DNA from: a bacterium
GTDB lineage: Bacteria > Pseudomonadota > Alphaproteobacteria > Rhodobacterales > Rhodobacteraceae
Length of the DNA: 64,000 bases
Assembly: GCA_016124195.1 (NCBI GenBank)
Contig: WGOE01000003.1
Span: 186,001-250,000 of the forward strand
Direction: 5' to 3'
Numbering within the stretch: position 1 is the first letter of the stretch; each line of letters opens with the position of its first letter. A program made the position numbers and the translations under genes. Below the pieces are notes generated by a model. That model saw only the letters and a list, made by a program, of their open reading frames with translations. It did no database searches and had not been told where the DNA came from. Below, piece after piece: positions 1-64,000 of the stretch.

Positions 1-482
1 TCGGAAAACCCGCAGAGAATGGCGATCTCCGAGATGGGTTCGTCGGTCGAGGCAAGCAGGATCTGCGCACGCCGCACCCTTTGGCGCAGGATGTGATTGT
101 GCGGGGTCTCGGAGGTGCTGATCTTGAAGGCGCGCGAAAAGTAACCCGTGCTCAGATTGACCAAAGCCGCGAGCTCGCGCACCTGGATGGCTTGTGACAG
201 GTTTGCCTCGACAAAGGCCATGACCTTGCGCCGCTGCCATTTCGCAAGCCCGCCCGGGCGGGCCGCCTCGACCATGCCGGGCGCGGGTGGCGGGCTCTGC
301 ACGGCAGCGGGGCAGGAAATCAGCTCTGCCACGCGATCCAGCAGATCATGCGCGGCATGGGGATCATGCTCCAGAAGGGCCTTGGCCTTCAGCAGATACC
401 CCAGGGCTGATGGCGTCATGGCCTGCGGCGCCAAAGGCAACGGCGCCGCAGTCGCAAATGTATCTGGTTTGGAATTGAACAT
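1..482 (-). CDS. AraC-family transcriptional regulator (partial, 3' end outside window)
   Basis: DNA-binding regulator of the AraC/XylS type. About 160 codons are visible from an ATG at 480-482. After a poorly conserved Ala/Pro-rich stretch of some 85 residues comes a typical first helix-turn-helix (KVMAFVEANLSQAIQVREL, then LVNLSTGYFSRAFK) and the beginning of the second (RRAQILLASTDEPISEIA), ending at the window edge with CGFS. There is no room for a large effector-binding domain, so this is a short AraC protein of perhaps 175-180 residues; such stand-alone AraC DNA-binding proteins are common in Rhodobacteraceae. It lies downstream of secA on the same strand but is separated from it by a strong hairpin, so it probably has its own promoter at about 490-640. 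Its target is unknown. Confidence 0.85.
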   Translation of the reverse strand, partial: MFNSKPDTFATAAPLPLAPQAMTPSALGYLLKAKALLEHDPHAAHDLLDRVAELISCPAAVQSPPPAPGMVEAARPGGLAKWQRRKVMAFVEANLSQAIQVRELAALVNLSTGYFSRAFKISTSETPHNHILRQRVRRAQILLASTDEPISEIAILCGFS

Positions 483-650
483 CGATGCCTCCTTCCTTGG
501 TCTGGCAAGGGGAGAGTGCTTCTTTTCAACCTATACGGAAATCGGACGAGGGTTCTTCCGAGCCGCCAAAGCGTATGGCAGCTATAAACCAAGGTTTAAC
601 CTTGAGGCGGGTCGAACGCGGATTTGTCCGGTCGCACGTGGAAATAGAAA

Positions 651-691
651 CAGCCGGGGGATTACACACTTTGCGTGTCATCCCCCGGCTG
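651..691 (-). terminator. Intrinsic terminator hairpin after secA
   Basis: Perfect 12-bp inverted repeat (CAGCCGGGGGAT at 651-662, ATCCCCCGGCTG at 680-691), extended inside by a 4-bp ACAC/GTGT stem. On the minus strand it is followed by a T-rich run (TTTCTATTTCC). It sits 59 nt past the secA stop codon and should end that transcript. Confidence 0.75.
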
Positions 692-749
692 CAATCAAAG
701 GGCGCCGTGAATGGGTCGGTCGGTCACCCCGGCCGGCTGTTTTCTCTGA

Positions 750-3497
<2,748 letters not shown>

Positions 3498-3711
3498 CAT
3501 CACTCCGCCCGACCAAATTCAGTTCGCCAACGTAATGCTGACATCATCGTGTGAGGCTTGGCCTTGCCCGCACCCATTTCACCCCCTAGAAGAGCCGGGC
3601 AGGTTGGCCAACCGGACCACGGACCACTCTTTCGGGACCCGTGCGATTTAAGGTGTGGCCATGCCATAGTCAACGCTGCGCGACACCGCAGCCGCATCAG
3701 GAGCGTGTGAG

Positions 3712-4605
3712 ATGACGAAACTTTCCGGGTTCTGCGCCGCGCTGGCCCTTTCCGCCGGTCTGGGCCTGCCCGCCTGGGCCGATACCACGGCAACCACGCC
3801 GGCCGCGCCCGCCACTGCCGCACCGATGGATGCGAAGGTGGATACGGTTCTGGCCACGGTCAATGGCGTCAACATCACGCTGGGCGACGTGATCGTCACG
3901 CGCGACAGCCTGCCGGCCCAATACAAGGCTCTGCCCGATGACCAGCTGTTCAAGGGCATCCTCGAACAACTGATCCAGCAAGAGGCGCTGAAGCAATCGG
4001 TCGGCGCCACGCTGACCAAACAGCAGACTGTCGCGCTGGACGGACTGAAGCGCAGCTATCTGTCGAACGAGGCGCTTCTGGCCGGCATCAAGGATGCCAC
4101 CAGCGAAGACAAGATCCAGAAGGCCTATGACGACAAGTACAAGAACATGGCGCCGGAGCTGGAATACCACGCCTCGCATATCCTGGTGGACAGCGAGGAC
4201 AAGGCCAAGGCGCTTCTGGCCGACATCGAGGGCGGCAAGCCTTTCGCAGATGTCGCCAAGGCCAATTCCAAGGACGGCTCGGCGGCCAATGGCGGCGATC
4301 TGGGCTGGTTCGGCAAGGGCGCCATGGTCAAGCCGTTTGAGGATGCCGTGGTTGCGGCTCCGGTCGGCAAGGTCGTCGGCCCGATCAAGACCGATTTCGG
4401 CTGGCACCTGATCCTTGTGACCGAAACCCGCAACAAGGCCGCCCCGGCCCTGGCCGAGGTGCATGACCAGATCGCCGCCGATCTGCAAAAAGCCGCCATC
4501 GGCGCGTTCATCAAATCCGTCACCGACAAGGCCACCGTCACGCGCGCCGACATTTCGGGCATTGACCCGGCGGTGATCAAAGACGTTACTCTCTTCGACA
4601 AGTAA
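3712..4605 (+). CDS. Secreted parvulin-type peptidyl-prolyl isomerase
   Basis: Periplasmic folding factor that isomerises X-Pro bonds in exported proteins. The 297-residue product has a Sec signal peptide (residues 1-23, ending PAWA), an Ala/Pro/Thr-rich linker, a SurA/PrsA-like helical region beginning LATVNGVNITLGDV at about residue 46, and a rotamase domain at about 146-240 with the hallmarks HASHILV, NGGDLGWF and FGWHLI. A short carboxy-terminal helical tail follows. The architecture matches alphaproteobacterial PpiC/PrsA-like proteins. argJ starts only 10 nt downstream, so the two are probably co-transcribed; divergent secA fits a role in secretion. Which clients it folds cannot be told from sequence. 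Confidence 0.92.
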   Translation: MTKLSGFCAALALSAGLGLPAWADTTATTPAAPATAAPMDAKVDTVLATVNGVNITLGDVIVTRDSLPAQYKALPDDQLFKGILEQLIQQEALKQSVGATLTKQQTVALDGLKRSYLSNEALLAGIKDATSEDKIQKAYDDKYKNMAPELEYHASHILVDSEDKAKALLADIEGGKPFADVAKANSKDGSAANGGDLGWFGKGAMVKPFEDAVVAAPVGKVVGPIKTDFGWHLILVTETRNKAAPALAEVHDQIAADLQKAAIGAFIKSVTDKATVTRADISGIDPAVIKDVTLFDK

Positions 4606-4615
4606 GGAGAGCGGG

Positions 4616-5935
4616 ATGGGCAAGACCGACTGGAAGGCTGAAGCCAAGGCTCTGAAAAAAGAGATCAAGGGCCTCAAGGCGCCGGCAGTGCCGGCCAAAG
4701 CGGCCAAGTTGGTCTCGCCCCTCGCACCGGCGCGCTTCCCCGACCTGCCCGTGATCCGCGGCGTCGAATTCGCCGCGGTCGAGGCCGGGGTGCGCTACAA
4801 GAACCGCAAGGATGTGATGCTGATCCGCCTCGCGCCCGGAACGGCCATGGCGGGGGTCTTCACCCGTTCGACCACCCGGTCGGCCTGCGTGCGCGATTGT
4901 CAGGCCAAGATCGGTCTGAAGAATGCCGAGGCGGCGGGCGCCGCCATCATCGTGAACTCCGGCAATTCCAATGCCTTCACCGGCGCCCGTGGCGAAGAAT
5001 CGGTCGCGGCCATCACGGGCGGCGTCGCCGCGGCGCTTGGCGTGCCGGCGACGCGGGTGTTTTCGTCCTCGACCGGGGTGATCGGCGAGCCCCTGCCGCA
5101 CGAACGGATCACGGCTGCCATCCCCGCCTTGCAGGCCGCCCTGCAAGAAGACGCCATCGCCATGGCGGCGCAAGCCATGATGACGACGGACACGTTCCCC
5201 AAGGGCGCCTCTGCCACGATCCCGGGCGAGGGCGGCATGATCCACATCGCCGGCATAGCCAAGGGTTCGGGCATGATCGCGCCAGACATGGCCACGATGC
5301 TTGTCTATATCTTCACCGACGCCAAGATCCCGGCGGCCAGCCTGCAACGGATCGTGTCGCGCAACACCGATGCAACCTTCAACTCCATCACGGTGGACAG
5401 CGACACGTCGACCTCGGACACTCTGCTGGTCGCGGCCACCGGCCTCTCCGACGCAGCCCCCCTGGCCGGAGCGACGCTGAAAGCCTTTGAAAAAGCGCTG
5501 GCTGGTGTGATGCTGGACCTTGCGCATCAGGTGATCCGCGACGGCGAGGGTGCCACCAAGTTCGTCGAGGTCAACGTGACCGGCGCGGCCTCTGACGGCG
5601 ATGCGCACAAGGTGGCATTGGCCATCGCCAATTCGCCGCTGGTCAAGACGGCCATCGCCGGCCAGGACCCGAACTGGGGCCGCATTGTCGCGGCCATCGG
5701 CAAATCCGGGGCGGAGGCCGACCGCGACCGCCTGACCATCAGGTTCGGCAGTATCCTCGTGGCCGAAAAGGGCTGGCGCAACCCGAAATACCAGGAGGAA
5801 GACGGCGCCGCCTATATGCGCAATCCCGAACTGGTGATTTCTGTCGACATGGGTCTCGGCAAGGGCAAGCGCAAGGTCTGGACCTGCGACCTGACCAACC
5901 GCTACATCGAGATCAATGCAGACTACCGTTCCTGA
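4616..5935 (+). CDS. argJ: Bifunctional glutamate N-acetyltransferase / N-acetylglutamate synthase ArgJ
   Basis: Arginine biosynthesis: moves the acetyl group from N-acetylornithine to glutamate and, if bifunctional, also makes N-acetylglutamate from acetyl-CoA. The 439-residue product is synthesised as a precursor that cleaves itself before a threonine nucleophile; the site is clear in KGSGMIAPDMATML (residues 216-229), with Thr227 expected to become the start of the beta chain. Other family motifs are NSGNSNAFTGARG, SSTGVIGEPLP and DPNWGR. The first 35 or so residues (Lys/Ala-rich, charged) extend beyond the usual family start. The start codon follows AAGGAGAG and lies 10 nt after the parvulin stop. 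Whether the enzyme is mono- or bifunctional is not decided by what I can see. Confidence 0.97.
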   Translation: MGKTDWKAEAKALKKEIKGLKAPAVPAKAAKLVSPLAPARFPDLPVIRGVEFAAVEAGVRYKNRKDVMLIRLAPGTAMAGVFTRSTTRSACVRDCQAKIGLKNAEAAGAAIIVNSGNSNAFTGARGEESVAAITGGVAAALGVPATRVFSSSTGVIGEPLPHERITAAIPALQAALQEDAIAMAAQAMMTTDTFPKGASATIPGEGGMIHIAGIAKGSGMIAPDMATMLVYIFTDAKIPAASLQRIVSRNTDATFNSITVDSDTSTSDTLLVAATGLSDAAPLAGATLKAFEKALAGVMLDLAHQVIRDGEGATKFVEVNVTGAASDGDAHKVALAIANSPLVKTAIAGQDPNWGRIVAAIGKSGAEADRDRLTIRFGSILVAEKGWRNPKYQEEDGAAYMRNPELVISVDMGLGKGKRKVWTCDLTNRYIEINADYRS

Positions 5936-6019
5936 ACCCGGCTCCAGAGCAGCCTTTCAGGTGCGAGTGCTCTGGGGGTCTGGGGGCAAGACTTCCGCCC
6001 TTTGCGCCGGAACAGGCTC

Positions 6020-6418
6020 ATGAAAATCGTTCTTGTCTCTGCCGTCGCCCTGATCGACCCGGATGGCCGTGTCCTTCTGGCGCAGCGGCCCCCCGGCAAA
6101 TCCATGGCTGGCCTGTGGGAGTTCCCTGGCGGCAAGGTCGAACCCACGGAAACCCCTGAAGCCGCCCTGATCCGCGAGCTTGAGGAGGAGCTGGGCATCA
6201 ACACCTGGAAGAGCTGTCTCGCGCCCCTGACCTTCGCCAGCCACAGCTACGACAGCTTCCACCTTTTGATGCCGCTCTTCGCTTGCCGGCGCTGGGAAGG
6301 CATCGCCACCCCACGAGAGGGGCAGACTCTCGCCTGGGTCACCCCCGAGAAGTTGCGCGACTACCCCATGCCACCTGCGGATGTGCCCCTGATTCCCGTC
6401 CTGCGCGACTGGCTTTAG
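6020..6418 (+). CDS. mutT: MutT-like Nudix hydrolase (8-oxo-dGTP diphosphatase)
   Basis: Likely hydrolyses 8-oxo-dGTP and so prevents A:T to C:G transversions. The 132-residue product, from the ATG at 6020, carries a full Nudix box (GGKVEPTETP, then RELEEELGI) with all the metal-binding glutamates, and the MutT-typical leader LAQRPPGKSMAGLWEFPGG. Length and motif spacing match MutT rather than a larger Nudix enzyme. A TTG 18 nt upstream would add six residues but has no better ribosome-binding site. The gene follows argJ after 84 nt on the same strand, so it may be the last gene of the parvulin-argJ-mutT group. Confidence 0.9.
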   Translation: MKIVLVSAVALIDPDGRVLLAQRPPGKSMAGLWEFPGGKVEPTETPEAALIRELEEELGINTWKSCLAPLTFASHSYDSFHLLMPLFACRRWEGIATPREGQTLAWVTPEKLRDYPMPPADVPLIPVLRDWL

Positions 6419-6544
6419 CCCCAAAACTATCCGAAAGAGATACGTAATTCTGCCCGAATCGGCGGAAATTCGCAATGTGACTGTTTCTTAAACCTTTATT
6501 GACAGCTATCGTCATCTATAGGGCGAGAAACAAAAGGTCATGCG

Positions 6545-6700
6545 ATGATAAGAACAATCACCGTCGGCAGCAGTGTGTTCATCCAAGGCACGTTTGTGCG
6601 CGATCTGAACGATGGTCAGATTGCCGTAAGGGTTTTTGACGGCACCTATGTCGGGCGCCCGGTTCAGCCTTACAAAGCGGCGGAAAGCGCGAACGCCTGA
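6545..6700 (+). CDS. Small conserved-type protein of unknown function (51 aa)
   Basis: A 51-codon reading frame starting with ATG at 6545, preceded by AAAGGT with 6-nt spacing, and ending at a TGA directly before a strong terminator. The peptide begins MIRTITVGSSVFIQG and continues as an alternating beta-type sequence (VRDLNDGQIAVRVFDG, then TYVGRPVQPY), like a tiny barrel or SH3-like strand set, with no signal peptide and no cysteine. A TTGACA (6499-6504) and a TATAGG (6517-6522) lie upstream but only 12 bp apart, so I do not call a promoter. It is convergent with infB. I do not recognise the function; a dedicated ribosome-binding site and terminator support a real gene. Confidence 0.7.
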   Translation: MIRTITVGSSVFIQGTFVRDLNDGQIAVRVFDGTYVGRPVQPYKAAESANA

Positions 6701-6711
6701 TTGTGTCAAAA

Positions 6712-6736
6712 GACCGGGCTTGACGCCCGGTCCTTT
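6712..6736. terminator. Bidirectional terminator between the 51-aa gene and infB
   Basis: Perfect 8-bp stem (GACCGGGC at 6712-6719 with GCCCGGTC at 6725-6732) and a 5-nt loop. It is followed by CTTTC on the plus strand and by TTTTG on the minus strand, so it can end both the small plus-strand gene (12 nt upstream) and infB (21 nt past its stop). Confidence 0.8.
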
Positions 6737-6752
6737 CAAATAAGACGCAGGC

Positions 6753-9338
6753 TCAGGCGAGCGTGCGCTGAATTTCCTCGCGTTCGAAGATTTCGATCAC
6801 GTCGCCGGACCGGATATCTTCGTAGCGTTCGAAAGCCATGCCGCATTCCTGACCCATCGGCACTTCCTTGACTTCGTCCTTGAAGCGCTTGAGCGTCTTG
6901 AGCGTGCCCTCGTGAATGACCACGTTGTCGCGCAGGAGACGCACGCCAGCCGAACGCCGCGCCACGCCTTCGGTGACCAGACAGCCAGCCACATTGCCGA
7001 TGTTGGAAATCTTGAAGACTTCCTTGATCGTCGCGTAGCCGATGAAGGTTTCGCGGATCTCGGCCTTCAAGAGGCCAGAGGCGGCTTTCTTGATGTCATC
7101 CACCAGATCATAGATGATCGAGTAGTAGCGGATCTCGACCCCTTTCTGGGTGGCCGAAGCGCGGGCCGTAGCGTTGGCGCGCACGTTGAAGCCGATGATC
7201 GGGGCCTTGCTGGCTTCGGCCAGGCCCACATCGGTATCCGTGATGGCGCCAACACCCGAATGCAGCACGCGGACGCGCACCTCTTCGTTGCCGACCTTTT
7301 CCAGGGCCTGAACAATCGCCTCGGCAGAGCCTTGCACGTCGGCCTTGACGATGATCGGCAGTTCCGAGACCGACAGATCGGCCTTCGCCTTGGCCATCAG
7401 CTGTTCCAGGGTCGTCGCGGCCCCCACGGCGGCGCGCTTGTCCTTGGCGGCCTTCTCGCGGTAGTCGGCGATCTCGCGCGCCTCGGCTTCGGTGTTGACC
7501 ACGTTCAGCGTGTCACCGGCGTGTGGTGTGCCCGACAGGCCCAGAACCTCGACCGGAACTGACGGGCCGGCTTCGGTGACCGTCTCGCCCTTGTCGTTGA
7601 TCAGCGCGCGGACCTTGCCCCACTGCTCGCCCACGACGAAGATATCGCCCTTCTTGAGCGTGCCGCTTTGCACCAGAACGGTGGCCACCGGACCTCGGCC
7701 CGAGTCGAGCTTGGCCTCGATGACGGCACCAGCGGCCTGACGGTTCGGGTTCGACCGCAATTCCAGGATCTCGGCCTGAAGCGAGATCGCCTCCAGCAGG
7801 TTGTCGAGCCCCTTGCCGGTCTTGGCCGAAACCTCGACATCCTGCACGTCGCCTGACATCTCTTCGACGACGATGTCGTGTTGCAGCAGGTCGGTCCGCA
7901 CCTTCTGCGGATTGGCCTCGTACTTGTCGATCTTGTTGATCGCAACGATGATCGGAACCTTGGCCGCCTTGGCATGGGCGATGGCTTCGATGGTCTGCGG
8001 CATCACCGCGTCATCGGCCGCGACCACCAGGATCACGATATCCGTCACATGCGCCCCGCGCGACCGCATCGAGGTGAAGGCCGCGTGGCCGGGCGTGTCG
8101 AGGAAGGTCACCATCTGGCCATTCGGGGTTTTCACCTGATAGGCGCCGATGTGCTGCGTGATGCCGCCCGCTTCGCCAGACACCACATTGGCGTGGCGGA
8201 TCGCGTCCAGAAGCGAGGTCTTGCCGTGGTCGACGTGACCCATGATCGTGACGATCGGCGGGCGCGGCAGCAGGTCCTCGGACTTGTCCTTGACCGTGTC
8301 GATCGCCTGTTCCACGTCGGCATCGGTCACGCGCACGGCGCGGTGGCCGAATTCCTCGATCACCAGTTCGGCGGTGTCGGCGTCGATCGCCTGGTTCATC
8401 GTGACCATCATGCCCATTTTCATGAGCGATTTGACCACGTCGGCGCCGCGTTCAGCCATCCGGTTGGCGAGTTCCGAAACCACGATGGTTTCAGGCAGCT
8501 GCACATCGCGCACCTGCTTTTCGGGCTTCAGCCCCATGCCCAGCGCCTTTTGCCGGGCCTTTTCCTGCTTGCGCTTCATCGCTGCCATGCTGCGCTGGCG
8601 GCCACCCTCGTCCGAGACGGCGTCCGACAGGGTCAGCTTGCCGGCGCGGCGGCCCTCTTCACCCTTGGCCTTGTTGGCGGCGCGTTCACGATCCTCGCGC
8701 TCGCGGTCGGTGCGACGCGGCGGCAGGCCGGGCTTGGCCGAGGCCGGGCCGCGGGCGACAGCATCCTCTTGCGGTGTGGCAGGCGCGGGACGCCCTGCCG
8801 CGGCACGAGCAGCCGGAGCATTGCCGGACCGGGCGGCCGGTGCCGCCTGCGCAGAGGCGGGGCGCTTGGCCTCTTCCGCGGCCTTGGCGGCGGCTTCGGC
8901 CTCGGCCTTGAGACGCTCTTCTTCCTCGACCTTGGCGCGGGCGGCAGCCTCGGCGGCGCGGGCTTCGCGTTCCTTGGCCTCGTTCTCGTCGCGCTTGCGC
9001 TGACGCTCTTCCTCGCGGGCCCTTTCGTCTTCAAGGCGCTTGGCGGCGTCTTCAGCCTCGCGGGCTTTGGCAGCGCGCAGGGCGGACAGGCGACGCTCCA
9101 TCTCGGCGTCGGAGATCCCGGCGGGGCGTTTGGACGGATCGCCCAGACGCGGCGAGGTGGCCACGGCCGCACCTGTGCCCGGCGTGGGCGTGTTGCCCTT
9201 GTTCGGCACCACCGTCAGCTTGCGCTTGACCTCGACCACGACGCTTTTCGTGCGGCCATGCGAGAAGCTTTGCTTCACCTGACCGGAACGAGGTGCGCCA
9301 CCCAGGCCGAGGGGTTTTTTGCCGTCTGTATCGCTCAT
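6753..9338 (-). CDS. infB: Translation initiation factor IF-2
   Basis: GTPase that places initiator fMet-tRNA on the 30S subunit and promotes 50S joining. The product is 861 residues from [11 protein letters not shown]; this ATG has TAGGA 5 nt upstream and is preferred over an in-frame TTG at 9350. Order: a short IF2-associated segment, a long Ala/Glu/Lys/Arg-rich charged region (about residues 75-260, typical of alphaproteobacterial IF-2), the IF2_N domain, the G domain with [22 protein letters not shown] and NKID, then domains II-IV ending in the fMet-binding barrel ([14 protein letters not shown]). It is the last gene of the rimP-nusA-ylxR-infB block and its start lies 5 nt after the ylxR stop. 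Confidence 0.98.
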
Positions 9339-9343
9339 GCGTC

Positions 9344-10069
9344 CTAACAATCCTTCAAGGCGGCCTCTTCGCCGCCATCATGCGAGGTGGTCTGCGGTCG
9401 CATCCCACCCAGCCTTGCCGCTTCCTCTACAACACGAGTCGTAAGTACACCAGCCGCAAGCGCGGCGTGTATCGCACGTTCGCGTCCAAAGGACAAACCC
9501 AATTCCCGTGCCGTAAGACAGCCGATGAAGCCGCCCCCGTTTTCCGGCGGCCGCAGCTTGGTCTTGCCGCGTTCCGACCCGTCAGCTGCCTGAACAAGCA
9601 CCGTTGCGCGTCCGTTCATCAGCCATTCCTTGACCTTCTCATAGCCCGTCACGGCGGCATTCGCCTTGCGACAGAGCGATATCAGGTCCTGCACCCGCCT
9701 GACCAGCAGCGCCTCGACCAGATCAGCCAGGCCGTCGGGCACCTTGACGGGCTGCCGAGCGGCGCGGGCAAACAGGCCCTTCGCCGCCGCCTTCTCGATC
9801 GCCCTGCGATCGGCCGAGACGTAGAAGCCGCGCCCCGGCAAACGCGCCAGGATATCCGGAGTGACCTGACCTTCGGGGTCAAGACAGAACCGGATCAGCC
9901 CGGACTTCGGCTGGACTTCCCCGGTCACGATGCATTTGCGCTCGGGTTCGTCGGTGTCGGTGATACGGCCGCCGCGGGTCAGGTCGGTTCCGGGACCAGC
10001 GTCAGGCCCCGGCCTCCTCTTCTGCCGCGGGCTCCAGCGCGGTTGGGTCAACCCAGCCGAGCATGACAC
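9344..10069 (-). CDS. YlxR-family RNA-binding protein with L7Ae/L30e-like C-terminal domain
   Basis: RNA-binding protein encoded between nusA and infB, as in most bacteria. The amino-terminal YlxR (DUF448) domain has its signature [12 protein letters not shown] and the strand/loop [12 protein letters not shown]. It is followed by an L7Ae/L30e-like fold ([20 protein letters not shown]). The start is uncertain: GTG 10069 and TTG 10051 lie inside the 3' end of nusA, while the conserved sequence begins only at [17 protein letters not shown], whose first codon is a CTG at 9982, 20 nt after the nusA stop. The family suggests a role near nusoid translation/transcription factors, but the molecular target is not established by this sequence. 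Confidence 0.9.
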
Positions 10070-11597
10070 GCGCCGTCATCACCAAATTCTGCGCCTCTTC
10101 CAGGCTCACGTCGAACTTTTCAAGAATGCCCTCGTCCTTGACCCGGGCGCCGTTGACGGTGGTCCAGCCGCCCGAAAGTTCCCAATCGGCGCAGGTAGCA
10201 AAGTCCTCAAGCGTCTTGATGCCTTCCTTGCCAAGCGCTTCCAGCATCTGGGGAGTCAGGCCTTCGAAGGTCATCAGCTCTTCCTGAACGCCAAAAGCAC
10301 GTGCGTTTTCAAGCGCTTTGTTGTTGGCAGCCTCCAGATAGTCGCGGGCGCGGGCCTGCAATTCGCCGGCCGTGCCTTCGTCGAACCCGTCGATGGACAG
10401 CAGTTCATCCGTCTCGACATAGGCCACTTCTTCCAGATTGGCGAAGCCTTCGGACACCAGCAGTTGCGCCATCATCTCGTCGATATCCAGCGTCTCCATG
10501 AACAGCTTGGTGCGCTCGGCGAATTCAGCCTGACGGCGGGCGCTTTCGTCCGATTCCGTCATGATGTCGATGTCGAGAGCGGTCAGCTGGCTGGCCAGAC
10601 GCACGTTCTGGCCGCGCCGGCCAATGGCAAGCGACAGCTGTTCGTCGGGCACCACGACGGTGATCTTGCCGGCCTCTTCGTCGATGACGACCTTGGAAAC
10701 CTCGGCCGGTTGCAAGGCGTTCACAAGGAAGGTCGCCTGGTCCTGGTTCCACGGGATGATGTCGATCTTTTCGCCCTGCAACTCGTTCACGACGGCCTGA
10801 ACGCGGCTGCCGCGCATACCGACGCAGGCGCCCACCGGGTCGATCGAATTGTCATAGGAAATGACAGCGATCTTGGCGCGCGAACCCGGGTCACGGGCGA
10901 CGGCCTTGATCTCGATGATGCCGTCGTAGATCTCGGGCACTTCCATCTTGAAAAGCTCGGCCATGAACTGCGGGTCGGTGCGCGACAGGAAGACCTGAGG
11001 CCCGCGCGCCTCGCGCCGCACGTCCTTGATATAGGCGCGGATGCGGTCGTTCGGGCGGTATGATTCGCGGCCGATCTTTTCGTTACGCCGCAGGATCGCC
11101 TCACCGCGACCGATGTCGACGATGATGTTGCCGTATTCCTCGCGCTTGACCTGACCGTTGATGATCGTGCCCTTGCGGTCCTTGAATTCGTCGAACTGGC
11201 GGTCGCGCTCGGCCTCGCGGACCTTTTGCAGAATCACCTGCTTGGCCGATTGCGCGGCGATTCGGCCCAGATCGACCGGCGGAACCTCATCGATGATCTC
11301 ATCGCCGATCTGCGGATCGACCTTGAAGGCCGCGGCCTGCTTCACCGTCATCTGTGCGTGGTGATTTTCCAGCAGTTCGTCTTCCACCACGGTACGCACG
11401 CGGGCAAAGGTCGCGCGGCCGGTCTTGCGGTCGATGCGCACGCGGATGTCCATCTCGGCGCCATAGCGCGACTTGGCGGCCCGGGCGAGACTGTCCTCCA
11501 TCGCCTGGATCACCAGATCCGGATCGATCATCTTTTCACGCGCGACCGCTTCTGCGGTCTGCAGAAGCTCCAGCTGGTTGGCAGAGGTAATCGCCAT
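10002..11597 (-). CDS. nusA: Transcription termination/antitermination factor NusA
   Basis: RNA-polymerase-associated factor that modulates pausing, intrinsic termination and antitermination. The 531-residue product shows the amino-terminal polymerase-binding domain ([17 protein letters not shown]), an S1 domain ([19 protein letters not shown]), two KH domains ([20 protein letters not shown] and [18 protein letters not shown]), and a carboxy-terminal helix-hairpin-helix region with an acidic tail ending EEEAGA. Start and length are normal for Alphaproteobacteria. It lies 15 nt after rimP, and the following ylxR frame begins at or before its stop, so tight co-expression is expected. Confidence 0.97.
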
Positions 11598-11612
11598 CGG
11601 TTCTCTCCCGGT

Positions 11613-12215
11613 CTAGTGTTTGGTGACTTCGGCGGGGTCGTCTTCCTCGCCTTCGGTTTGGTCAATCTCGTCGAACTCGGTCTCGTCCAGGTCCGGCACT
11701 TTGCGCTGACGCAGCATTTCGGCGATCAGTTCGTCGGTCAGGATCAGCTTGGCATCGGACAGCCATTCGAAGTCGAGACCGATGGTCACCTCCTCGCCGG
11801 CCTCTTCGATCTCGATCAGCACTTCGTTGCCTTCGACACCCATCAGCCCGCCCTTGAAGCGGCGGCGGCCGTCCACCAGTTCGGTCGTCTCCAGCCGGGC
11901 CTCCCAGCCCTTCCACATCTCGAAATCCTTGAGGCGGGTCAGCGGGCGGTCGATGCCGGGCGAAGAGACTTCCAGCACGTAATTTTCCTCGATCGGATCT
12001 TCGACGTCCAGCACGGCAGAGACGGCGGTCGAGATGTCACCGCATTCATCCACGCCGATCCCGCCCTCGGGCCGGTCGGCCATGATCTGCAGGGTACGGG
12101 TCGCCCCGCCCATCAGCCGCACACGGACGAGTTCAAAGCCCAGCCCTTCGATCACCGGCGTGATGATGTCGGCCAGACGGCGGTCCATGGCGGTTTTGGC
12201 GATGAGGTCAGACAT
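11613..12215 (-). CDS. rimP: Ribosome maturation factor RimP
   Basis: Needed for 30S subunit maturation. The 200-residue product has the amino-terminal alpha/beta domain ([20 protein letters not shown], then [14 protein letters not shown]), the diagnostic [20 protein letters not shown], and a carboxy-terminal Sm-like domain ([18 protein letters not shown]). An acidic tail of about 30 residues (rich in Glu and Asp) is longer than in the E. coli protein. It is the first gene of the nusA-infB block. Its ribosome-binding site (GGGA, 7 nt before ATG) follows at once the T-run of an intrinsic terminator, so premature termination may control the whole operon. Confidence 0.95.
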
Positions 12216-12224
12216 GTCAGTGTC

Positions 12225-12254
12225 CCAAAAACAAAAAACGGGCCGACAGGCCCG
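12225..12254 (-). terminator. Intrinsic terminator in the leader just upstream of rimP
   Basis: On the minus strand a 6-bp CGGGCC/GGCCCG stem with a 4-nt loop (12239-12254) is followed by TTTTTTGTTTTT, ending 10 nt before the rimP ATG. A second stem (TTCAGG/CCTGAA, 12272-12290) lies upstream of it. No gene on the minus strand precedes it within the window segment 12255-12470. It is therefore either a leader attenuator for rimP-nusA-ylxR-infB or the end of an unrecognised short RNA. Confidence 0.7.
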
Positions 12255-12470
12255 CCGCGACTTTCGGTAGCTTCAGGTTTGGACCCTGAAACCGCTGTTG
12301 AGACTTACATAGGACCATCCCGCACCGGTTGCAAGCCCCATCTCCGGCGCCAGTCGAGACTCGGCCCGCGGCACATGCGAATCTTTAAGAATCGTTAAAA
12401 AGAGAGTAGCCTGAAGCCAATTGAAAAATTCACGTTGAAAATTGCGGCATTGTAAATGGGGGATAATGCA

Positions 12471-14513
12471 ATGGTCGTTCAGAATATCACTTTGGACGGA
12501 ACTTCGGATTTTTCAGCTTTTGGCGATACTTACAGCTGGTCCAGCCAGTTCATTGACGCGGTCAACATCGGAATTTCGTCCGGCGGCACGGCCAACGCGC
12601 TGAACGCGACGTTTTCCGGCGCGGCCTGGCGGATCAACCGCCTCAACCTCTATAATGACACGGCCTTCGGATTCGACACAACGCTCACCGATACCCATGA
12701 CGGCATAAGCCGGCGGATCGACAGTCTTTTCCTGCAGGACAACGGCAACGCATCGGTCACTCTGTTCGACACGCGGATCAAATTTATCTTCGGCGGCGTC
12801 AACAGCAACGTCACCCTGACGCTCGGCACCCAGAACACCCAGCATATCAACCTCGAGACCGGGACCAACACGGTCAACATGGGCTCTGGCGGCGTCAATT
12901 ACCTTTACATGGGCGACGGCACCAATGTGGTCAACGGCGCGGGCGGCTATATCGAATATCTGGGCTTTGGCAGCGGCACCAACACCTTCAACGGCGGCAG
13001 CAGCGATTTCGGCGTGATCGTCACGGGCAACGGCACCAATGTCTTCACCGTGCAGAACGGCGGCGGGGCGATCCGGTTTGGCCATGGCACCGATACGCTG
13101 GTTCTGAACGGAGGATTTCTGACCTCGGTCACCGCCTATTCGGGCGGCGTCAACACGATCACCGTCGGCGCGAATGCTCAGGTCAGCACCATCGGCCTGT
13201 CGGGCGGCAACGACAAGATCACGGTGAATGGTCAGGCCGAACAAGTCCTTGCGGGCAGCGGCGCCAATACCGTTGTGGTGGGCGCCACCGGGTCGATCAA
13301 CAGCCTGATCGGCTATGACGGGGTGGATACGCTGACGATGAACGGCGGAAACATCCAGCAGGCGCATCTGGGCGGTGGCAACAACGTCGTCAACCTGAAC
13401 TCGGGCCATATCGATTCGCTGACGCTATACAGCGGAGATGACCGGATCACAATCAAGACCGGCCAGATCGACGCGATCCAGATGGGCAATGGCACCAATA
13501 CCGCGACATTGGGCACGCAATACGTTGGCTTCATCGGCGGATATTCAGGCAATGACACCGTCACCGTCGGCACGGGCGGCGCGGGGATGATCCGGCTCGA
13601 TTCGGGGAACAACATCGTTCATTCGGCCGTCGGACATATCGACGCTGTCTTGGCCTTTGGCGGCATTGACCTCGTGACGACAGGCACCGGCGGCGCAGGC
13701 TCGATCGACCTGGGCGCGGGCGCGAATACGGTGGTGACCGGCAGCGGCTGGGTGGATTCGATCAGGACAGGCGACGGCATCGACCACATCACCATGGGCG
13801 CGGGCAATGCCGGGTCGGTCAAGACCGAGGGCGGGAATGACATCCTCAACCTCATCAACGGGCGGGCCGACTGGATCGACAGCGGCGCCGGCAATGACAC
13901 GGTGACGCTGGGCTTCGGCGGCGACCGGTTCGTGGCCCTGGGCGACGGCAACGACACGATCTCGCTTGCCGCGATGAACCCCAATTTCGGCGTGGTGATC
14001 GAAGGCGATGCCGGCACGGACACGATCAATGTCTCGCGCTTCACCAGCGGCGTGACACTGCTTCTGGGCAATGACGGAGCCTGGCAGGATTTCGGCCTGT
14101 CCGGCGTGGGCTACCTGTCGATGATCCAGGTCGAAAACGCCATCGGCACGGCGAAGGCCGACAACATCACTGGGAGCACGGACGCCAACAAGCTGGTCGG
14201 GGGCCTTGGTGCCGACACGTTGTCGGGGATGGACGGCAACGACACGCTGGTCGGCGGCAAGGGCAATGACAGCCTGACCGGAGGTGCCGGAGCGGATATC
14301 TTCGTCTTCGCGGCCGGCGACAACTCGGATGTGATCACCGATTTCACCTTGGGGGACGATCGCATACAGATCGTCGGCGTCCATCAACTCAGCGGCATCC
14401 AGTTTGCCAAAATCGGCGCGGACGTGCAGCTGAGCGTCGGCACGACCCTGCACATTCTGGTCGAAAACACGACGGTGCTTGCCCTGCACGATGCGGCGAA
14501 TTTCGTGTTCTGA
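12471..14513 (+). CDS. RTX-type secreted protein with about 20 tandem 19-residue repeats
   Basis: Probable type I-secreted, calcium-binding surface or extracellular protein of 680 residues. The ATG at 12471 is chosen because GGGGGAT lies 7 nt upstream; an ATG at 12456 has no ribosome-binding site. There is no Sec signal peptide. Residues 1-125 are a Ser/Gly/Asn-rich region. Residues 131-493 are tandem repeats close to G-x-N/D-T-V/I-x-x-G-x-x-G-x-I-x-S-I/L-x-x-G, which should form a regular beta-solenoid. Residues about 577-612 are classical RTX nonapeptides (GGLGADTL, GGKGNDSL, GGAGADIFVF), and the protein ends in a hydrophobic ANFVF, as type I signals often do. No catalytic motif is visible and no ABC/HlyD/TolC exporter genes are nearby. 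The function is unknown. Confidence 0.85.
   Translation: MVVQNITLDGTSDFSAFGDTYSWSSQFIDAVNIGISSGGTANALNATFSGAAWRINRLNLYNDTAFGFDTTLTDTHDGISRRIDSLFLQDNGNASVTLFDTRIKFIFGGVNSNVTLTLGTQNTQHINLETGTNTVNMGSGGVNYLYMGDGTNVVNGAGGYIEYLGFGSGTNTFNGGSSDFGVIVTGNGTNVFTVQNGGGAIRFGHGTDTLVLNGGFLTSVTAYSGGVNTITVGANAQVSTIGLSGGNDKITVNGQAEQVLAGSGANTVVVGATGSINSLIGYDGVDTLTMNGGNIQQAHLGGGNNVVNLNSGHIDSLTLYSGDDRITIKTGQIDAIQMGNGTNTATLGTQYVGFIGGYSGNDTVTVGTGGAGMIRLDSGNNIVHSAVGHIDAVLAFGGIDLVTTGTGGAGSIDLGAGANTVVTGSGWVDSIRTGDGIDHITMGAGNAGSVKTEGGNDILNLINGRADWIDSGAGNDTVTLGFGGDRFVALGDGNDTISLAAMNPNFGVVIEGDAGTDTINVSRFTSGVTLLLGNDGAWQDFGLSGVGYLSMIQVENAIGTAKADNITGSTDANKLVGGLGADTLSGMDGNDTLVGGKGNDSLTGGAGADIFVFAAGDNSDVITDFTLGDDRIQIVGVHQLSGIQFAKIGADVQLSVGTTLHILVENTTVLALHDAANFVF
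12861..14005 (+). repeat. Coding tandem repeat, about 20 units of 57 nt (19 aa)
   Basis: Successive units begin GTN, GTN, GTN, GTN, GTD, GVN, GND, GAN, GVD, GNN, GDD, GTN, GND, GNN, GID, GAN, GID, GND, GND, GND. From the fifth to the seventeenth unit the third position alternates strictly between Asp and Asn, so the natural repeat there is a 38-residue pair. The units diverge at DNA level, indicating old duplication rather than recent expansion. Confidence 0.85.
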
Positions 14514-14547
14514 CAGAGGGACTCTGGTGCACCGCCCCTTTGCGCAG

Positions 14548-14575
14548 GAAACGGGTCGTCCGGACGGCCCGTTTC
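14548..14575 (+). terminator. Probable terminator after the RTX gene
   Basis: GAAACGGG (14548-14555) pairs with CCCGTTTC (14568-14575), and the loop contains the self-complementary GTCCGGAC. It lies 35 nt past the stop codon. The T-run after it is poor (TCACTGATCC), so termination strength is uncertain. Confidence 0.5.
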
Positions 14576-14605
14576 ACTGATCCTTGCGCAAAGAGGAGAG
14601 GTCAG

Positions 14606-15061
14606 ATGAAATTCACCCCGATCGCCACAGAGACCGCGCGCCACTATCAGGCGGGCGGCGCGGATGCCAATGGACAGCCGCCCGAGCGCGTCCTGTCGGA
14701 TGGCGAGGCCAACCCCTGCCGCCACTGTCTGCGTGACATCCCCAGGGGCGCCGGGATGCTGATTCTGGCGCACCGGCCCTTTCCGGCGCCACAGCCCTAC
14801 GCCGAGGTCGGGCCCATCTTCCTGTGTGCCGCCCCCTGCGAGGCGGGGGGCGGGGCCGAGATGCCCGAAATCCTGTCCTCGCCCACCTATGTTGTCCGGG
14901 GCTATGGGGCGGATGACCGCATCGTTTACGGCACCGGCGCAGTGGTGGCGACCGCGGATCTGCCGGCCGAGGCGGCGGCGCGGCTTTCAGACCCGCGCGT
15001 GGCCTATGTTCACGTGAGGTCAGCTCGCAACACCTGTTTTCAGCTCCGCATCGACCCCTGA
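14606..15061 (+). CDS. DUF1203-family protein
   Basis: Conserved protein of unknown function, 151 residues from the ATG at 14606, which has AGAGGAGAGG 5 nt upstream. Family features are the opening MKFTPIATETARHYQAGG, a Cys-x-x-Cys motif (NPCRHCLRDI) followed by MLILAHRPFP, a second cysteine pair (IFLCAAPCEA), and the carboxy-terminal AYVHVRSARNTCF. The four cysteines in CxxC/CxxxC spacing could bind a metal, but this is inference. It is a single gene, convergent with the molybdoenzyme gene 18 nt downstream. Confidence 0.8.
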   Translation: MKFTPIATETARHYQAGGADANGQPPERVLSDGEANPCRHCLRDIPRGAGMLILAHRPFPAPQPYAEVGPIFLCAAPCEAGGGAEMPEILSSPTYVVRGYGADDRIVYGTGAVVATADLPAEAAARLSDPRVAYVHVRSARNTCFQLRIDP

Positions 15062-15079
15062 ACACAAGGGCGCTTTGGT

Positions 15080-15835
15080 CTAGATCCCGGCATACCAGTC
15101 ATAGCCGATCTGATCCTCCCAGAAACCGCCCTTGCCAAGACCCATGCCGGACAGGCTTGCCACGGCTTCGAGGCGCATCACGTATTTGGCCTGCTTGTAG
15201 CCAAGCTGGCGTTCCACGCGCATCCTGAGCGGCGCGCCGTGGCCGACGGAAAGCGCCTGATCGTTCATGCCATAGGCAAGGATCGTCTGCGGATGGAAAG
15301 CGTCCACCAGATCAATGCTTTCGTAATAGGCGCTGCCGCTGAAATCGTCGGCGCAGTGCAGCACGATGTATCGAGCCGTGGGCATGAGCTGCACCCTGTC
15401 GAGCAGGGCCTTCATCGGCACGCCGGTCCACTTGCCAATGGCACTCCAGCCTTCCACGCAGTCGTGGCGGGTGATCTGGGTGCGCGCGGGCATCGCCTTC
15501 AGCGCCTCCAGCGAAAAGCTGGCGGGGGTGGCGACCAGACCATCGACCTTGAGCTGCCAGTTGGCAAAGCCGGTGTTGATGTGGGCCTGATACTCGGCCG
15601 AGGCCGGCATCGTGTTGCCGTTGGTGCGAAAGGTCGGCGACATGTCGGCCTCGGTGAACTCTGGCGCCAGCGCATTGCGGCCGATCAGACGATGGCTCTG
15701 GTAGGACAGGGCCTCGCCGCTGCCCAGCAAAAGGTCGCGAAAGGCGGGGCTGAAGATCAGGCCAGCCGTGCCGCCGACGATTGCGGAATAGCCAAGGCCG
15801 GTCAGCAGGGACCTGCGGGTCAGAAGGCGTGCCAT
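15080..15835 (-). CDS. MsrP/YedY-like molybdopterin oxidoreductase, Tat-exported
   Basis: Periplasmic molybdenum enzyme of the sulfite-oxidase superfamily, 251 residues. A Tat-type signal (TRRSLLTGLGYSAIVGG) opens the protein. The molybdenum-ligating cysteine is in RHDCVEGWSAIGKW, followed by GVPMKALLD and HCADDFSGS. The carboxy-terminal half has HGAPLRMRVERQLGYKQAKY, a typical family segment. It overlaps the cytochrome b gene by one base (TGATG), so it is translated with it; the cytochrome should feed electrons from quinol. Known relatives repair periplasmic methionine sulfoxide (MsrP) or oxidise sulfite; the methionine-rich protein encoded just upstream favours the first, but the substrate is inferred. 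Confidence 0.88.
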   Translation of the reverse strand: MARLLTRRSLLTGLGYSAIVGGTAGLIFSPAFRDLLLGSGEALSYQSHRLIGRNALAPEFTEADMSPTFRTNGNTMPASAEYQAHINTGFANWQLKVDGLVATPASFSLEALKAMPARTQITRHDCVEGWSAIGKWTGVPMKALLDRVQLMPTARYIVLHCADDFSGSAYYESIDLVDAFHPQTILAYGMNDQALSVGHGAPLRMRVERQLGYKQAKYVMRLEAVASLSGMGLGKGGFWEDQIGYDWYAGI

Positions 15836-16686
15836 CACTTTTTCTCCTTCGGCAGGCGGTAGCGGCCGGTCAGCATGGAGCGCACTTCGTTGATCGGTCC
15901 GGCCAGAACCACCATCAACAGATGGACCAGGATGAACAGAACGATCCCCGTGGCGCAGATGAAATGCAGCGAGCGTGCAGATTGCCGGCCGCCGAACAGG
16001 TCCAGCAGCCAGGGAAAGGTCGCATTCAATCCCGGCGACATGGTGAAACCGGTCAGGATCATGCCGGGGATCAGCACGATCAGCACCGACAGATAGGCGA
16101 ATTTCTGCAGGACGTTGTAGCGCCGCGCGGCCTCGCCCGTCGGGAATTGCAGTCGGGCATGGTGCTTGATGTCGGCCCAGACATGGGCGGGACGGATCTC
16201 TTCGGTCGAGGGCAGCAGGTCGCGCTGCAGGTGCCGGTTGACCAGACTGCGGATCAGATAGGCCGCGATGCCCACGGCAAAAACCCAGGCGAAGGTCAGA
16301 TGCCAGCGCCGGGCCAGGGCAAGGTTGTAGCCTTGCGGGATCGTCGCCCACCACGGAAAGGCCCGGTTGCGCGGCTGCCCGTCCGAATCGGTCCAGCGGC
16401 CGAGGATGCCCGTGGTCTCGACCGTGACACTCCCCACGCGCAGAAAGCCGGTGTTGGCCTGCGTCGCCCCGATCTGCAGCCAGGCCGCATCTTGGTTGGC
16501 GCCGTATTTGCCCCAGTAAAGCCGGGGATGCGCGTTGAAGATCATCAGCCCGCTCATCAACATGATGACCAGCGTGATGACATTGGTCCAATGCCAGAGC
16601 CGGGTCGAAAGACGGTGTCTGTCCACGACATCGCCGCCCATGGGCTGAGAGGTCGCGGGCAGGTCTACAGGGTCGGTGATGTTCAT
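15835..16686 (-). CDS. Cytochrome b (b561-type) membrane partner of the molybdoenzyme
   Basis: Inner-membrane haem b protein of 283 residues that probably carries electrons between the quinone pool and the neighbouring molybdoenzyme. Four hydrophobic segments are visible: WTNVITLVIMLMSGLMIF, WVFAVGIAAYLIRSLV, LSVLIVLIPGMILTGF and ICATGIVLFILVHLLMVVLAG. Candidate haem histidines are in LSTRLWHW, RRWHLTFAW, KHHARLQF and SLHFICATG plus LVHLLMV. The fold matches the di-haem cytochrome b561/Ni-hydrogenase family rather than the MsrQ (YedZ) family. A periplasmic loop of about 60 residues separates helices 1 and 2. Its stop overlaps the molybdoenzyme start. Confidence 0.88.
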   Translation of the reverse strand: MNITDPVDLPATSQPMGGDVVDRHRLSTRLWHWTNVITLVIMLMSGLMIFNAHPRLYWGKYGANQDAAWLQIGATQANTGFLRVGSVTVETTGILGRWTDSDGQPRNRAFPWWATIPQGYNLALARRWHLTFAWVFAVGIAAYLIRSLVNRHLQRDLLPSTEEIRPAHVWADIKHHARLQFPTGEAARRYNVLQKFAYLSVLIVLIPGMILTGFTMSPGLNATFPWLLDLFGGRQSARSLHFICATGIVLFILVHLLMVVLAGPINEVRSMLTGRYRLPKEKK

Positions 16687-16716
16687 CTCTCTACCGTCGC
16701 AAAAGAGGATTGAGAC

Positions 16717-16741
16717 GGGCGCCAGTCCACCACCGGCGCCC
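16717..16741 (-). terminator. Hairpin after the methionine-rich protein gene
   Basis: GGGCGCC (16717-16723) and GGCGCCC (16735-16741) form a 7-bp stem 9 nt past the stop codon of the upstream minus-strand gene, followed by GTCTCAATCCTCTTTT. It may end or attenuate that transcript before the cytochrome b gene, or stabilise its 3' end. Confidence 0.45.
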
Positions 16742-16749
16742 GCGGTGGC

Positions 16750-17109
16750 TTACTTCTTGGGGTGCATGGCATCCATCAGCATCATGTCGGGATGATCGGT
16801 GCAGGTCTTGACCACGGCCGCCATCTGATCTTCGGGGCTCATCATGGCGCTGTCGGTGGCCATTGCGCCGCCGGTCGAGGCGGTGGCATCGCTTGCCATC
16901 CCGCCGGTGGAGGCGGTAGCGTCGCTCGCCATCGCGCCGCCGGTGCCCATGGCATCGCCAGAGCCCATGGCGTCATGCATCGCGGCCATCATGTGGTCCG
17001 AATCCATCGCGGTGAAGGCCTTGCAGGCCATGTCCTTGGCCATGCCGTCGGCAAAGGCGGGCGCGGCCAGCGCGGTTGAAAGGGCAAGAGCGGCAAGAAT
17101 GCGGTTCAT
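16750..17109 (-). CDS. Methionine-rich HdeA-like periplasmic protein
   Basis: Small exported protein, 119 residues from the ATG at 17107-17109 (MNRILAALALSTALAAPAFA signal). The mature part has about 99 residues of which 18 are methionine. Its two ends resemble HdeA: a first cysteine in MACKAFTAMDS and a second in AAVVKTCTDHPDMM, the pair that forms the disulfide in HdeA. Between them is an inserted low-complexity stretch with a duplicated ASDATASTGGM unit. HdeA is an acid-stress periplasmic chaperone. The Met content, and the MsrP-like enzyme encoded next on the same strand, suggest instead a sacrificial oxidant sink or a Msr substrate; this is inference. Confidence 0.75.
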   Translation of the reverse strand: MNRILAALALSTALAAPAFADGMAKDMACKAFTAMDSDHMMAAMHDAMGSGDAMGTGGAMASDATASTGGMASDATASTGGAMATDSAMMSPEDQMAAVVKTCTDHPDMMLMDAMHPKK

Positions 17110-17350
17110 GGTCAGTCTCCGGGTCAGGGCGGGCCGCGCCATCGAGGGCAACGTCCCGTCAGGTTGGCACCGGTCCACCAGCGGACCGATTGACCCAAGG
17201 GTGACCCGGCGCGCGGCAAAGTGGAAATGCCGCTTGCCAATGCTTTTGATGTTCGCCGGCTATGGAAACGGCCCCGCGATAGGCGCCGTGCATGAAACCC
17301 ATGCCGCTTGGGGTCTTTCGCCAGGGCCGGACTTGCGCGATGGTGGCGGC

Positions 17351-18001
17351 ATGAAAGAACCAACGCCCCTTGACGTCCGTCTGTCTGCCTGCCGGAACCT
17401 GCCGGGAGCCTGGACCAGGACTTATGACACCCTGATCGAACGGCTGCGCGGCTCTGGCGCCATGGCCGGCGCGCCGGGTGTCGGCGCTGTCGTGGCCGAT
17501 TTCGCCTTGCCCGATGCCAATGGCGTCCTGCGCCGGTTGAGCGATCTGGTCGCCGGGGGGCCGGTCGTGCTCAGCTTCAACCGGGGCAGCTGGTGTCCCT
17601 ATTGCCACGAAGAGATTTCCGCCTGGGCCGAAAGCCGCGCGGTGCTGGCCGCGGCGGGCGGGCAGTTGGTCATCATCACGCCGGAAACCGGCGGACGGAT
17701 GGCGGCGCTGGCCGGGATCGCCGGGCCGGAGGCGGTCGTGCTCGGTGATCAGAACATGGGCGTGGCGTTGCGCTATGGCCTGGCTTTCCCACTTGGGCGC
17801 GAAATTCTGGACGAATACGCCGCCGACGGCTTTGACCTGGCCGAGATCAACGGAAACGCCAGCGGCTTTCTGCCCACGCCGGCGACCTTTCTGATCGACC
17901 GGGACCGCGTGGTGCGCTTTGCCTTCGTCGACCCCGACTTCAGCCACCGCGCCGAACCGCAAGCGGTGCTGGCGGCCTTGCAGGCCTTGGTCAGGGCGTA
18001 A
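17351..18001 (+). CDS. Peroxiredoxin-like (AhpC/TSA) thiol protein
   Basis: Thioredoxin-fold protein of 216 residues, likely a peroxide or disulfide-handling enzyme. The active-site region is SFNRGSWCPYCHEEISAW, with two cysteines in CPYC spacing, where typical two-Cys peroxiredoxins have a single Cys at this site. It is followed by IITPETGGRMAAL and the cis-Pro region LPTPATFLIDRDRVV. About 45 helical residues precede the domain. No signal peptide is seen, so it is cytoplasmic. It is divergent from the Met-rich protein gene across a 240-bp gap, and its last 11 bases overlap the convergent LysR gene. The neighbourhood suggests oxidative stress, but the exact substrate is unknown. Confidence 0.82.
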   Translation: MKEPTPLDVRLSACRNLPGAWTRTYDTLIERLRGSGAMAGAPGVGAVVADFALPDANGVLRRLSDLVAGGPVVLSFNRGSWCPYCHEEISAWAESRAVLAAAGGQLVIITPETGGRMAALAGIAGPEAVVLGDQNMGVALRYGLAFPLGREILDEYAADGFDLAEINGNASGFLPTPATFLIDRDRVVRFAFVDPDFSHRAEPQAVLAALQALVRA

Positions 18002-18881
18002 TGGCCAGCGCCTCCGGTTCAGACTGCCAGGCGCGTGCGCGGGCCGCCCGCACCACAGCCTCGGCCGCGCGCCCGCGCCGTCGGCCGGCCACGGCGGCAA
18101 GCCCGATGGTCTGGCAAAGCTCCAGATCCCTGAACCCAACCATGCGCAGGCCGGGCGCCTGCGTGCCTTCGGGCAGGATGGCATGGCCCAGACGCAAGGC
18201 CACCAGATCCGGCGCCAGATCCGGGCCGGCGACCCGGTGGCGAAACTCGGGCGCAAGACCCAGCCGGCCAGCCACAGCGCGCCACAGCGCGGTCGCGTCA
18301 TCCGCGCAATCCAACCAGATCCGGCCCGCCGCCTCGGCTGCCGCCGGTCGGGGCGCGCCGTCATCGGCCCAAGTCGCCATCTCGTAGCGCTGCTGGTACA
18401 GCGGCCAGGTCTCCAAGCGTTCATGCAGCGTCTCGGGCAGGGCAATCAGCAGAAGGTCGATGCCCCCTTTCAGCGCGGCCTCGATCAGATGCTCGGACGT
18501 GCCATTGCGCAAATCAAGCGTCAGCCCGGGCAGCGCGCGCGCCACCGCGGCCAGAACCTCGCCCAAGGCGCGCGACTGCAACCCCCTTGCGATGCCGATG
18601 ACCAGGGGCGTCACCTCGGCCCGGCCAAGGCTGCTGGCCAGCGAGGCCGCAGCCTCGGCAGCCTCATAGGTCTGTTCCAGATGCGGCAGAACCATGCGGC
18701 CCAGTTCGGTGAGATGCGTCAAGGACCGTTCGCGGTTGAACAAAAGCCCGCCGAATTCATCTTCGAGCTTCTGGATCGCCCGGGTCAGCGACGGCTGCGT
18801 GACGTTGCATTGATCCGCGGCGCGCGTGAAATTCAGCGTCCGCGTCACGGCCAGAAAATATTTGATCTGATGCATTTCCAT
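17991..18881 (-). CDS. LysR-family transcriptional regulator
   Basis: DNA-binding regulator of 296 residues. The amino-terminal winged helix is typical (IKYFLAVTRTLNFTRAADQC, then NVTQPSLTRAIQKLEDEFGG, LFNRERSLTHLTELG), followed by a linker helix and a periplasmic-binding-protein-like effector domain starting about residue 90 (LVIGIARGLQSRALGE). It is not OxyR: the paired redox cysteines are absent. The 3' end overlaps the peroxiredoxin-like gene tail-to-tail by 11 bp, and no divergent target gene lies upstream, so its regulon cannot be deduced from position. Confidence 0.92.
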   Translation of the reverse strand: MEMHQIKYFLAVTRTLNFTRAADQCNVTQPSLTRAIQKLEDEFGGLLFNRERSLTHLTELGRMVLPHLEQTYEAAEAAASLASSLGRAEVTPLVIGIARGLQSRALGEVLAAVARALPGLTLDLRNGTSEHLIEAALKGGIDLLLIALPETLHERLETWPLYQQRYEMATWADDGAPRPAAAEAAGRIWLDCADDATALWRAVAGRLGLAPEFRHRVAGPDLAPDLVALRLGHAILPEGTQAPGLRMVGFRDLELCQTIGLAAVAGRRRGRAAEAVVRAARARAWQSEPEALAITP

Positions 18882-19201
18882 GGATTTGACAGATCACCCG
18901 ATGGCGCGCCCGGCCCGCATCACTTTTGCGTGCAACCCCGATGCAGACAATCCCGCTGCAACGCCGGAGAGGTATTCTGGCAGACTTCGGAGACTGGTTG
19001 GCGGCATCACACTTCTCCTTCAACCTGCCCGGGTCGTGGCAAGCGGGGCGGGCGATCCCGGTTGCGTCTGGGCCAGGCACGACCAGAGGTCTTTTGGCCC
19101 GATCAGCGTCTTGCCACCCGGAATGCCCTTCGTGCCTGTGGCAGGCTCGTTACGCGGTTCACGTCTTGGTGTCCGCGCTCCGGGCCAAGGAACGCTTGAA
19201 G
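18882..19201. other. 320-bp non-coding stretch between the LysR gene and polA
   Basis: Contains the LysR promoter region (left end) and the polA 3' flank (right end). No reading frame in it shows family features or a ribosome-binding site. A 6-bp stem (TGCCAC 19112-19117, GTGGCA 19138-19143) with a 20-nt loop lies about 60 nt beyond the polA stop and has no T-run. I see no other structure. Confidence 0.5.
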
Positions 19202-22006
19202 TCAATGCGCCTCGGCCCAGTTCGCCCCCTGCCCGGCCTCGACCACCAGCGGCACTTTCAGGGCGACGGCCGGATGGGCAGCCCCCTCCATCACGGCCTT
19301 GGCGACCTTGATCAACGCTTCGGCGGCGGCCTCATCGGCCTCGAAGACCAGTTCGTCATGGACCTGCAACAGCATCCGGGCAGGCAAGTCGCGGATCGCC
19401 GCCGGCATGCGGATCATCGCGCGGCGAATCACATCCGCCGCCGTGCCCTGGATCGGCGCATTGATCGCGGCGCGCTTGGCAAAGCCGGCGCCCGGGCCCT
19501 TGGCGTTGATCTCGGGCGTGTGGATCTTGCGGCCGAACAGGGTTTGCACAAAGCCATTCTCTTGCGCGAATTTCACCGTGTCGGCCATGTATTCCTTGAT
19601 GCCGGGGAAGCGTTCGAAATAGCGGTCGATGAAGCCCTGCGCCTCGGCCCGCGGGATGCGCAGGTTGCGGGCGAGGCCAAAGCCCGAGATGCCATAGATC
19701 ACGCCGAAGTTGATCGCTTTGGCCCGCCGCCGAATTTCCGAGGTCATCTCGGCCAGGGGCACGCCAAACATCTCGGACGCGGTCATGGCATGAATGTCGA
19801 TCCCGTCGCGGAACGACTGCTGCAGCGCGGGGATATCGGCGATATGGGCAAGGATGCGCAGTTCGATCTGCGAATAGTCAAGGCTGACCAGCACCTTGCC
19901 CTTCGGCGCCACAAAGGCCTCGCGGATGCGGCGGCCCTCTTCGGTGCGGACGGGGATGTTCTGCAGGTTCGGATCGGTCGAGGCCAGACGGCCCGTCACC
20001 GCCCCCGTGATCGAATAAGACGTGTGAACCCGCCCGGTGTCGGGGTTGATATGGTCCTGCAGCGCGTCGGTATAGGTTGATTTCAGCTTGGAAAGCTGCC
20101 GCCAGTCCAGCACCCGGCCCGGCAGTTCGTGTTCGGTCGCCAGATCCTCCAGCACATCGGCCCCGGTGCCATAGGCGCCGTTCTTGCCCTTTTCGCCACC
20201 GGGCAGCGCCATCTTGTCAAACAGGATCTCGCCCAGCTGTTTGGGCGAACCCACGTTGAACTTCTCGCCGGCCAGCGTCTGGATCTCTTCCTCAAGCTGC
20301 GCCATCTTTTGCGCGAAGGCGCCAGACATGCGCGACAGGGTGTGGCGGTCAACCTGAATGCCGGCCATCTCCATCTCGGCCAGAACCGCAACGAGAGGGC
20401 GTTCGAGCGTCTCATAGACCGTGGTCACACGCGCCTTGTGCAGGTTGGGCTTGAAAGCCTGCCAAAGGCGCAAGGTGACATCGGCATCCTCGGCGGCATA
20501 GGCGACGGCCTTGTCGATCGCCACCTTGTCGAAAGTCAGGGCCGATTTGCCGGTGCCGATCAAATCCTTGATCGGGATGGGTTTGTGGCCAAGATATTTC
20601 TCGGACAGCTCGTCCATGCCATGGTTGTGCAGGCCGGCATGCATCGCATAGGACATCAGCATCGTGTCGTCGATCGGCGCGACATTGATGCCAAGGCGCG
20701 CAAAGATCTTCGCGTCATATTTCATGTTCTGCCCGATCTTGAGGACGGCATCATCCTCAAGAAGCGGCTTCAGCAGCGCCAACACCGCGTCGCGGCTCAT
20801 CTGGCCTTCGGTGACGGTCAGCGCGCCCAGAAGGTCGCCCGTGCCGGTGCGATGCATCAGCGGGATATAAGCCGCCGCCCCGGGATCGACGGCGAGAGAG
20901 ATGCCGACGATTTCGGCCTCCATCTCGTCGAGGCTAGTGGTTTCGGTGTCCACCGCCAGATATCCACGCTCGCGGGCGCGGGCGATCCATTTCGACAGGG
21001 TCTCGGCATCGGTGATTGCAGTGTAGGCGGCGGTGTCGAAGGGCAGGTTCGCGGCCTCGGGCGCGTCATGGGCGCCGGCCACCTCATAGCCCTTGCCGGC
21101 GTCGAGGGTCGGCGCCTCGACCTTCAGCTTTTCCGAGACGCGGCGGATCAGCGTCTGAAACTCCATCTCTTTCAGAAAGGCCATGATCGCCTCGGGTTCG
21201 GGCGCGCGCAGTTCCAGCGTATCCAGATCCAGCTCGATCGGCGTGTCGTCCTTCAAGGTCACAAGCTGGCGCGACAGGCGGATCTTGTCGGCGTTGTCAA
21301 CCAGCGCCTCGCGCCGCTTGGGCTGCTTGATCTCGCCTGCGCGGGCCAGAAGCGTGTCGAGGTCGCCATATTCCTGAATCAGCAGCGCCGCGGTCTTGAG
21401 CCCGATCCCCGGCGCGCCCGGGACGTTGTCGACCGAATCGCCGGCCAGCGATTGCACATCGACCACACGGTCGGGGGTGACGCCGAACTTCTCGAAAACC
21501 TCTTCCAAACCCAGGCGCTTGTTCTTCATCGGGTCGTGCATGTCGACGCCATTGCCGATCAGCTGCATCAGGTCCTTGTCCGAGGACAGGATGGTGACAG
21601 TGCCCCCCGCCTCCGAGGCGCGCCGGGCCAACGTGGCGATGATGTCGTCGGCCTCGTAGCCGGGCAATTCGATGCAGGCGACGTTGAACGCGCGGGTGGC
21701 CTCGCGGGTCAGCGGGAACTGCGGGCGCAGATCCTCGGGCAGGGGCGGGCGATTTGCCTTGTAGTCCGGGTAGATATCGTTGCGGAAGGTCTTGGCGCCG
21801 GCGTCGAAGACCACGGCGATGTGGGTCGGAGCGTTCTGGCTGCGGGTGGTGGTCAACTCGCCCCAGAGGAGGTTGCAGAACCCTGCAACGGCGCCTACCG
21901 GCAGGCCATCCGACTTGCGCGTCAAGGGCGGCAGAGCGTGATAGGCCCGAAATATGAAGGCCGAGCCGTCGATGAGGTGAAGATGATGCCCCTTGCCGAA
22001 TGCCAT
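19202..22006 (-). CDS. polA: DNA polymerase I
   Basis: Replication and repair polymerase that removes RNA primers and fills gaps; 934 residues from MAFGKGHHLHLIDG. All three domains are intact. The 5'-3' exonuclease (residues 1-290) has FDAGAKTFRNDIYPDYKANR and DKDLMQLIG. The 3'-5' exonuclease retains its acidic residues (AVDTETTSLDE, IGQNMKYDAK, YAAEDADVTLRL), so proofreading should be active, unlike in Taq-type enzymes. The polymerase has motif A VSLDYSQIELRILAHI, the O-helix RRRAKAINFGVIYGISGFGL and motif C QVHDELVFE. The start at 22006 removes a poorly conserved 20-residue extension that would start with GTG. Confidence 0.98.
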   Translation of the reverse strand: MAFGKGHHLHLIDGSAFIFRAYHALPPLTRKSDGLPVGAVAGFCNLLWGELTTTRSQNAPTHIAVVFDAGAKTFRNDIYPDYKANRPPLPEDLRPQFPLTREATRAFNVACIELPGYEADDIIATLARRASEAGGTVTILSSDKDLMQLIGNGVDMHDPMKNKRLGLEEVFEKFGVTPDRVVDVQSLAGDSVDNVPGAPGIGLKTAALLIQEYGDLDTLLARAGEIKQPKRREALVDNADKIRLSRQLVTLKDDTPIELDLDTLELRAPEPEAIMAFLKEMEFQTLIRRVSEKLKVEAPTLDAGKGYEVAGAHDAPEAANLPFDTAAYTAITDAETLSKWIARARERGYLAVDTETTSLDEMEAEIVGISLAVDPGAAAYIPLMHRTGTGDLLGALTVTEGQMSRDAVLALLKPLLEDDAVLKIGQNMKYDAKIFARLGINVAPIDDTMLMSYAMHAGLHNHGMDELSEKYLGHKPIPIKDLIGTGKSALTFDKVAIDKAVAYAAEDADVTLRLWQAFKPNLHKARVTTVYETLERPLVAVLAEMEMAGIQVDRHTLSRMSGAFAQKMAQLEEEIQTLAGEKFNVGSPKQLGEILFDKMALPGGEKGKNGAYGTGADVLEDLATEHELPGRVLDWRQLSKLKSTYTDALQDHINPDTGRVHTSYSITGAVTGRLASTDPNLQNIPVRTEEGRRIREAFVAPKGKVLVSLDYSQIELRILAHIADIPALQQSFRDGIDIHAMTASEMFGVPLAEMTSEIRRRAKAINFGVIYGISGFGLARNLRIPRAEAQGFIDRYFERFPGIKEYMADTVKFAQENGFVQTLFGRKIHTPEINAKGPGAGFAKRAAINAPIQGTAADVIRRAMIRMPAAIRDLPARMLLQVHDELVFEADEAAAEALIKVAKAVMEGAAHPAVALKVPLVVEAGQGANWAEAH

Positions 22007-22085
22007 GTCGCGCGCCCCCTGTTTTCGGGCCCGACCTTGGCATGATCCGCCGCGCAAGGCCACCACCTGCGTATCGTCTTACAGG

Positions 22086-22181
22086 CCCCGGGGCGCTGCC
22101 CCGGACCCCGGAGTATTGCCGCAAAGAGCAATTGGAAAGAGCGCCGGATCTCCTCTCCAATTGCTCTTTGAAGCAATACTC
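22086..22181. repeat. Palindromic intergenic element (GGAGTATT type) upstream of polA
   Basis: Two nested hairpins. CCGGGGC/GCCCCGG (22087-22103) is followed by a very long stem: GAGTATTGC (22111-22119) with GCAATACTC (22173-22181), plus 15 paired bases CAAAGAGCAATTGGA (22122-22136) with 22156-22170, broken only by 2-base bulges. The CCCCGGAGTATT lead resembles repetitive elements seen at gene ends in Rhodobacteraceae. In RNA it would form a strong structure in the polA leader. Confidence 0.65.
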
Positions 22182-22191
22182 GCGGGTGGGT

Positions 22192-22216
22192 CTGGGAGGG
22201 CAGCCGGCCCTCCCAG
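22192..22216 (-). terminator. Perfect 10-bp hairpin after the zf-CHCC gene
   Basis: CTGGGAGGGC (22192-22201) pairs fully with GCCCTCCCAG (22207-22216) around a 5-nt loop, 41 nt beyond the stop of the zinc-finger gene. There is no T-run, so it may be part of the adjacent palindromic element or a 3'-end stabiliser rather than a true terminator. Confidence 0.4.
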
Positions 22217-22256
22217 CCGTTCAAGCTGCGACCGGCTGAATCAGCGGGCGCCGCGC

Positions 22257-22442
22257 TCAGTGGTCATCATGGGCATGCGCGCGGTCGATCTCGAACCGCT
22301 TGTCGCAATAGCCGCATTCGACGAAACCCGTGTCCTGCGGAATGGTCAGCCAAACGCGGGGATGGCCAAGCGCGCCGACCCCGCCATCGCAGGCGACTTT
22401 CCAAGTGGTGACGATCTGGGTCTCTGGCGCTTTGGTCGGCAT
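22257..22442 (-). CDS. zf-CHCC zinc-finger protein (NDUFS6-like)
   Basis: A 61-residue zinc-binding protein related to the NDUFS6 accessory subunit of respiratory complex I. The signature is present: VACDGG near residue 18, then HPRVWLTI, and [13 protein letters not shown] with a Cys-x-x-Cys pair, with the first Cys, a His and the paired Cys as likely zinc ligands. The His/Asp-rich tail (AHAHDDH) is unusual but harmless. The start has AGGGA 7 nt upstream. In Alphaproteobacteria such proteins are thought to assist complex I assembly; here no nuo genes are nearby. Confidence 0.88.
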
Positions 22443-22512
22443 GAGGCAGTCCCTGAATGAGGTGTGGTGGTCAAGATAGCGTCTTGAGGTGACGGACGAA
22501 AGGGGGCGGGCG

Positions 22513-23295
22513 TCAGACGGCCGAGCCGATCATCCGGTCGCGCGCCTTGAGCGCGTTGAGCCAGGCCAGGCCATGCACCGTTGCCCGCGCCGGACGGTAT
22601 TCGGCGGCCACCCATCCCTGATAGGACTGCGCATCAAGGTCACGAAACAGCGCGGTCAGATCGAAGCCGCCGCCGCCCGGCTCGGCCCGGGCGGGAAAGC
22701 CCGCGATCTGCACGTGGCTGACCTGTGCGCGGTGCTTGTCCCAGACCGCTTGCGCATCGCCGTGGATGCGCGCGGCGTGCCAGAGGTCGAACTGCAACCC
22801 CACGCGCGGGTTGTCGAGATCGGACAGTATGCGCGCGGCCTGGTCGAAATCATTCAGGAAATAGCCAGGCCAGTCGTCGGCATTCACCGGCTCGATGGTC
22901 AGGGCCAGTTCGGGCGCCGTCTCGGCCGCCCAGCCAAGGTTTTCGGTGAAAAGCTGCGTCGCCTGCGGGCCCTTGGCGACACCCGCCATCACATGGATCT
23001 TGGCCGCGCCCAGCCGGGTCGCAAGATCTGCCGCGCGCAGGAAATGGTCACGGAACTGATGCTCCATCCCCGGCACCGCCGCATGGCCGCGGTCGCCCGA
23101 GGCCCAGTCGCCCGGCGGCGTGTTGATCAGCACCAGAGGCATGCCGGCCAGCGCGGCCTGCCAGTCCTTTGCGGGATTGTCGTAGGGAAACAGGATCTCG
23201 ACCCCGTCAAAGCCGGCTTGCGCGGCCAGACCGGGGCGGTCGAGGCTGGGGACCTCGGTGAACAACATCGTCAGATTGGCGGCGTAACGGGGCAT
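22513..23295 (-). CDS. hyi: Hydroxypyruvate isomerase-family TIM-barrel enzyme
   Basis: Sugar-isomerase-type enzyme of 260 residues that probably interconverts hydroxypyruvate and tartronate semialdehyde. Family features: [16 protein letters not shown] at the start, the barrel strand [11 protein letters not shown], catalytic glutamate in [17 protein letters not shown], the metal-site region [23 protein letters not shown], and a second catalytic glutamate in WVAAEYRPA. Hydroxypyruvate isomerase serves glyoxylate/glycolate metabolism, and glcDEF lie 8 kb away on the other strand. The related OtnI/YgbM enzymes act on 2-oxo-tetronate, so the exact substrate is not certain. The gene sits 11 nt after the DUF1285 gene and is probably co-transcribed with it. 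Confidence 0.87.
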
Positions 23296-23306
23296 ATGTC
23301 TCTGGA

Positions 23307-23900
23307 TCAGGGCAGTTCGGCGGACGGGATCACCTTGAAGAACTGGCCATGGGACCAGAGGCCGAACCAGCTTTCATTGTCTTGCAGTTCATGGCAACCC
23401 AATTCGATCAGGCGATAGAAGCTCTTGCGGTCAATCAGGGCATAAAGACCAGACCTGATGTGGATGTAAGGGGCCGGTTCGCCGTCTTTCACGCGAATTT
23501 CAAGCGGATTGGCGGCGGACGCCTCGACCACGTCCTCGGTCTTGGTGACAAAGCGCAGGATCTGGTCGCTCCCCGTGCCGGTGGCGGTGAAATCCACGGC
23601 GAGCAGCGGCGCGTCATCGACCTTGATGCCGACTTTCTCGACCGGGGTAACCAGGAAATAGGCGTCACCCTCTTTCTTGAGGATCGAGGAGAACAGCTTG
23701 ACCATCGGCGCCCGGCCAATCGGCGTGCCAAGATAGAACCAGGTCCCGTCCCGCGCGATGCGCATGTCGATGTCGCCGCAGAACGGCGGGTTCCACAGAT
23801 GCACCGGCGGCGGCCCTTTTTTCGCCGCTTTGGTCACGGAAGAGAGAAGTTGATCCGCGTCGGGTCTCACGATCATTTGTGGGTCTTTGCCTTTTGCCAT
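23307..23900 (-). CDS. DUF1285-family protein
   Basis: Conserved cytoplasmic protein of unknown function, 197 residues. Family hallmarks are the opening VHLWNPPFCGDIDMRIARDG, then WFYLGTPIGRAPMVKLFSSI and YFLVTPVEKVGIKVDDAP, and a carboxy-terminal IHIRSGLYALIDRKSFYRL. The domain is a compact beta-rich fold known from structural genomics and occurs throughout Alphaproteobacteria. It is divergent from the MoxR operon across about 58 bp and is followed after 11 nt by the hydroxypyruvate-isomerase gene. No catalytic residues stand out. Confidence 0.88.
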   Translation of the reverse strand: MAKGKDPQMIVRPDADQLLSSVTKAAKKGPPPVHLWNPPFCGDIDMRIARDGTWFYLGTPIGRAPMVKLFSSILKKEGDAYFLVTPVEKVGIKVDDAPLLAVDFTATGTGSDQILRFVTKTEDVVEASAANPLEIRVKDGEPAPYIHIRSGLYALIDRKSFYRLIELGCHELQDNESWFGLWSHGQFFKVIPSAELP

Positions 23901-23958
23901 TTGTACCTTAGCTCAGGATTGGCTTTAGTGTCCCATAGAACGCAACCGGAGCAAAGTC

Positions 23959-24960
23959 ATGTCCCAAGCCGAAGATCTTGTCACTGCCATCGAGGCGCTT
24001 GCAGATCGCCTTGCCGTGGCGCGGGTCGCGATCGGGGGCCGCTTCATCGGGCAGGAAAAGGTGGTGGAACTGACGATGGCCGCCCTGTTGTCGGGGGGTC
24101 ATGCGCTGTTGGTGGGCCTGCCCGGTCTGGGCAAGACGCTGCTGGTTGACACCCTGTCCACCGTGATGGGGCTCAAGGCCAACCGCATCCAGTTCACCCC
24201 CGACCTGATGCCGGCCGATATCCTCGGCTCGGAAGTGCTGGAGACGGCCAACGACGGCACGCGCGCCTTCCGCTTCATCCAGGGTCCGGTCTTTTGCGAA
24301 CTTCTGATGGCGGACGAGATCAACCGCGCCAGCCCGCGCACGCAATCCGCCCTTCTGCAAGCCATGCAGGAGCGCGAGGTCACGATTGCCGGCCAGCACC
24401 GGCCGCTCGGGCCGCCCTTCCATGTGCTGGCAACCCAGAACCCGATCGAACAGGAAGGCACCTATCCCCTGCCGGAGGCGCAGCTTGACCGGTTTCTCGT
24501 TCAGGTCGATGTCTCTTATCCCTCGCGCGCGGCCGAGCGTGACATCCTGATGGCCACCACCGGGTCCGAGGTGTCGCGGGCAGAGGCGGTCTTTTCCGGC
24601 CCCGAACTGATCGCCGCGCAGGCGCTGATCCGGCGGATGCCGGTGGGCGACAAGGTGGTGGAGGCGATCCTCGATCTGGTGCGGGCCTGCCGCCCCGGCG
24701 AGCCCGAGGGCCGCGATCTGCGCGAGACGCTGGCCTGGGGCCCGGGGCCCCGCGCCGCGCAGGCCCTGATGCTGACGGTGCGGGCGCGCGCCCTGCTGAA
24801 TGGACGGCTGGCGCCCTCGACCGAGGATGTGGTGGCGATGGCGCAACCTGTGCTGGAACATCGCATGGCGCTGAACTTTGCCGCGCGTGCCCGGGGTGAA
24901 ACGCTTCAATCGGTGATTGCCAGGGTCACGGCCTCGGTCTTGCGGCAGGAGGCTGCGTGA
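23959..24960 (+). CDS. MoxR-family AAA+ ATPase
   Basis: AAA+ chaperone-like ATPase, 333 residues, thought to remodel or mature partner proteins together with vWA-domain proteins. Walker A is GLPGLGKTLLVDT, Walker B LMADEINRASPRTQ, the sensor region ATQNPIEQEGTYPLPEAQ, and the carboxy-terminal lid contains GPGPRAAQALMLT. All are standard for MoxR. GGAG lies 7 nt before the start. Its last 4 bases overlap the start of the DUF58 gene, beginning a chain of four coupled genes. The physiological client is not evident; no methanol dehydrogenase or CO dehydrogenase genes adjoin. Confidence 0.95.
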   Translation: MSQAEDLVTAIEALADRLAVARVAIGGRFIGQEKVVELTMAALLSGGHALLVGLPGLGKTLLVDTLSTVMGLKANRIQFTPDLMPADILGSEVLETANDGTRAFRFIQGPVFCELLMADEINRASPRTQSALLQAMQEREVTIAGQHRPLGPPFHVLATQNPIEQEGTYPLPEAQLDRFLVQVDVSYPSRAAERDILMATTGSEVSRAEAVFSGPELIAAQALIRRMPVGDKVVEAILDLVRACRPGEPEGRDLRETLAWGPGPRAAQALMLTVRARALLNGRLAPSTEDVVAMAQPVLEHRMALNFAARARGETLQSVIARVTASVLRQEAA

Positions 24961-25835
24961 CGCTTTCTGCCGATCTGCGCGCCCGGGCCGAGGCCTTGGG
25001 GCAGACCTTGCCTCCACTTCTGGCAGAGGCAGAGCATCTTGCTGCCACCGTCGCCCTGGGCGAACACGGGCGGCGCCGGGCCGGTATGGGCGACGACTTC
25101 TGGCAATACCGTGCGGCGCGGCCGGGCGATCCCTTCCGCGCGATAGATTGGCGCCGGTCGGCGCGGTCGGATCAGGCCTTCGTGCAAGAACGCGAATGGC
25201 AGGCCGCGCAGCAGGTGGTGTTCTGGGTCGATCCGGCGCAGTCGATGAATTTCTCGGGCGACCGGAACCGGCCGTCCAAGGCCGATCGGGCGCGGGTTCT
25301 GGCCCTGGCGCTGGCCGTCCTGCTGCTGCGGGGCGGCGAACTGGTCGGGCTGGCCGGCAAGGCCGCGCCCCGCGCCGGACGAGGCCAGATGCTGCACCTG
25401 ATCGAGGCCATGGCGCTCGATCTGGCGCAGACACAGGCCGATTATGGCGCGCCCGAACCGGGTGGCTTTGTCAGCCATGGCCGGGCGGTCTTCGTTTCGG
25501 ATTTCCTGGGCGACATGGCCGGGGTTGAAACCGCGCTTTCGGCGGCGGCGGGGCTTGGCGTGAAGGGCGTACTTCTGCAGATCCTTGACCCGGCGGAGGA
25601 GGAATTTCCCTTCGACGGCCGCACGGTCTTTGTCTCGATGGGCGGATCGGTCAGTCATGAAACCCAAAGGGCGGGTGATCTGCGCACGCGCTATCTGGCG
25701 CGGCTGGCCGAACGCAAGGCCCGGCTGGCCGATCTGGCGCAGGCGGCTGGCTGGCATTACCTGGCTCATCACACCGGGTCGGCCGCGCAGTCGGCACTGT
25801 TATGGGCCTACCGCGCGCTGGAGGGCGGGCACTGA
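24957..25835 (+). CDS. DUF58-domain protein, MoxR partner
   Basis: A 292-residue protein with the DUF58 motif GDPFRAIDWRRSAR and a degenerate vWA-like domain (VVFWVDPAQSMNFSG, where Asp-x-x-x-Ser replaces a perfect DxSxS). It starts with GTG overlapping the moxR stop (GTGA). No membrane segment is present, so it is likely cytoplasmic and membrane-associated through its partners. DUF58 proteins nearly always accompany MoxR ATPases and probably act as the adaptor or client. It ends with TGATG, shared with the next gene. Confidence 0.92.
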   Translation: MTLSADLRARAEALGQTLPPLLAEAEHLAATVALGEHGRRRAGMGDDFWQYRAARPGDPFRAIDWRRSARSDQAFVQEREWQAAQQVVFWVDPAQSMNFSGDRNRPSKADRARVLALALAVLLLRGGELVGLAGKAAPRAGRGQMLHLIEAMALDLAQTQADYGAPEPGGFVSHGRAVFVSDFLGDMAGVETALSAAAGLGVKGVLLQILDPAEEEFPFDGRTVFVSMGGSVSHETQRAGDLRTRYLARLAERKARLADLAQAAGWHYLAHHTGSAAQSALLWAYRALEGGH

Positions 25836-28582
25836 TGCTGGGTTTCGCCTCGCCTCTGCTGTTGTTGGCCCTGGTCGCGGTGCCGGTCCTGTGGTTCCTG
25901 CTGCGCGCCATTCCTCCGGCCCCGATCCGGCGCAGGTTCCCGGGCGTTGCCCTGCTTTTGGGGCTGATGGACGAAGACCGCGAGGCGGACCGCACGCCCT
26001 GGTGGCTTCTGGCGCTGCGGATGCTGGCGATATCGGCAGCGATCGTGGCCTTTGCCGGGCCGGTCCTGAACCCGCGTCCGGTGGCGGTGGGCAAGGCGCC
26101 GCTGCTGATCGTGCTGGATGGCGGCTGGGCCGATGCCTACGATTGGCAACGCAGGATCGCCAAGGCGACCAGCCTTCTGGATGGCGCCGAACGGACCGGG
26201 CGGCCGGTCGCGGTGATCCAGCTGGCTGATACACCGCAGCCGGTGGACTTCAAGGCCGCCGGCGACATGCGCGGCAAGCTCGCCACGATGGCGCCGCGCG
26301 CCTGGCTGCCCGATGACCTGACGCAATGGGTGCCCAGCCTGCCGAAGGCGCCCTATGACACAGACTGGATCACGGATGGCCTGTCCGATGGCGGGCGATC
26401 CGATCTGGTCACCCAGATGGTCAAGGCGGGCGCGGTCACCCTTTATGCCTCGGACCGGCCGATCTATGCGCTGGACCCGGCCGTGCAGGCGGATGGCAAA
26501 TTGAGCGTAACGGCGCGGCGATATCCGGCCGGACCCGCCACAAGCTTGAACCTGGCAGCACGCGGGCCCGACCCCTCGGGCACCGACCGGCAACTTGCGC
26601 TGGCGCCCCTGGCCTTTGAGGACGGCGCCGCCAGCGCCAAGGCCGAATTTGACCTGCCGCCCGAACTGCGCAACCGGGTGACCCGCTTTGCCATAGAAGG
26701 GCAGCGCGGCGCGGGGGCGGTCTCGCTGGCCGGCGACGCGCTCAAGCGGCGCAAGGTGGCGCTGGTCAGTGACGCCGCGGATGGCGAGGGGCTGCAGCTT
26801 CTGTCGCCCCTGCATTATCTGCGGCAGGCGCTGACGCCCTCGGCCGACCTGATCGAGGGCGGCGTGATGGATGTGGTGCCGGCCAAGCCTGACGTGATCG
26901 TGCTGGCCGATGTGGCGCAGATCCCGCAGGCGGAAAGCGACGCGCTGGTGGACTGGGTCAAGAAGGGCGGCCTGTTGCTGCGCTTTGCCGGGCCGCATCT
27001 GGCCGCGGCCGATACGGGACGGCTGGCCGATGACCCGCTGATGCCGGTCATTCTGCGGCAGGGCGGTGTGACGACCGGCGGCGCCATGAGCTGGGGCGCT
27101 CCAAAGACGCTGGCGCCGTTCCCCGACACCTCGCCCTTCCACGGGCTGGCGATCCCGTCCGACCTGCGGGTCAAGACTCAGGTTCTGGCAGAGCCGGGGC
27201 CGGACCTGTCGGACCGCACGCTCGCCGCACTCGACGATGGCACGCCGCTGGTCACGCGCAAGGTGATCGGCCTCGGTCAGGTCGTGCTGTTTCACGTCAC
27301 GGCCAATGCGGAATGGTCGGACCTGCCGCTGTCGGGGCTTTTCGTGCAGATGCTGGAACGGCTGGCGATTTCCGCCTCGGCCGGGGCGGGCAGTGTCGAG
27401 GGGCTGACCGGGCTGGTCTGGACGCCCGAACATGTGCTGGACGGCTGGGGCGATCTGAGCGATCCGGGCAGCCTGGCCGGCGTGCCGGGAGACGATCTGG
27501 CCCGCGCGCTGAAATCCGGGCCGGGACCCAAGGCGCCTCCGGGGCTCTACCGCAACGACGGGCGGGTGGTGGCTGTGAATGCCGTGCCGGAGGGCTTTGC
27601 CCTGACCAAGGCCGATTGGCCGGCCGACCTGAAGCCGCAGGACCTGACCCTGCCCGCGGAGACCGCGTTGAAAGGGCCGGTGTTGAGCTTTGCGCTGATC
27701 CTGCTGCTGTTGGACATTCTGGCGACGCTGGCCCTGTCAGGCCGGCTGCGGTTTCGTGGCGCAAGTGCCGCGCTGGTGGCCCTGACCCTGCTGGCGCAGC
27801 CGCATCCGGCCCAGGCCGATGCCGCCGCCGATCAGCGCGCGATTGCGGCCACCGACGGGGTCGTGCTGGCCTATGTGATCACCGGCGATCCGCGGGTGGA
27901 CGAGATTTCCGCGGCAGGGCTGCAGGGCCTCAGCGACCAGTTGGCCAACCGCACCGCGGTGGAGCCTCTGGCGCCGATGGGCGTCGATGTGGCCAAGGAC
28001 GAACTGGCCTTCTTCCCCTTCCTCTACTGGCCGGTCACGGCGGATGCGCAGGTCCCCTCGGCCGAGACCTTTGCCAAGCTGAACCGCTATCTGCGCACCG
28101 GCGGGCTGATCCTCTTCGACACGCGCGACGCCGATGTGGCGCTGGCCGGCCCCACGCCGGAAGGGCAGGCCCTGCAGCGCATCGCCTCGGGCCTTGACAT
28201 CCCGCCGCTGGAGCCTGTGCCGCCCGACCATGTGCTGACCCGCAGCTTCTATCTGCTGCAGGCTTTTCCGGGGCGCTTTTCGGAAGGCGGGCTCTGGGTC
28301 GAGGCCGCGCCGCCCGATGCCGCCAAGGCCGAGGGGATGCCGTTTCGCAACCTCAACGACGGTGTGACGCCGGTGGTGATTGGCGGGAACGACTGGGCCT
28401 CGGCCTGGGCGGTCGATGCCAATGGCGCGCCGATGTTTCCGGTCGGGCGCGGCGCTGCGGGCGACAACCAGCGTGAATATGCCTACCGGTTCGGGATCAA
28501 CCTGATCATGCATGTGCTGACCGGGAATTATAAGTCGGATCAGGTGCATGTGCCGGCCCTTCTGGAAAGGCTGGGCCAATGA
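25835..28582 (+). CDS. DUF4159-domain membrane protein (BatA-like N-terminus)
   Basis: A 915-residue inner-membrane protein. It opens with a BatA-type region: helix 1 FASPLLLLALVAVPVLWFLL, then APIRRRFPG, and helix 2 LLALRMLAISAAIVAFAGPV. A vWA-like domain follows in which the metal site is degenerate (IVLDGGWADAYDW). A third helix pair is at about residues 610-660 (VLSFALILLLLDILATLALS), and the carboxy-terminal part is DUF4159 (FFPFLYWPVTADAQ, LILFDTRDADVA, FYLLQAFPGRF). The start overlaps the DUF58 stop (TGATG). The function is unknown; the set probably forms a membrane complex handled by the MoxR ATPase. Confidence 0.9.
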   Translation: MLGFASPLLLLALVAVPVLWFLLRAIPPAPIRRRFPGVALLLGLMDEDREADRTPWWLLALRMLAISAAIVAFAGPVLNPRPVAVGKAPLLIVLDGGWADAYDWQRRIAKATSLLDGAERTGRPVAVIQLADTPQPVDFKAAGDMRGKLATMAPRAWLPDDLTQWVPSLPKAPYDTDWITDGLSDGGRSDLVTQMVKAGAVTLYASDRPIYALDPAVQADGKLSVTARRYPAGPATSLNLAARGPDPSGTDRQLALAPLAFEDGAASAKAEFDLPPELRNRVTRFAIEGQRGAGAVSLAGDALKRRKVALVSDAADGEGLQLLSPLHYLRQALTPSADLIEGGVMDVVPAKPDVIVLADVAQIPQAESDALVDWVKKGGLLLRFAGPHLAAADTGRLADDPLMPVILRQGGVTTGGAMSWGAPKTLAPFPDTSPFHGLAIPSDLRVKTQVLAEPGPDLSDRTLAALDDGTPLVTRKVIGLGQVVLFHVTANAEWSDLPLSGLFVQMLERLAISASAGAGSVEGLTGLVWTPEHVLDGWGDLSDPGSLAGVPGDDLARALKSGPGPKAPPGLYRNDGRVVAVNAVPEGFALTKADWPADLKPQDLTLPAETALKGPVLSFALILLLLDILATLALSGRLRFRGASAALVALTLLAQPHPAQADAAADQRAIAATDGVVLAYVITGDPRVDEISAAGLQGLSDQLANRTAVEPLAPMGVDVAKDELAFFPFLYWPVTADAQVPSAETFAKLNRYLRTGGLILFDTRDADVALAGPTPEGQALQRIASGLDIPPLEPVPPDHVLTRSFYLLQAFPGRFSEGGLWVEAAPPDAAKAEGMPFRNLNDGVTPVVIGGNDWASAWAVDANGAPMFPVGRGAAGDNQREYAYRFGINLIMHVLTGNYKSDQVHVPALLERLGQ

Positions 28583-30648
28583 ACCAGACCCTGATGTTCC
28601 AGCCCCTCGTGGGTAATGCGCTGTTGATCGGGCTGGCCGTGGCGGCGGCGCTGTTGCTGGTCTTTGCGATCTGGCGCGGGTTGGCGGGCTGGGCGCTGCG
28701 GGCGCTGGCCCTGGGGCTGGTGCTGGTGGCGCTCTGCAACCCATCGCTGCAGCAAGAGGAACGCAAGCCCCTGTCGGACATCGTGATCCTGGTGGTCGAT
28801 GAGAGCGCGAGCCAGGGCCTGTCGGACCGGAGCTTTCAGACGGCCCAGGCGGTCGAGGCGATCAAGGCCAAGATCGCCGCCCTGCCCAACACCGAATTGC
28901 GCATCGTTCATGTGGCCGATGGCAAGGACAATGCCGGGACGCTGGCCATGACGGCGCTGGCCGGCGCCCTGGCCGAGGTGCCGCAGGCCCGCGTCGCCGG
29001 CGCCCTGCTGGTCACCGACGGACAGGTGCATGACATGGGCGCCGTGCCGGTGCTGCCCGCGCCGCTGCAGGTCTTGCTGACCGGGCACAAGACCGATTGG
29101 GACCGCCGGCTGGTCATCACCAACGCGCCGGCCTTCGCCATCATGGGCGAAAAGACCAGCCTCAAGTTCCGCATCGAGGATCAGGGTCAGGCCCCGGTCA
29201 GCGCCGGCGCCTCGGTCGATGTGACGATCGCGCTGGATGCCGATGCGCCGATGTCCTTCTCGGTTCCGGTGGGGCAGGACCTCGACCTGCCGATCCAGTT
29301 GCCGCATGCCGGGATCAACGTGCTGCAACTGTCGATCGCCAAGCAGCCCGGTGAGTTGACCGACCGCAACAATGCCGCCGTGGTGCAGATCAACGGCGTG
29401 CGCGACCGGCTGCGCGTTCTCTTGGTCTCGGGCGAACCCAACCCGGGGGAAAGGGTCTGGCGCAACCTGTTGAAATCAGATCCTTCGGTGGACCTCGTGC
29501 ATTTCACCATCCTGCGCCCGCCGGAAAAGCAGGACGGGATTCCGGTGTCGGAACTGTCGCTGATCGCCTTTCCGACCAAGGAATTGTTTGTCGACAAGAT
29601 CAAGGAATTCGACCTGATCATCTTTGACCGCTATGCGATGCGGGGCATCCTGCCGATGTCCTACCTGCAGAACGTGGTCGATTACGTGCAGAACGGCGGC
29701 ACGGTGCTGGTGGCGGCAGGGCCGGAGTTCGGGCAGGTCGACAGCCTGTGGCGCTCCCCCCTCGCGCAGATCCTTCCGGTAGAGCCGACCAGCCAGATCA
29801 TCGAGCAGGGCTTCAGACCCGCGCTGACCGATGTGGGCCGGCGCCATCCGGTGACCGAGGGGCTGGAGGCCTTGGCGCCCAAGGGCGGCTGGGGTCGCTG
29901 GTTCCGGCTGATCGAGGTCAAGCAAAGGTCGGGCCAGGTCCTGATGAGCGGGCCGGATGACAAGCCCCTGCTGGTGCTGGACCGTGTCGGCAAGGGGCGG
30001 GTTGCCGTGCTCGCCAGCGATCAAAGCTGGCTCTGGGGCCGCGGCTATGAAGGCGGCGGCCCGCAGCTGGAACTCTTGCGGCGGCTGGCGCATTGGATGC
30101 TGAAACAGCCGGAGCTTGAGGAAGAGGCGCTGGAAGCCTCGGCCACCGGCCAGGCGATGACGATCACCCGGCGCACCATCCTGGACGAGGCGCCGCCGCC
30201 CGTGACGGTGACCTTGCCGGATGGCTCGACCGCCACGGTCGAATTGAAGCAGACCGCGCCGGGCCAGTTTCAGGCGAATTATCAGGCGCCTCAGCTTGGC
30301 CTTTACCGGCTGGCCGAAGGCGATCTGGCGCGGGTCGTGGCCGTCGGGCCCTCGGCGCCCAAGGAATTCGAGGAGACCATCGCCAGCGGCGACAAGCTGT
30401 TGCCCGCCGTGACGCCGACCAAGGGCGGCGTGATGCGGCTGGAGAACGGCATCCCGGACATCCGGCTGGTCAATGACGGACGCCCGGCTGCCGGGCGTGG
30501 CTGGATCGGCATCACGCCGCGTGGCGCCTATGTGACGGGCGAAATCTCGGTCGCGGCTCTGCTGCCGCCCTGGCTTTACCTGCTGCTGGCGGGGCTTGCC
30601 GCCGTGATGGCCTGGGTGATCGAAGGCCGGCGCGGCGCAAAGGGCTGA
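28579..30648 (+). CDS. Membrane protein with vWA-like and glutamine-amidotransferase-like domains
   Basis: A 689-residue membrane protein closing the MoxR operon. Two amino-terminal helices ([34 protein letters not shown]) precede a vWA-like domain with an intact first metal motif, ILVVDESASQGL. After an Ig-like beta region comes a class I glutamine-amidotransferase-like fold (LRVLLVSGEPNPGERVW, IIFDRYAMRGILPMSYL, GGTVLVAAGPEFG) without an obvious nucleophilic Cys-His pair, so it is probably non-catalytic. A last helix (PPWLYLLLAGLAAVMAWVI) anchors the carboxy terminus. The start ATG overlaps the preceding stop (ATGA). The role is unknown beyond its association with MoxR. Confidence 0.88.
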   Translation: MNQTLMFQPLVGNALLIGLAVAAALLLVFAIWRGLAGWALRALALGLVLVALCNPSLQQEERKPLSDIVILVVDESASQGLSDRSFQTAQAVEAIKAKIAALPNTELRIVHVADGKDNAGTLAMTALAGALAEVPQARVAGALLVTDGQVHDMGAVPVLPAPLQVLLTGHKTDWDRRLVITNAPAFAIMGEKTSLKFRIEDQGQAPVSAGASVDVTIALDADAPMSFSVPVGQDLDLPIQLPHAGINVLQLSIAKQPGELTDRNNAAVVQINGVRDRLRVLLVSGEPNPGERVWRNLLKSDPSVDLVHFTILRPPEKQDGIPVSELSLIAFPTKELFVDKIKEFDLIIFDRYAMRGILPMSYLQNVVDYVQNGGTVLVAAGPEFGQVDSLWRSPLAQILPVEPTSQIIEQGFRPALTDVGRRHPVTEGLEALAPKGGWGRWFRLIEVKQRSGQVLMSGPDDKPLLVLDRVGKGRVAVLASDQSWLWGRGYEGGGPQLELLRRLAHWMLKQPELEEEALEASATGQAMTITRRTILDEAPPPVTVTLPDGSTATVELKQTAPGQFQANYQAPQLGLYRLAEGDLARVVAVGPSAPKEFEETIASGDKLLPAVTPTKGGVMRLENGIPDIRLVNDGRPAAGRGWIGITPRGAYVTGEISVAALLPPWLYLLLAGLAAVMAWVIEGRRGAKG

Positions 30649-30672
30649 AGGCGGCCCCTTATTGAAGGAACC

Positions 30673-31371
30673 TCAGCCGTGGTCCTGCAGGATCACTTCG
30701 CGCGACCGGCTGGCGAATTCGCGGCGGAACAGCATCGCCGTGGTGGTAAGCACCGCGAGGATCAGCGCAACCGAGCCGATCAGCCAGGCGAGGCCCGCCA
30801 GCGCGAAATAGACCGAGTTCAGGCCGCGGTTGAAGCTGCGGGCCGAGGTGATGTTGATCTCGGCCGCCTGCATGGCGCGCGGCAGGGCGGCGGGGTGGTC
30901 GGCATAGTTCGGAATCGCGGCCATCATGATGGCGCAATAGCCGAAAAGCCGATGCGCCCAGATGAATTTCAACAGCGCATTGGCCATCAGCCCAACCACC
31001 ACGATCAGCTTGATGCGCAACTGCGTCGTCTCGGCCCCGATGGTCAGGTCTTGCGCCAGCCCCTGCAGGGTCGAGGTATTGCCAATCAGCGCCACGCCGC
31101 CGCCGATGGCGATCATCGTGCCCGAGACGAAAAACGCTGTGCCCTGACGCAGGCTGTCGATCAGCGAGATGTCGAAGATGCGGGACTGCCGGGTCAGAAA
31201 CTCCACCATCCAGCGGCGGCGGTAGTCCTTCATCAGGAAGTTGACCGAGGGGCGCCACGCGGGCGGGTTTTCCGCGATGAAGCCCGTGCCAAGCCAGGCC
31301 ACGATCAGCAGCAGGAAAGCCGCCGTATCAAGGCCGGTGAAAGTCTCTTCGAGGATGGCGAGCAGATTCAT
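30673..31371 (-). CDS. DUF599-family membrane protein
   Basis: Conserved inner-membrane protein of unknown function, 232 residues. Four hydrophobic segments are visible: AFLLLIVAWLGTGFI, GTMIAIGGGVALIGN, IKLIVVVGLMANALLKFIW and LAGLAWLIGSVALILAVLT. Family features include NFLMKDYRRRWMVEFLTR after helix 1 and FNRGLNSVYFALA near the end. It is convergent with the MoxR operon (25 bp) and divergent from glcD across 86 bp. Nothing in the neighbourhood explains its role. Confidence 0.88.
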   Translation of the reverse strand: MNLLAILEETFTGLDTAAFLLLIVAWLGTGFIAENPPAWRPSVNFLMKDYRRRWMVEFLTRQSRIFDISLIDSLRQGTAFFVSGTMIAIGGGVALIGNTSTLQGLAQDLTIGAETTQLRIKLIVVVGLMANALLKFIWAHRLFGYCAIMMAAIPNYADHPAALPRAMQAAEINITSARSFNRGLNSVYFALAGLAWLIGSVALILAVLTTTAMLFRREFASRSREVILQDHG

Positions 31372-31457
31372 GGCGCGATCCTAGCGGCGCGCGGCGCGCC
31401 TTGCCAATGGGCATCGCCGCCCGTAACCTTGCGGCCAAGCCCCGGAGGAGGCTGCCC

Positions 31458-32891
31458 ATGGATATGCCCCAGCCAGATCAGGCCATTCTGGCCTCTCGTG
31501 ACACGGTCCTGTCGCGCCTGCGCGCGGTTCTGCCGGCCGATGCCGTGATCTCTGACCCGGCAGAGACGCGGGCCTATGAATGCGACGCGCTGACCGCCTA
31601 TCGCTGTGCGCCGCTGGCGGTGGTCCTGCCGCGCTCGACGGCGGAGGTTTCGGCGGTTCTGCGGACCTGCAGCGCGCTTGGCGTCAAGGTGGTGCCGCGC
31701 GGCTCGGGCACCTCGCTGGCCGGCGGCGCTTTTCCGACCGCGGATTGCGTGGTGCTGGGTGTCGCGCGGATGAACGCGGTGATCGAGACCGATTACGAGA
31801 ACCGCTATATCAAGGTGCAGACCGGGCGGACCAACCTGGCCGTGACAGGCGCGGTGGAGGCGGACGGCTGGTTTTACGCACCAGACCCGTCAAGCCAGCT
31901 GGCCTGCGCCATCGCCGGCAATATCGCGATGAACTCGGGCGGGGCGCATTGCCTGAAATACGGCGTGACGACCAACAACCTCTTGGGCGTGACGCTGGTC
32001 CTGATGTCAGGCGAGGTCGTCGAGATCGGCGGGCCCTGGTCCGATGCGCCGGGGCTCGACCTGCTGGGGGTGATCTGCGGCTCCGAAGGGCAGCTGGGCG
32101 TGGTGACCGAGGCCACCTTGCGCATCCTGCCCAAGCCCGAGGGCGCAAGGCCTGTGCTGATGGGCTTTGCCGCCAACGAGGTGGCGGGCGCCTGCGTGGC
32201 CGACATCATCAAGGCGGGCCTCTTGCCGGTGGCGATCGAATTCATGGACCGACCCTGCATCCGGGCCTGCGAGGCATTCGCCCATGCCGGCTATCCCGAT
32301 TGCGAGGCGCTGTTGATCATCGAGGTCGAGGGCAGCCCGGCCGAGATCGACGCGCAGCTTGCCCGGATCAAGGAAATCGCCCAGCGCCACAACCCGGTGG
32401 CCTACCGCGAAAGCGGGTCCGAGGAGGAGTCGAAGAAAATCTGGCTCGGCCGCAAATCGGCCTTCGGCGCCATGGGCCAGATCGCCGATTACATGTGTCT
32501 GGATGGCACGATCCCGGTGTCGGAACTGCCCTATGTCCTGCGGCGGATTGGCGAGATGTCGGCGGCGGTCGGGCTTTCGGTCGCCAATGTGTTTCATGCC
32601 GGCGATGGCAACATGCACCCGCTGATCCTCTACAACGCCAACAAGCCGGGCGATCTGGAACTGTGCGAGACGCTGGGGGCGGATATCCTGAAACTCTGCG
32701 TCGAGGTCGGTGGCTGCCTGACTGGCGAGCATGGCGTGGGCGTGGAAAAGCGCGACTTGATGACGGTGCAATTCTCGCCAGCCGATCTGGAGGCGCAGTT
32801 GCGCGTCAAGGATGTGTTCGATCCGGGATGGCTGTTGAACCCGGCCAAGGTCTTTCCGCTGGAGGCCACGGCGAGCCGGCGCGCGGGATGA
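31458..32891 (+). CDS. glcD: Glycolate oxidase FAD-linked subunit GlcD
   Basis: FAD-containing subunit of the three-part glycolate oxidase that makes glyoxylate. The product has 477 residues from the ATG at 31458, which has CGGAGGAG 7 nt upstream. The FAD-binding PCMH domain shows VPRGSGTSLAGGAFP and AGNIAMNSGGAHCLKYGVT. The carboxy-terminal FAD-oxidase domain shows NVFHAGDGNMHPLILYN and TGEHGVGVEKRDLM. Its length matches E. coli GlcD (about 499). It is followed by glcE and glcF. Because D-lactate dehydrogenases are close relatives, the call rests on the glcDEF arrangement. Confidence 0.94.
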   Translation: MDMPQPDQAILASRDTVLSRLRAVLPADAVISDPAETRAYECDALTAYRCAPLAVVLPRSTAEVSAVLRTCSALGVKVVPRGSGTSLAGGAFPTADCVVLGVARMNAVIETDYENRYIKVQTGRTNLAVTGAVEADGWFYAPDPSSQLACAIAGNIAMNSGGAHCLKYGVTTNNLLGVTLVLMSGEVVEIGGPWSDAPGLDLLGVICGSEGQLGVVTEATLRILPKPEGARPVLMGFAANEVAGACVADIIKAGLLPVAIEFMDRPCIRACEAFAHAGYPDCEALLIIEVEGSPAEIDAQLARIKEIAQRHNPVAYRESGSEEESKKIWLGRKSAFGAMGQIADYMCLDGTIPVSELPYVLRRIGEMSAAVGLSVANVFHAGDGNMHPLILYNANKPGDLELCETLGADILKLCVEVGGCLTGEHGVGVEKRDLMTVQFSPADLEAQLRVKDVFDPGWLLNPAKVFPLEATASRRAG

Positions 32892-32896
32892 GGCCG

Positions 32897-32952
32897 CCGG
32901 AGGGTTTCACACCCTCCGGACCTCCCGTGGGGTATTTGGGAACAGATGAAAG
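32897..32952 (+). repeat. Hairpin plus GGGTATTT...GATGAAAG element between glcD and glcE
   Basis: A perfect 9-bp stem (CCGGAGGGT 32897-32905, ACCCTCCGG 32911-32919) is followed by CCTCCCGTGGGGTATTTGGG and AACAGATGAAAG. The same GTATTT-to-GATGAAAG layout recurs inverted at 44232-44256. Here its ATG (32946) is in frame with glcE and would be read as a start codon. The hairpin could trim or stabilise the glcD message. Confidence 0.6.
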
Positions 32953-32957
32953 ACGTG

Positions 32958-34058
32958 ATGAAGCCCGAGAATGAAGCGGAATTGAGCGAGATGGTTCGGG
33001 CGGCGGCGGGGCCGTTGAGCCTGCGCGGCGGCGGAACGCGGGGGTTGGCCTATGGCTCCGGCGCGGTGCTGGAGACAGGGGGGGTGGCGGGCATCCGGCT
33101 TTATGAGCCGGGGGCGCTGACCCTGGTGGCCGGGGCCGGTACGCCCCTTGACGAGGTCGAGTCGGTCCTCGCGGGGGAACGGCAGCGGCTGGCCTTCGAA
33201 GTGCCGGACATGCGGGCGGCTCTGGGGCGCGACGGGATTTCCACGCTGGGCGGTGTGGCGGCCATGAATGCCAGCGGGCCGCGCCGGGTGCAGGCGGGGG
33301 CGGCGCGCGATCACATGATCGGGCTGCGCTTTGTCGACGGTATGGGCACCGTGGTAAAATCGGGCGGGCGGGTGATGAAAAACGTGACCGGGCTTGACCT
33401 GGTCAAGCTGCTGGCCGGGTCGCAGGGCACCTTGGGTGTGATCACGGAAGTGGCCTTCAAGGTGCAGGCGATACCGGAAACCGAGGTGACCTTGCAGGCT
33501 GAGGTCGGGCGGGCCGCAGGATTGGCCTTGCTGAGGCAGGCTTTGGGGTCGCCCTTCGAGGTTTCGGGCGCGGCCTGCGGCAGCTTTGGCGCGGTGCTGC
33601 GGATCGAGGGCATGGCGGCCTCGGTGCGCTACCGGGCCGCGGCGCTGAAGGCGCTTTTGGGCGGCGACTGGGCCGAGATCGACGGCAGCGCCCTCTGGGC
33701 GGGCATCCGGGATGGCGGGGCCCTGGGCGCCGGCGCCCTGTGGCGCGTGTCGGTCAAGCCGACCGAGGCAGAGCGGGTGGTGGCCGCCCTGACCGGCGTG
33801 CAGCATGAGGCGACCTTCGACTGGGGCGGCGGTCTGATCTGGATCGCGGTGCAGGGTCGGGCAGACGGCGGGGCGGCCCTGATCCGCGGCGCCGTGGCCG
33901 GGGTGGGCCATGCGACGCTGGTCCGGGGGCCCGCGGGCGTGCCGGTGTTTCAGCCCGAGGCGGCCGGAGTTGCCGCGCTCAGCACGGCCTTGCGGGCCAA
34001 GTTCGATCCCAGGGGCATCCTGAATGCCGGGATCTTCGATCAGGGAGCCTTCGGCTGA
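32958..34058 (+). CDS. glcE: Glycolate oxidase FAD-binding subunit GlcE
   Basis: Second flavin subunit of glycolate oxidase, 366 residues from [13 protein letters not shown]; an in-frame ATG at 32946 would add four residues but belongs to a repeated intergenic element. The sequence is a GlcD-like FAD-binding domain ([51 protein letters not shown]) without the FAD-oxidase carboxy-terminal domain, which is the GlcE architecture. Its stop overlaps the glcF start (TGATG). It is expected to be cytoplasmic and attached to GlcD/GlcF at the membrane. Confidence 0.93.
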
Positions 34059-35368
34059 TGCAAACCTTCTTCACCGACGCGCAACTGGCCGATCCGACCC
34101 TGGCCGAAGCCAACAAGATCCTGCGGACCTGCGTGCACTGCGGCTTTTGCACGGCGACCTGCCCGACCTATCAGGTGCTGGGCGATGAGCTCGACAGCCC
34201 GCGCGGGCGGATCTACCTGATCAAGGAGATGCTGGAATCCGGCCGGCCGGCGGATGCCAAGACGGCGCGCCATATCGACAGGTGCCTGTCATGCCTCGCC
34301 TGCACCACGACCTGCCCTTCAGGCGTGGACTATGCCCATTTGATCGACATGGGGCGGGCCCATGTGAACAAGACCTACCGCAGGCCCCTGATGGACCGGG
34401 TGCTGCGCGCGGTTCTGGTCGCGGTGATGCCCTATCCGACCCGGTTCCGGCTGGCGCTTTTCGGGGCGCGGCTGGCGCGGCCCCTGGCGGGGTGGATGCC
34501 GGACGCAAGGCTCAAGGCCATGCTGAAGCTGGCGCCGAAGTCCCTGCCGCCGGTCAGCCGCAATGACGATGCACAGGTCTTCCCGGCGCAGGGCGCGCGC
34601 AAGATGCGGGTCGCCCTGATGACGGGCTGCGTGCAAAAGGCGCTGGACACCGAGATCAACGACGCCACGATCCGCCTGCTGACCCGGCTGGGCGCCGAGG
34701 TCGTGGTGCCGCGCAACATGGGCTGCTGTGGCGGCCTACCCCTGCATATGGGCCAGGAGGATGCCGCGCACGGCTTCGCCCGCAGCATGGTCAAGGCCGT
34801 GATGGCCGAACATCGGCACGAACCGCTGGATGCCTTGGTCATCAATACCTCTGGCTGCGGATCAACGCTGAAGGACTATGGCCATCTGCTGGCGCGTGAC
34901 GCCTTGGCCAGCGATGCGGCCAAGGTGGCAGCCCTTTCCAAGGATGTCAGCGAGGTGATCCAGACTCTCGGCCTGCCCAAGGTCGCGGCCAAGGGGCTGG
35001 CGGTGGCCTATCATTCGGCCTGTTCGCTCCAGCATGGGCAAAAGATCAAGACCCTGCCCCGCGATCTGCTGAAGGCGGCCGGCTTCAAGGTCAGCGAGCC
35101 GGCCGACAGCCATCTGTGCTGCGGATCGGCGGGCACCTACAACCTCTTGCAGCCCGAGATCTCGGGCGAATTGCGGCGGCGCAAGGTCGCAACCCTGATG
35201 GCGCGCAAGCCCGATGTCATCGCGGCCGGCAATCTGGGCTGCATGATCCAGATCGGCCAGGAGGCCGGGGTGCCGGTGGTGCACACGGTCTCGTTGCTCG
35301 ATTGGGCGACCGGCGGCCCGGTTCCGTCCGCCTTGCGCCAGATCAGCGCCGCAATGCTGCCAAGCTGA
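34058..35368 (+). CDS. glcF: Glycolate oxidase iron-sulfur subunit GlcF
   Basis: Iron-sulfur subunit that passes electrons from the flavin subunits to the quinone pool, 436 residues. Two 4Fe-4S motifs are intact: [14 protein letters not shown] (about residue 25) and [15 protein letters not shown] (about residue 77). Two CCG domains follow, with [12 protein letters not shown] and [14 protein letters not shown], typical for quinone-linked oxidoreductases. The start overlaps the glcE stop. No glcC regulator or glycolate permease gene is seen, so control and uptake lie elsewhere. Confidence 0.95.
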
Positions 35369-35401
35369 GGTGTCAGAACAGGCCAAACCGGTGGAGTTCC
35401 C

Positions 35402-36214
35402 ATGCGCCTGATCCTGTCCCTGATCCTGATGCTGGCCAGTCCCGTCCTAGCGGACCAGAGCCCGCTGGTGAAATTGCAGACCCTGAACGACAGCCGCGGC
35501 TGGGAGGCGGTGGGCAAGCTGATGCTGGGCGAACGCGGCTTTTGCACCGGGGCTCTGATTGCGCCGCAACTGGTGCTGACCGCGGCGCATTGCCTTTATG
35601 ACAAGGAAACCGGCGCGCGGATGAATCCCTCCGACATCAAGTTTCTGGCCGGCTGGCGCAATGGGCGGGCCGCGGCCTATCGTGGCGTGCGTCAGGCCGT
35701 GACCCATCCCGACTATGTCTACCGCGAGGATGGCAGCATCGACCGGGTTGCCGACGACGTGGCGCTGATCGAACTGGATCAGCCGATCCTGCTGCCCTCG
35801 ATCCACCCTTTCGCGGTGGGGGCAGCGCCGCAGGCGGGCGATGTGGTGGGTGTGGTGTCCTATGCGCAGGACCGCGCCGACAACCCCTCGCTCCAGCAAC
35901 AATGCAACGTGATGAACAAGCAGACCGATATCCTCGTCATGACCTGCGATGTGGATTTCGGCTCTTCCGGCGCGCCGGTGTTCCAGATGCTGAACGGGGT
36001 GCCGCAGATCGTTTCGGTCGTCTCGGCCAAGGCCGAGGTCGATGGCGGGCGGGTTTCGCTGGGCTCTGCCTTGCAGATCCCGGTGGCCCGGCTGATGGAC
36101 GCGCTGAAGGCGGGCGACGCCGCGCGCGGCGACGTGGCCCATGTGCAGATCCTGTCCGGCGGGTTGAGCGGCGGCGCCAAGTTCGTCAAACCCACGGCTT
36201 CGGTCTCCCCGTAA
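35402..36214 (+). CDS. Secreted trypsin-like serine protease
   Basis: Exported protease of 270 residues with a signal peptide (MRLILSLILMLASPVLA). The chymotrypsin-fold triad is recognisable: His in VLTAAHCLYD, Asp in DDVALIELDQP and Ser in CDVDFGSSGAPVF. The oxyanion motif reads GSSGAP instead of the usual GDSGGP, which the bacterial family tolerates. Cysteines flank the His and Ser loops, as in disulfide-bonded trypsins. A poorly conserved Gly/Ala-rich tail of 30 residues follows. It starts 33 nt after glcF, with GGAG before its ATG, and might be read through from the glc operon, though the functions are unrelated. Confidence 0.85.
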   Translation: MRLILSLILMLASPVLADQSPLVKLQTLNDSRGWEAVGKLMLGERGFCTGALIAPQLVLTAAHCLYDKETGARMNPSDIKFLAGWRNGRAAAYRGVRQAVTHPDYVYREDGSIDRVADDVALIELDQPILLPSIHPFAVGAAPQAGDVVGVVSYAQDRADNPSLQQQCNVMNKQTDILVMTCDVDFGSSGAPVFQMLNGVPQIVSVVSAKAEVDGGRVSLGSALQIPVARLMDALKAGDAARGDVAHVQILSGGLSGGAKFVKPTASVSP

Positions 36215-36430
36215 TGGGGCCCGCGAGAGCGGTCCTAACGCCGACAAGCCAATAATCGCTTAATCTTTCCAGTAGGTTGGCCAATTTCAGCCGAAAGTGC
36301 GGCAAGGCTGATCAACCTCAAGAGGACGTGTTCGGGCCGGGTCTGGCATTCGGGCAGGTGACGCTCCTAGGTAGGGATCGTGTCCGGCGCATCTTGCGTC
36401 CGGCGCCAATCTCGCCACTGGAGGCAGCCC

Positions 36431-37036
36431 ATGAAACGTCTTGCACCCTTGACCCTCGTCTTCCTTGCGGCCCCGCTCGCCGCCATGGCCGGCGGCCCGG
36501 CAGTCCCCACCATCGAGCCGCAGGTCACCGCACCCGCACCCGCAGCCCCCGTTACGCCATCGGTGGACTGGACAGGCTTTTACAGCGGCCTGTCGCTGGG
36601 CGGCGGCCATTCCTACGGAAATTCGCCCGGCACCCATGCCAATCTGGGCGTGGCGGGTGTCAACCTTGGCTATCGCTACGACATGGGGCCCGTCCTCGTG
36701 GGCGGCGAATTCAGCTACGACAAGGATAATATCAATGTCGGCCAGGCCAGCGGCAGCAAGGTCAACAACTCCACCGCGCTGAAACTGGTCGTGGGCAAGT
36801 CGCTTGGCAATACGCTGGTCTATGGCACGGTCGGCTTGGCTCAGGCCGATGCCAGCGTGGCAGGCGTGAGCGGTTCGGACACCGGATATACGGCCGGGAT
36901 CGGCGCGGATTATGCGCTCAACCAGCAATGGACGCTGGGCGGCGAACTGGCGGGCAGCCGCTACAACAACTTCAAGAACACCGGCTATGACCTGAAGGAC
37001 ACCACGTTCAAGGTGAAGATCGGCTTCCGGTTCTGA
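36431..37036 (+). CDS. Outer-membrane beta-barrel protein (OmpA/porin-like fold)
   Basis: A 201-residue exported protein predicted to form a small eight-strand barrel. It has a signal peptide (RLAPLTLVFLAAPLAAMAGG), a Pro/Ala linker (VTAPAPAAPVTPS), then the barrel start VDWTGFYSGLSLGGG, alternating strands such as GPVLVGGEFSYDKDNINVG, and the terminal strand TTFKVKIGFRF ending in Phe, the classic outer-membrane insertion signal. The start has GGAGG 7 nt upstream. About 215 bp separate it from the protease gene, enough for its own promoter. The role (structural, adhesion or other) is unknown. Confidence 0.85.
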   Translation: MKRLAPLTLVFLAAPLAAMAGGPAVPTIEPQVTAPAPAAPVTPSVDWTGFYSGLSLGGGHSYGNSPGTHANLGVAGVNLGYRYDMGPVLVGGEFSYDKDNINVGQASGSKVNNSTALKLVVGKSLGNTLVYGTVGLAQADASVAGVSGSDTGYTAGIGADYALNQQWTLGGELAGSRYNNFKNTGYDLKDTTFKVKIGFRF

Positions 37037-37089
37037 TCTGATGGCGGTGCAGGGTCATCACAACTGTGCGAAGGGCGGCCCGAAAACCT

Positions 37090-37120
37090 CTTGAAAAGGG
37101 CCCGGAGCCTTCCCAGATCT
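37090..37120 (+). promoter_or_regulatory. Sigma-32 (RpoH)-like promoter for the small heat-shock gene
   Basis: CTTGAAA at 37090-37096 matches the heat-shock -35 box exactly. CCCAGATCT at 37112-37120, 15 bp later, approximates the -10 box CCCCATnT. It lies about 85 nt before the Hsp20 start. The -10 match is imperfect, so the assignment leans on the -35 box and the downstream gene. Confidence 0.5.
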
Positions 37121-37205
37121 GGGGGGTGCCGGGCGCCATGACGGGTCCGGCCATCCACCGCCCGTCCGACAGGAGGGCCCTATGTATCGCTCCAAGGAGG
37201 ATGCC

Positions 37206-37703
37206 ATGCAGGCTTTTGATTTTGCACCGCTATACCGTGCCACCGTTGGCTTTGACCGGATCGCCGATCTGATGGACCGCGCGCTCAGCGCCGATGTCGC
37301 CCAACCGACCTACCCGCCCTACAACATCGAAAAGACCGCCGAAGATGCCTACCGCATCTCGATCGCCGTTGCCGGCTTCTCGCCCGACGAACTCAGCGTC
37401 GAAGTGAAGGATGGCGCCCTGTTCGTTTCGGCCAAGCGTTCGGCCGAGGCCGCGCAGAAGGCCTATCTGCACCGCGGCATCGCGACCCGTGCCTTTGAGC
37501 GCCGCTTTGCGCTGGCCGATCATGTGCGCGTCACGGGTGCCGAGCACGAAAACGGCATGCTGCACATCGACCTCGTCCGCGAAACGCCCGAGGCGCTGAA
37601 GCCGCGCCGGATCGAGATTGGCCGTTCCGACCTCAAGGCGCTGGCCGCCACCGCGATCGACGCGAAGTCGGTTGAAACCAAGGCGCCGACGCTCAACGCC
37701 TGA
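37206..37703 (+). CDS. Small heat-shock protein (Hsp20/IbpA family)
   Basis: ATP-independent holdase chaperone, 165 residues. The alpha-crystallin domain runs from about residue 33 (YPPYNIEKTAEDAYRISIAV) through AGFSPDELSVEVKDGALFVS to the signature loop RGIATRAFERRFALADHV and HENGMLHIDLVRETPE. The start at 37206 follows AAGGAGG by 5 nt. A second in-frame ATG at 37182 has its own AGGAGGG 4 nt upstream and would add eight residues, so two nested starts are possible. The family is heat-induced, and the upstream sigma-32-like boxes agree. A strong terminator follows. Confidence 0.95.
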   Translation: MQAFDFAPLYRATVGFDRIADLMDRALSADVAQPTYPPYNIEKTAEDAYRISIAVAGFSPDELSVEVKDGALFVSAKRSAEAAQKAYLHRGIATRAFERRFALADHVRVTGAEHENGMLHIDLVRETPEALKPRRIEIGRSDLKALAATAIDAKSVETKAPTLNA

Positions 37704-37723
37704 TCCTGCGACCAGACGGACGA

Positions 37724-37750
37724 AAGGCCCGGGGCTGCCCGGGCCTTTTG
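37724..37750 (+). terminator. Intrinsic terminator after the Hsp20 gene
   Basis: AAAGGCCCGGG (37724-37734) pairs with CCCGGGCCTTT (37739-37749) around a 4-nt loop and runs into TTTT. It lies 21 nt past the stop codon. The reverse strand begins its stem with AAA as well, but the T-run there is only three bases. Confidence 0.85.
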
Positions 37751-37770
37751 CATGTGCCAAGCTCCGATTT

Positions 37771-37797
37771 GGGTAGGATGGGCAATCTGCCCATACT
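37771..37797. repeat. Dispersed palindrome, copy 1 (TAGGATGGGCAATNTGCCCATACT)
   Basis: A 27-bp sequence (GGGTAGGATGGGCA, then ATCTGCCCATACT) with a 7-bp ATGGGCA/TGCCCAT stem. Its reverse complement recurs, with a single mismatch, at 49715-49741. It lies between two convergent genes (Hsp20 and vWA) next to a terminator. Confidence 0.7.
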
Positions 37798-37803
37798 TGA
37801 GCC

Positions 37804-39873
37804 TCAGCGCGACAGGCTCTGCGCCAGTCGCATCAGCGTCACGGCCTCGGCGCGGTAGCCATAGGCATCGCCTCCCTTCGAGTCCGAGGCCAGCGCAATC
37901 GCCTGGTCATAGCCCCAGTCCCCCAGATATGGCGAATGTTCCAGAATCTGGCCAAAGCCGGCAATCGCAGCGGCGAACCTCGCCTCGGTCGTGGCGGGCG
38001 CATCCGGCAGGATCGGAGTCTCGATCAGATGCGACGCGCCCTCTCCGGGGGTCTTGTAGCGCAGACGCAGGAAGCCCAGTTCGTCCGGCTGATCCGGTTT
38101 CGGCCCCGCTGTCTCGGGCGCCTTGCCATAGCGCAGGGCATCGTTCAGGACCGCGGGGCTGCCAACCGGCGTCACCTCATAAAGCGCCGTCACCTGCGCC
38201 CCTGCCCCGATCTCGCCCGCGTCAACCTTGTCATTGTTGAAATCCTCGCGCCGCAGGGCGCGGGTTTCATAGCCGATCAGGCGGTATTCCGCGACCTTGG
38301 CCGGGTTCCATTCGACCTGGATCTTCACATCGTCGGCGATGGGATAAAGCGCGCCGGTCAACTGATCGCCCAGCACCTTCTGCGCCTCGGACATTGTGTC
38401 GATATAGCTCGCCGTGCCGTTGCCGTTCTGCGCCAGGGCCTGCATCGTCGCATCATCCAGATTGCCGCGGCCAAAGCCCAGAACCGACAGATAGGTCCCG
38501 GTCGCCCGCTCTGATGCGATGAAGGTCTTGAGGTCGTCCGGATTGTCGATCCCCACGTTGAAATCACCGTCCGTCGCCAGCAGAATGCGCGAGATGCGGC
38601 CTTTCTCGGCCATCTGCCCCGCCACCTGATAGGCCAGCCGCAGGCCCTCGGCCCCGGCGGTCGAACCGCCGGCATCCAGCCTGTCCAGCGCATTCAGGAT
38701 CGTCGCCCGGTCGGCGGCCGGCGTGGGCGGCAGAACCTCACCGGCCGATCCGGCATAGGTCACGATCGCCACCCGGTCCTGCGGGCTGAGCTTCGGCAAC
38801 ATCAGTGCAAGGCTCTGCTTCAGCAGCGGCAGCTTGTTGGCCTCGTCCATGCTGCCCGATGTGTCGATCAGAAACACCAGATTGAGCGGCGGGCGTTCGG
38901 TCACGCTGCGCCCCTGCAGCGCGATGCTGACCAGCCTGGTGTCAGGATTCCACGGCGTCGGCATGACAGAGATAGAAGGCTGGAATGGCGCCTCCCCCTT
39001 GGGCTGCGGCAAGTCATAGGGGAAATAGTTCACCATCTCTTCGACGCGCACCGCCTCGGGCGGCGGCAACTGACCCGCGTTGAGCGAGGACCGCACGACT
39101 GCGTAGCTCGACGTATTGAGATCGGCCGAAAAGGTCGAGACCGGCTCTTCCGCCGTCACATGAACCGGGTTTTGCGCGGCATTGGCGTAGGTCTCGGTAT
39201 TGGGCAGCGGGATCGGCGCAGCCTGATCCGGGGCCGACGCCATGGCAGGGACCCGGCCTTGGGGGGCGAGTTTGCCGGCGGCCAAGCCCTGGCTCGCCAG
39301 CGGTGCGGCGGGCATGGCTAAAGGCGCCGCACCCCCGGTCACTGCGCCCACGTCGGGCAACGTCGGTTCCGCGGCAGGGCTTTGCGACAACCTGTCCTGC
39401 GCGGGCGGCGCCGGGGTGTTCAGCGCTTGCGGCTGTACGGCCTCCGCCTGATCCGCGGGGATCTGCGGTGCCGCATCGGCTGCCGTGGTCTTTTCCATCA
39501 CGGGCGGCGCTTTGGCCTTGGGCGCAAGAACCGGCTTTTGCAGCACGGCGGGCGGCCTATCCGGCATCGGCAACGGCGCCCGGGTCAAGGGCAGGATCAG
39601 CGCGACACCAAGGCACAACGCCGCGACAGAGGTGCTGGCGGTCAGCATCGGGCGCGTGGTCAGGGATTTCAGCATCTGGCGAACTCCTCTCAGAAAACCC
39701 GCCGTCAGAGGGCGGTCTACTGAAAGACGTGCGGGCTGGTCCGATCCTTGGCGGCTGGCCTGCAATTGGTCAAAATTCTGCATCGCCAGCGCCAGCGCGG
39801 CGGCTCTGGCCTCGGCGTCGGGCGCAGGAGTGGCGTGCAGTGCGGCCTTCAGGGCCTCGAGGTCGTCGGTCAT
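37804..39873 (-). CDS. Membrane-anchored vWA-domain protein (YfbK-like), probable sigma-factor partner
   Basis: A 689-residue protein. A soluble amino-terminal region of about 75 residues precedes a single membrane helix (LTASTSVAALCLGVALILPL), a long Pro/Ala-rich periplasmic linker, the YfbK-type region (STFSADLNTSSYAVVRSSLN, EEMVNYFPYDLP), and a vWA domain with an intact metal site (NLVFLIDTSGSMDEANKL, then VAIVTYAGSAGEVLPPT). A carboxy-terminal DUF3520-like domain (FLRLRYKTPGEGASHLIE) closes it. Its ATG overlaps the stop of the ECF sigma gene (ATGA). The topology of cytoplasmic head, one helix and periplasmic sensor is that of an anti-sigma factor, so it may hold or release the sigma factor; that is inference. 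Confidence 0.88.
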   Translation of the reverse strand: MTDDLEALKAALHATPAPDAEARAAALALAMQNFDQLQASRQGSDQPARLSVDRPLTAGFLRGVRQMLKSLTTRPMLTASTSVAALCLGVALILPLTRAPLPMPDRPPAVLQKPVLAPKAKAPPVMEKTTAADAAPQIPADQAEAVQPQALNTPAPPAQDRLSQSPAAEPTLPDVGAVTGGAAPLAMPAAPLASQGLAAGKLAPQGRVPAMASAPDQAAPIPLPNTETYANAAQNPVHVTAEEPVSTFSADLNTSSYAVVRSSLNAGQLPPPEAVRVEEMVNYFPYDLPQPKGEAPFQPSISVMPTPWNPDTRLVSIALQGRSVTERPPLNLVFLIDTSGSMDEANKLPLLKQSLALMLPKLSPQDRVAIVTYAGSAGEVLPPTPAADRATILNALDRLDAGGSTAGAEGLRLAYQVAGQMAEKGRISRILLATDGDFNVGIDNPDDLKTFIASERATGTYLSVLGFGRGNLDDATMQALAQNGNGTASYIDTMSEAQKVLGDQLTGALYPIADDVKIQVEWNPAKVAEYRLIGYETRALRREDFNNDKVDAGEIGAGAQVTALYEVTPVGSPAVLNDALRYGKAPETAGPKPDQPDELGFLRLRYKTPGEGASHLIETPILPDAPATTEARFAAAIAGFGQILEHSPYLGDWGYDQAIALASDSKGGDAYGYRAEAVTLMRLAQSLSR

Positions 39874-40412
39874 CTTGCCTCCTCCGCCGCCATGGCGCGC
39901 AGGCGTTTCTTCACTTCGGACATGCGCCAGGCCACCGTGCCTTCGGACACGCCCAGAACCTCGCCGGCCTGCGCCTGGGTCAGGTCTTCGCCCAGAACCA
40001 GCGCCACCGTGTCGCGCAGTTCATGCGACAGGCGCTGCATGGCGGTGGTGAGCCAATCCAGCGCCTCGGCCTGGGTGGCCATGTCATCGCGCCGCGCCAG
40101 TTCCCAATCGCCCCAGCCTTCGGCCGCGCGGCTGTGCGAGGCGTGGCGCCGACGCCGGTCATGGGCGGCATTGACCACGACACGGTAGAGCCAGGTGGTA
40201 AAGCGCGCCTCGCCGCGAAAGGCCATCAGTTTGGCCGGCAGCGCGGCGCAGATGTCTTGTGCCAGATCCTGCGCCTCGGCCCGCTGACCGGTCAACCGAT
40301 AGGCGAGGCCATGGATGCGGTCATAATGCCGTCCGACCAGCGCGGCAAAAGCCTGACGGTCGCCGGAAGCGGCGGCCTGGGCCAGGGTCTCGTCATCGGT
40401 TTCCATGCGCAT
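39870..40412 (-). CDS. ECF-type RNA polymerase sigma factor
   Basis: Extracytoplasmic-function sigma factor, about 180 residues. Region 2 is clear (AFAALVGRHYDRIHGLAYRL, AQDLAQDICAALPAKL, FTTWLYRVVVNAAHD), as is region 4 with its helix-turn-helix (LTQAQAGEVLGVSEGTVAWRM, then SEVKKRLRAM). The start may be ATG 40412, ATG 40406 or GTG 40415; none has a strong ribosome-binding site. It overlaps the vWA gene by 4 bases, and no classic anti-sigma gene is present, which makes the vWA protein the likely regulator. The stress it senses and its regulon are not evident. Confidence 0.93.
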   Translation of the reverse strand: MRMETDDETLAQAAASGDRQAFAALVGRHYDRIHGLAYRLTGQRAEAQDLAQDICAALPAKLMAFRGEARFTTWLYRVVVNAAHDRRRRHASHSRAAEGWGDWELARRDDMATQAEALDWLTTAMQRLSHELRDTVALVLGEDLTQAQAGEVLGVSEGTVAWRMSEVKKRLRAMAAEEAR

Positions 40413-40460
40413 CACACCGGGTTGGACGATGCCGTGCCGGTAATCCTTGGTCCTCGCATG

Positions 40461-40491
40461 AAAAAAAGGAGACGGGGCAAGCCCGTCTCCT
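40461..40491 (-). terminator. Intrinsic terminator after the peptidoglycan-binding protein gene
   Basis: On the minus strand AGGAGACGGG pairs with CCCGTCTCCT (40467-40491) and is followed directly by a run of eight or more T residues. It lies about 80 nt beyond the stop of the gene starting at 41111 and insulates the ECF sigma gene from it. Confidence 0.85.
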
Positions 40492-40568
40492 GATGATGCT
40501 CAAAACCCGGCATCGGGGTGCCCTGCTCGATGGTCTTTTGCCCCGCCTGCGCAACTTTGGTCCAGTGA

Positions 40569-41111
40569 TCAGCTCAGAAGGGCGTCGTAGATGTTCGCCG
40601 ACCCGGCCTGGGTGTTCAAAAGCTGCAACCGGCCCGTGTTGCGGGCAAAGCGCGCCAGTGCGTCATAGGTGCTCGGGCCGAAGTTGCCGTCGAGGACGCC
40701 GTGGTAATAGCCGTAGTTGGTCAGCGTGGCCTGGATGCGGCGCCGCTCGTTCATCGAATAGGTCGAGAAGGCGTAGGCCGCCGGCGTGTTGTAGACCGAG
40801 GGCTGCGGCGCGGGCACATAGACCGGCTGGGGGTAATAGTCGCGGTAATAGCCGTCGTCGCGGTCATGACGGCCGTTGTGCCAGTAGTTGTCCCGATAGA
40901 CCGGCTGATACTGCGGCGCCGGTGCGGCATGTGCCGGACGGTTGGCTTGAGTGACAAGATAGCCGAGCAACAGAGTGGTGGCGACGCCACGGGTGAACAT
41001 CTTGTCATCGCGGCTCCACGCCAGGGCGGGAACGGCCGATGTCGCAACAAGTGCCACGGCGACAGAGCCTGCGATCAGGTTGGTCTTCAGGTTTGACAAA
41101 AGAGGCAGCAT
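40569..41111 (-). CDS. Exported peptidoglycan-binding-domain protein
   Basis: A 180-residue exported protein: signal sequence LIAGSVAVALVATSAVPALA near residues 12-31, a Tyr/Asp/Pro-rich low-complexity middle (RDNYWHNGRHDRDDGYYRDY), and a carboxy-terminal PG_binding_1 domain (ERRRIQATLTNYGYYHG, then VLDGNFGPSTYDALARFA). Such domains bind cell-wall peptides. AAAGGA precedes the ATG at 41109-41111. No catalytic domain is present, so it is probably structural or a targeting protein. It precedes the ECF sigma gene on the same strand but is insulated by a terminator. Confidence 0.82.
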   Translation of the reverse strand: MLPLLSNLKTNLIAGSVAVALVATSAVPALAWSRDDKMFTRGVATTLLLGYLVTQANRPAHAAPAPQYQPVYRDNYWHNGRHDRDDGYYRDYYPQPVYVPAPQPSVYNTPAAYAFSTYSMNERRRIQATLTNYGYYHGVLDGNFGPSTYDALARFARNTGRLQLLNTQAGSANIYDALLS

Positions 41112-41841
41112 GTCGTGTCCTTTCGATTGGCTGTCTGGCATTGCCCCAGTATCGTTCGGTTGGCGTTTGCCTTGGGACCAAGATGGGGTTTGCCGAGGGG
41201 ATAGGCAAAATCAGAAGGCTGATATCGCATAACAATCACGTCACTCAACGGCCATCCTGTTGAAGTCAAACGGCAACGGCGGATTTCCGACCGTTGCACG
41301 GCTGATCTTCGGCGTCTTGGCGTTTCGGCGCGTGCTGGCCCCCTTTGTGCCGGGTCAGGCGGTATTTCTTGCAGGTTTAACGTGGCGCATGGCCCGAATC
41401 GTCCTGGCGCAGACCGCATGTGCCGCGGCGAGTTTCGGACAGAGAAAGACCAGTCGGGTGAAATTCGTCGCCCGGATCGGCCCGAAGCACGCCTCATTGA
41501 CCCCGGCCATCCCTGAACCACCCCCGACGGCCCGCCGAGCCACATCGGTCGGATTCGCCCAAGTTGGCCATCGGGTCGGGCCGGCCGTCGCCGTTCAGAT
41601 TCGCCGCGGCATGACACACTCCAGCCAACGGCCGGCGTTCGGCATCTGCTGTTTCGGTTGAGGGCAGGTGCGGCCGGGCCGGTGGTCTCAGGTCGGGCCA
41701 TGTCGCCACGGCGACCGGCGCAAATCACCAAGGCGGACCACGCATCGCAGGGCCTCGATCGCTGAACCGGGGCCAGAGCCCAAGACAACGTCGCCCGGAG
41801 CAACCTTCAGGGTGCCCGGGCGTCGCGGTTTCGGCTTCGGT
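41112..41841. other. 730-bp stretch without a convincing gene
   Basis: Bounded by the promoter of the peptidoglycan-binding gene on the left and the gabD 3' end on the right. Open frames exist on both strands but none has family features and a ribosome-binding site. One minus-strand frame at about 41500-41640 reads ANLNGDGRPDPMANLG, which resembles the calcium-binding core of FG-GAP repeats, so this could be the remnant of a decayed repeat protein. No tRNA or strong terminator is seen. Confidence 0.4.
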
Positions 41842-43320
41842 TCAGACAGACAGGCAGATGTATTTCATCTCCATATAGTCCTCGATCCCGTGGTGGCTGC
41901 CTTCGCGGCCCAGGCCCGATTGCTTGACCCCGCCGAAGGGCGCAACCTCGGTCGAGATGAGGCCGGTGTTGACGCCGACCATGCCGTATTCCAGCGCCTC
42001 CTGCACCCGGGTGATGCGGCCGATGTCGCGGGCGTAGAAATAGCTGGCGAGGCCAAAGATCGTGTCATTGGCGCGGGCGATGATCTCTTCCTCGGTGTCG
42101 AACTTGAACAAGGGCGCCAGCGGGCCAAAGGTTTCTTCGGTCGCGACCTTGGAGGTCGGCAGGACGCCGGTCACCACGGTGGGTTCAAAGAAGGTGCCGC
42201 CCAGGGCATGCCGCTTGCCGCCGGTGACGACCTTGCCGCCGCCGGCCAGGACATCGGCGATATGCTCTTCGACCTTTTCCACAGCCGCCTCGTTGATCAG
42301 CGGGCCGGTGGTGGTACCGGCCTTCAGCCCGTCGCCGATCGACAGCTTGGCCACCGCGGCGGCCAGCTTTTCGGCGAAGGCGTCATAGACGCCGGCCTGC
42401 ACATAGATCCGGTTCGCGCAAACACAGGTCTGGCCGTTGTTGCGGAACTTGGAAATCATCGCGCCTTCAACGGCCTTGTCCAGATCGGCATCATCAAACA
42501 CGATGAAGGGCGCATTGCCGCCCAGTTCCATCGAACATTTCAGCACCTGCTCGGCCGCCTGGCGCAACAGGATGCGGCCCACTTCCGTGCTGCCGGTGAA
42601 GGTCAACTTGCGGACGGCCGGGTTCTCGCAGAACTCCTTGCCGATCTCGGACGACCGTTTCGAGGTGATGACAGAGAAGACCCCCGCCGGCACCCCGGCC
42701 CGTTCGGCCAGCACCGCGAGCGCTATGGCCGACAGCGGCGTCTCCGCCGCCGGACGTGCCACGAAGCCGCAGCCTGCAGCCAGCGCCGGCGCCACCTTGC
42801 GCGCGATCATCGCGTTGGGAAAGTTCCACGGCGTGATCGAGGCGGCAACGCCGATCGGCTGCTTGATCACAGTGATGCGCTTGTCGCGCTGATGGCCGGG
42901 AATGGTCTCGCCATAGATGCGTTTGGCCTCTTCGCCATACCATTCGATGTAGGAGGCGCCGTAAGCGACCTCACCCTTGGCCTCGGCCAGCGGCTTGCCC
43001 TGTTCGGCGGTCATGATGATGCCCAGATCATCCTGATTGGCCATGCAGAGATCGAACCACTTGCGCATGACGGCGGCGCGTTCCTTGCCGGTGCGGGCGG
43101 CCCATTCGTGGCGCGCCTTGTCGGCGGCGGCGATGGCGCGGGCGGCATCGCCGCGGGTCAGGTTCGGCACATGGGCAATCACATCGCCCCGCGCCGGGTT
43201 GGTGACAGGAAAGGTCGCGCCATCGGCCGCCTCGATCCATTCCCCGGCGACATAGGCCTTGTTGGGAACCAGCGAGGGGTCTTTCAGCAGCGCGCGCAGA
43301 TCGGTGACGGAATCGAGCAT
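41842..43320 (-). CDS. gabD: NAD(P)-dependent succinate-semialdehyde dehydrogenase
   Basis: Oxidises succinate semialdehyde to succinate, the last step of GABA use. The 492-residue product begins MLDSVTDLRALLKDPSLVPN at the ATG 43318-43320. Aldehyde-dehydrogenase hallmarks are ITPWNFPNAMIARKVAPALA, the cofactor loop FTGSTEVGRIL, the catalytic glutamate in LKCSMELGGNAPFIVFDDAD and the catalytic cysteine in NNGQTCVCANRIYVQ. The motif set matches GabD best. No GABA transaminase of known type is adjacent, although a class III aminotransferase lies 13 kb away. Related aldehyde substrates, such as glutarate semialdehyde, cannot be excluded. Confidence 0.9.
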   Translation of the reverse strand: MLDSVTDLRALLKDPSLVPNKAYVAGEWIEAADGATFPVTNPARGDVIAHVPNLTRGDAARAIAAADKARHEWAARTGKERAAVMRKWFDLCMANQDDLGIIMTAEQGKPLAEAKGEVAYGASYIEWYGEEAKRIYGETIPGHQRDKRITVIKQPIGVAASITPWNFPNAMIARKVAPALAAGCGFVARPAAETPLSAIALAVLAERAGVPAGVFSVITSKRSSEIGKEFCENPAVRKLTFTGSTEVGRILLRQAAEQVLKCSMELGGNAPFIVFDDADLDKAVEGAMISKFRNNGQTCVCANRIYVQAGVYDAFAEKLAAAVAKLSIGDGLKAGTTTGPLINEAAVEKVEEHIADVLAGGGKVVTGGKRHALGGTFFEPTVVTGVLPTSKVATEETFGPLAPLFKFDTEEEIIARANDTIFGLASYFYARDIGRITRVQEALEYGMVGVNTGLISTEVAPFGGVKQSGLGREGSHHGIEDYMEMKYICLSV

Positions 43321-43437
43321 ATGTGGGCCTCCATGTCTCGTTTCGCTTGCAATGCCGCAGCGATGTGGAAAAGTCCAGTTCGACGGCGAAATCTGATCAA
43401 ATTCAGGCCGACCCACCGCAGGAAGAGCATAGAGCCG

Positions 43438-44229
43438 ATGATCCCGACACTCGACCCCGACCGCGCCTATCAGAACGGCGCCTTCATCCCCGGCTCAGAG
43501 GCTTTGCCCCAGCTTTGGCACAGCGCGGCACAAGCCTTCCGCACGGACCTTGGCGCGCGGGCGGTTCTCGACCAGGCCTATGGGCCAGAGGCGCGCCAGC
43601 GCTTCGATCTGTTCCTGCCCGAAGCGCAGGCTCAGGGCCTGCTGGTCTTTGTGCATGGCGGCTATTGGATGAGCTTCGGGCGGGAAAGCTGGTCGCATCT
43701 GGCTGCAGGGGCGCTGGCGCGGGGCTGGGCCTGCGCGATGCCCTCCTACACTCTGGCGCCCGAAGCGCGGATTGCGCAGATGACGTCCGAGGTGGCCGAG
43801 GCCGTGCGCGCCGCCAGCGAAAGGGTCCCCGGCCCGGTCGTGGTGACGGGGCATTCCGCCGGCGGGCATCTGTCGGCCCGCATGGGCTGCGCCGATCTGG
43901 CCCTGCCGCAGGTCCGGCGCGTGGTGCCGATCTCGCCTCTGTCAGACCTCGACCCGCTGCGCGACACCACCATGAACGGGACCCTGCGCCTGACCGCGGA
44001 AGAGGCCGCCCGCGAAAGCCCGGCCCGCCTGCCCCTGCGCTCGGGCTGTTCGGCCCATGTCTGGGTCGGCGGGATCGAGCGTCCCGCCTTCCTCTGGCAG
44101 GCGCGCACCCTGTCCGAAGCTTGGGCCTGCGACTGGACCGTGGCCCCAGGCAAACATCATTTCAGCGTGGTAGACGATCTGACCGACCCGGGCTCTGCCC
44201 TGCTCGACGCCTGCCTGAACGCGCCCTGA
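43438..44229 (+). CDS. Alpha/beta hydrolase, kynurenine-formamidase-like
   Basis: Esterase-fold enzyme, 263 residues from the ATG at 43438. The oxyanion motif HGGYW (LLVFVHGGYWMSFGRESW) and nucleophile elbow GHSAGGHLSAR, with Ser about residue 142, are those of the arylformamidase/carboxylesterase group. The acid is probably in the region around GGIERPAF, and the catalytic His in PGKHHFSVVDDL. Kynurenine formamidases of this type hydrolyse N-formylkynurenine, but no other tryptophan-catabolism gene is nearby, so the substrate is left open. It is divergent from gabD. Confidence 0.8.
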   Translation: MIPTLDPDRAYQNGAFIPGSEALPQLWHSAAQAFRTDLGARAVLDQAYGPEARQRFDLFLPEAQAQGLLVFVHGGYWMSFGRESWSHLAAGALARGWACAMPSYTLAPEARIAQMTSEVAEAVRAASERVPGPVVVTGHSAGGHLSARMGCADLALPQVRRVVPISPLSDLDPLRDTTMNGTLRLTAEEAARESPARLPLRSGCSAHVWVGGIERPAFLWQARTLSEAWACDWTVAPGKHHFSVVDDLTDPGSALLDACLNAP

Positions 44230-44231
44230 CC

Positions 44232-44256
44232 CTTTCATCCAGGCAGAAATACTCCC
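44232..44256 (-). repeat. GGGAGTATTT...GATGAAAG element between convergent genes
   Basis: Read on the minus strand: GGGAGTATTTCTGCC, then TGGATGAAAG. It has the same arrangement as the element before glcE (32930-32949) and the same GAGTATT start as the palindrome upstream of polA. It lies in the 29-bp gap between the hydrolase and glycosylase stop codons. Confidence 0.55.
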
Positions 44257-44258
44257 TT

Positions 44259-45470
44259 TCAGGCCAGCGTCTCGCGCAACCATCCGGGGTCGAACACCAC
44301 CCGGTCACAGCCGGCAAAGCGGGCAAGCCGGTCCAGTTCCGCCTCCAGCCGCTGCCGGCGCCCGGATCCCATGGCCACGCCCGCCTCCGGCCAGAAGGCG
44401 CGCACGCGCAGGCAGCCTTCATCGCGGAAGGCCTTGGCGTCGATCCGGCCGGTCAGGCTCGCGCCCTCCAGCACCGGAAAGACGTAATAGCCGTATTTGC
44501 GCTGCGGTTCGGGCACGAAAACCTCGATCCTGTAGCGAAAACCGAACAGGAACTCGGCCCGGTCGCGGTCACGCAGCGCCGGGTCAAACGGCGACAGGAT
44601 CCGCATGCGCCCCGGCGGTTCAGGTGCCGCCGCCGCCGCGTCCAGCACATCGGGCCGGGCCAGGCTCTTGCGGCGCTGGCCGTCTGCGCCCTCGATCTCG
44701 ACCGGCACCACAGCGCCGCGATTTATCGCGGTGCCCGCCCAGGATTTCGCCTCGTCGGGCGTGATGGCGCGCCAATAGTCGCGCAACTCGCCCGGCGTGG
44801 CAAAGCCCAGCCGGTCGAGCGCCGCGTTGCACGACCAGTCCACCATCGCCGCCCGGTCGCCCAGGGGTGCCTGGTAAGCCCGCGGAATCACCCGATGCGA
44901 CAGGTCATAGACCTTTCGGAACCCCTCGCGCCTTGTGATCGAAAGTTGCCCGGTGCGCCACAGCCATTCCAGCGCCGTCTTGGAGGGATGCCAATCCCAC
45001 CAGCCGCCCTTGCCGCGCGCCTCGCCCTCGCCGACATCCGAAGACGACAGCGGCCCCTCGGCCTCGATCCGGCGCAGGATCGTGTCGAACTGCGCCTCAT
45101 AGCCTTCGCGGAACCACTTGCGCCAGTTGCCGTGCAGGCGTTCGGCATCCTGGGCAAAGCGGTGATGCCAATGGCCGTGCAGATGGATGGGCAGGATGGC
45201 GGCGTCGTGGGTCCAATGCTCCCACAGCGCGCGGTCCTTTTCGATCAGGCGGTGCAGCGCCTCGGGCTTGTAGCTTTGCCGCCGCGCCCACAGGATCATG
45301 TGATGCGCGCGTTCGACCGTGTTGATGCTGTCAACCTGGACAAATCCGATGCGGTCGATCAACCCCGCCAGCGCAGGCCCCGCGGCCGGGCCAGAGGGCG
45401 GCTCGGCCAAGACGTGACGGTCAAGGAAAAGGCGGCGAGCCGGGGCGTTGGGCAAAAAGGGAAGCGACAT
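44259..45470 (-). CDS. YcaQ-like DNA glycosylase / winged-helix protein
   Basis: Member of the HTH_42 family whose E. coli member YcaQ unhooks interstrand DNA crosslinks. The product has 403 residues. It has the catalytic Gln-x-Asp in GFVQVDSINTVERAHHMIL, the following WARRQSY, and the conserved EHWTHDAAILPIHLHGHW. The carboxy-terminal half has RMRILSPFDPALRDRDRAEF and KYGYYVFPVLEGASLTGRID, also diagnostic. Family resemblance is strong. Whether it acts on crosslinks or on simple alkylated bases cannot be told from sequence. Confidence 0.88.
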   Translation of the reverse strand: MSLPFLPNAPARRLFLDRHVLAEPPSGPAAGPALAGLIDRIGFVQVDSINTVERAHHMILWARRQSYKPEALHRLIEKDRALWEHWTHDAAILPIHLHGHWHHRFAQDAERLHGNWRKWFREGYEAQFDTILRRIEAEGPLSSSDVGEGEARGKGGWWDWHPSKTALEWLWRTGQLSITRREGFRKVYDLSHRVIPRAYQAPLGDRAAMVDWSCNAALDRLGFATPGELRDYWRAITPDEAKSWAGTAINRGAVVPVEIEGADGQRRKSLARPDVLDAAAAAPEPPGRMRILSPFDPALRDRDRAEFLFGFRYRIEVFVPEPQRKYGYYVFPVLEGASLTGRIDAKAFRDEGCLRVRAFWPEAGVAMGSGRRQRLEAELDRLARFAGCDRVVFDPGWLRETLA

Positions 45471-45511
45471 GGCCGCACGCTAACAGGCCGCAACCCGGTC
45501 TGAAAGCCGGC

Positions 45512-46558
45512 TCAACGCAGCGCGGCCCCCGCACAGCCGCCGCGCAGGTCGCGGAAACTGACCAGACGTTGCGAGCCTTCATCCCACAGCTTCAGCCGCA
45601 CCGTGGACAGGCTCTGCCGGATCGTCAGCTTTTGCGCCTGCGCCAGACTGGCATGATCGCGCAGCACTTCGGTCAGACGATAGAACGGGATTCGGCTGTA
45701 GAGGTGGTGGACGTGATGCACGCCGATGTTGCCGGTCAGCCACTGGATCGGCCGCGGCAGCTGGTAATAGGAACTGCCCTCCAGCGCGGCGTCGTGCAGC
45801 TGCCATTCCGGTTCCTTCGCCCAATGCGTCTCTTCGAACTGATGCTGGACATAGAACAGCCAGACCCCGATCGTTGCCGCGATGAGCGAGGTCGGGATGT
45901 AGATCAGCAAGAACGGCATCAGCCCGCCCAGCCACAGGATCAGCCCGACGATGATCGCGATGAAGGCGTTGGTCCCCATCGCCGAGACCCAATAGCGCCA
46001 GCCCGACCGCATCAGCCCGATCGGCAGGCGGTTCTGCACGACAAACATATAGGCCGGGCCCAGCACGAACAGCACGACCGGATTGCGGTAAAGCCGGTAA
46101 AGCAGGCGACCCCAGGGGCCACGGGCCCGATACTCTGCCACCGTCAGGGTCATGATGTCGCCGATGCCGCGCCGGTCCAGGTTGCCGTGCTGGGCGTGGT
46201 GGATGGCATGGGTACGCTTCCAGACATCATAGGGCGTCAGCGTCAGCACGCCCAGCGCCCGCCCGACCCAATCCGACAGGGTGCGGTTGTGAAAATAGGA
46301 GGCATGGCCGCAATCGTGCTGGATGATGAAGATGCGCACCAGAAAGCCGCCGTTCAACATGGCAATGGCCAGCGACAGCCAGGGCGACACCTGCAGCGCG
46401 GCCCAAGCGAGGCCCCAAAGCATCACGAAGGGCACCAGCGTCACCAGAAGTTCGAACACACTGCGCCGTGTCGAAGGGTCGCGATAGCGCGCGAGTTTCA
46501 TCACCCATTGGCGCGCAAGGTCCTGCCGCGACATGGCAAGGTCACTGTCTGAAGTCAT
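45512..46558 (-). CDS. Membrane fatty-acid desaturase
   Basis: Integral-membrane di-iron desaturase, 348 residues from MTSDSDLAMSRQD. The three histidine boxes are intact: HDCGHASYFH, HAIHHAQHGNLDRRG and GVHHVHHLYSRIP. Hydrophobic pairs flank them (LLVTLVPFVMLWGLAWAAL, AFIAIIVGLILWLGGLMPFLL). It uses oxygen to introduce a double bond into a fatty acid, probably in membrane lipids. Regiospecificity is not readable, and the spacing is like bacterial delta-12/omega-3-type proteins. The ATG at 46558 is preferred over a TTG six codons upstream. It is a single gene. Confidence 0.9.
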   Translation of the reverse strand: MTSDSDLAMSRQDLARQWVMKLARYRDPSTRRSVFELLVTLVPFVMLWGLAWAALQVSPWLSLAIAMLNGGFLVRIFIIQHDCGHASYFHNRTLSDWVGRALGVLTLTPYDVWKRTHAIHHAQHGNLDRRGIGDIMTLTVAEYRARGPWGRLLYRLYRNPVVLFVLGPAYMFVVQNRLPIGLMRSGWRYWVSAMGTNAFIAIIVGLILWLGGLMPFLLIYIPTSLIAATIGVWLFYVQHQFEETHWAKEPEWQLHDAALEGSSYYQLPRPIQWLTGNIGVHHVHHLYSRIPFYRLTEVLRDHASLAQAQKLTIRQSLSTVRLKLWDEGSQRLVSFRDLRGGCAGAALR

Positions 46559-46683
46559 GGAAAATGCCCTGTTCAAGCGGCGCAGAGGAAAACGATACGC
46601 AAGGATAGGCTTTCACTCTGATGGGCCGGGGCTTTGCCCGGGTGTACCAGCGATTGTGCCCCTTTATCACGCCATAAGAAAGT

Positions 46684-47862
46684 CTATTCCGCCGCCGAGG
46701 CCGCCTTCGCAGCGGATTTGCGCTGTTTTTCACTCGCGGATTTTAACTGTCCGCAGGCCGCCATGATATCCTCGCCCCGCGGGGTGCGGATCGGCGAGGC
46801 ATATCCGGCGTTGTGGATGATATCGGCAAAGGCGTGAATCCGGTTGCCCGACGACCGCTTGTAAGGCGCGCCCGGCCATTCGTTGAAGGGGATCAGGTTG
46901 ACCTTGGCCGGAATGCCCTTGAGCAGTTCGACCAGCCGCCAGGCATCCTCTTTCGTGTCGTTCACGCCTTCCAGCATCACATATTCAAAGGTGATTCGCT
47001 CGGAGTTCGACAGGCCGGGATAGGCCCGCAGCGCCTCGAGCAGAGTGGCGATGTTCCATTTCTTGTTGATCGGCACCAGCTTGTCGCGCACCTCGTCGGT
47101 GGTGGCGTGAAAGGACACGGCCAGAAGACAGCCGATCTCGGTCGCGGTGCGGGCAATCTCTGGCACCACGCCAGAGGTGGACAGGGTGATGCGCCGGCGG
47201 CCAAGGCCGATGCCCTCGTCATCCATCACGATCTTCATCGCGTCGCGGACGTTTTCGAAATTGTACAGCGGCTCGCCCATGCCCATCAGCACGACGTTCG
47301 AGATCAGTCGCACCTCCGGCTTGGGCTCGCCCTTGACGGGCCATTCGCCCAGATCATCGCGCGCCAGCATGACCTGGCCCACGATCTCGGCCGCGGTCAG
47401 GTTGCGCACCAGTTTCTGCGTGCCGGTGTGGCAGAACGAACAGGTCAGCGTGCAGCCGACCTGGGACGAAATGCACAGCGTGCCACGGTCGGTTTCGGGA
47501 ATATAGACGACCTCGACCTCATGCCCGCCCTGAATGCGCACCAGGTATTTGCGGGTGCCGTCGTCCGAGACTTGCCGGGTGACGACCTCTGGCAGGTCGA
47601 TCGTGAAATGATCAGAAAGAAGCTGCCGGTAGTCCTTGGCAAGGTTGCTCATCGCCATGAAGTCGCGCAGGCCCCAGTAGTAGACCCACTGCCAGACCTG
47701 ACCCAACCGCATCTTGACCTGCTTTTCCGGCGTGCCGGCCGCAATCAGCGCGTCGCGCAACTGGGCGCGGGTCAGGCCGATGATATTGGTCTTGGCCGAC
47801 TCCGGCAGCTTGCGCGGAAGGGTCAGCACGTCTTGCGTGATGGGGGCGGTGGGTGCGGTCAT
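46684..47862 (-). CDS. rlmN: Dual-specificity 23S rRNA/tRNA adenine-C2 methyltransferase RlmN
   Basis: Radical-SAM enzyme that methylates C2 of A2503 in 23S rRNA and A37 in certain tRNAs. The 392-residue product begins [20 protein letters not shown] at 47862 (AGGAG 7 nt upstream). Diagnostic parts: [20 protein letters not shown] with the Cys-x3-Cys-x2-Cys cluster motif, [17 protein letters not shown], the strand [14 protein letters not shown], and [20 protein letters not shown]. The carboxy terminus carries the conserved methyl-carrying cysteine region [11 protein letters not shown]. Length is typical for Alphaproteobacteria. Confidence 0.97.
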
Positions 47863-48008
47863 GGCTTCGGCTCCTGAAGCGGCCGATATAGGCCATGCGC
47901 GCGGAAAAGAAAACAGCACCGCGGCGAGATGTCAGGTATGACATCCGCGTCAAGGCCAGGCCCGTCCTTCGCTATCCTGGCTTCGGTCAGGGTCAGCCTG
48001 ACCGCTGC

Positions 48009-48539
48009 CTATTTGCAGCGCGAGGCGGCTTCCTGCATCGCGGCGGTGAAGCCCGACAGGCTGAAGGTGTCCTTGGTCTGTGTGCCCTTGCCGGAATGCG
48101 CGGTCAGCGTCGCCTCGGAGCCCTTTTGCAGGGCGGCCATCAGCTTGGCATCGTCATCCGGGCTCGCAGCCCAGGCCCATTCGCCCTTGGTGGTCATCTG
48201 GAAGGTCTGGTTGTCAATCGTCACATCCACGGTGGATTTGTCCGCAAAGGGATAGCCGCCGGTGAACGAGGTCTCTCCCCCGGTCTGGCCAGGACGGAAT
48301 GTCACGAAGAACAGGATGTCGCTGCGCTTGACCGACACCGGCTTGCCGTCACGGGTGTTGACGCTTTCCTTGGGTTTGGAGACGCCCCAGCACTCTTTCG
48401 GGCTGGTGTCGGCAAAAACGCTCCAGGCGGTCTTGGTGGCCACCAGCTTGTCCGACGTGGCCGGCGTCTGCGCAAAACCCGCCCCCGCCGCCATCACCAA
48501 AGCAGCGCTCAACGCGGTTCGCATCATCCAGCTTGTCAT
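48009..48539 (-). CDS. Invasion-associated locus B (IalB)-family exported protein
   Basis: Periplasmic or surface protein of 176 residues. The ATG at 48537-48539 is chosen because GGAGG lies 8 nt upstream; an ATG two codons earlier is too close to it. The signal peptide is MMRTALSAALVMAAGAGFA. The IalB-type beta-sandwich begins at WSVFADTSPKECWGVSKPKE and continues through FFVTFRPGQTGGETSFTGGY to ATLTAHSGKGTQTKDTFSLS. IalB helps Bartonella enter red cells, but the family is widespread in free-living Alphaproteobacteria and need not mean virulence. It is divergent from the asparaginase gene. Confidence 0.85.
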   Translation of the reverse strand: MTSWMMRTALSAALVMAAGAGFAQTPATSDKLVATKTAWSVFADTSPKECWGVSKPKESVNTRDGKPVSVKRSDILFFVTFRPGQTGGETSFTGGYPFADKSTVDVTIDNQTFQMTTKGEWAWAASPDDDAKLMAALQKGSEATLTAHSGKGTQTKDTFSLSGFTAAMQEAASRCK

Positions 48540-48699
48540 GTCCATTGCCTCCAGAAGCCCCGACCCGCCCGGAACCCTTTGATACGGGGTTTTTCCTGTG
48601 GCGCGGGCCATATTCACTCGATAATCCATGTGTAACCGATAATGGCTGTTTTGCGAAAGCCCCATGGGCTGATTTTCGCCAAGACGTGAGGAGAACGGC

Positions 48700-49707
48700 A
48701 TGACTACGGCAAATCGTCCGGCGCAACGGATGGTCGAAACCTGGCGCGGCGGACTGCTGGAAAGCTTTCACGCCGGCCATGCGGTGATCTGCGATGAGAA
48801 GGGCGAGATCGTCGAGGCCTGGGGCAACCCCGACGAGGTGATCTTTCCGCGTTCGTCCTGCAAGATGATCCAGGCGCTGCCGCTGGTGGAAAGCGGATGC
48901 GCGGATGCCGTGGGCCTGACCGAGGCGCAACTGGCCTTTGCCTGCGCGAGCCACAAGGGCCAGGCGCTGCATGTCAAGATGGCCTCGAGCTGGCTGGAAG
49001 GGCTGGGCATGGGCGAGGCCGATCTGCGCTGCGGCGCGCATGAGCCGGGCGACAAGATCGAGCGCGACCGCCTGATCCGCGCCGACGAAAGCCCCTGCCA
49101 GTATCACAACAACTGCTCGGGCAAGCATTCGGGGTTTCTGACGATGAACCGTCATATCAAGGGCGGGCCGGAGTATGTCGAACATGACCACCCGCTGCAA
49201 AGGATGGTCAAGCAGGCCTTCGAAGAGACCACCGGCGAGACCAGCGCCGGCTGGGGCATCGACGGCTGTTCGGCGCCCAACTTTGCCACCTCGGTCCACG
49301 GGCTGGCGCGGGCGATGGGGCGGTTTGCCGGGGCGACGGGGGGCGGCGACCGGCGCAACCGCGCCATGCACCGGCTGACCCGCGCGATGGCGGCCTATCC
49401 GGAACTGGTGTCGGGCGACACCGCGATCGACACCGAACTGATGCGGGCGATGGACGGCAAGGTGGCGCTCAAGGGCGGAGCCGAGGCGGTGCATGTGGCG
49501 ATTCTGCCCGAGTTGAAGCGCGGCATTGCCGTCAAGATCGTGGATGGCGGGGCGCGCGCCTCGGATGCAGTGATAACGGCCTTGTTGATCCGGCTCGGCG
49601 CGCTGGACGCTGAACATCCCTATGCGAAAAAACGGCTGAATGCGGTGCAGAAGAACTGGCGCGGCTTTGAAACCGGGACTTTGCAACTGGCGCCGGGTTT
49701 CCTGTAA
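48700..49707 (+). CDS. L-asparaginase II-type (Rhizobium-type) asparaginase
   Basis: Hydrolyses asparagine to aspartate and ammonia. The 335-residue product belongs to the asparaginase_II family (Rhizobium etli type), not to the E. coli AnsA/AnsB fold. The conserved nucleophile motif is FPRSSCKMIQALPL, with Ser-Ser-Cys-Lys. Other family motifs are ACASHKGQALH, CGAHEPGDKIERDRLIR and QYHNNCSGKHSGFLTM, which carries cysteine and lysine metal-site residues; GWGIDGCSAPNFATS follows near the middle. No signal peptide is seen, so it is cytoplasmic. A repeat and a strong terminator lie just downstream. Confidence 0.9.
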   Translation: MTTANRPAQRMVETWRGGLLESFHAGHAVICDEKGEIVEAWGNPDEVIFPRSSCKMIQALPLVESGCADAVGLTEAQLAFACASHKGQALHVKMASSWLEGLGMGEADLRCGAHEPGDKIERDRLIRADESPCQYHNNCSGKHSGFLTMNRHIKGGPEYVEHDHPLQRMVKQAFEETTGETSAGWGIDGCSAPNFATSVHGLARAMGRFAGATGGGDRRNRAMHRLTRAMAAYPELVSGDTAIDTELMRAMDGKVALKGGAEAVHVAILPELKRGIAVKIVDGGARASDAVITALLIRLGALDAEHPYAKKRLNAVQKNWRGFETGTLQLAPGFL

Positions 49708-49714
49708 CTCTGCC

Positions 49715-49741
49715 AGTATGGGCATATTGCCCATCCTACCC
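49715..49741. repeat. Dispersed palindrome, copy 2
   Basis: AGTATGGGCATATTGCC, then CATCCTACCC: the inverted copy of the element at 37771-37797, differing at the centre. Stem ATGGGCA/TGCCCAT. It lies 7 nt after the asparaginase stop codon and 16 nt before a terminator. Confidence 0.7.
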
Positions 49742-49757
49742 CTGTCCAGCCAAGGCA

Positions 49758-49790
49758 AAGGCCCCCACCGTTCTGGTGAGGGCCTTCTTT
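49758..49790 (+). terminator. Intrinsic terminator after the asparaginase gene
   Basis: AAGGCCCCCACC (49758-49769) pairs with GGTGAGGGCCTT (49775-49786), with one mismatch and a 5-nt loop, followed by CTTT. It lies 50 nt past the asparaginase stop. Confidence 0.75.
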
Positions 49791-50064
49791 ACGGCAGGCA
49801 CCTGCGAGATGAGCTTGGTGGGGGCTGTAACCCACCCCACAGGCTCCTGCGTTCGGTCACAGTGGTTTGCAGGGCGATCGTGTCGTGGATTTGGCCGCAC
49901 CGTGACACTCGGCGATCAATTGCGGCGCAGACATGGCGGGTTTGCCTCAATACCGCCCTCTGGTTGTGCAGCTGACGTCGGACACCCGCGCAGCGGCCAG
50001 CAATTTGACCCCCGTGGAATCGGCGGGCTCTTGATTTGCCAAATGCGGCCGATAAAGTCAGGCC
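49791..50064. other. Intergenic stretch before the DUF2794 gene
   Basis: Together with the preceding repeat and terminator this makes a 357-bp gap. GGTGGGGGCTGTAACCCACC (49815-49834) can form a 6-bp stem with an 8-nt loop. No open frame has recognisable features, and no riboswitch or tRNA pattern is seen. The right end should hold the promoter of the DUF2794 gene. Confidence 0.4.
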
Positions 50065-50412
50065 ATGACGGTCTTGACTCCGACCCCTTTCCCTCACCCC
50101 GAACGCCCGCCCGAGCAGGTTTGTTTTGATCGCCGCGAGTTCGGCCTGATCCTGTCGCTCTATGGCCGGATGGTCGCGGCGGGCGAATGGCGTGATTACG
50201 GCCTGTCGACCCTGCGCGAGATGGCCGTCTTTTCGATCTTTCGCCGCACGGCGGAAATGCCGCTTTACCGCATCGAAAAGCGACCCGCCCTGCGCAACCG
50301 GCAGGGCATGTTCTCGGTCACGGGCATGGACGGCAGGGTCCTGCGCCGTGGGCACGACTTGGGCCAGGTGCTGCGCGTATTGGAGCCGAAGGCGGTGCGC
50401 ATCGTCGAATAG
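50065..50412 (+). CDS. DUF2794-family protein
   Basis: Small conserved alphaproteobacterial protein of unknown function, 115 residues. Family hallmarks: VCFDRREFGLILSLYGRMVA, GEWRDYGLSTLREMAVFSIF, RRTAEMPLYRIEKRPALRNR and QGMFSVTGMDGRVLRRG. It has no signal peptide or membrane helix. It is a single gene, convergent with the NlpC/P60 gene 9 bp away. Confidence 0.9.
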   Translation: MTVLTPTPFPHPERPPEQVCFDRREFGLILSLYGRMVAAGEWRDYGLSTLREMAVFSIFRRTAEMPLYRIEKRPALRNRQGMFSVTGMDGRVLRRGHDLGQVLRVLEPKAVRIVE

Positions 50413-50421
50413 CGCCTGGTG

Positions 50422-51234
50422 TCAAAGCCTGCGGTGCGCGCGCAGGCCCTGGCCCTCGGCCTCCTTGATGCGGGCGATACATTCGTAGATCCCCTCATAG
50501 GCGACCGACATCGAATGGCCGTTGGCATGGATCAGCCGCATCGCATCGACCACCATGGCGACGTGGCCCTTCCAGAACAGAAGGTCGCCGCGCTGGTATT
50601 CGCCCGACGCGGCGCGCCCCACATCTTCCTGCAGGTCGGCATCGCCCGGCACCTTGATGCCGCAGGCGTGGTGGCAGACCTGGATCAGGCCGGAACAATC
50701 CAGCCCGGCCCGCCCATTGCCGCCCCACAGATAGGGCGTGTGCAAGAACATCTCTGCCACCGTCACCGGATCGAGATGCCATTGGCCGAGGGGCAGCAGA
50801 TGGCTGGTCGGCACATAGCCCTGCGGGATATGAGTGAAACTTCCGGAAGTGCCCAGAACCGAGACCTGAGACCCCATGGTCAGCGCCGCAATCTCGCGCG
50901 ATTGCACCCGCGGTTCGGGATAGATGTGGGTTCCGGGTGTCGCTATCCAATGGGTGGGCGGCGGATCATCGGCCAGTGCGGCATCCGGCAGCCAGCCGCA
51001 ATAGCCGTCCTTGTCGGCAAAGCCGAAGGCCTGGCCGTCGGCCCGGTCGATCACGGTGAAGCCTTCGCCCAGCCACAGCTGACGCGTGCGCGCCCCGCCG
51101 GGGGTAGAGGTCAAATCGGCCAGCGGCACGGCGATACGCCAGGGCTCGCCAACGGTGAAGACGCGGCCGTCGATCCATCCCTCCAGCGAGACATGGGCAA
51201 AACGGTCGGAGGCGGGAGTCAGGCGGCGATCCAT
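50422..51234 (-). CDS. NlpC/P60 (C40) cell-wall peptidase
   Basis: Cysteine peptidase that cleaves peptidoglycan stem peptides, 270 residues from the ATG at 51234. Two SH3-like regions occupy the first 125 residues (THIYPEPRVQSREIAALTMG is the second). The C40 domain has catalytic Cys in GRAGLDCSGLIQVCHHAC, His in LLFWKGHVAMVVDAM and the third polar residue in LIHANGHSMSVAYE. No signal peptide is visible, which is common in this subfamily and suggests a cytoplasmic or recycling role similar to dipeptidyl-peptidase VI. It starts 2 nt after the M17 aminopeptidase stop, so the two peptidases are translated together and may complete murein-peptide recycling. Confidence 0.9.
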   Translation of the reverse strand: MDRRLTPASDRFAHVSLEGWIDGRVFTVGEPWRIAVPLADLTSTPGGARTRQLWLGEGFTVIDRADGQAFGFADKDGYCGWLPDAALADDPPPTHWIATPGTHIYPEPRVQSREIAALTMGSQVSVLGTSGSFTHIPQGYVPTSHLLPLGQWHLDPVTVAEMFLHTPYLWGGNGRAGLDCSGLIQVCHHACGIKVPGDADLQEDVGRAASGEYQRGDLLFWKGHVAMVVDAMRLIHANGHSMSVAYEGIYECIARIKEAEGQGLRAHRRL

Positions 51235-51236
51235 GC

Positions 51237-52619
51237 TCACACCCCCAGCACGACCGGCAGCGCGCCCAGAACGGCCCGCGCCCCCTGCCCCACGCCGCCT
51301 TTCGGGCGGGCTGGCTGATCCGAGGGGCTGTGTCCGTAGATGTCGAAATGCAGATAGCGCGGGTTGGTGACGAAGCGGCGCAGGAACAGGGCCGCGGTGA
51401 CCGAACCGGCAAAGCCAAAGCCCGGCGCATTGTCGAGGTCGGCAATCCCGGGCTCGATGACGCTTTCATAGGCATCGTGGAAGGGCATGCGCCAGACCGG
51501 ATCGAAGCCGGCAACTGCCGCCGCCTCGAGCGCCGCGACGACGCCGGGGTCATCGGTGTAATAGGGCGCAAGGTCGGGGCCGACCGCGACACGCGCGGCG
51601 CCGGTCAGCGTAGCCATCGAGACGATCATGTCCACCGGTTCCTCATCGGCCCAGGCGAGTGCGTCACCCAGAATGAGGCGCCCCTCGGCATCGGTGTCAT
51701 TGACCTCGACGGTCAGACCCTTGCGGCTGGTCAAGATATCCTTGGGCCGCATCGCATTGCCGGAGATCGCATTTTCCACCGCCGGCACGATGACGCGCAA
51801 TTGCAAAGGCAGGTCCAGCGCCATGATCATATGCGCAAGGCCCAGCACCGTGGCGGCGCCGCCCATATCCTTTTTCATCAGGTTCATACCGGAAGAAGGT
51901 TTGATGTTCAGCCCGCCCGTGTCAAAGCACACGCCCTTGCCCACCAGCGTCAGCTTCGGCCCGCTGTGACCCCAGCGCATCTGCATGATGCGCGGCGCAC
52001 GGGCAGCGGCGCGGCCCACGGCGTGAACCATCGGGAAATTCTGCGTCAGCAGATCCTGGCCCCGCACCACGGTCGAGACGGCGCCGAACCGGTTGGCCAG
52101 GGCCAGGAAAGCCGCCTCAAGCTCGTCCGGGCCCATGTCGGAGGCCGGGGTATTGATCAGGTCGCGCGTCAGGAATTCTGCCTCGGCCATGGCCAGCATG
52201 CGCGCACCGTCCACCCCGGCGGGCAGGCGCAGCAAGGCGGGCGTTGCGGCAGGTTTGCCCGGACGATAGCGGTCGAACCGGTAGGATTGCAGCAGCCAGG
52301 CCAGCGTGGCCTCATCCCGCTGCGCCTCGGTCAGGTTGCCTTCCAGCGCCCAGTTGCCGGCCGGCAGACCTGCGATCGCCTTGGCCAGACCAAAGCGCAG
52401 CCGCGCCCGCGATTGCGCAGACCCAAGCCCCGCGACGGCGGATTGAACCCCATCCGGCCCCGGCACAAGGCGCAGATCGCCCAAGGCCGCCTCGAACCCC
52501 GTCGCGATCAGCCATTCCCTGGCAGGAGCGGTGTCGCGGAAGGCGGGCCAGTCCTCGGACGTGACAATATCGAGCCTGCGGAAGGGCGCCGAGGGGTCGG
52601 CAAAGCGGGGTTCGGTCAT
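51237..52619 (-). CDS. M17-family leucyl aminopeptidase
   Basis: Two-metal cytosolic aminopeptidase, 460 residues from MTEPRFADPSAP; this ATG has TGGAG 6 nt upstream. The M17 catalytic domain is complete: LINTPASDMGPDEL, VGKGVCFDTGGLNIKPS, MNLMKKDMGGAATVLGLA with metal-ligand Lys and Asp, and VNDTDAEGRLILGDALAWA with the Asp/Glu pair. The amino-terminal domain is shorter and more divergent than in PepA. It releases amino-terminal residues from peptides. It is coupled to the NlpC/P60 gene, and the pair is common in Rhodobacteraceae. Confidence 0.92.
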   Translation of the reverse strand: MTEPRFADPSAPFRRLDIVTSEDWPAFRDTAPAREWLIATGFEAALGDLRLVPGPDGVQSAVAGLGSAQSRARLRFGLAKAIAGLPAGNWALEGNLTEAQRDEATLAWLLQSYRFDRYRPGKPAATPALLRLPAGVDGARMLAMAEAEFLTRDLINTPASDMGPDELEAAFLALANRFGAVSTVVRGQDLLTQNFPMVHAVGRAAARAPRIMQMRWGHSGPKLTLVGKGVCFDTGGLNIKPSSGMNLMKKDMGGAATVLGLAHMIMALDLPLQLRVIVPAVENAISGNAMRPKDILTSRKGLTVEVNDTDAEGRLILGDALAWADEEPVDMIVSMATLTGAARVAVGPDLAPYYTDDPGVVAALEAAAVAGFDPVWRMPFHDAYESVIEPGIADLDNAPGFGFAGSVTAALFLRRFVTNPRYLHFDIYGHSPSDQPARPKGGVGQGARAVLGALPVVLGV

Positions 52620-52684
52620 GGCATTCTCCATCTTGAGCAGACCCTAGACAATCCTCGTCTGGCTGCAAGAGGTCAAAGCCCGGC

Positions 52685-53071
52685 CTATACTTGTGTCGAC
52701 ACCAGCCCCCGGTCCGCCGCAAGCGACCGTTCCGCCACCCGCATCAACCGCGCCCAAACCGATGAAAAGGCCGTCACATCGCTGCGTTCCAGACAGACCC
52801 GGACATCGCCGGCAATCTGGCCGAGACTGACCAAGCCCAGGTTTTCGCTCATCCTTTGCAGGCGGCGCAGCTGTCGCGTCATGTCGGCCAGCTCATGCGC
52901 CTGCACCTGTGCGACAAGGCTCGACATCGTTACGGCAAGTTCGGTCAGGGCGCGCGTCACGACCTGTTCGGCCGAGGCCGTACCCAGATTGCGATAGATC
53001 GTCGCAATCGGCTCCGCGTCCTGGCGGACCCGATCATTGGGGCGCAAGGCCACCACATTCGTCGAAGACAT
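52685..53071 (-). CDS. Hypothetical helical protein (128 aa)
   Basis: A 128-residue protein starting MSSTNVVALRPNDRVRQDAE, with AAGGAG 8 nt before its ATG (53069-53071). The rest is predicted helical (EQVVTRALTELAVTMSSLVA, RQLRRLQRMSENLGLVSLGQ, DVTAFSSVWARLMRVAERSL) with no signal, membrane helix or cysteine pair. Its helical pattern recalls four-helix bundles such as Hpt domains, but the phospho-accepting His motif is missing, so I give no function. It is divergent from the carbonic anhydrase gene across 155 bp. Confidence 0.7.
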   Translation of the reverse strand: MSSTNVVALRPNDRVRQDAEPIATIYRNLGTASAEQVVTRALTELAVTMSSLVAQVQAHELADMTRQLRRLQRMSENLGLVSLGQIAGDVRVCLERSDVTAFSSVWARLMRVAERSLAADRGLVSTQV

Positions 53072-53226
53072 CTCCCACACTCCTTAGTCACCCAAGGCCC
53101 ACATTGCCCCGCCATGCTGAAGAAAGAGTTGCCCCGGTCGCGGCCTGCCGACACATAATCGTTACGAATCCCCTCGAATTTGCTGCGATTGCAAATTAGG
53201 GTTCACCGATGAAGAAGGAGCCCCGC

Positions 53227-53874
53227 ATGAACCACGCTCGCCCCCTGCCGTCGTATCTGGTGCAGCGCTTTCACGGTTGGCGCGCGACGGCCTATCAGGA
53301 GAACCGGGCCTGGTATCGCCGTCTGGCCGAAAGCGGGCAGCATCCGCGCGCCATGGTGATTTCGTGTTGTGACAGCCGGGTGCATGTCACCTCGATCTTC
53401 GGCGCGGACGAGGGCGAGTTCTTCATCCATCGCAACGTGGCCAATCTGGTGCCGCCCTACAATCCGGACGGCGAATACCATGGCACCTCGGCGGCGGTCG
53501 AATATGCGGTGACCTCGCTGGGGGTGGCGCATATCGTGGTGTTGGGTCATTCGAATTGCGGCGGCGTCAAGGGCTGCCACGACATGTGCGCCGGCCTTGC
53601 GCCGGAGCTTGAGATGAAATCCTCGTTCGTCGGTCGCTGGATGGACATCCTTCGCCCCGGCTATGAACGCGTCGTGGCGCGGACTACCGAACATCGCGTC
53701 GCGGCTCTGGAAAAGGAAGCGGTTCTGGTCAGCCTTGAAAACCTGATGACCTTTCCCTTTGTCAGCTCTGCGGTCCAGGATGACATGCTGACCCTGCATG
53801 GGCTTTGGACCAACACGGGCGAAGGCGGGCTGGAACAGTTCGACCCGGCCAAGGGCGGTTTCGTTCCGGTCTGA
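53227..53874 (+). CDS. Beta-class carbonic anhydrase
   Basis: Interconverts CO2 and bicarbonate. The 215-residue product starts at the ATG 53227, with GAAGGAG 6 nt upstream; an earlier ATG at 53209 lacks one. The zinc and catalytic residues are all present: Cys and the Asp-Arg dyad in VISCCDSRVHVTSIF, then His and Cys in VVLGHSNCGGVKGCHD. RNVANLVPPY and SAAVEYAVTSLGV are further family motifs. It is cytoplasmic. It probably supplies bicarbonate to carboxylases; no carbon-fixation gene is adjacent. Confidence 0.95.
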   Translation: MNHARPLPSYLVQRFHGWRATAYQENRAWYRRLAESGQHPRAMVISCCDSRVHVTSIFGADEGEFFIHRNVANLVPPYNPDGEYHGTSAAVEYAVTSLGVAHIVVLGHSNCGGVKGCHDMCAGLAPELEMKSSFVGRWMDILRPGYERVVARTTEHRVAALEKEAVLVSLENLMTFPFVSSAVQDDMLTLHGLWTNTGEGGLEQFDPAKGGFVPV

Positions 53875-54015
53875 CCCAGGCGTCGAACCGGGCTGGTCCC
53901 CGGGGCCGACGGCAGAACCAGTTGAATGCAAGCCCGTATCCGCTAAGCTGCGCCTGGCCAAGCCGGACGGATTGCCGTCTCTGGCGACGTTCCATTTTGC
54001 AAATCGGGGTCAATT

Positions 54016-54618
54016 ATGGCGTTGGACAGCAAGAAGGTCGCGGCGGAAGTCGCACAATTCAAGAAATCCCTGGCGGATGCGGACCGCGTGATCAAGCAGG
54101 TCGAAGACGCCTACAAGGCGGTTCTGGCCGAGGATGCCGAGATGGCAGCAGCAGCAAAGGACCTGATTTCAGACATAGCCTCGGCGCGCAACGTTGTTGA
54201 GTCGAACCTCGAGATGCTGAAGTCCTTGAAAGCGGCGGCCAAGAAAGTGACCGGCGACGTGGAAATGATCCTGCGCAAGTTCAATGACGACTACGCGGCC
54301 ATGCAGCAGATGGGAGAAACCTTCTTCGAGCTCGACAAGGAATTGAAGAAGGACAAGTCCAACAAGGACCTGATCAAGAAGCATGAAATCGCCGAAAAGG
54401 CGCTGGAACGCCAATCCGCGGCCTTCGCCAAGACGGCAAGCGAAGCCGGGACAATCCAAGCCGCGATTGCGACTTTCACCGATGATCTGGGCAGCAATTC
54501 CGCCTGGAGCCTGTCAGCTATCGCCACGATCTCCAAGAACATGAAGGAGTTGGCCGATATCATCGAAAAGAAGAAGCGCTTCCTGAAAGAAATCGAAAAG
54601 GCCAAGGGCCGCTGGTGA
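54016..54618 (+). CDS. Unrecognised all-helical protein (200 aa)
   Basis: A 200-residue protein rich in Lys, Ala, Glu and Asp, opening MALDSKKVAAEVAQFKKSLA. Nearly the whole length is helical with heptad-like spacing, for example LEMLKSLKAAAKKVTGDVEM and LFELDKELKKDKSNKDLIKK-like stretches at about residues 55-130. A short break with Gly and Ser occurs near residue 155 (DDLGSNSAWSLSAI). There is no signal peptide, membrane helix or cysteine. The frame is longer than chance, and codon use looks like the neighbours. It follows the carbonic anhydrase gene after 141 bp and is convergent with the DUF4139 gene (9 bp). I do not recognise a family; a coiled-coil scaffold is possible. Confidence 0.75.
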   Translation: MALDSKKVAAEVAQFKKSLADADRVIKQVEDAYKAVLAEDAEMAAAAKDLISDIASARNVVESNLEMLKSLKAAAKKVTGDVEMILRKFNDDYAAMQQMGETFFELDKELKKDKSNKDLIKKHEIAEKALERQSAAFAKTASEAGTIQAAIATFTDDLGSNSAWSLSAIATISKNMKELADIIEKKKRFLKEIEKAKGRW

Positions 54619-54627
54619 CGGCTTGGC

Positions 54628-56250
54628 CTATTGCAGCACCTTGCCTTGCGGCCAGCTGAGCACGCTGTCCAGCCTGATCCTTTGGCTTGTCTTGGGGGCG
54701 AGGTCGAAATCCCAGGCAAGGATGCCGCGCTGGCCCTCGACATCCTGCACGGAGGGCGGCGGGTCGGCGGTGAAGGTGATCTTCAAAGCCTCCTGTTCGG
54801 AATAGGGCACCCGGTCGATCAGATGCACGGGCCAGGCCTCATCCGTGAGGTTTTCCACCTTCAGCACAGCCTTTTCTTCGAGCTGGGTCGAGGTGGTGAA
54901 GATGCCCCGGTCGCCCTGTGCGCGTTCGGGCATGTCGCGGGTCAGTTTCAAGCCTTCTATGGCGCCGAAACCCAGATCGACCTTGGCCCCGGGTGCAAGC
55001 AGGGCCAGATCCGTCATGCCCACCAGCGCGCCGTCGCGGGTCAGATAGGCGGTGCCGGGGAGCAAAACCTCTTTGCTGTCATTGGTCAGGGTGGCCAGAA
55101 GGAAGGCCGTCGCATCCAGACGCGGCACGGCCTCTGCCACGATCTTGGGCGTGAAGGTCAACCGATCCAGCGCAAGACGCAGGCTTTCGGTGCCGTTGGC
55201 CAGATCGACAGCACTGGGGTAATTGTAGATCACGGTGTCGCCCTGATAGGCCAGCGCGGCCGTCACGGGCGGGGCGGCCACCATCGGCGCCGGCAATGCT
55301 TCTTGCATGTCTTGCGCGGCAAGGCCTCTGGGCTGTTGCGGGTCGGTGATCTGCTTGAGGTCTGGGGAAAGCTGCGACGGGGCGGATTGATCCGAGGGGC
55401 GCGCGGTCGAAAGGGTCAGCGTCACGCCCGCCCAATCCTCGCCGCTGGATTGGCTGACCAGAATGCCACGATCCAGCGTCAGCCGGCCGGCCTTGCGGTC
55501 CAGCGCCACGTCATAGACCGGCGTCCACGCGGCATCGGGCACCATATGCGTCAGGATCAGGTGGCTGACGGCTGCGGTCGTCGTCACCGCGACCGAAAGC
55601 GAGACATAGTCGCCCGTGCTTTGCAACAGGGCATCCAGATCGGTCTGCGCCTTGTCCAGCGCCTCTTGCGCCTTGGCGACCTGATCCTTGTCGGCAGGCA
55701 GTTGCACTTCGGCGCCCTTGGCATCGGCGCTTGCCGTCCGGACCTTGCCCTGGATCATGTCGGCGATGGCGGCGAGGCTGTCAGCCGTTGCGGCCCCGGT
55801 GTCCGGCTTGAGCCCGGTCAGGAAGGTGATCTGGGCGCGGTCGGCCTCGGCTTCGGCGGAATGCTCGCCCAGATTGCGCCGCGCCTCGGCCAGGGCCAGT
55901 TTGGCCTTGTCCAAGGCGACTTTGGCCTTGGCGATGCTGGGGGAGTCGGTTGGCGCCTGATCGGGCGGCAGCGGATCGCTGCGCAGGGTGAAGGCGCCCA
56001 AGGTCACGTCATGCGCGTCAAGACGGATCGTCTCGGGCGCAAGCGCTGCGGGCAGGTCAGCGATCAGCAGGTCATGCGGTCCGGGGGCTGCCGCAAAGGT
56101 CACCTCGCGCGTCACCTGCGCGCCCTGCGGATAAAGCGTCACGGCGGTTACCTGACTGAAGGCGACAATCGTTTCTGCCCCGGCGGGTAGCGTCAAACCA
56201 GCGGCCAGACCTATGGCCAGACTAAGGGCCAGAACGGCAATGCGGCGCAT
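54628..56250 (-). CDS. DUF4139-domain exported protein (mucoidy-inhibitor MuiA-like)
   Basis: A 540-residue exported protein starting MRRIAVLALSLAIGLAAGLT at 56250, with GGAGG 5 nt upstream. After the signal peptide comes a DUF4140-type beta domain (VTLYPQGAQVTREVTFAAAP), a coiled-coil stretch of about 100 residues (KAKVALDKAKLALAEARRNL), and the DUF4139 beta-rich domain (HMVPDAAWTPVYDVALDRKA, SGEDWAGVTLTLSTARPSDQ, LIDRVPYSEQEALKITF). This is the standard MuiA-like architecture. The family's molecular role is unknown; one member was linked to mucoidy, hence the name. Confidence 0.88.
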   Translation of the reverse strand: MRRIAVLALSLAIGLAAGLTLPAGAETIVAFSQVTAVTLYPQGAQVTREVTFAAAPGPHDLLIADLPAALAPETIRLDAHDVTLGAFTLRSDPLPPDQAPTDSPSIAKAKVALDKAKLALAEARRNLGEHSAEAEADRAQITFLTGLKPDTGAATADSLAAIADMIQGKVRTASADAKGAEVQLPADKDQVAKAQEALDKAQTDLDALLQSTGDYVSLSVAVTTTAAVSHLILTHMVPDAAWTPVYDVALDRKAGRLTLDRGILVSQSSGEDWAGVTLTLSTARPSDQSAPSQLSPDLKQITDPQQPRGLAAQDMQEALPAPMVAAPPVTAALAYQGDTVIYNYPSAVDLANGTESLRLALDRLTFTPKIVAEAVPRLDATAFLLATLTNDSKEVLLPGTAYLTRDGALVGMTDLALLAPGAKVDLGFGAIEGLKLTRDMPERAQGDRGIFTTSTQLEEKAVLKVENLTDEAWPVHLIDRVPYSEQEALKITFTADPPPSVQDVEGQRGILAWDFDLAPKTSQRIRLDSVLSWPQGKVLQ

Positions 56251-56356
56251 GAAATCCTCCATCAATCCGCAAATCCTAGGCCGGGGCGGCGGATCCGGCA
56301 AGGCTCTTGCCCACCACCGGCGGACCTGAGAAGCTGCGCCAAAAGAGGAGATCCCG

Positions 56357-57697
56357 ATGTCTGCCAAAGCGCCCGAAGCCCTCAAATCGACCGAGGGCCT
56401 GCCCAAGGTTGTCCGCGCCAAGGGCAGCTATCTGTGGGACACGGCGGGCAAACAATATATCGACGGATCGGGCGGGCCTGCGGTCTATTGCCTCGGCCAT
56501 GCCCATGACGAGGTGAACGCGGCCGTGGCGGACCAGATGCAGGCCATCGCCCATGCCTACCGCTACAACTTTACCAGCGACGCGCTGGAAGAGCTGACCG
56601 AGATCATCCGTGCCCATGTGGGCGGCACCCTGCGCGAGATGGTCTTTGTCACATCCGGGTCCGAGGCAGTGGAAAGCTGCCTCAAGATCGCGCTGCAGTA
56701 CCACACCGCCAATGGCCAGAAATCGCGGCGCAAGTTCATCTCGCGCCAGCGGTCCTGGCATGGCAACACCCTGGGCGCGCTGGGGGTTTCGGGTTTTGCC
56801 GAACGGACGGCAGCCTATGAGGGCGCCTTCATCCCCTCGATCAAGCTGTCGCCCGCCAATGCCTATCGCCCGATCGCGGGCGCCACGGCCGAGACTGCTG
56901 GTGCCGCCTGCGCCGCCGAGCTTGAGGCGGCCATCCTGCGCGAAGGGGCGGAAAACATCACCGCCTTCATCTTTGAACCGGTGGTGGGGGCCGCGGGCGG
57001 CTGCGTGCCCGCGCCGGAAGGCTATGCCAAACGCGTGCGCGAGATCTGCACCCGACATGGCGTGTTGATGATCGCGGACGAGGTGATGTGTGGCGCCGGA
57101 CGCACCGGCACCTGGCGCGCGCTGGAACGCGATGGCGTCGAACCTGACCTGATGTCGGTCGCCAAGGGCCTGGCCGCGGGCTACGTGCCGTTGGGCGTGG
57201 CGATCTGCACTTCGGCCGTCTGGCAGGTGATCCGGGCCAAGGACGGCGCCTTTGGCACCGGCCACACCTTTTCCGGTCATACCGCCGGCTGCGCGGCCGG
57301 GGTCGCGGTGCAGAAGATCATCGCCCGCGACGGACTTCTGGCGCGGGTCAAGGCGAACGAGGCGCGGCTGAAAGGCTGGCTGTCGGATGCCTTGTCGGGG
57401 GTCGAGGCTGTGGGCGACATCCGCGGTCGCGGCCATTTCATCTGCACCGAACTGGTGGCCGACCGGGAATCGAAACGCCCCTTCGAAGCCCATCGCAAAC
57501 TGTTCCTCAAGATCCGCGCGCAGGCCATGCAGAACGGTTTGATCTGCTATCCGGTCGGCGGCAATGTGGACGGCGTGCAGGGCGACATCGTCATCCTCGC
57601 CCCGCCCTACAATTGCACCGATGCCGAACTGACCGAGATCGTCGAGAAATGCGCCACCTCGATTCGGCAGGTCCTGACGGCCGAGGGCCTGGCCTGA
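56357..57697 (+). CDS. Class III aminotransferase (PLP-dependent)
   Basis: Fold-type I aminotransferase of the omega-amino-acid/class III group, 446 residues. The PLP lysine is Lys270 in DLMSVAKGLAAGYVPLG. The aspartate that pairs with the pyridine nitrogen is in MIADEVMCGAGRTG (about 241), and the phosphate-cup motif is in VTSGSEAVESCLK (residues 99-110). The start follows GAGGAG by 6 nt. Substrates of this group include beta-alanine, GABA, taurine and diamines; its sequence does not settle which. No transporter or dehydrogenase is adjacent. Confidence 0.9.
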   Translation: MSAKAPEALKSTEGLPKVVRAKGSYLWDTAGKQYIDGSGGPAVYCLGHAHDEVNAAVADQMQAIAHAYRYNFTSDALEELTEIIRAHVGGTLREMVFVTSGSEAVESCLKIALQYHTANGQKSRRKFISRQRSWHGNTLGALGVSGFAERTAAYEGAFIPSIKLSPANAYRPIAGATAETAGAACAAELEAAILREGAENITAFIFEPVVGAAGGCVPAPEGYAKRVREICTRHGVLMIADEVMCGAGRTGTWRALERDGVEPDLMSVAKGLAAGYVPLGVAICTSAVWQVIRAKDGAFGTGHTFSGHTAGCAAGVAVQKIIARDGLLARVKANEARLKGWLSDALSGVEAVGDIRGRGHFICTELVADRESKRPFEAHRKLFLKIRAQAMQNGLICYPVGGNVDGVQGDIVILAPPYNCTDAELTEIVEKCATSIRQVLTAEGLA

Positions 57698-57701
57698 AGG
57701 G

Positions 57702-57932
57702 TCAGCCGAACTGCGCCAGATGCAGGCGGCGGGTGTGATCCAGGGCCAGCAATTGCAGCGGGACCTGGGCGAACTCGTGGCCGGGCGCACCAAAGCTGCG
57801 CGGGCAGGGTGCCGGGGCGGCCGGTGCCACAGCCAACGCGGCGGTCAGCACGGCAAGCCGGCGCTCTGTCCGCGCCTTCAGCGCGATCAGGCGGTTGCGG
57901 CGGGCGATCTCGGTCAGAGACATGCGTTGCAT
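57702..57932 (-). CDS. Small basic hypothetical protein (76 aa)
   Basis: A 76-residue frame from the ATG at 57930-57932, with AAAGGA 8 nt upstream. It begins MQRMSLTEIARRNRLIALKA with a positively charged amphipathic helix, followed by a short hydrophobic Ala/Val-rich segment (RLAVLTAALAVAPAAPAPCP) and a tail ending RRLHLAQFG. The helix may be membrane-associated. It is convergent with the aminotransferase gene (4 bp between stops). I do not recognise it; the good ribosome-binding site is the main support. Confidence 0.5.
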   Translation of the reverse strand: MQRMSLTEIARRNRLIALKARTERRLAVLTAALAVAPAAPAPCPRSFGAPGHEFAQVPLQLLALDHTRRLHLAQFG

Positions 57933-58029
57933 CCGGATAATCCTTTCCTGCTGCCGGCCTTCTGCCGGGTTGCGATATTTCTGGAAATTGTTGTGGTTTG
58001 TCAGAAGCTTGGTCCGCCGGTCCGGCCGG

Positions 58030-58203
58030 TCAGGCGGCACGACCGTAAAGCTCGGTCCGAAACAGCCGGGCCAGTTCTTCACGGCTGAGGCGGGCCGGCG
58101 GTTCGGCGCATTCTGTCGCCAGGAGGTCCTCGAGGCGGTCACAGCGGGCCTTGGTCAGCAGGCCACAACCAAGACGAGTCATTGCCATCAGCATCTTGTT
58201 CAC
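58030..58203 (-). CDS. Small hypothetical protein (57 aa)
   Basis: A 57-residue frame starting with GTG at 58203 (AAGGA 4 nt upstream) or ATG at 58194. It has two Cys in the first half (RLGCGLLTKARCDRLEDLLA) and a helical tail (RLSREELARLFRTELYG). The same strand carries the 76-residue frame 97 nt downstream, so the two may form a small transcript. No family is recognised. Confidence 0.45.
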   Translation of the reverse strand: MNKMLMAMTRLGCGLLTKARCDRLEDLLATECAEPPARLSREELARLFRTELYGRAA

Positions 58204-58411
58204 CCTGTCCTTCGCCCGCCACACAGCAACAACGTCGGAGAGTTCGACAAAGTTTCAACCAATTCAAAACAAATTCTAGGTATAAGCGAGCGTGGCGCAG
58301 CGCCGGGGTTTTGCGGATCTTCGCCGACCCCCGGCAGGCTCACCGAAGGGTGACATCCAATTTCCACAGACCAACCGTATCATCGCCACAACCAATAATC
58401 GGAGCAGTTCC

Positions 58412-58876
58412 ATGACCCACGTCCTCAGCAGTTTCCTGATCAGCGCCATCGCGTTCCTGTTTTTCTTCGTGGCTCCGGCGATGGCCGTGGGCACCAGCGA
58501 CGGGTCCAGCGCGCAAAGCACCACGGTGAATGCCTATGACGAGGCCAAGGCGATGGTGGACGAGGGCAATTTCGCCGCCGCCCTGCCCAAACTGGTTTCG
58601 CTGACCAAGACCGATCCGCAGAATGCGGACGCCTGGAACCTTCTGGGCTTCACCTATCGCAAGCTGGGCCAGATGGAGGACAGCTCCAAGGCCTATCTCA
58701 CCGTGCTGTCGATCAACCCCAATCATCTGGGCGCGCTGGAATATCAGGGCGAACTGTTCATTTCGACCGGCAAGATCGAAGAGGCCAAGGCCAATCTGGC
58801 GAAGCTGAAAACCCTGTGCGGGACCTGCGAACAGGCCGAGGATCTGGAAAAGGCGCTGAAGTCAGCCGGCGCCTAA
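58412..58876 (+). CDS. Exported TPR-repeat protein
   Basis: A 154-residue protein with a signal peptide or membrane anchor (VLSSFLISAIAFLFFFVAPAMA), then two to three tetratricopeptide repeats: YDEAKAMVDEGNFAAALPKL, ADAWNLLGFTYRKLGQMEDS and GALEYQGELFISTGKIEEAK. It ends with a Cys-x-x-Cys (LCGTCEQAEDLEKAL). TPR proteins mediate protein contacts; here probably in the periplasm. GGAG lies 7 nt before the ATG. The last four bases overlap the convergent MoaD-like gene. Confidence 0.85.
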   Translation: MTHVLSSFLISAIAFLFFFVAPAMAVGTSDGSSAQSTTVNAYDEAKAMVDEGNFAAALPKLVSLTKTDPQNADAWNLLGFTYRKLGQMEDSSKAYLTVLSINPNHLGALEYQGELFISTGKIEEAKANLAKLKTLCGTCEQAEDLEKALKSAGA

Positions 58877-59118
58877 CCGCCCTGCATATAGGGCATCAGC
58901 ACGACCTCTTGCCCCGGCTTGATTTCCTGAAACCAGGCCTCGCGGTAGATGACACCGTCCAAAGACATGGACACCCCGCGCCGGATCTGCGGCGCGAGGC
59001 CGGGGTAGAGTTCCGACAGCCGGTCGAGAACCTCCTTGAAGGTCGCGGCCTCGACCTCGACCTCGGCTTGCCCGTCGGTCCAGTGCCGCAAGGTGCCCCA
59101 AAGTTTGACCTTGACCAT
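58873..59118 (-). CDS. MoaD/ThiS-family sulfur-carrier protein
   Basis: Beta-grasp protein of 81 residues, opening MVKVKLWGTLRHWTDGQAEV and ending in MQGG, the double-glycine tail that is adenylated and thiocarboxylated in MoaD and ThiS. The middle (VLDRLSELYPGLAPQIRRGV, LDGVIYREAW) fits the fold. It follows the molybdenum hydroxylase large-subunit gene after 58 bp on the same strand, so it probably serves molybdopterin synthesis or modification for that enzyme. No moaE is seen beside it, so a partner must lie elsewhere. Confidence 0.85.
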   Translation of the reverse strand: MVKVKLWGTLRHWTDGQAEVEVEAATFKEVLDRLSELYPGLAPQIRRGVSMSLDGVIYREAWFQEIKPGQEVVLMPYMQGG

Positions 59119-59140
59119 GCTGCCCCTTTCCGGCGCGTCG

Positions 59141-59169
59141 GGGGCAGGCCCGGGGTCCGGACCTGCCCC
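59141..59169. other. GC-rich hairpin between the hydroxylase and MoaD genes
   Basis: GGGGCAGG (59141-59148) pairs with CCTGCCCC (59162-59169), with GGTCCGGACC-like self-complementarity in the loop. There is no T-run on either strand. In the polycistronic message it might stabilise or separate the two coding parts. Confidence 0.4.
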
Positions 59170-59176
59170 GCAGGCA

Positions 59177-61411
59177 TCAGCCCTTCAGCGCCTTGAGAAT
59201 GCGCGGCGGCGACATCGGCAGTTCGGTCAGGCGCACGCCGGCCGCCCGGCTGACCGCATTGGCGATGGCGGCCAGCGGCGGCACGATCGGCGTCTCGCCC
59301 ACGCCGCGCACGCCGTAGGGGTGGCCCGGGTTGGGGATTTCCAGAATCACCGTCTCGATGTTGGGCAGGTCGCTCGCCACCGGGATGCGGTAATCAAGGA
59401 AGCCAGGGTTCTGCAGCCGCCCATCGGCACCGTAGATATATTCCTCGTTCAGCGCCCAGCCGATGCCCTGCACGGCGCCGCCCTGCATCTGGCCTTCGAC
59501 ATAGTCGGGATGCACCGCTTTGCCGGCATCCTGGAACACGGTATAGCGCAGCACCTTCGTCGCGCCGGTCTCGGGGTCAACCTCGACATCGACGAGGTGG
59601 ACGCCAAAGCTGACGCCCGCGCCATCGACGTTGACCTCATAATGGCCGGCGATAGGCCCGCCAGTCTGGGGCGAGGTCGCGGCGATCTCGGCCAGCGTCA
59701 GGGGCGGGAACTTGCCGGCGTTCGGGCCGGCGGGCACGGCCGCGCCATCGACCCAATCGACCGCCTCTTCGTCGATGCCCCAGAACCTGGCCGCGCGCGC
59801 CTTCATCTTGGCAATCGCATCGCGGGCGGCCTTGATCGTGGCCAGACCGACCGAGAAGGTCACCCGGCTGCCATCCGTCACGTCGTTATAGCCCAGCGAG
59901 TTCGTGTCGGCGACGATGGTGCGGATGTTCTCGTAGGGAATCCCCAGCTCTTCCGCCGCCATCAGGCTGATCGAGGCGCGCGAGCCGCCGATATCGGGGT
60001 TGCCCTCGGTCACGCCCACCGTGCCATCGGTGTTGATGTTGAGCGACACGCAGGTGTTGCCGCCAAAGTTGAACCAGAAGCCGCAGGACAGGCCGCGCCC
60101 CTGATTGGGCCCTAGGGGGGCGGTGTAATGCGGATGCGCCTTGGCGGCCTCAAGCGTCGCCTCAAGCCCGATTTCGTTGAAGGTCGGGCCATAGGAGGAC
60201 AGCGTGCCCTTGTGTGCTGCGTTCTTCAGCCGCACGGCAAGCGGGTCAAGTCCCAGCTTCTGGCACAACTCGTCCACCACGCTTTCGACGGCGTAGATGG
60301 CTTGCGGGGCGCCGGGGGCGCGGTAGGCGGCCTCTTTCGGGCGGTTGGTCAGGGCATTCCAGCCATAGGTGCGCACGGCCTCAACGTCATAGGCGGCAAA
60401 GGCGGCCTGAGCGCCCATGTCGCAGGTCCCGCAGGGGAAGGCCCCGCCAGAATACCGCAGGTTCGCCTCGCCGGCGGTGATGCGGCCGTCCTTGGTCATG
60501 CCGATCCGCACATCCATCGAGGACGAAACGGTGGGGCCGGTCGCCTTGAACACCTCGTCCCGGGTCATCACGATCTTGACCGGGCGGCCGGATTTCTTGG
60601 ACAGCGCCAGGGCCACGGGTTCGATGAAGACCGTGGTCTTGCCGCCGAAACCGCCGCCGATCTCGGACGGGGTGACGCGCAGCTGGCTCGCCTCCATCCC
60701 GATGATCGCCGAACACAGGGTGCGGACGAAGAACTGGCCCTGCGTGCAGCACCAGAGATCCGCCTTGCCATCGGCGGTGAAGGACGCAAGGCAGGCATGC
60801 GGCTCGATATAGCCCTGGTGGGTGGCTGCGGTCTTGAAGGACCGCTCGATCACCAGGTCGGCCTTGGCAAAGCCGGCGTCCAGATCGCCATGGCCGAATT
60901 CGCAGGCGTTCGTGACGTTTTCCGACATGCCGGCGGGGACGTTTTCCAAGGCGCGGCCGGCCTGGACGATGGGCGCGCCGGGTTTGACGGCGGCATCCAC
61001 GTCGGTGACATGAGGCAGGACCTCATAGACCACCTTGATCGCCTTGAGCGCGGCCTTGGCGATGGCGGGCGAGGTCGCGGCGACAGCGGCGACGGCGTGG
61101 CCATCGTACAGGGCCTTGTCGCGCGCCATGCAGTTTTCCTGCACATCGCGCAGGAAATTATCCTCTTGAGGCGTGAAATCGACGCCAGTGACCACGGCGC
61201 GCACGCCGGCAATCGCCTCTGCTGCCGAAGTGTCGATTGACACGATCCGCGCATGGGCGTGCGGCGAGCGCAGGATCGCCCCGGTCAGCATGCCGGGTGC
61301 CGTCATATCGGCGCCGTACTGCGCGCGGCCGGTGACCTTGTCCACGCCGTCCGGGCGGTTCGGCCTTGTGCCGACCTGGCGGAATTCGCGCTTTGCCTGA
61401 TCCAGGGCCAT
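59177..61411 (-). CDS. Xanthine-dehydrogenase-family molybdopterin-binding large subunit
   Basis: Catalytic (L) subunit of a molybdenum hydroxylase, 744 residues. The ATG at 61411 (GAGGA 8 nt upstream) is chosen over the GTG at 61420, which overlaps the small-subunit stop. The family motifs run from RPDGVDKVTGRAQYGADM through GGGFGGKTTVFIEPVALAL, the active-site loop AAYRAPGAPQAIYAVESVVD and GGSRASISLMAAEELG to the catalytic glutamate in YGVRGVGETPIVPPLAAIAN. The loop is not VAYRCSFR, so this is not a form I CO dehydrogenase. It resembles less-studied CoxL-like or aldehyde/aromatic hydroxylases, so the substrate is unknown. Order M-S-L, then MoaD. Confidence 0.92.
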   Translation of the reverse strand: MALDQAKREFRQVGTRPNRPDGVDKVTGRAQYGADMTAPGMLTGAILRSPHAHARIVSIDTSAAEAIAGVRAVVTGVDFTPQEDNFLRDVQENCMARDKALYDGHAVAAVAATSPAIAKAALKAIKVVYEVLPHVTDVDAAVKPGAPIVQAGRALENVPAGMSENVTNACEFGHGDLDAGFAKADLVIERSFKTAATHQGYIEPHACLASFTADGKADLWCCTQGQFFVRTLCSAIIGMEASQLRVTPSEIGGGFGGKTTVFIEPVALALSKKSGRPVKIVMTRDEVFKATGPTVSSSMDVRIGMTKDGRITAGEANLRYSGGAFPCGTCDMGAQAAFAAYDVEAVRTYGWNALTNRPKEAAYRAPGAPQAIYAVESVVDELCQKLGLDPLAVRLKNAAHKGTLSSYGPTFNEIGLEATLEAAKAHPHYTAPLGPNQGRGLSCGFWFNFGGNTCVSLNINTDGTVGVTEGNPDIGGSRASISLMAAEELGIPYENIRTIVADTNSLGYNDVTDGSRVTFSVGLATIKAARDAIAKMKARAARFWGIDEEAVDWVDGAAVPAGPNAGKFPPLTLAEIAATSPQTGGPIAGHYEVNVDGAGVSFGVHLVDVEVDPETGATKVLRYTVFQDAGKAVHPDYVEGQMQGGAVQGIGWALNEEYIYGADGRLQNPGFLDYRIPVASDLPNIETVILEIPNPGHPYGVRGVGETPIVPPLAAIANAVSRAAGVRLTELPMSPPRILKALKG

Positions 61412-61412
61412 G

Positions 61413-61889
61413 TTACGCACTCCTCATTTCAGCGGCGGCCACCTGAACGGCGGCGATGATCTTGTCGTATCCGGTGCAGCGGCACAGGTTGCCGGCCAGC
61501 CAGTAGCGCACCTCTTCATCGGTGGGGCTGGGATTTTTCTCCAAGAGGGCCTTGGCCGCCACCAGAATCCCGGGCGTGCAGACGCCGCATTGGAAGGCCG
61601 CGCCGTCGATGAAGGCTCGCTGCAGCGGGTGAAGCTGGTCGCCTTCGGCCATGCCTTCGATGGTGGTGATCTCGGCCCGCTGCGCCTCGGCCCCGAGGAC
61701 CAGACAGGAACAGACCAGACGGCCATTGAGCGTCACCGAACAGGCGCCGCAGTCGCCGGTGCCGCAACCCTCTTTCGCGCCGGTCAGGTGCAGGCGGTTG
61801 CGCAGAACGTCCAGCAGGGGCTCGTCCGGGTCACAGATGAACTCGACCGGATCGCCGTTGATGGTGGTAGAGATGTGAAGGCTTTTCAT
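61413..61889 (-). CDS. 2Fe-2S-binding small subunit of the molybdenum hydroxylase
   Basis: Electron-transfer (S) subunit with two 2Fe-2S clusters, 158 residues. The plant-ferredoxin-type cluster is in KEGCGTGDCGACSVTLNGRL, with its fourth Cys in VCSCLV. The second is in FQCGVCTPGILVAAKALLEK and LAGNLCRCTGYDKIIAAV. It passes electrons from the molybdenum site to the FAD subunit. Start and stop overlap or nearly touch both neighbours (ATGA with the FAD gene), so the three subunits are translated in step. Confidence 0.95.
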   Translation of the reverse strand: MKSLHISTTINGDPVEFICDPDEPLLDVLRNRLHLTGAKEGCGTGDCGACSVTLNGRLVCSCLVLGAEAQRAEITTIEGMAEGDQLHPLQRAFIDGAAFQCGVCTPGILVAAKALLEKNPSPTDEEVRYWLAGNLCRCTGYDKIIAAVQVAAAEMRSA

Positions 61890-62767
61890 TTCGATGCTCC
61901 GGCATTGGCCGAGCCTTGGGCGCGGTCATAGGCGATTTTTGCGGCACGGCGGGCCAGAACGCCCGCGGTGGAGGTGCGGAAGGCGATGGTGCCGCGCTTG
62001 TCGTCGATCGGGTTGCAGGCGGCCTCGCAGGCCTGGGCGAGCGCGGACAGCGCCGCATCCTCAAGCTTGGTGCCGATGATGGCCTTGGCCGCGGCCTCGA
62101 CCAGCACGACCTTCGGGGCGACCGCGCCCAGGGCCACGCGGGCCGCGGTGACGGTGCCCGTAGCATCCAGCGTCAGGTTGACGGCGGCCGAGGCGACGGC
62201 GATGTCCATCTCGGTCCGCGGGATGAAGCGCAGATAGGCGTCGCCAGACCGCGCCGGACGCGCCGGCAGCAGGATCGAGGTGACGATCTGCGCCTTGTTC
62301 AGCGTGGTCTTGCCCGGGCCGGCAGGAATATCCAGCACCGGCACATCATGGGTGCCATCCGGGCCCGCCACACGCACCACGGCATCGGCCGCGACCAGCG
62401 CCGGCACCGAATCCGCGGCCGGAGAACCGTTGCACAGGTTGCCCGCTATCGTGCTGCGACCCTGAACCTGGGTCGATCCGATCAGGCCGGCCGCCTCGAT
62501 CACGCCGGGCCATTGCTGGCAGACGCCGGCATGTTCGCGCAGTTCGGCATTGGCGACAGCCGCGCCGATGCGAAAGCCGCCGGCTTCGGGAACGATGTCA
62601 CGGATGCCGGGGATGTGCTTGATGTCCACCACCAGATCGACGGTCAGATTTCCCGCCTTCATCTGCACCAAGAGGTCGGTGCCCCCCGCCAGAACCCGGG
62701 ATTTTCCCGGCTCTTCGGCCAAGGCCATCGCCGCGGCCGAGGCGCTTTGCGCTGTCATGTATCTCAT
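61886..62767 (-). CDS. FAD-binding medium subunit of the molybdenum hydroxylase
   Basis: FAD (M) subunit, 293 residues. The CoxM-type FAD-binding motif is in KSRVLAGGTDLLVQMKAGNL and the second in STIAGNLCNGSPAADSVPAL. The carboxy-terminal CO_deh_flav_C domain starts about residue 165 (DAYLRFIPRTEMDIAVASAA). It is the first gene of the M-S-L-moaD group. The ATG at 62767 has AGG 7 nt upstream; a second ATG three codons later is possible. It hands electrons to an acceptor that the sequence does not show. Confidence 0.92.
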   Translation of the reverse strand: MRYMTAQSASAAAMALAEEPGKSRVLAGGTDLLVQMKAGNLTVDLVVDIKHIPGIRDIVPEAGGFRIGAAVANAELREHAGVCQQWPGVIEAAGLIGSTQVQGRSTIAGNLCNGSPAADSVPALVAADAVVRVAGPDGTHDVPVLDIPAGPGKTTLNKAQIVTSILLPARPARSGDAYLRFIPRTEMDIAVASAAVNLTLDATGTVTAARVALGAVAPKVVLVEAAAKAIIGTKLEDAALSALAQACEAACNPIDDKRGTIAFRTSTAGVLARRAAKIAYDRAQGSANAGASK

Positions 62768-62921
62768 GGTCTGACCTGTCCATCGCCAAATGCTATCGGT
62801 CGGCCCCGTGCAGGCACGCGGGCCGACCCTACGGCGCTACGTTATGCGGCAAGGCAGGGCAGGTTCAAGCGATGCTTGCGCAAACAGACCCGGGATATTT
62901 GACCAACCCGTCAAAACCGTC

Positions 62922-63599
62922 TCAGTTCATCACCATCAGCGGCTTGCCACGATAATCCGCCGGGAACAGCGATTTGAGGTGGTCGATCTTGGGCAGATCG
63001 TTGACGACGATGTAGCCATCGGTCGGATTCCGGGCGAGGAAATCCTGATGGTAATCCTCGGCCCGGTAGAAATGCGCGCCGGGCTCGATCCTGGTCACGA
63101 TGGCACCGTCGAAAAGGTGCGCCTGTCCCAGTTGCGCGATATAGGCCGCGGCGACCCTGGCCTGTTCGGCATTGGTCGGAAAGACGGCAGAACGGTACTG
63201 CGTGCCCTCGTCCGGGCCCTGGCGGTTCAGTTGGGTCGGATCATGCGCCACCGAGAAATAGATCTGCAACAGATGGCCATAGCTGATCTTCTGCGGGTCA
63301 AAGACAACCTTCACAGACTCGGCCAGACCGGTCGTGCCCGAACTGACGCCTTCGTAGCTGACATTGTCCACCTTGCCCCCGGCATAGCCCGAGGTGGCAG
63401 AGGTCACGCCCTTGACGTGGGAAAACACGCCCTGGATCCCCCAGAAACATCCGCCGGCAAAGATTGCGGTCTCGGCGCCCGCGCCAGGGGCTTCATCGAC
63501 AGCGGGGGCAGGCAGCGGGATGCCTTCCTGCGCAAAGCCGGCATGGGCGGAAACCACGGCAGCGGCGGCAAGAAACAGGCGAAGCGATATGCGGGTCAT
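62922..63599 (-). CDS. msrA: Exported peptide-methionine (S)-S-oxide reductase MsrA
   Basis: Reduces the S-epimer of methionine sulfoxide in proteins. The 225-residue product has a signal peptide (RLFLAAAAVVSAHAGFAQ), so it acts in the periplasm, unlike cytoplasmic MsrA. The catalytic cysteine is in AIFAGGCFWGIQGVF; the rest is typical (VTSATSGYAGGKV, HDPTQLNRQGPDEGTQYRSA, FYRAEDYHQDFLARNP). Only one cysteine is evident in the mature part, so the usual resolving cysteines are missing and another thiol protein may be needed. AAGGA lies 7 nt before the start. It follows msrB by 24 nt on the same strand. Confidence 0.93.
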   Translation of the reverse strand: MTRISLRLFLAAAAVVSAHAGFAQEGIPLPAPAVDEAPGAGAETAIFAGGCFWGIQGVFSHVKGVTSATSGYAGGKVDNVSYEGVSSGTTGLAESVKVVFDPQKISYGHLLQIYFSVAHDPTQLNRQGPDEGTQYRSAVFPTNAEQARVAAAYIAQLGQAHLFDGAIVTRIEPGAHFYRAEDYHQDFLARNPTDGYIVVNDLPKIDHLKSLFPADYRGKPLMVMN

Positions 63600-63623
63600 C
63601 TGATGTCCTTTCTGAGGGCAGGG

Positions 63624-64000
63624 TCAGGCGGATTGATGGAAGTTCAGCGCGACGCCGTTCATGCAGTAGCGCAGTCCGGTGGGTTTGGGGCCGTCGTCGA
63701 AGACATGGCCCAGATGACCACCGCAGCGCGAACAATGCACCTCGGTGCGCACCGCCCCGAAGCTGGTGTCCTCGCGGGTCGAGACCGCATGGGCCAGCGG
63801 CTGCCAGAAGCTGGGCCAGCCCGTGCCGCTGTCAAACTTGGTTGAAGAATTGAAGAGCGACAGGTCGCAGCCGGCACAGGCAAAGGTGCCTTGACGGCTC
63901 TCGTGCAACAGCGGGCTGGTGAAGGCGCGCTCGGTTGCCTCCTGACGCAGGACGGCGAATTGAGTGGGCGTCAGAAGCTGGCGCCATTCTGCCTCGGTAT
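63624..64000 (-). CDS. msrB: Peptide-methionine (R)-S-oxide reductase MsrB (partial, 5' end outside window)
   Basis: Reduces the R-epimer of methionine sulfoxide. About 125 codons are visible; the frame continues past the right edge (TEAEWRQLLTPTQFAVLRQE at the edge), so the true start is outside. Zinc-binding Cys pairs are FACAGCDLSLF and VHCSRCGGHLGHVF, and the catalytic cysteine is in GLRYCMNGVALNF. The family motif STKFDSGTGWPSFWQPL is intact. It forms an msrB-msrA unit on the minus strand. Whether it is exported like MsrA cannot be judged here. Confidence 0.95.
   Translation of the reverse strand, partial: TEAEWRQLLTPTQFAVLRQEATERAFTSPLLHESRQGTFACAGCDLSLFNSSTKFDSGTGWPSFWQPLAHAVSTREDTSFGAVRTEVHCSRCGGHLGHVFDDGPKPTGLRYCMNGVALNFHQSA

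Follow-up and report, generated by a model that had tools for sequence, protein, structure and literature searches.

Within the window, by which we mean the whole 64,000-nucleotide stretch of DNA analyzed, three consecutive minus-strand genes encode a methionine-rich, HdeA-like protein predicted to be exported (X; 16750..17109, 119 aa), a cytochrome b561-type membrane protein that presumably conducts electrons from quinol to P (Q; 15835..16686, 283 aa), and a Moco enzyme that has the sulfite oxidase fold and, by eye, a twin-arginine-type signal (P; 15080..15835, 251 aa). The stop codon of Q and the start codon of P overlap in the sequence TGATG at 15837-15833. Q matches the prokaryotic cytochrome b561 family (Pfam PF01292, E 5e-23) and P the Oxidored_molyb family (PF00174, E 3e-34). 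All three are real genes and match the way they were described in the first-pass annotation, including their order and coordinates, the overlap, and the b561-type cytochrome beside X.

Mature X, with the cleavage site judged by eye, contains 18 methionines in 99 residues, reproducing the earlier count. Its cysteines stand at mature positions 9 and 83, 74 residues apart, and the insert between the two cysteine motifs, previously described as duplicated, is nearly so. A 69%-identical copy occupies the matching place in a congener, and the dN/dS between the two is ∼0.17 (with a dS of 1.37, which is near saturation); for these reasons, we consider X a real gene.

A Met-rich HdeA-like X is found immediately 5′ of Q-P in five genomes from four genera of the window's family, i.e., the window genome, G008, G341, G601, and G536, with a Met content of 18 to 21% throughout. 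The expectation that Met-rich orthologues adjoin Q-P across the Rhodobacteraceae was not contradicted, such relatives of X being present in four further genomes; three of these were located via P, which makes adjacency there a matter of construction, and G341 was found independently of P by an HdeA scan, in which its X was the sole Met-rich protein and the sole neighbor of Q-P. Judged by eye, the inserts of the window and G008 are made up of 11- to 12-residue repeats whose sequences differ from each other, those of G601 and G536 repeat GDAMAS and MASDT, respectively, and that of G341 is irregular. Because the inserts differ while methionine stays at 18 to 21%, it seems to be Met content rather than sequence that is kept. 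For comparison, Met makes up 2 to 8% (median, 4.6%) of 23 HdeA-type proteins away from Q-P, a count from which L114 and 4 of 29 places were excluded; the content of X is about fourfold that of these unlinked proteins. When 390 genomes of the order were searched with the single sequence of X, six gave matches at E ≤ 0.001, none genuine beyond its own: the five non-self matches fell on signal peptides of other proteins (by reading, two fasciclin-like, two cytochrome c-type, and one other). This type of search is insensitive, as it missed G341, which is part of the 390-genome sample.

How close is X to HdeA? The first-pass annotation had called it HdeA-like, a label that the Pfam profile barely supports and a purpose-built one does. 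Pfam HdeA (PF06411) scored window X at 11.3 bits (E 0.46) and, among the other X proteins, G341 at 20.8 bits and G601 at 12.1 bits, with no match in G536 or G008; none of the five reached the gathering cut-off of 22 bits, and a PF06411 search of the window's own genome returned nothing at E ≤ 1. With a profile built from 12 HdeA-type proteins of the window's order (HMMER default-corrected scores), X scored 19.2 bits in the window, 28.1 in G008, 27.2 in G341, 24.3 in G601, and 11.8 in G536. No shuffled sequence scored as high (0/600 each for the window, G008, and G341; 0/300 each for G601 and G536), the best shuffle of window X reaching 17.9 bits, a thin margin below the real score; seven Met-rich proteins from the same slot in relatives scored ≤5.5 bits. 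On this purpose-built profile, and with that thin margin for window X, X resembles the HdeA-type proteins of the order beyond mere composition. Like HdeA/HdeB, X is small, predicted to be exported, and carries the cysteine motifs C..F.AM and C...PD, and its HdeA-like halves are conserved. Many HdeA-type proteins of the order likewise have long inter-cysteine stretches; what sets X apart is its high Met content and the Met-bearing repeats in its inserts. An AlphaFold single-sequence model of X alone was poor (mean pLDDT, 48.5). As for a single versus repeated origin of HdeA-type X, a 104-row tree with three X rows needed two changes and a 38-row tree with five X rows needed one, and a single clade is compatible with the data (AU p 0.295).

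The description of P as MsrP/YedY-like stands in part. MsrP (NF003767) is its best NCBIfam match, yet at 93.1 bits it falls short of the equivalog cut-off of 207 bits. The stretch CVEGWS of P aligns with CVEAWS of the 1xdq sequence, and across 27 sequences residues C126, V127, E128, and W130 are invariant and S131 nearly so. Both by sequence and by fold, the best solved-structure match of P is 1xdq/1xdy, which we take to be E. coli YedY/MsrP; further fold matches include SorT and SoxC. The Q-P pair thus shares with E. coli MsrP/MsrQ (YedYZ) a Tat-type Moco enzyme with a CVExWS stretch and a b-heme membrane partner. It differs in that P, at 251 aa, stays under the MsrP cut-off and that Q is a PF01292 cytochrome b561; MsrQ is ferric-reductase-like. 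The window genome has four PF00174 places besides P, and since an MsrPQ-like pair sits in one other locus (L004), P is ruled out as this genome's own MsrP. Q-P and the genome's own MsrPQ are different pairs. The former is widespread, occurring in our sample in many Alphaproteobacteria and some Betaproteobacteria.

Inspection of relatives showed a Q homologue directly 5′ of P in all 80 named loci kept. A Met-rich protein precedes Q-P in 17 of them. The retrieved flanks include a SigF relative for 14 of these 17 loci, versus 2 of the other 63. By a crude filter, no Met-rich gene was found 5′ of Q-P in those 63 loci, nor was there one in the close relatives G107 and G665; Q-P must therefore often have substrates other than X. 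The slot proteins of Rhizobium johnstonii and Aureimonas, the two that were scanned, belong above cut-off to the MXKDX family (TIGR02953), and those of some relatives consist of almost nothing but Met-bearing repeat. X of the window, G008, G341, and G601 gave no TIGR02953 match, and X of G536 reached 13.3 bits against a cut-off of 41.

Turning to the surroundings, a candidate operator lies ∼62 bp upstream of X (17171..17190, minus strand), a conserved imperfect inverted repeat with the core CGGTCC-N6-GGACCG that was seen in an alignment of upstream DNA from the window, G008, and G601; one arm is less perfect in G601. The divergent gene (17351..18001, plus strand) has an AhpC/TSA-like match, in agreement with its earlier reading as peroxiredoxin-like, and stays beside X in G008 and G601. 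Convergent with it is a gene for a LysR-type regulator (17991..18881, minus strand), which has a candidate SigF-type promoter, GTAAC-N16-CGAA, 248 bp upstream (19129..19153, minus strand). The window contains three matches to this motif versus 0.53 expected, and 1 of 100 shuffles had three. The motif precedes msrB and sigF in both the window genome and G601. No exact match was found before X in the window and G008 (GTAAC-N14-18-CGAA) or in G601, G341, and G536 (N15-17); this exact scan is insensitive, finding none in Aureimonas and Mangrovicella despite their nearby SigF/NrsF relatives.

At the far end of the window are genes for MsrA (PF01625; 62922..63599, minus strand, 225 aa) and MsrB (PF01641; 63624..64000, minus strand, truncated at the edge of the window; complete at L104:3625-4113), both with a signal-like N terminus by eye. 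Just outside the window, ∼47 kb from X-Q-P, lies a pair encoding ECF SigF and NrsF (PF06532; G000:C9:250309-251498). Next to it are two paired genes of the DUF2282 and DUF692 types, which have a SigF-like motif. Components that stand split in the window genome form a single cluster in G601, comprising X-Q-P, peroxiredoxin, LysR, MsrA, a DsbD-type protein, MsrB, SigF, and NrsF. In G008, MsrB, a DsbD-type protein, MsrA, and LysR adjoin X-Q-P, and in both genomes a same-strand run of msrB, the DsbD-type gene, and msrA leads up to the LysR gene. MsrA/MsrB and SigF/NrsF recur around X-bearing loci; a match to NrsF (PF06532) was not found in G341.

We consider it probable that X-Q-P is a SigF-associated periplasmic methionine-cycling module in which the HdeA-like X acts as a quinol-recharged sacrificial sink. 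This model builds on the genes and their adjacency, the Met enrichment and HdeA resemblance of X, and the co-occurrence with SigF/NrsF and MsrA/MsrB. From there, we infer export, electron route, substrate of P, oxidant, and sink role, which would work together as follows. Exported X would have its exposed methionines oxidized by reactive chlorine (or similar) species ahead of essential envelope proteins. P, exported by the Tat route, would then reduce the methionine sulfoxides of X and so regenerate methionine, using electrons that pass from membrane quinol through the b-type cytochrome Q. In the window's lineage, the sink would be a two-cysteine HdeA-like protein and not the usual MXKDX peptide, its inter-cysteine stretch now being occupied by Met-bearing and for the most part repetitive sequence. 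A thiol-dependent second arm may come from exported MsrA and MsrB, together with the DsbD-type protein in relatives.

Other readings of the locus appear less plausible. Rather than a passive sink, X could be an oxidation-switched periplasmic holdase, such that oxidation of the Met segment alters its order and exposes a client-binding surface, with P-Q resetting X from the quinone pool; this we think unlikely, and if true, it would unite oxidant scavenging and chaperoning in one protein. We are similarly doubtful that X is a periplasmic binder of copper or another metal whose methionines and histidines ligate Cu(I) and whose oxidized ligands are repaired by P-Q. Window X does hold Met-His clusters (DHMMAAMHDAM and DHPDMMLMDAMHP), the DUF2282/DUF692-type pair adjoins SigF-NrsF, Caulobacter SigF is responsive to heavy metals according to the part of PMC3511200 available, and E. 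coli MsrPQ and the copper chaperone CusF are the topic of PMC9302797, as far as its accessible portion tells. Against this, histidines are few (1 to 4 per mature protein), Met spacing tracks each species' own repeat with no fixed motif, no copper gene was recognized among the neighbors read (window 12.5-22 kb, L012, and L160), and the MXKDX proteins that take this slot elsewhere are part of a module investigated for HOCl, going by excerpts of the literature. It is also rather improbable that X is a chaperone of the HdeA kind and no sink, being either a client in need of Met repair by P-Q or switched by oxidation. The conserved HdeA-like halves would fit, as would the report that Spy, a chaperone, has its oxidized methionines repaired when chlorite stress is applied (excerpt of PMC12503329). 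However, a mere repair client would gain by losing methionines, whereas X carries its fourfold excess in repeats, and relatives fill the same slot with almost pure Met-bearing repeat. Very unlikely, finally, is that P oxidizes sulfite or is another sulfur enzyme with an incidental Met-rich neighbor: its fold family with SorT and SoxC, the 63 loci lacking X by the crude filter, and the SigF-dependent YedY-like gene of Caulobacter, taken by its authors as a sulfite oxidase (PMC3511200, in the part available), speak for it, but the CVEGWS alignment, MsrP as best family, the four other PF00174 places, and the recurrence of MsrA/MsrB and SigF/NrsF near X-bearing loci speak against it.

If the sink model is true, one operon slot would be filled by two scaffolds, either an MXKDX peptide or an HdeA-like protein whose cysteines flank a Met-repeat segment, and a pair of b561-type cytochrome and Moco enzyme would be tied to methionine sulfoxide repair. 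Species-specific repeats that keep nothing but Met density would suggest selection on methionine number. The X set would then offer natural variants for what a sink requires with respect to Met number, exposure, and partner reductase.

The first-pass annotation had named a precedent in Azospira, with MrpX, a YedY-type Msr, and a cytochrome acting against hypochlorite, and the available parts of PMC5748585, PMC4623255, and PMC8315932 support it. According to the accessible text of PMC4623255, perchlorate islands hold sigF/nrsF, yedYZ, and mrpX, and two also exported msrA/msrB. A. suillum mrpX-yedY1-yedZ with SigF/NrsF resembles our locus, by the descriptions in those three partial sources, in its Met-rich periplasmic sink, YedY-type enzyme, and membrane donor; it differs by its short Met-rich peptide and perchlorate setting, whereas the window genome gave no chlorite dismutase match. 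In Brucella, as described in the portion of PMC8315932 available, bcrXQP is induced by HOCl, contributes to HOCl resistance, and combines a Met-rich exported protein, a membrane protein, and a Moco-type enzyme with a link to the ECF16 sigma/anti-sigma pair (BcrS/AbcS). There, the sigma pair is adjacent and BcrX is an MXKDX repeat protein, in contrast to the distant pair and HdeA-like X of the window genome. Our locus has a Met-rich X, predicted to be exported, directly upstream of cytochrome and Moco enzyme, and its genome has a SigF/NrsF (ECF16-type) pair. Because this arrangement of Met-rich protein, Q-P, and nearby SigF matches the published ones in Brucella and Azospira, we regard X-Q-P as the known methionine-cycling module of the bcrXQP/mrpX-yedYZ kind. 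The parallel system proposed earlier is thus replaced by a variant of a SigF-linked X-Q-P module, as the 17 of 80 loci with a Met-rich gene, 14 of them with a SigF relative, indicate. The new part is the HdeA-like X with its Met-bearing, mostly repetitive inter-cysteine sequence, present in five genomes.

The X-Q-P row, in which X is a Met-rich exported HdeA-like protein, Q a b561-type cytochrome and P a Moco enzyme, is a locus of the known methionine-cycling module, of the bcrXQP or mrpX-yedYZ kind, and not the separate parallel system proposed in the first-pass annotation. The description of the locus itself was accurate: X (17109..16750, N-terminus signal-like), Q (16686..15835, PF01292) and P (15835..15080, PF00174) follow one another on the minus strand, TGATG is common to the Q stop and the P start, and mature X, with an estimated cleavage site, contains 18 Met in 99 residues. 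P begins with a twin-arginine-type stretch, recognized by eye as TRRSLLTG. Near P lies a 685-aa glycine/aspartate repeat ORF (12456-14513, plus strand; RTX-like by eye), and long repeat ORFs likewise lie downstream of P in the congener G008 (L012:209-4777 and 5117-7024).

Searching named genomes with P gave at least 586 confirmed places, and in all of the best 80, which were kept, a Q homologue immediately precedes P in the same orientation. For the slot upstream of this pair, a crude filter (small ORF, signal-bearing, Met-rich, upstream of Q) retained a Met-rich ORF at 17 of the best 80 places, spread over Rhizobium, Neorhizobium, another Rhizobiales isolate, Kaistia, Rhodoblastus, Aureimonas, Mangrovicella, a Xanthobacteraceae MAG and one Sphingomonas; both slot proteins scanned are MXKDX repeat proteins (TIGR02953) above cut-off. 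Within the same best 80 of at least 586 loci, relatives of SigF (tblastn E <= 1e-6, a threshold that other ECF sigmas may pass too) were found at 16, NrsF at 9, and MsrB and MsrA at 3 each. Where a Met-rich gene was retained, 14 of 17 loci had the SigF relative, versus 2 of the 63 without such a gene, although these co-occurrences are not independent events because the loci are related.

The slot and its surroundings vary further. Upstream of its Met-rich X, Rhizobium halophytocola (L062) encodes a second small exported protein that resembles X in its two-cysteine C-terminus but has fewer Met (5 of 73); a comparable pair of cysteines also closes the MXKDX proteins of Rhizobium. At three loci of the window's family (L144, L145 and L147), an ORF that reads as fasciclin-like lies directly upstream of Q-P, replacing the Met-rich protein. 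A more distant branch of P, at about 40% identity, comprises G390:C1 (L150) and G119:C7 (L149), and no Q homologue was seen beside P at the latter. Plasmids carry P homologues as well (E <= 1e-40): 104 of 72,556 records have one, chiefly from Rhizobium (54) and Agrobacterium (23), and 41 of the 104 are typed conjugative. On plasmid CP030830.1, the P homologue has a gene annotated as a sigma factor and an ORF of 174 bp beside it.

In genome G601, P, Q and X are followed within a single stretch by a divergent peroxiredoxin gene and then by LysR, MsrA, a DsbD-TM/thioredoxin-like protein, MsrB and, divergently, the SigF-NrsF pair. The congener G008 keeps this order from X to MsrB, with a DsbD-type match below cut-off and NrsF on another contig. 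In the window genome, X-Q-P, peroxiredoxin and LysR occupy 15-19 kb of the window. The MsrA and MsrB genes are immediate neighbours at its right end, and SigF-NrsF is located some 0.3-1.5 kb past that end. The 12-14 kb fetched from G341 gave no match to the MsrA, MsrB, SigF and NrsF queries, nor did the 12-14 kb from G536 to these or to peroxiredoxin and LysR. Beside MsrA, at 59177-62767 on the minus strand, is a three-gene xanthine/CO-dehydrogenase-type molybdoenzyme set, named by reading as large subunit, 2Fe-2S and FAD subunits.

P is not the genome's own MsrP. This candidate was rejected; of five PF00174 places in the window genome, P included, L004 encodes an MsrP-like protein (306 aa) followed by an MsrQ-like one (199 aa; both named by reading). 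The best NCBIfam match of P is MsrP, at 93 bits, below the 207-bit cut-off. With an AlphaFold model built on 27 aligned sequences (mean pLDDT 73.8), the best fold matches by E-value were 1xdy/1xdq (3.9e-12, TM-score 0.49), with sulfite dehydrogenases next; residues H124, C126, V127, E128, G129 and W130 are invariant across the 27 sequences.

How far is HdeA-type X conserved next to Q-P? A Met-rich HdeA-type X precedes Q-P in five genomes of four genera; none was seen at the P loci of G107 and G665. The family search with P (394 genomes, E <= 1e-75) gave seven matching genomes, of which G000 (the window genome), G341, G536 and G601 carry it; G547 says nothing on X because its contig begins about 0.36 kb before Q. 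The fifth is G008, whose X is 69% identical to that of the window and occupies the same place. In the order sample, P at E <= 1e-35 occurred in 17 of 390 genomes (18 places), two of which, G000 and G341, have HdeA-type X by ORF listing. A separate 61-genome search found P in six, with HdeA-type X in G000 and G008 and, by the crude filter, absent from G048, G009, G011 and G040. When 292 genomes of the order were scanned with PF06411, 29 places in 27 genomes matched, and only G341 had Q-P inside the 1.5-kb flanks. It was also the sole Met-rich PF06411 protein, at 19% Met versus 2-8% in 23 others (one further place was at 6%, and four were left out of the count). G341 is the only independent test of adjacency, because G008, G536 and G601 were located via P, and any Met-rich HdeA-like protein encoded elsewhere than beside Q-P may have escaped the scan, because Pfam misses window X.

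The five mature X proteins have 89-120 residues, 18-22 Met and 63-90 residues separating their two cysteines. By eye, the inserts consist of GDAMAS repeats in G601, MASDT repeats in G536, an acidic, irregular stretch in G341, and 11-12-residue repeats, unlike in sequence, in the window and G008. None of the five reached the Pfam HdeA cut-off. A profile of 12 HdeA-type proteins of the order, without signal peptides and without any X, gave 19.2 bits for the window, 28.1 for G008, 27.2 for G341, 24.3 for G601 and 11.8 for G536. No shuffle matched these scores (0/600 for the window, G008 and G341 over both runs; 0/300 for G601 and G536), the best window shuffle reaching 17.9 bits. Met-rich proteins from the same slot in relatives (seven in all, including two confirmed as MXKDX) scored at most 5.5 bits. 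X is described here as HdeA-like, without assignment to the family. In a 38-row P tree (35 rows of a 104-row tree plus three new ones), Aureimonas and Mangrovicella stand closest to the window among the rows that lack HdeA-type X, and both have a Met-rich gene upstream (MXKDX in Aureimonas); the fork uniting them with the HdeA-type rows has support of 85/91, which is not strong. A single origin of HdeA-type X was not rejected (AU p 0.295).

A SigF-type motif, described as GTAACC-N16-CGAA in the consulted part of PMC3511200, precedes msrB in the window genome, G601 and G008, and sigF in the first two of these. It was also found 248 bp upstream of the window LysR gene, but before X at none of the five loci. 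About 60 bp ahead of X, the window and G008 share an imperfect inverted repeat, which G601 keeps in a less perfect form. Purely as a hypothesis, a relay could run from SigF through LysR to X-Q-P. Next to SigF-NrsF, 2-4 kb past the window end (L104:6255-7518, G000:C9), lie genes for a DUF2282 small protein and an MbnB/TglH/ChrH-type (DUF692) protein; this pair, with a SigF-type motif before the DUF2282 gene, resembles the Caulobacter SigF regulon as far as the consulted part of that paper describes it.

Of the readings considered for X, a role as methionine sink is the best and a reasonably probable one. In the open-licence PMC literature no paper was found to bring HdeA together with Met-rich proteins and hypochlorite, and the titles and abstract openings of papers mentioning both HdeA and methionine sulfoxide describe no such protein; within that literature HdeA-type X would appear to be a new scaffold for the sink. 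The module itself is familiar. According to excerpts of PMC8315932, bcrXQP is a cotranscribed set of a Met-rich MXKDX protein and MsrQP homologues, is HOCl-induced with an ECF16 pair in control, and its triple mutant shows lower HOCl survival at 1.5 h. Passages of PMC4623255 assign sigF/nrsF, yedYZ and mrpX to a mechanism of methionine cycling in the periplasm and report msrA and msrB with predicted export in two perchlorate islands, and the electron route outlined in excerpts of PMC5748585 runs from quinone through YedZ and YedY to the peptide. For the coupling of Q with P, a precedent is offered by Sco3746, portrayed in the consulted section of PMC5449189 as a natural fusion of a heme-b membrane domain and a Moco-domain, distantly homologous to MsrP/MsrQ.
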